Assembly: GCA_015228895.1 (NCBI GenBank) | Contig: JADGCR010000067.1 | Span: 1 to 10,170 of the forward strand | DNA length: 10,170 nt | Source: Magnetococcales bacterium | Lineage (GTDB): Bacteria; Pseudomonadota; Magnetococcia; Magnetococcales; Magnetaquicoccaceae | Direction of reading: 5' to 3' | In this document: positions 1 through 10,170 of the stretch, piece by piece | How positions within the stretch are numbered: position 1 is the first letter of the stretch | How the letters are laid out: every line of letters begins with the position of its first letter | Translations under genes and position numbers: made by a program | Notes under the pieces: model-generated | Told to the model about the DNA's origin: nothing | What the model saw: only the letters and a program-made list of their open reading frames with translations | Database searches by the model: none

Positions 1-335
1 AGTTCATAGAACGGATTCTCCTTCATCAACCCTTCGTTGCCGGATTTGACGGCGGTGCGGAAATCCCGGAAATGGGAGCGCAGTTCATCCATGCCCCGAC
101 CGGCGGAGGCGTGCAGCGAACGACGCAACAGCTCCACCGCCTCGCGGGTCTGCTTGACCTCCTCCCCGGGAATGAAGTCGCCCAGCGCGGGTTCCTCCCC
201 CGCCTCGTCCGCGGAAGGCTGCCAGGAGAGCGCCACCGGTTCCCCCGCCTGACTTTCGGTGGAGAAAAAACGCTCCACGAGCCGGCCAAAGGTCGCGAAA
301 AAAGGGTTCTGGGAGGAATCAGACAAATAGGACAT
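1..335 (-). CDS. N-terminal part of a paralog of the neighbouring large PilZ membrane protein (cut by the window edge)
   Basis: Reading leftwards from an ATG at 335, an open frame of 111 codons runs off the window without a stop. It begins MSYLSDSSQNPFFATFGRL. Comparison by eye with the N-terminus of the upstream gene shows a shared pattern: NPFFATFGRLVERFFS against NPLFDVFGKIVDQLFS, then LRR-x-L, then F-x-x-F-x-x-A-x-x-SG and a shared NPFY. The two are therefore probably tandem paralogs. The start lies 8 bases after the upstream stop. A GGGGTGA element at 350-344, which includes that stop codon, is spaced 8 bases from the ATG and can serve as ribosome binding site, so translation is probably coupled. 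No membrane segment or known domain is visible in the part present. Function unknown; whether it also has a PilZ domain cannot be seen here. Confidence 0.8.
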   Translation of the reverse strand, partial: MSYLSDSSQNPFFATFGRLVERFFSTESQAGEPVALSWQPSADEAGEEPALGDFIPGEEVKQTREAVELLRRSLHASAGRGMDELRSHFRDFRTAVKSGNEGLMKENPFYE

Positions 336-343
336 GCGATGGC

Positions 344-3300
344 TCACCCCAACACGGTTTTGCTCAACAATGGTCGCAATGGTCGCAATTCATGGCGCAA
401 CCGGAGATTCTCATCCATCAGCCCCTGCAACACGCGCTCCTCCACGGGAGGAGACGCCACGATTTCCGGCACCTCGACCACCGGTTCCGGATCGTGGGTC
501 CTGGCCTGCGGCAGGGGAAAAGCGTACTTTCTGCGCTGTTTGGCCATCACTTTGCGCGCCGGTTGCGGCGTGGGGGACGGTGGTCGAAGCGCCGGAGGCT
601 CCCCAATGGGCGGGAGGGCCGAAGGGGTCATGCCCAACCGGGTCCGCACCTCGGAGATGCGCGTCAAAAGCGCGTTGGTCTCGCTCCGCAAGGCCGACAG
701 AAGACGGAACTCCTGGGAATCCCTGGTGACAGCCCTCTCCGGCACCTCCCGCAACTCTTGCAACAGGGCGTCGATCTCCAGCGGGGTTTGTTCCAACAGC
801 GGACCGCAATCCGCCACGACCCGGAGAATGTCGGGATCGTCGATGCCACTCCGGCGCACGTCCAGGAGAAGCAGATTGATGCCCAGGAGGTTCTGTTCCG
901 CGTCTTCGAGTCGTTCCCGGATGGCGTGGATCATCGACGCGCCATCAACCTCTCCCGCCACCCTCGCCTCCCCGTCCCCTCCGCCCCGAAGAGGCGCGAC
1001 CGGAACGCCGGACAACGGGGATGCGGCCCGCACGATCAGATCCGTCGGCACCCGCGGCTCCATGACGACCACCGTGGGGAGGGGTTCCCGCTCCTCCACC
1101 TCCTCCGACCCGCTCCCGGGTTCCCAGGCCAGCAGACGGGGGGCGGGAGCGATTGGTTGGATGGTGGCCATCTCCCCGGCCACGGCTTCCTCCTCCGGCG
1201 TCGTGTCCCGTGGTCCCCAGGTCAGCAGACGGGGTGTCGCCGTCTGTCGGGTCTCCACCTCCGGTGGGATGGATTGGTTCCGCACCGGAACCGCCTCCTC
1301 GCCCACCGGCTGCGCCATGAAGGGGGGAGTCGAAGGCAGACGCGCGCCCCCGCCCTGTTTGGTCAGCATGGCGGTCCAGACCCCGCCCGGCTCCCGGGTC
1401 TCGGCCTGGACCAAGGAGAGGGGCGCGAGCGCGTCCCCTTGCAGTTCGGCGAGCAGTTCTTCCCGCACCAGGGACTGGAACCGCTCCTGTTTGTCCTCCA
1501 GACGCAGACCCAACTCCCGACCCGCCAACCGCATCACCTGACAGGGAAACCGCTCCTGCCCACCGTCCCAGACCAGACGCAGCACCCCGTTTTCCCCTTC
1601 GTCGAACCCTTTCAAGGGCTTCCAGGAGAGCATCTTGAGGCCGGTGGGACTGATATCGCGGGTCACCCCTTCGCAATGAGCGCCACCCGCGCCGGTGAAC
1701 ATCACCCGCGTCTCATGGGCTTGACGTTCCGTATTCCGCCGGGTGCTGACCTCCCTTTTGAACGTGCTCCTGGAGGGAACCAGCGGAAATTGACCCCGCT
1801 CCCCCGCGAACCGGGCCGCCTCCGCCGCCGCCAGTTCCGCCTCCAGGCGTCGATCGATGATGGGGGGTTTGTCCATGGAACGCCTCACCTCCCGCACCTT
1901 TTCCAGGATCTCCCTGGCTTCCCGTTCCAGGCTGCGCAGCTCCTCGAATTTTTTCTCGTTGAGGGGTTCTCTCGGATTGAGAATGGCCTCGATGCGCCCC
2001 AGAATGGAAGAGGCCATGCGGGGCGCGTCGTCGATCTCCTGCCGGTTCTGCGCCAGAGATCGCAACAGGGACTGGGGTGGAAGGGGCATGTTGCGAATCT
2101 CCAACCCCCGCAGATTGATCTTCAACAGGGTCTGATTGATCTCGTCCCGGGTCGCTTTCACGCTGTTGACCACGCCGCGCATGTCGGCGATGGCCTCGCG
2201 TTCCACCTTTTGCGCCTTTTCCAGGGCGGCCCGCATTTCCAGTTCCAACTGGTTGAGCTTCTCGACGAACACCGACTGGTCCCCACCCCCGGTGATGGTG
2301 CGGGCCATGTCGTCGATCTCCTCCTTGTTGGTCACCGCGGACAGAACCCGCTCGTCCAGATCCGGCCCCAGAAACTGGGAGACGCCCCAGATCTCCAGGG
2401 TGCGCTTCTCCATCTCCATGAATTTCTGTTCCATCTCCTCCACCCCCTCCACGCCCCGTTTGGCGCAATAGGTGGGGAAACGGTTCCAGATTTCCATCAA
2501 CGGTTCGAACGTCTCGTCCTGGATTCTGGGCAGGGTCTCCCCCAGGGTGACTTTCAAGGTGGGAATGAAATCGAACAGGGTCTCCAGTCCCTCGCCGAAC
2601 TGTCGGTTGCGGGCCTCGATCTCCCGCAGCCAGACCAGCCGGGTGTATCCGAAAAAGGAGACCGGAGCCATAAAGGCCTTCTGCGACAAATAATAGATCA
2701 GAACACGGGCCAGGGTCACCGGGGGAGGCGCGAGCTCGCCATCCGTCCCTTCATCTCCCTCTTCGTCATCGTCCTGCGCGTCCGATCGTCTTTTGACCAC
2801 TCTGGACTGGGCGTTTTCAGAGGAGAGTCTGGCGGCCTCCTCCTCTTCCTCCCGTTTGGCGTGCTCCAACTCGGCGGTCAAGCGATCCAGGGAGCTTTTG
2901 GGTTTGCCCTGCTTGAACCAGCCCTCCAGTTTGCCGGACTTCGCCCCGCCGACGACCACCGGAACCCCGGATCCTTTTTCCGGTTTGCGACTGGCCCACC
3001 ACTCCGCGATGCGGGCTTCCATGGACTGGGCGCCGCTCAGGGTGGTGGCCCGCATCTCCAGGTTCAACTGCTCCCTGGCGATGTTCGACTGCTCTTCCAC
3101 ATGACGGATCAACTCCGCGAAACTCCCCCCCTCCAGCACCTCGTTTTCCATGACTCCGGGAAAGATCCGATTGATGAAACTGGCGAAAAACAGTTCCCGT
3201 CGCGCCAGGAGGTGATGCACCGCGTCCGCGCGGGCGTTATAACCCTCGATATCCACGATCCGCGTGGTCTCGAAGAGGGATTTGAACCACTGGACGATGC

Positions 3301-5323
3301 TCTCCCCCCAGGAGAAATGGACGTGATCCTTGACCTTCGGGTCCACCTCCTCCAGCATCAGGGAATAGGCGTTGCGAATCACCGTCTCGTTGGGGAACGG
3401 CATGCCCGAAAGAATGGTCTCCAGATCCTCCCGGTCGAAGAACACCTTGCATCGGGAGGCGAAGTCGTTTTCCCACTCCTTGAGTTTCTTGAGTCGCACC
3501 TTCAGTGCGTCCCGGTCCTTTTTGCCCTGCACCGCGGTCAGACGGCTGTAGAGCATGGGATTGGCCATATCCATGCTGAGGGCGATCATGAAAATGACCA
3601 GCAGCAGGGAACTGGCCAGGGCCACGCCGAAACTTTCGTTGAGAAACACCTTCAACTCCTCGAAAGTCTTGTGGGTGGCCGCTGGTATGGCGTTCTTCCT
3701 GAGTTCATCGATGGCGTCGATGTTGGGAATGGGGGCCTTGGCGTCGATCTGGTATTTGGTCTCCCCGACGATGCCGGTCCGGTCCAAAGCCAGGAGCAGG
3801 GCGACATGGTCATCGGTGAGACGGTTCATGCGCTCGGCGACCGACTTGTAATGTCGGGTATTCTCCTCCAGGGCATCGGTGATCTCCTTGACGAGTTCGT
3901 TGATCTCGTAGTGTTCCAGATTGAACACCCGGCTCAACTCCGACCAGGAGAGATCCTGCATGGTCATGAGGTGATCCAACTGTCTGAGTTTCGCTTCCGC
4001 CAGATCCACCGTTTTTTTCAGATGATTCTCATATTCGCCCCGCAGGACGGCGATCTTGTCCGGGACGGAGGGTTTGAAATCGAGTTTGGATTCCCGGATC
4101 AGTTTGTCCATGGTCTGGGCCATGGCGGCGTTGCCCAGGGAACTGGAGACATCCGCCGTCCCCTCCGCGTACCCCCCCATGATGACATAATGCTTGCCCC
4201 AGTAGCGCGGACCCAGCCCCACATTGCCGCTGGAGGCCCCTCCCCCCGCTTCGTCCTTGGGAATTTGCAAAAACTTCTGGGTCGCCACTCCGGCGGCCTC
4301 CTGCAGGATCAGTTGCAGGTCGTGGAGATTGCCCGGATTGGTGGTTTTGGCCTCCTTCGGAGACCCCAAAGCCTTGCGGACTTTCTGCTTGATCACAAAG
4401 GACTGTCCATCCAGGTCCGCCTTTTTGGAGACCAGGGAGACGATGCCGTCGTAGTTGGTCTTGATGGAAATGGCGGTCAACAGCGTGGCCACGAGCATCC
4501 AGCGGGGATAGCGCAGGAAGGCGTGCCCGATCCCCTTGAAGACCGCGCCCGCCTCGGCGATGCAGCGAAACAGCCGGGCTTTGTAATCCAGAATGAGCGC
4601 GGTGAGAATCAGGCCGAAAGTGTAGGCGATCAGATTCCGTTCGAACTCCGCGGCGCTGCTGCCATACCCTTCGTTCATGAAGGGTATGGCCCCCGGCATC
4701 TGGAGCAGGTCGCTCACCCCGCGGGCCGTGGTGTAGGTGGAGCCGAAAAAGACAAAAATCTCGATGGGCAGCTTGCCGGAGTTCAGCCATTTGTCGAGAG
4801 TGGCGCTCACCTTGCTGAACAGGCCCGCCTTCCGGTTGCCCGCCCCCCAGATATCCCTCAGGGTGGGGACGAAGGGTACGGACTTGGGGGGATTGAGACT
4901 CGATTGGCTCTGGAGATACTGCAAAAGCCTGGTGGAGGCGTCGAGATTGAGACGATAGACCGCCTTGACGACGGAGTAGAACGGATTGTGTTCCAGGCGG
5001 GTTTCATCCCCGGACTGCAAGGCGTCCTTGAACTCCTTGAATTTCTGCGTGACGGAGCCCCCGGAACCGCCCCTGCCATCCTCCCGTTCCTGTTGCAGGT
5101 GGCGGCGGAGGGTGTCCACCGCGTTCTGGATCTCCCGGAGTCTGGCGGGGGGGGCGTGCTGGGCCAGGGTTTCGAAATCCGCCTCACCCGTTTCGTCACC
5201 CCAGACGCCCCCCGGAGCAAAAGAGGACTCCATGCGCACGAAAACGGGATACCCCTCCAGGCTGTCCGGGGAGAACAACTGGTCAACGATCTTGCCAAAA
5301 ACATCGAAAAGAGGATTACTCAT
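344..5323 (-). CDS. Giant membrane-anchored PilZ-domain protein of unknown function
   Basis: A protein of about 1659 residues. Hydrophobic segments lie near residues 231-247, 274-288 and 563-583, with a weaker one at 186-199. Positive charge between the first two segments and after the third suggests that residues ~290-562 face the periplasm and everything after ~585 the cytoplasm. Further on are a Glu-rich stretch (825-830), an acidic linker (847-863), probable coiled coil (~1018-1150) and a PilZ domain (~1194-1276). The PilZ domain keeps both c-di-GMP-binding motifs, RRNTER at 1195-1200 and DISPTG at 1223-1228. A Pro-rich linker with a repeated PRLLxWxP motif follows, then helices at ~1430-1530. 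The frame extends upstream to a TTG at 5416, but I chose the ATG at 5323 because the paralog downstream starts at the equivalent place; no clear ribosome binding site precedes it. Binding of c-di-GMP is inferred from the motifs. The effector role is unknown; divergence from a pilus operon hints at pilus or surface control. Confidence 0.85.
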   Translation of the reverse strand: MSNPLFDVFGKIVDQLFSPDSLEGYPVFVRMESSFAPGGVWGDETGEADFETLAQHAPPARLREIQNAVDTLRRHLQQEREDGRGGSGGSVTQKFKEFKDALQSGDETRLEHNPFYSVVKAVYRLNLDASTRLLQYLQSQSSLNPPKSVPFVPTLRDIWGAGNRKAGLFSKVSATLDKWLNSGKLPIEIFVFFGSTYTTARGVSDLLQMPGAIPFMNEGYGSSAAEFERNLIAYTFGLILTALILDYKARLFRCIAEAGAVFKGIGHAFLRYPRWMLVATLLTAISIKTNYDGIVSLVSKKADLDGQSFVIKQKVRKALGSPKEAKTTNPGNLHDLQLILQEAAGVATQKFLQIPKDEAGGGASSGNVGLGPRYWGKHYVIMGGYAEGTADVSSSLGNAAMAQTMDKLIRESKLDFKPSVPDKIAVLRGEYENHLKKTVDLAEAKLRQLDHLMTMQDLSWSELSRVFNLEHYEINELVKEITDALEENTRHYKSVAERMNRLTDDHVALLLALDRTGIVGETKYQIDAKAPIPNIDAIDELRKNAIPAATHKTFEELKVFLNESFGVALASSLLLVIFMIALSMDMANPMLYSRLTAVQGKKDRDALKVRLKKLKEWENDFASRCKVFFDREDLETILSGMPFPNETVIRNAYSLMLEEVDPKVKDHVHFSWGESIVQWFKSLFETTRIVDIEGYNARADAVHHLLARRELFFASFINRIFPGVMENEVLEGGSFAELIRHVEEQSNIAREQLNLEMRATTLSGAQSMEARIAEWWASRKPEKGSGVPVVVGGAKSGKLEGWFKQGKPKSSLDRLTAELEHAKREEEEEAARLSSENAQSRVVKRRSDAQDDDEEGDEGTDGELAPPPVTLARVLIYYLSQKAFMAPVSFFGYTRLVWLREIEARNRQFGEGLETLFDFIPTLKVTLGETLPRIQDETFEPLMEIWNRFPTYCAKRGVEGVEEMEQKFMEMEKRTLEIWGVSQFLGPDLDERVLSAVTNKEEIDDMARTITGGGDQSVFVEKLNQLELEMRAALEKAQKVEREAIADMRGVVNSVKATRDEINQTLLKINLRGLEIRNMPLPPQSLLRSLAQNRQEIDDAPRMASSILGRIEAILNPREPLNEKKFEELRSLEREAREILEKVREVRRSMDKPPIIDRRLEAELAAAEAARFAGERGQFPLVPSRSTFKREVSTRRNTERQAHETRVMFTGAGGAHCEGVTRDISPTGLKMLSWKPLKGFDEGENGVLRLVWDGGQERFPCQVMRLAGRELGLRLEDKQERFQSLVREELLAELQGDALAPLSLVQAETREPGGVWTAMLTKQGGGARLPSTPPFMAQPVGEEAVPVRNQSIPPEVETRQTATPRLLTWGPRDTTPEEEAVAGEMATIQPIAPAPRLLAWEPGSGSEEVEEREPLPTVVVMEPRVPTDLIVRAASPLSGVPVAPLRGGGDGEARVAGEVDGASMIHAIRERLEDAEQNLLGINLLLLDVRRSGIDDPDILRVVADCGPLLEQTPLEIDALLQELREVPERAVTRDSQEFRLLSALRSETNALLTRISEVRTRLGMTPSALPPIGEPPALRPPSPTPQPARKVMAKQRRKYAFPLPQARTHDPEPVVEVPEIVASPPVEERVLQGLMDENLRLRHELRPLRPLLSKTVLG
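1118..1234 (-). repeat. Internal repeat in the PilZ protein linker (PRLLxWxP twice)
   Basis: Two 24-base segments, at 1211-1234 and 1118-1141, encode PRLLTWGP (from residue 1364) and PRLLAWEP (from residue 1395). They are 93 bases (31 residues) apart. Each copy is followed by an acidic stretch. They sit in the Pro-rich linker after the PilZ domain. They could be a duplicated short docking motif; the function is unknown. Confidence 0.6.
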
Positions 5324-5450
5324 ATTCAGGATGGGGCGTCCAAAAAACCACGATTTATGCCATAATCCGCCAGCAAGCTGAGCCGATTTTTCATGTTTCG
5401 GAGCAACGCGGGTCAAGCTTTACCATTTTCACACTGCCCAGAGCGGGACA

Positions 5451-5479
5451 ACCATAAGTCAATGGTCGATTTTTGTCAA
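5451..5479 (-). promoter_or_regulatory. Predicted sigma-70-type promoter for the PilZ gene
   Basis: On the minus strand a perfect -35 box TTGACA (5479-5474) is followed after exactly 17 bases by TATGGT (5456-5451), matching four of six -10 consensus bases. Transcription would start near 5444, giving a leader of about 120 bases before the ATG at 5323. It is the best minus-strand promoter candidate in the gap. Confidence 0.5.
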
Positions 5480-5555
5480 TTCATTCCCCATACTCGGGAC
5501 TTTGGACTCGATGTTCAAATTTTGGGTGGTGTCTTACGCTAAGCTCGATTTGGCG

Positions 5556-5572
5556 TTCTGATGTCATCAGAA
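5556..5572. promoter_or_regulatory. 17-base perfect inverted repeat, candidate operator
   Basis: TTCTGATGTCATCAGAA has two perfect 8-base arms around a single central base. It is not followed by a T-run, so it is not a terminator. Its position, between the candidate minus-strand and plus-strand promoters, suits binding of a dimeric regulator. The regulator is unknown. Confidence 0.45.
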
Positions 5573-5606
5573 ATCCATTCGTCTGAACATGCTGTTATTT
5601 AAGTGT

Positions 5607-5635
5607 AAAATATCAAATTTATTATAAAAAATCAA
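5607..5635 (-). promoter_or_regulatory. Possible second minus-strand promoter
   Basis: TTGATT (5635-5630), a 17-base spacer and TATTTT (5612-5607) lie on the minus strand in the AT-rich stretch. It would give a leader of about 280 bases before the PilZ gene. AT-rich DNA yields such matches by chance, so it is weaker than the element at 5451-5479. Confidence 0.25.
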
Positions 5636-5655
5636 GAAAGAATTTTCGATTTTTT

Positions 5656-5686
5656 TTGAACGACTCATGTTTGCAAACCTTAAAAT
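5656..5686 (+). promoter_or_regulatory. Candidate distal promoter of the minor-pilin operon, with embedded palindrome
   Basis: TTGAAC (5656-5661) and TAAAAT (5681-5686) are separated by 19 bases, longer than the optimal 17. The spacer contains the perfect 10-base palindrome GTTTGCAAAC (5669-5678). A protein bound there would lie between the two boxes, where it could repress or, as with MerR-type regulators that act on 19-base spacers, activate. No regulator can be named from the window. Confidence 0.3.
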
Positions 5687-5791
5687 ACTAAAAAAACGAC
5701 ATGCCGCCACCGCACCGACTCGACAAAACAGCGTTAACGATCGTCGCCAGGGCGCTGTCCGCAAAAAAAATGAACAGTCATGTATTTTTTC

Positions 5792-5820
5792 TTGTCAACC
5801 CCGTGAGAATGAAGCAAAAT
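5792..5820 (+). promoter_or_regulatory. Candidate proximal promoter of the minor-pilin operon
   Basis: TTGTCA (5792-5797, five of six consensus bases), a 17-base spacer and CAAAAT (5815-5820, four of six) would start transcription near 5827, about 60 bases before the fimT ATG. The leader would then contain the AAAGGAGG at 5834-5841. The missing first T of the -10 box weakens the call. Confidence 0.3.
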
Positions 5821-5833
5821 GATCTTCAAGAAC

Positions 5834-5841
5834 AAAGGAGG
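5834..5841 (+). promoter_or_regulatory. Isolated strong Shine-Dalgarno-like sequence
   Basis: AAAGGAGG is a very strong match to the anti-Shine-Dalgarno end of 16S rRNA, but no ATG, GTG or TTG lies 4-14 bases downstream. The nearest real start, fimT at 5886, is 44 bases away. It may be accidental or act through RNA folding: GGATC at 5850-5854 can pair with GATCC at 5875-5879, which would bring the element to about 14 bases from the ATG. Confidence 0.35.
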
Positions 5842-5885
5842 ACCAGGCAGGATCCACTGAATCGCAAGGCCACCGATCCACGACC

Positions 5886-6437
5886 ATGAAACTCCCTCGC
5901 AACCCCCGATATCCCGCCGGATACACCCTGGTCGAAATGCTGTTGGTTATCGCGATCGTCGCCACGCTTGCCGTCATGGTGGCCCCTCCCCTCTCCTCCG
6001 CCTTGCAAAACAACCGCATCTCCACCCAGAGCAACGCCTTGATCGGCACGTTGCAATTCGCCCGCACCGAGGCGGTCAGGCGGGGTTCCGCCATCACGGT
6101 GTGCGGTTCCGCCACGGGTCTCGCCTGCGGGGGGAACTGGCAGGAGGGCTGGATCGTGCTCTCCGGCTCCACGCTCCTCAAGGCCCATCCCAAACCCGGC
6201 GGCGGCAACACCCTGCGTTTCAATCTCTCCTCCGGGGCCGCCTCCAACCAGATCCTGTTCAACTCCCGTGGTTTCAGCCCCAATCACGCGGGCGCGATGA
6301 CCCTCTGCGACCCACGAGGCACGGCGTTCGTCCATGGCATCCTCCTGGCCGCGACGGGTCGCGTCCTGCCGGCCCCGGACGCCAATGGCGACGGCATCCC
6401 GGAGGATGCCAGCGGGAACGGACTCTCATGCCCATGA
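5886..6437 (+). CDS. fimT: GspH/FimT-family minor pseudopilin (FimT/FimU)
   Basis: First gene of the minor-pilin operon; 183 residues. The leader MKLPRNPRYPAG is followed by YTLVEMLLVIAIVATLAVM, a class III prepilin signal expected to be cut by PilD after Gly12. Glu lies at mature position 5, followed by the N-terminal hydrophobic helix. Downstream features fit FimT/FimU: LQFARTEAVRRGSAITVC (56-73), an NWQEGW motif, and near the C-terminus FNSRGFSP, a CDPRG turn and ATGRV. Four cysteines (73, 81, 141, 182) could form two disulfides. The DNA-binding GRxR motif described for competence-type FimT is incomplete here (GRVL), which favours a structural, FimU-like role. The ATG at 5886 is the only in-frame start after a stop at 5820-5822, but it has no nearby ribosome binding site. 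Its end overlaps pilV by 10 bases. Confidence 0.88.
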   Translation: MKLPRNPRYPAGYTLVEMLLVIAIVATLAVMVAPPLSSALQNNRISTQSNALIGTLQFARTEAVRRGSAITVCGSATGLACGGNWQEGWIVLSGSTLLKAHPKPGGGNTLRFNLSSGAASNQILFNSRGFSPNHAGAMTLCDPRGTAFVHGILLAATGRVLPAPDANGDGIPEDASGNGLSCP

Positions 6438-6904
6438 AGCCACGACACCCTGACGGCTTCACCCTGCTGGAGGTGCTCATCACCCTGGCGATCCTCTCCG
6501 TGGGTCTGCTGGGGCTGGCAAAGATGCAGCTGAACGCCATCCGGTTCACCCAAAGCGCCTACCTGCGCAGCCAGGTGATCTTTCTGGCCTACGACATGTT
6601 CGAACGGATGCGCGCCAACCGCACCCTGGCCCTCAACGGTGCCTACAACACCGGGTTCGACACGGTGGTCACGCCGGGGACCGACTGCGCGCTCGCGACC
6701 TGTTCCCCCGCGCAGATGGCCACCTTCGACCTGGCCCAATGGAAAAGCGATCTGAACCAGCTGCTCCCCTCCGGGGAAGGGGAGATCACCCCCATGGTCA
6801 CGGGCGGCCCGGAAGCGCTGTTCGACATCTCCATCCGCTGGGACGATGACCGCAGAGCCGAGGTCATCGCCCATAAAACCTTCTCCCTGAAGTCGGAAAT
6901 ATGA
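6428..6904 (+). CDS. pilV: Type IV pilus minor pilin PilV
   Basis: 158 residues, with prepilin leader MPMKPRHPDG followed by FTLLEVLITLAILSVGLLGL. This has the Gly/Phe cleavage site, Glu at mature position 5 and a hydrophobic helix. The AYDMFERMRANR segment at 54-65 is a hallmark of PilV, as are DLAQWKSDLNQLLPSGEG (101-118) and the closing ISIRWDD (134-140). Two cysteines (87, 92) could pair. PilV is a minor pilin of the complex that primes pilus assembly and presents PilY1 at the tip; it acts in the inner membrane and periplasm. The start at 6428 has a GGA five bases upstream. A second in-frame ATG at 6434 forms an ATGA overlap with the fimT stop and gives 156 residues; both keep the same leader cleavage. 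Its own stop overlaps the pilW start as ATGA (6901-6904), indicating translational coupling. Confidence 0.9.
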   Translation: MPMKPRHPDGFTLLEVLITLAILSVGLLGLAKMQLNAIRFTQSAYLRSQVIFLAYDMFERMRANRTLALNGAYNTGFDTVVTPGTDCALATCSPAQMATFDLAQWKSDLNQLLPSGEGEITPMVTGGPEALFDISIRWDDDRRAEVIAHKTFSLKSEI

Positions 6905-7923
6905 AAAACCGCGGATTCACCCTGATCGAAATCATGATCGCCCTGACCATCGGCCTGGTCCTGATCTCCGGCATGCTGAAAATCCTCTCCAGCACCCGCC
7001 AAACCTACCTGTTGAACGAAAACATCTCCCGATTGCAGGAAAATGCCCGTTTCGCCATGGAAGTCATCTCGCGGGAGATCCGCATGGCGGGATACTGGGG
7101 CTGCGTCTCCAATGTCACCCCCATCAATGTCCTGAACACCCCCAACGCTTACTCCTGGGCGTTCAACCGCAAGGTGCGCGGCTACGACCACGCCTCCCCA
7201 GCCACCTTTCCCGCCGCTTTCCAAAGCGACGCCCTCGCCGGTTCGGACGCCATCGTCCTCTCCGGGATCGATCCCGATCCCTTCACCATCGAGTCCCACA
7301 ACGCCTGTTCCGCCCAGTTCAAGCTGGCGCAAAACCACGATCTGAACGACGACGAGATCGTATGCGTCACCGACTGCGTGCAGGGGGCCATCTTCCAGAT
7401 CACCAACGCCAACCAGGCCAATCGAACCATTGTCCACAACACCGGCACGGGCACCATCGGCAACGCCACCAAATGTCTGGGCGGGGAGTGCGGGGGAGCC
7501 TGCGCCACGGCGTGGCACGAGTACGGACCAGACGCCATGCTGGCCCGCATCCGGGCGCTGGCCTTCTACATCGGCACCGGCTCCAACGGGGAACCGGCGC
7601 TCTTCTGGGAAATCCTCAACCGGGGCAGCGCCTCCACCCCGGCGGAGCTGGTCAACGGGGTGGAGAACCTCCAGATCCTGTATGGTCTGGATGGCGACGG
7701 GGACAAGGTGGCCAACCAGTATCTGACCGCCGACGGCGTGGAGTCCGCCAACGGCTGGGACTCGGTCGTCAGCGTCCGCATCGGACTGCTCATGCGCACC
7801 GGCGACTTCATCCGCTCCCAGCCGGACAGCGGCACCAACACCCTGGCGGGCACCACGGTCAGCCATACGGCGGACTACCGCATCCGCAGGGTGGTCACAT
7901 CAACCATTCAACTGCGCAACTAA
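6901..7923 (+). CDS. pilW: Type IV pilus minor pilin PilW
   Basis: 340 residues. The very short leader MKNRG precedes FTLIEIMIALTIGLVLISG, with Glu at mature position 5. The conserved PilW segment LQENARFAMEVISREIRMAG follows at 45-64. The C-terminal half has the usual ELVNGVENLQILYGLDGDGD (249-268) and WDSVVSVRIGLLMRTGDF (286-303). The Asp-rich DGDGDK at 264-269 could bind a cation, but this is inference. Seven cysteines are present, five of them between 155 and 201 (155, 159, 192, 197, 201), suggesting a disulfide-stabilised inserted region. PilW belongs to the minor-pilin tip/priming complex with FimT/FimU, PilV, PilX and PilY1. It starts inside the pilV stop (ATGA), and pilX begins one base after its TAA. 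Confidence 0.9.
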   Translation: MKNRGFTLIEIMIALTIGLVLISGMLKILSSTRQTYLLNENISRLQENARFAMEVISREIRMAGYWGCVSNVTPINVLNTPNAYSWAFNRKVRGYDHASPATFPAAFQSDALAGSDAIVLSGIDPDPFTIESHNACSAQFKLAQNHDLNDDEIVCVTDCVQGAIFQITNANQANRTIVHNTGTGTIGNATKCLGGECGGACATAWHEYGPDAMLARIRALAFYIGTGSNGEPALFWEILNRGSASTPAELVNGVENLQILYGLDGDGDKVANQYLTADGVESANGWDSVVSVRIGLLMRTGDFIRSQPDSGTNTLAGTTVSHTADYRIRRVVTSTIQLRN

Positions 7924-7924
7924 A

Positions 7925-8875
7925 ATGACGGCCATGACGCGACAAGAGGGTTCGGTCTTCATCATCACCCTGATTCTTTTGAGCATCCTGACGCTCCTGG
8001 GAGTCACCGCCACCAAAAACACCTCCATGGAAGAGGGGATGGTGAGCAACACCCGTGACCGGCAACTCGCGTTCCATGCCGCCGAGGCGGCGATGATGGC
8101 GGGGGAACGCCTGGTGGAAACCAGCCACCCCGACTTCGAGGCCACCTGCGCCAACGGGTATTGCACCCAGGGATGTCCCTCCCTGCCCCGCTGGACCGAC
8201 CCCGCGCTGGGGGTCTGGAACACCACCAACCGTCATCAAACCTACTCCGTGCAACTGGAAGGGGTGCTCTCCCCACCGAAATTCATCATCGAGGATCTGT
8301 GCGAATACGGTTCCAAGAGTTGGCGGGATGCCAATCCGGGTTGGACCGACCTCCCCCAGCGGATGTACCGGATCACCGCCATGGGAAGCGGCGGGAGCGA
8401 CAACGCCCGGGTCATGCTCCAATCCACCTACGCGGTCACCCGGATGGCGGACCCCGCCTGCGCCCTGTGCGATCCGGCCTCCCTCTCCGGCGTCACCTCA
8501 ACCACCACCAGTTCCACCACCTCCACCACCACTTCCAGCACGACCTCCTCCTCCAGCACGACGACGACCACCACCCCGACCACCACCTCCACCGTAGCCA
8601 GCACGTCGTCCAGCACCTCCACCAGCACCTCCACCAGTTCCGCGGCCAGCACCTCCACGACCACCACCACCAGTTCGACCACCACCACCTCGGTGCCGGT
8701 GAGCACCACCACCACCTCGGTCTACGACTGCCGGTGCAAAAAACATTCGAGCGGTGTCGGAAAAAAGACCTCGGATCAACCCGTCTGTTGCACCAACTCC
8801 GTATGCGACGCCAACCGGCCCGCCAATTTCTCCAGCATGTCAACCAACGACATCTACTGGATCACCTGTTATTGA
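7925..8875 (+). CDS. pilX: PilX-like minor pilin with Thr/Ser linker and cysteine-rich C-terminal tail
   Basis: 316 residues. The N-terminus MTAMTRQEG then SVFIITLILLSILTLLGVTA fits the PilX N-terminal domain: a prepilin-like Gly followed by a hydrophobic helix without Glu at position 5, then NTRDRQLAFHAAEAAM (42-57), which is typical of PilX. A pilin-like globular part runs to about residue 185 with Cys75, 80, 84, 126, 179 and 182. What follows is unusual: a linker of about 79 residues, almost wholly Thr and Ser (188-266), and a 50-residue tail with six cysteines (269, 271, 288, 289, 294, 315). Ordinary PilX proteins end near the globular part. The linker resembles O-glycosylated spacers, and the tail may be a small disulfide-bonded module exposed at the pilus tip; both are inferences. 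No ribosome binding site is evident, so translation is probably coupled to pilW. The second ATG at 7934 is an alternative start. Confidence 0.85.
   Translation: MTAMTRQEGSVFIITLILLSILTLLGVTATKNTSMEEGMVSNTRDRQLAFHAAEAAMMAGERLVETSHPDFEATCANGYCTQGCPSLPRWTDPALGVWNTTNRHQTYSVQLEGVLSPPKFIIEDLCEYGSKSWRDANPGWTDLPQRMYRITAMGSGGSDNARVMLQSTYAVTRMADPACALCDPASLSGVTSTTTSSTTSTTTSSTTSSSSTTTTTTPTTTSTVASTSSSTSTSTSTSSAASTSTTTTTSSTTTTSVPVSTTTTSVYDCRCKKHSSGVGKKTSDQPVCCTNSVCDANRPANFSSMSTNDIYWITCY
8486..8722 (+). repeat. Low-complexity ACC/TCC/AGC repeat encoding the PilX Thr/Ser linker
   Basis: The DNA is dominated by imperfectly repeated ACC, ACG, TCC and AGC codons, giving long Thr and Ser runs broken only by scattered residues such as Pro218, Val224-Ala225, Ala240-Ala241 and the VPV at 257-259. 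Such tracts can change length in steps of three bases by slippage without breaking the frame. Confidence 0.8.
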
Positions 8876-8877
8876 TC

Positions 8878-8885
8878 GAGAGGAG
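8878..8885 (+). promoter_or_regulatory. Ribosome binding site of pilY1
   Basis: GAGAGGAG lies in the 21-base pilX-pilY1 gap and ends 11 bases before the ATG at 8897. It is the clearest Shine-Dalgarno sequence next to a start codon in the operon and fixes the pilY1 start. Confidence 0.65.
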
Positions 8886-8896
8886 TCGAGTCCACC

Positions 8897-10170
8897 ATGC
8901 ACCACCGTCATCTTGCCTATGGCCTCTGCGCGCTGCTGTCGTTCTGGTGCCACGACCTGGCCCACGGGGCCTCCAACGCCGACTACGCCGCCCTGCCCCC
9001 CACCCTGCCGGCTCTGGTGGACCCCAACGTCATGCTGAACCTCTCCATCGAGACTCCCATGCAGGGGGCGGCCTACAACGACCAGCCCAACGGCGCCCTC
9101 TGCGGGGGACGGATCAACGACGGGGGGACGGTCGGGGTGTGCTACGCCCACGAAAACGAGTACATCGGCTACTTCGACCCGGACAAGTGCTACTCCTACA
9201 CCAACAGCCGCTTCGAACCCGCCGCTCTGGCCACCTCCCACCAGTGCAGCGGGCAGTGGAGCGGCAATTTCCTCAACTGGGCCACCATGACCGCCATCGA
9301 CGAGTTCCGCTGGGCGCTCACCGGGGGCAACCGCTCCACCGACACCACCGCCCTCACCGTCCTGGAGCGCTCCAACATGGGCCTGGGCAAGGGGGACTCC
9401 TGGTATCCGGTCAAGATGATCTCCTCGACCCAAAACGTCGCCCCCTCCACGGTCACGCCCTACACCAACAGCAAGATCTACCTCTACAACCATGGCACCC
9501 AGTTCGACATCGGCACCAGCTGGGGCGGAAGCGAAAAGGTCACCAATCTCAACGCCCGCGTCATGGTGTGCGACAGCGGGATCAGCCTGGAGGACAACTG
9601 CATCCCTTACGGAAACCACCACAAACCCCAGGGCTTGATTCAAAACAACGCCTACCGGATGCGCTTCGCCCTGATGAGCTACACCCGGGACGACGGCAAA
9701 AGCCGGGATGGGGGGGTGCTCCGGGCCAACATGAAATACGTCGGTCCCCTGCGCCCCGCCTCCGGGGGGGGGCCTGGAGACCAACCCTCACGCCGAGTTC
9801 GGCACCGATGGCCTGTTCCTCTCCAACCCGGATCAGGTCACCCTGACCGCCGGGGTCTCCAACTCCGGGGTGATCAACTATCTCAACAAGTTCGGCGCCA
9901 ACGGTTACAAGTCCTACGACCCCATCGGCGAACTGTTCTACGAATGCCTCAATTATTTCAAGCACCGTGGCCCCACCTCGGAATACGCCTCCGGACTCGG
10001 CGACGCCCAAAAAGACGGCTTTCCGGTCCTGACCAGCTGGAACGATCCCGTTCAGCACGCCTGCCAGCAGAATTTCATCATCGGCATCAACGACGCCAAC
10101 CCCTGGCTGGACAAACAGTTGCCCGGCACCACCCAGACTGGCAACAACTATTTCGGTCTGCGCGCTCTGA
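8897..10170 (+). CDS. pilY1: PilY1-type pilus tip adhesin/assembly factor, frameshifted at a G9 tract and cut by the window edge
   Basis: Begins with a signal peptide (MHHRHLAYGLCALLSFWC, likely cut after AHGA at residue 25). PilY1 motifs follow: GYFDPDKCYSY (91-101), SGNFLNWATM (122-131) and an ALTGG at 140-144. At 9764-9772 nine G break the frame at codons 290-292. From 9771 the homology continues one frame over with GVSNSGVINYLNKFG, a KSYDPIGELFYE segment, DGFPVLTSW and QQNFIIGINDAN, all characteristic of PilY1. Eight G would restore one continuous frame. Without correction, the original frame stays open as unrelated Arg/Pro/Gln-rich sequence to the window end. The position where other PilY1 proteins have a DxSxS metal site of a von Willebrand A fold reads NLSIETPM (48-55), so that site appears absent. 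The expected C-terminal beta-propeller lies beyond the window. PilY1 is exported and works with the minor pilins in pilus assembly, adhesion and surface sensing. Confidence 0.85.
   Translation, partial: MHHRHLAYGLCALLSFWCHDLAHGASNADYAALPPTLPALVDPNVMLNLSIETPMQGAAYNDQPNGALCGGRINDGGTVGVCYAHENEYIGYFDPDKCYSYTNSRFEPAALATSHQCSGQWSGNFLNWATMTAIDEFRWALTGGNRSTDTTALTVLERSNMGLGKGDSWYPVKMISSTQNVAPSTVTPYTNSKIYLYNHGTQFDIGTSWGGSEKVTNLNARVMVCDSGISLEDNCIPYGNHHKPQGLIQNNAYRMRFALMSYTRDDGKSRDGGVLRANMKYVGPLRPASGGGPGDQPSRRVRHRWPVPLQPGSGHPDRRGLQLRGDQLSQQVRRQRLQVLRPHRRTVLRMPQLFQAPWPHLGIRLRTRRRPKRRLSGPDQLERSRSARLPAEFHHRHQRRQPLAGQTVARHHPDWQQLFRSARS
9764..9772 (+). repeat. Nine-G homopolymer at the pilY1 frameshift
   Basis: An uninterrupted run of nine G after TCC lies exactly where the pilY1 reading frame switches. 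Eight G (or a length differing from that by three) would keep the frame open. It is either a sequencing or assembly indel or a slipped-strand contingency tract. Neisserial pilC, a pilY1 homolog, is known to phase-vary through a poly-G run, there in the signal-peptide region. Confidence 0.85.

Follow-up and report, generated by a model that had tools for sequence, protein, structure and literature searches.

A nine-G tract at a reading-frame change in a Magnetococcales pilY1 gene: singleton indel or contingency switch

A phase-variable member of the PilY1/PilC family is neisserial pilC, which switches through a tract in the signal-peptide region (PMC13190605). In Neisseria, poly-G/C tracts of at least nine bases are counted as potentially phase variable, and the G tract of pilC1 is given as 9 to 20 bases (PMC5953494); in tests on meningococcal genomes, variability predominated among homopolymers of at least eight bases (PMC5084427). 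Within Neisseria, switching of pilC is reported from the pathogens only (PMC5953494). Another precedent is the singleton frameshift gene of draft assemblies: according to a frame-transition survey, such genes are likely indels or sequencing errors (PMC3711429). Literature pairing “Magnetococc” with phase variation was also sought, and neither term occurred in any matching title or abstract.

The stretch of DNA analysed here, referred to as the window, comprises all 10,170 bases of a contig from a Magnetococcales bacterium. It carries a cluster in the order fimT-pilV-pilW-pilX-pilY1, in which pilY1 comes last (Table 1). The genes fimT, pilV, pilW and pilX are each in a single frame against the relatives' loci, and minor pilin genes immediately 5′ of pilY1 form a neighbourhood of the PilY1/PilC type. 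The C-terminal half of the pilX product contains a long low-complexity stretch of Ser and Thr, perhaps a flexible linker. On the minus strand lies a gene of 1,690 codons (344-5416), whose residues 1226-1316 match a PilZ domain (24.1 bits, cut-off 22.5). It is open throughout, including across a G8 run at 5147-5154, and since it found no match among the relatives' loci compared with the window, its intactness is judged from the open frame alone. The start of a second minus-strand gene (3-347) overlaps its end; by eye, the first residues of the two are similar, and they are perhaps tandem paralogues.

Table 1. Pilin and pilY1 features of the window.
Feature	Position	Strand	Remarks
fimT/gspH-type minor pilin gene	5886..6437	+	Pfam GspH 63.6 bits, also N_methyl
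pilV	6431..6904	+	NCBIfam TIGR02523 type_IV_pilV 109.9 bits, cut-off 52.2
pilW	6901..7923	+	Pfam PilW 102.8 bits
pilX	7925..8875	+	Pfam PilX C-term 53.4 bits, PilX_N 50.3 bits
pilY1 upstream part	8897..9763	+	289 codons, signal-peptide-like start
G9 tract, site of frame change	9764..9772	+	
pilY1 downstream part	9774..10169	+	different frame, cut by contig end

No other homopolymer in the window, whatever the base, is as long as the nine-G run; next come the G8 already mentioned, A8 at 5763-5770 and T8 at 5650-5657. The frame that opens with the ATG at 8897 is PilY1-like up to residue 289 (base 9763), and from base 9774 on the likeness continues in another frame. Seven relatives (L001-L005, L098, L099; L101 repeats the genome of L002, hence seven genomes) have open frames that match the window as two pieces in different frames, one of which ends at 9772-9790 while the other starts at 9747. 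In an eighth relative, L040, whose own contig carries both pieces, they share one frame. A model of codon usage, trained on the relatives, also detects a frame change between the 300-base flanks of the tract. The same model flags a G7 at 9710-9716, whose right flank takes in G9; because the model alone is unable to separate the two, the break is placed at G9 by the protein matches. No other frame break was seen in the pilin and pilY1 part of the window. The reading frame of pilY1 changes at G9, as an earlier note on this DNA had observed; its view of the gene as pilY1-like holds as well. The PilY1 of relatives matches on both sides of the break, and the two-piece matches meet at 9747-9790. As read, the frame stays open to the contig end, with 424 codons in total and about 130 codons without a stop after the tract. 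The consequence is an altered sequence from about residue 290 on, with a stop outside the window.

Residues 22/23-289 are 80-85% identical to the Magnetococcales PilY1 of L001-L005, and the downstream part is 80-84% identical to that of L001-L005 and L040, among relatives' loci taken as the best 80 of 283. The identity to L040 is 76% over residues 196-289, where its contig begins. On sequence similarity, the nearest relatives are Magnetococcales metagenome-assembled genomes. Nine of the 48 genomes in the class of G002 (G002 included) match at 1e-10, eight of them closely (G001-G006, G033, G045) and one distantly, at 39% (G020); the remaining 39 give no match at this threshold. The eight Magnetococcales PilY1 clusters P0118-P0125, two of which (P0120 and P0123) are named PilC/PilY family type IV pilus protein in the source, resemble the window in gene order where compared, in the glycine-rich turn at the tract, and in 75-85% identity over the first 289 residues (BLASTP). 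Unlike the window, they have an unbroken frame and mixed codons at the tract place. Both pieces are thus similar to PilY1 of relatives, as expected of a PilY1/PilC family member. Searches with Pfam and NCBIfam profiles gave no match for either piece; the window's own PilY1 protein carries a precomputed PF28373.1, a model that did not turn up in the set of Pfam profiles used. The C-terminal beta-propeller PF05567 is found in the relative L002 (43.4 bits, cut-off 28.1), in a region that lies beyond the window's contig, and a full-length PilY1 relative had no match among solved structures. Within a set of 236 other proteins, obtained from a length-limited search and from the best 120 of 2,350 matches of a second search, the best match to the upstream piece reaches 85% identity, and a further copy from the window's lineage was not found in that set; the window's own PilY1 protein forms a cluster by itself, with a single sequence from a single contig.

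In all eight Magnetococcales genomes with a close copy, the tract place is in frame, has a single constant length and is written with mixed codons without a G run longer than six, a length reached in G045. In L087 and L088 (G033 and G045) the pieces lie in one frame, as in L001-L005 and L040. The length of the window at this place differs from those of the eight relatives by a non-multiple of three, and all eight full-length protein clusters, which overlap with the genomes, are continuous through it. The place corresponds to a glycine-rich turn after a KYVGP motif; in the eight relatives the turn consists of Gly/Thr/Asn, two glycines, Leu/Met and Glu, with mixed third positions. In the window's pilin and pilY1-N pieces, GGG accounts for 34 of 107 glycine codons. 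When the homologous place was scanned for the motif, 16 of 82 loci had the strict pattern, and the longest G or C run was six. The MKYVG motif occurs in 95 of the 236 other proteins, with three glycines within the next 12 residues in 20 of them and two in 49; the glycine triplet would therefore be a trait of Magnetococcales and of part of the family, not a universal one. In comparison with the eight aligned relatives, on which the conclusions on the tract place rely, the tract is private to the window.

These relatives bear directly on programmed recoding, in which slippage of the ribosome or the polymerase at the run would join the two frames into a full PilY1. Both parts seem conserved as protein, the frame as read runs on after the tract for the stop-free stretch noted above, and slippery stretches are reported to affect polymerases as well as ribosomes, a statement made of poly-A/T (PMC3711429). 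However, the relatives encode PilY1 in one frame without a long run at the tract place, so that a recoding site is not conserved there, and we consider recoding very improbable.

The G9 tract by itself is unremarkable. Among 3,000 first-order Markov sequences with the window's composition, 52% contain a G or C run of at least nine bases. On both strands, the eight related genomes, from which statistics on genome scale were taken, have from 34 (3.8 Mb) to 303 (4.5 Mb) overlapping 9-G matches, counts inflated by the overlaps and by poly-G near some contig ends; this corresponds to at most about 0.1 to 0.7 per 10 kb. On these figures, an argument from the improbability of G9 alone was rejected. 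What is remarkable is the coincidence of the tract with the only frame break in the pilin and pilY1 part of the window.

The behaviour of long runs in related assemblies was followed at 61 runs of at least nine bases in 60 regions (27 in G005, 15 in G001 and 19 in G006), drawn from 75 separate places among the matches listed for these three genomes. The flanks were in the same frame at 15 runs, in differing frames at three and on different strands at 11, while 12 runs were coding-like on one side, 16 on neither side, and four stood at edges. Two of the 15 same-frame runs have a stop inside the 300-base flank on one side. Among the frame-differing cases, stops mark L121 and L143 as gene boundaries, and the third, L113, is a probable break. 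A stricter control, which this one replaced, had placed few of the runs: five were in the same frame, one was a frame shift and one a boundary, while 24 were one-sided, 27 unclear and three at edges. The idea that runs of at least nine bases usually break frames in these assemblies was rejected, 15 being kept against one probably broken. Since such runs are normally read in frame, the break in the window is a minority event, for error and mutation alike, and not a routine outcome of runs of this length. The L113 run (1001-1009, G005) is a G9, and L162 contains the same run near 8910; in this genome, an open frame of 2,979 codons with RTX-type calcium-binding repeats is followed by one of 408 codons in another frame.

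Long runs read in frame are also found in pilY1 itself: 14 of the 80 pilY1 loci hold 16 runs (G/C of at least eight or A/T of at least nine) within the open frame, including G9 in L003 and L078 and C10 in L052. Four of the 80 loci have an open frame shorter than 700 codons from the match start, two of them by the contig end; in the two shortened by a stop, there is no run of eight in the 60 bases before. A second short PilY1, P0002 (382 aa, Magnetococcales, longest contig 53,615), was considered as a sign that pilY1 breaks at G runs are recurrent in the clade, and rejected. It is near-identical to the PilY1 of L004 except for the last ~13 residues, which seem unrelated and fit neither other frame of L004, and in the DNA of this near-twin no long G run was seen by eye at the corresponding end. 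The end of P0002 looks like an insertion or a chimera.

The pilY1 genes of the eight relatives have six coding-strand G runs of at least eight bases against 2.19 under synonymous shuffling, six or more being reached by 8 of 500 shuffles. G runs of at least six number 22 against 11.5 expected (reached by 0 of 500 shuffles), and C runs of at least eight number two against 2.74 expected. The control set of 191 other genes, with 94,959 codons from six of the eight genomes (excluding 3,500 bases of L182 that run into pilY1), has 11 G runs of at least eight against 11.69 expected, and a mild excess of those of at least six (129 against 104). Thus, pilY1 is enriched in G runs in this clade. Three of the six longer runs belong to G004, a generally G-run-rich genome (3 against 1.4 in 2,939 control codons), and three of the six share one place, a Trp-Gly-Gly motif (G8 at L001 7462, L004 10566 and L088 1735, the last in G045, all in frame). 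The frame is kept at these runs, which drive the excess. Because of the concentration in G004, the shared place and the relatedness of the sequences, the excess goes back to few independent events, and it is a weak hint of a switch.

Such a switch would work by slipped-strand mispairing at G9, turning PilY1 on and off together with pilus priming or adhesion, and the contig would come from an off cell; we hold this to be unlikely. The locus is like neisserial pilC1 and pilC2 in being a PilY1/PilC family gene with a G tract inside the reading frame that reaches the Neisseria threshold of at least nine (PMC5953494). That PilC is a known phase-variable homologue (PMC13190605; PMC5953494), a point on which the earlier note was right, and that most meningococcal homopolymers of at least eight vary (PMC5084427), speak for a switch, as do the G-run excess in relatives' pilY1, absent from the 191 other genes, and the probable second G9 break in another large surface-type gene (L113). 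However, the tract stands about 290 codons in, after codon 289, and not in the signal-peptide-coding region as in Neisseria (PMC13190605). It is absent from all eight related genomes, which are of other species, and no length variant was found among them. Furthermore, the G-run excess comes from few events with the frame kept at each, and neisserial pilC switching is reported from the pathogens only (PMC5953494). The earlier note had named non-homopolymer codons of constant length in related strains as a finding that would speak against its switch, and this is what the eight genomes have, across other species, together with unbroken frames; of its interpretation, the pilY1 identity, the frame change and the pilC analogue stand, and the switch is not supported.

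Because the frame remains open for about 130 codons past the break, up to the contig end, the product of an off cell would be long and altered in sequence. There is a small chance of a contingency switch that swaps PilY1 after about residue 290 and does not stop it near the start. It would be a young, lineage-specific poly-G switch in a pilus-tip protein of a free-living magnetotactic-type bacterium, which is improbable; that it is one outcome of a wider accumulation of G runs in this group's surface genes is similarly doubtful. None of the observations demonstrates that the run is maintained for switching.

Most probably, the window carries an ordinary Magnetococcales-type pilY1, the gene for the tip protein of the type IV pilus, in which a singleton indel sits at a G run that arose by drift. 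The glycine-rich turn would happen to be written with GGG in the window's lineage, which would give a G run by synonymous drift and nothing more, and an indel in this run, by error or by a recent slip, would then break the frame. Intact relatives of one length in eight of eight cases, the position of the tract on conserved glycines and the one-sequence cluster support a singleton indel. As in the singleton frameshift genes of draft assemblies, a single sequence is broken at the window's longest homopolymer, the protein is conserved to either side, and the relatives are intact. Counting against the singleton indel are the runs of at least nine in relatives, with the same frame at 15 and differing frames at three of the 61, the unbroken G9 elsewhere in the pilY1 of L003, and the G-run excess in relatives' pilY1 but not in other genes. 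As to the origin of the indel, we infer that it may well be a sequencing or assembly error in the G run, to which we give not quite an even chance; such a homopolymer error, the plain alternative of the earlier note, is a leading explanation. It is possible, if more doubtful, that slipped-strand mutation produced a real one-off indel, either in the strain that was sequenced or in part of its population. The probabilities of all these readings are our judgement, not computed values.

A homopolymer frame break in one contig needs to be set against relatives and reads before a switch is called. If the switch were true, PilY1/PilC phase variation would reach beyond host-adapted pathogens into free-living aquatic bacteria, and the case would bear on why such switching evolves.
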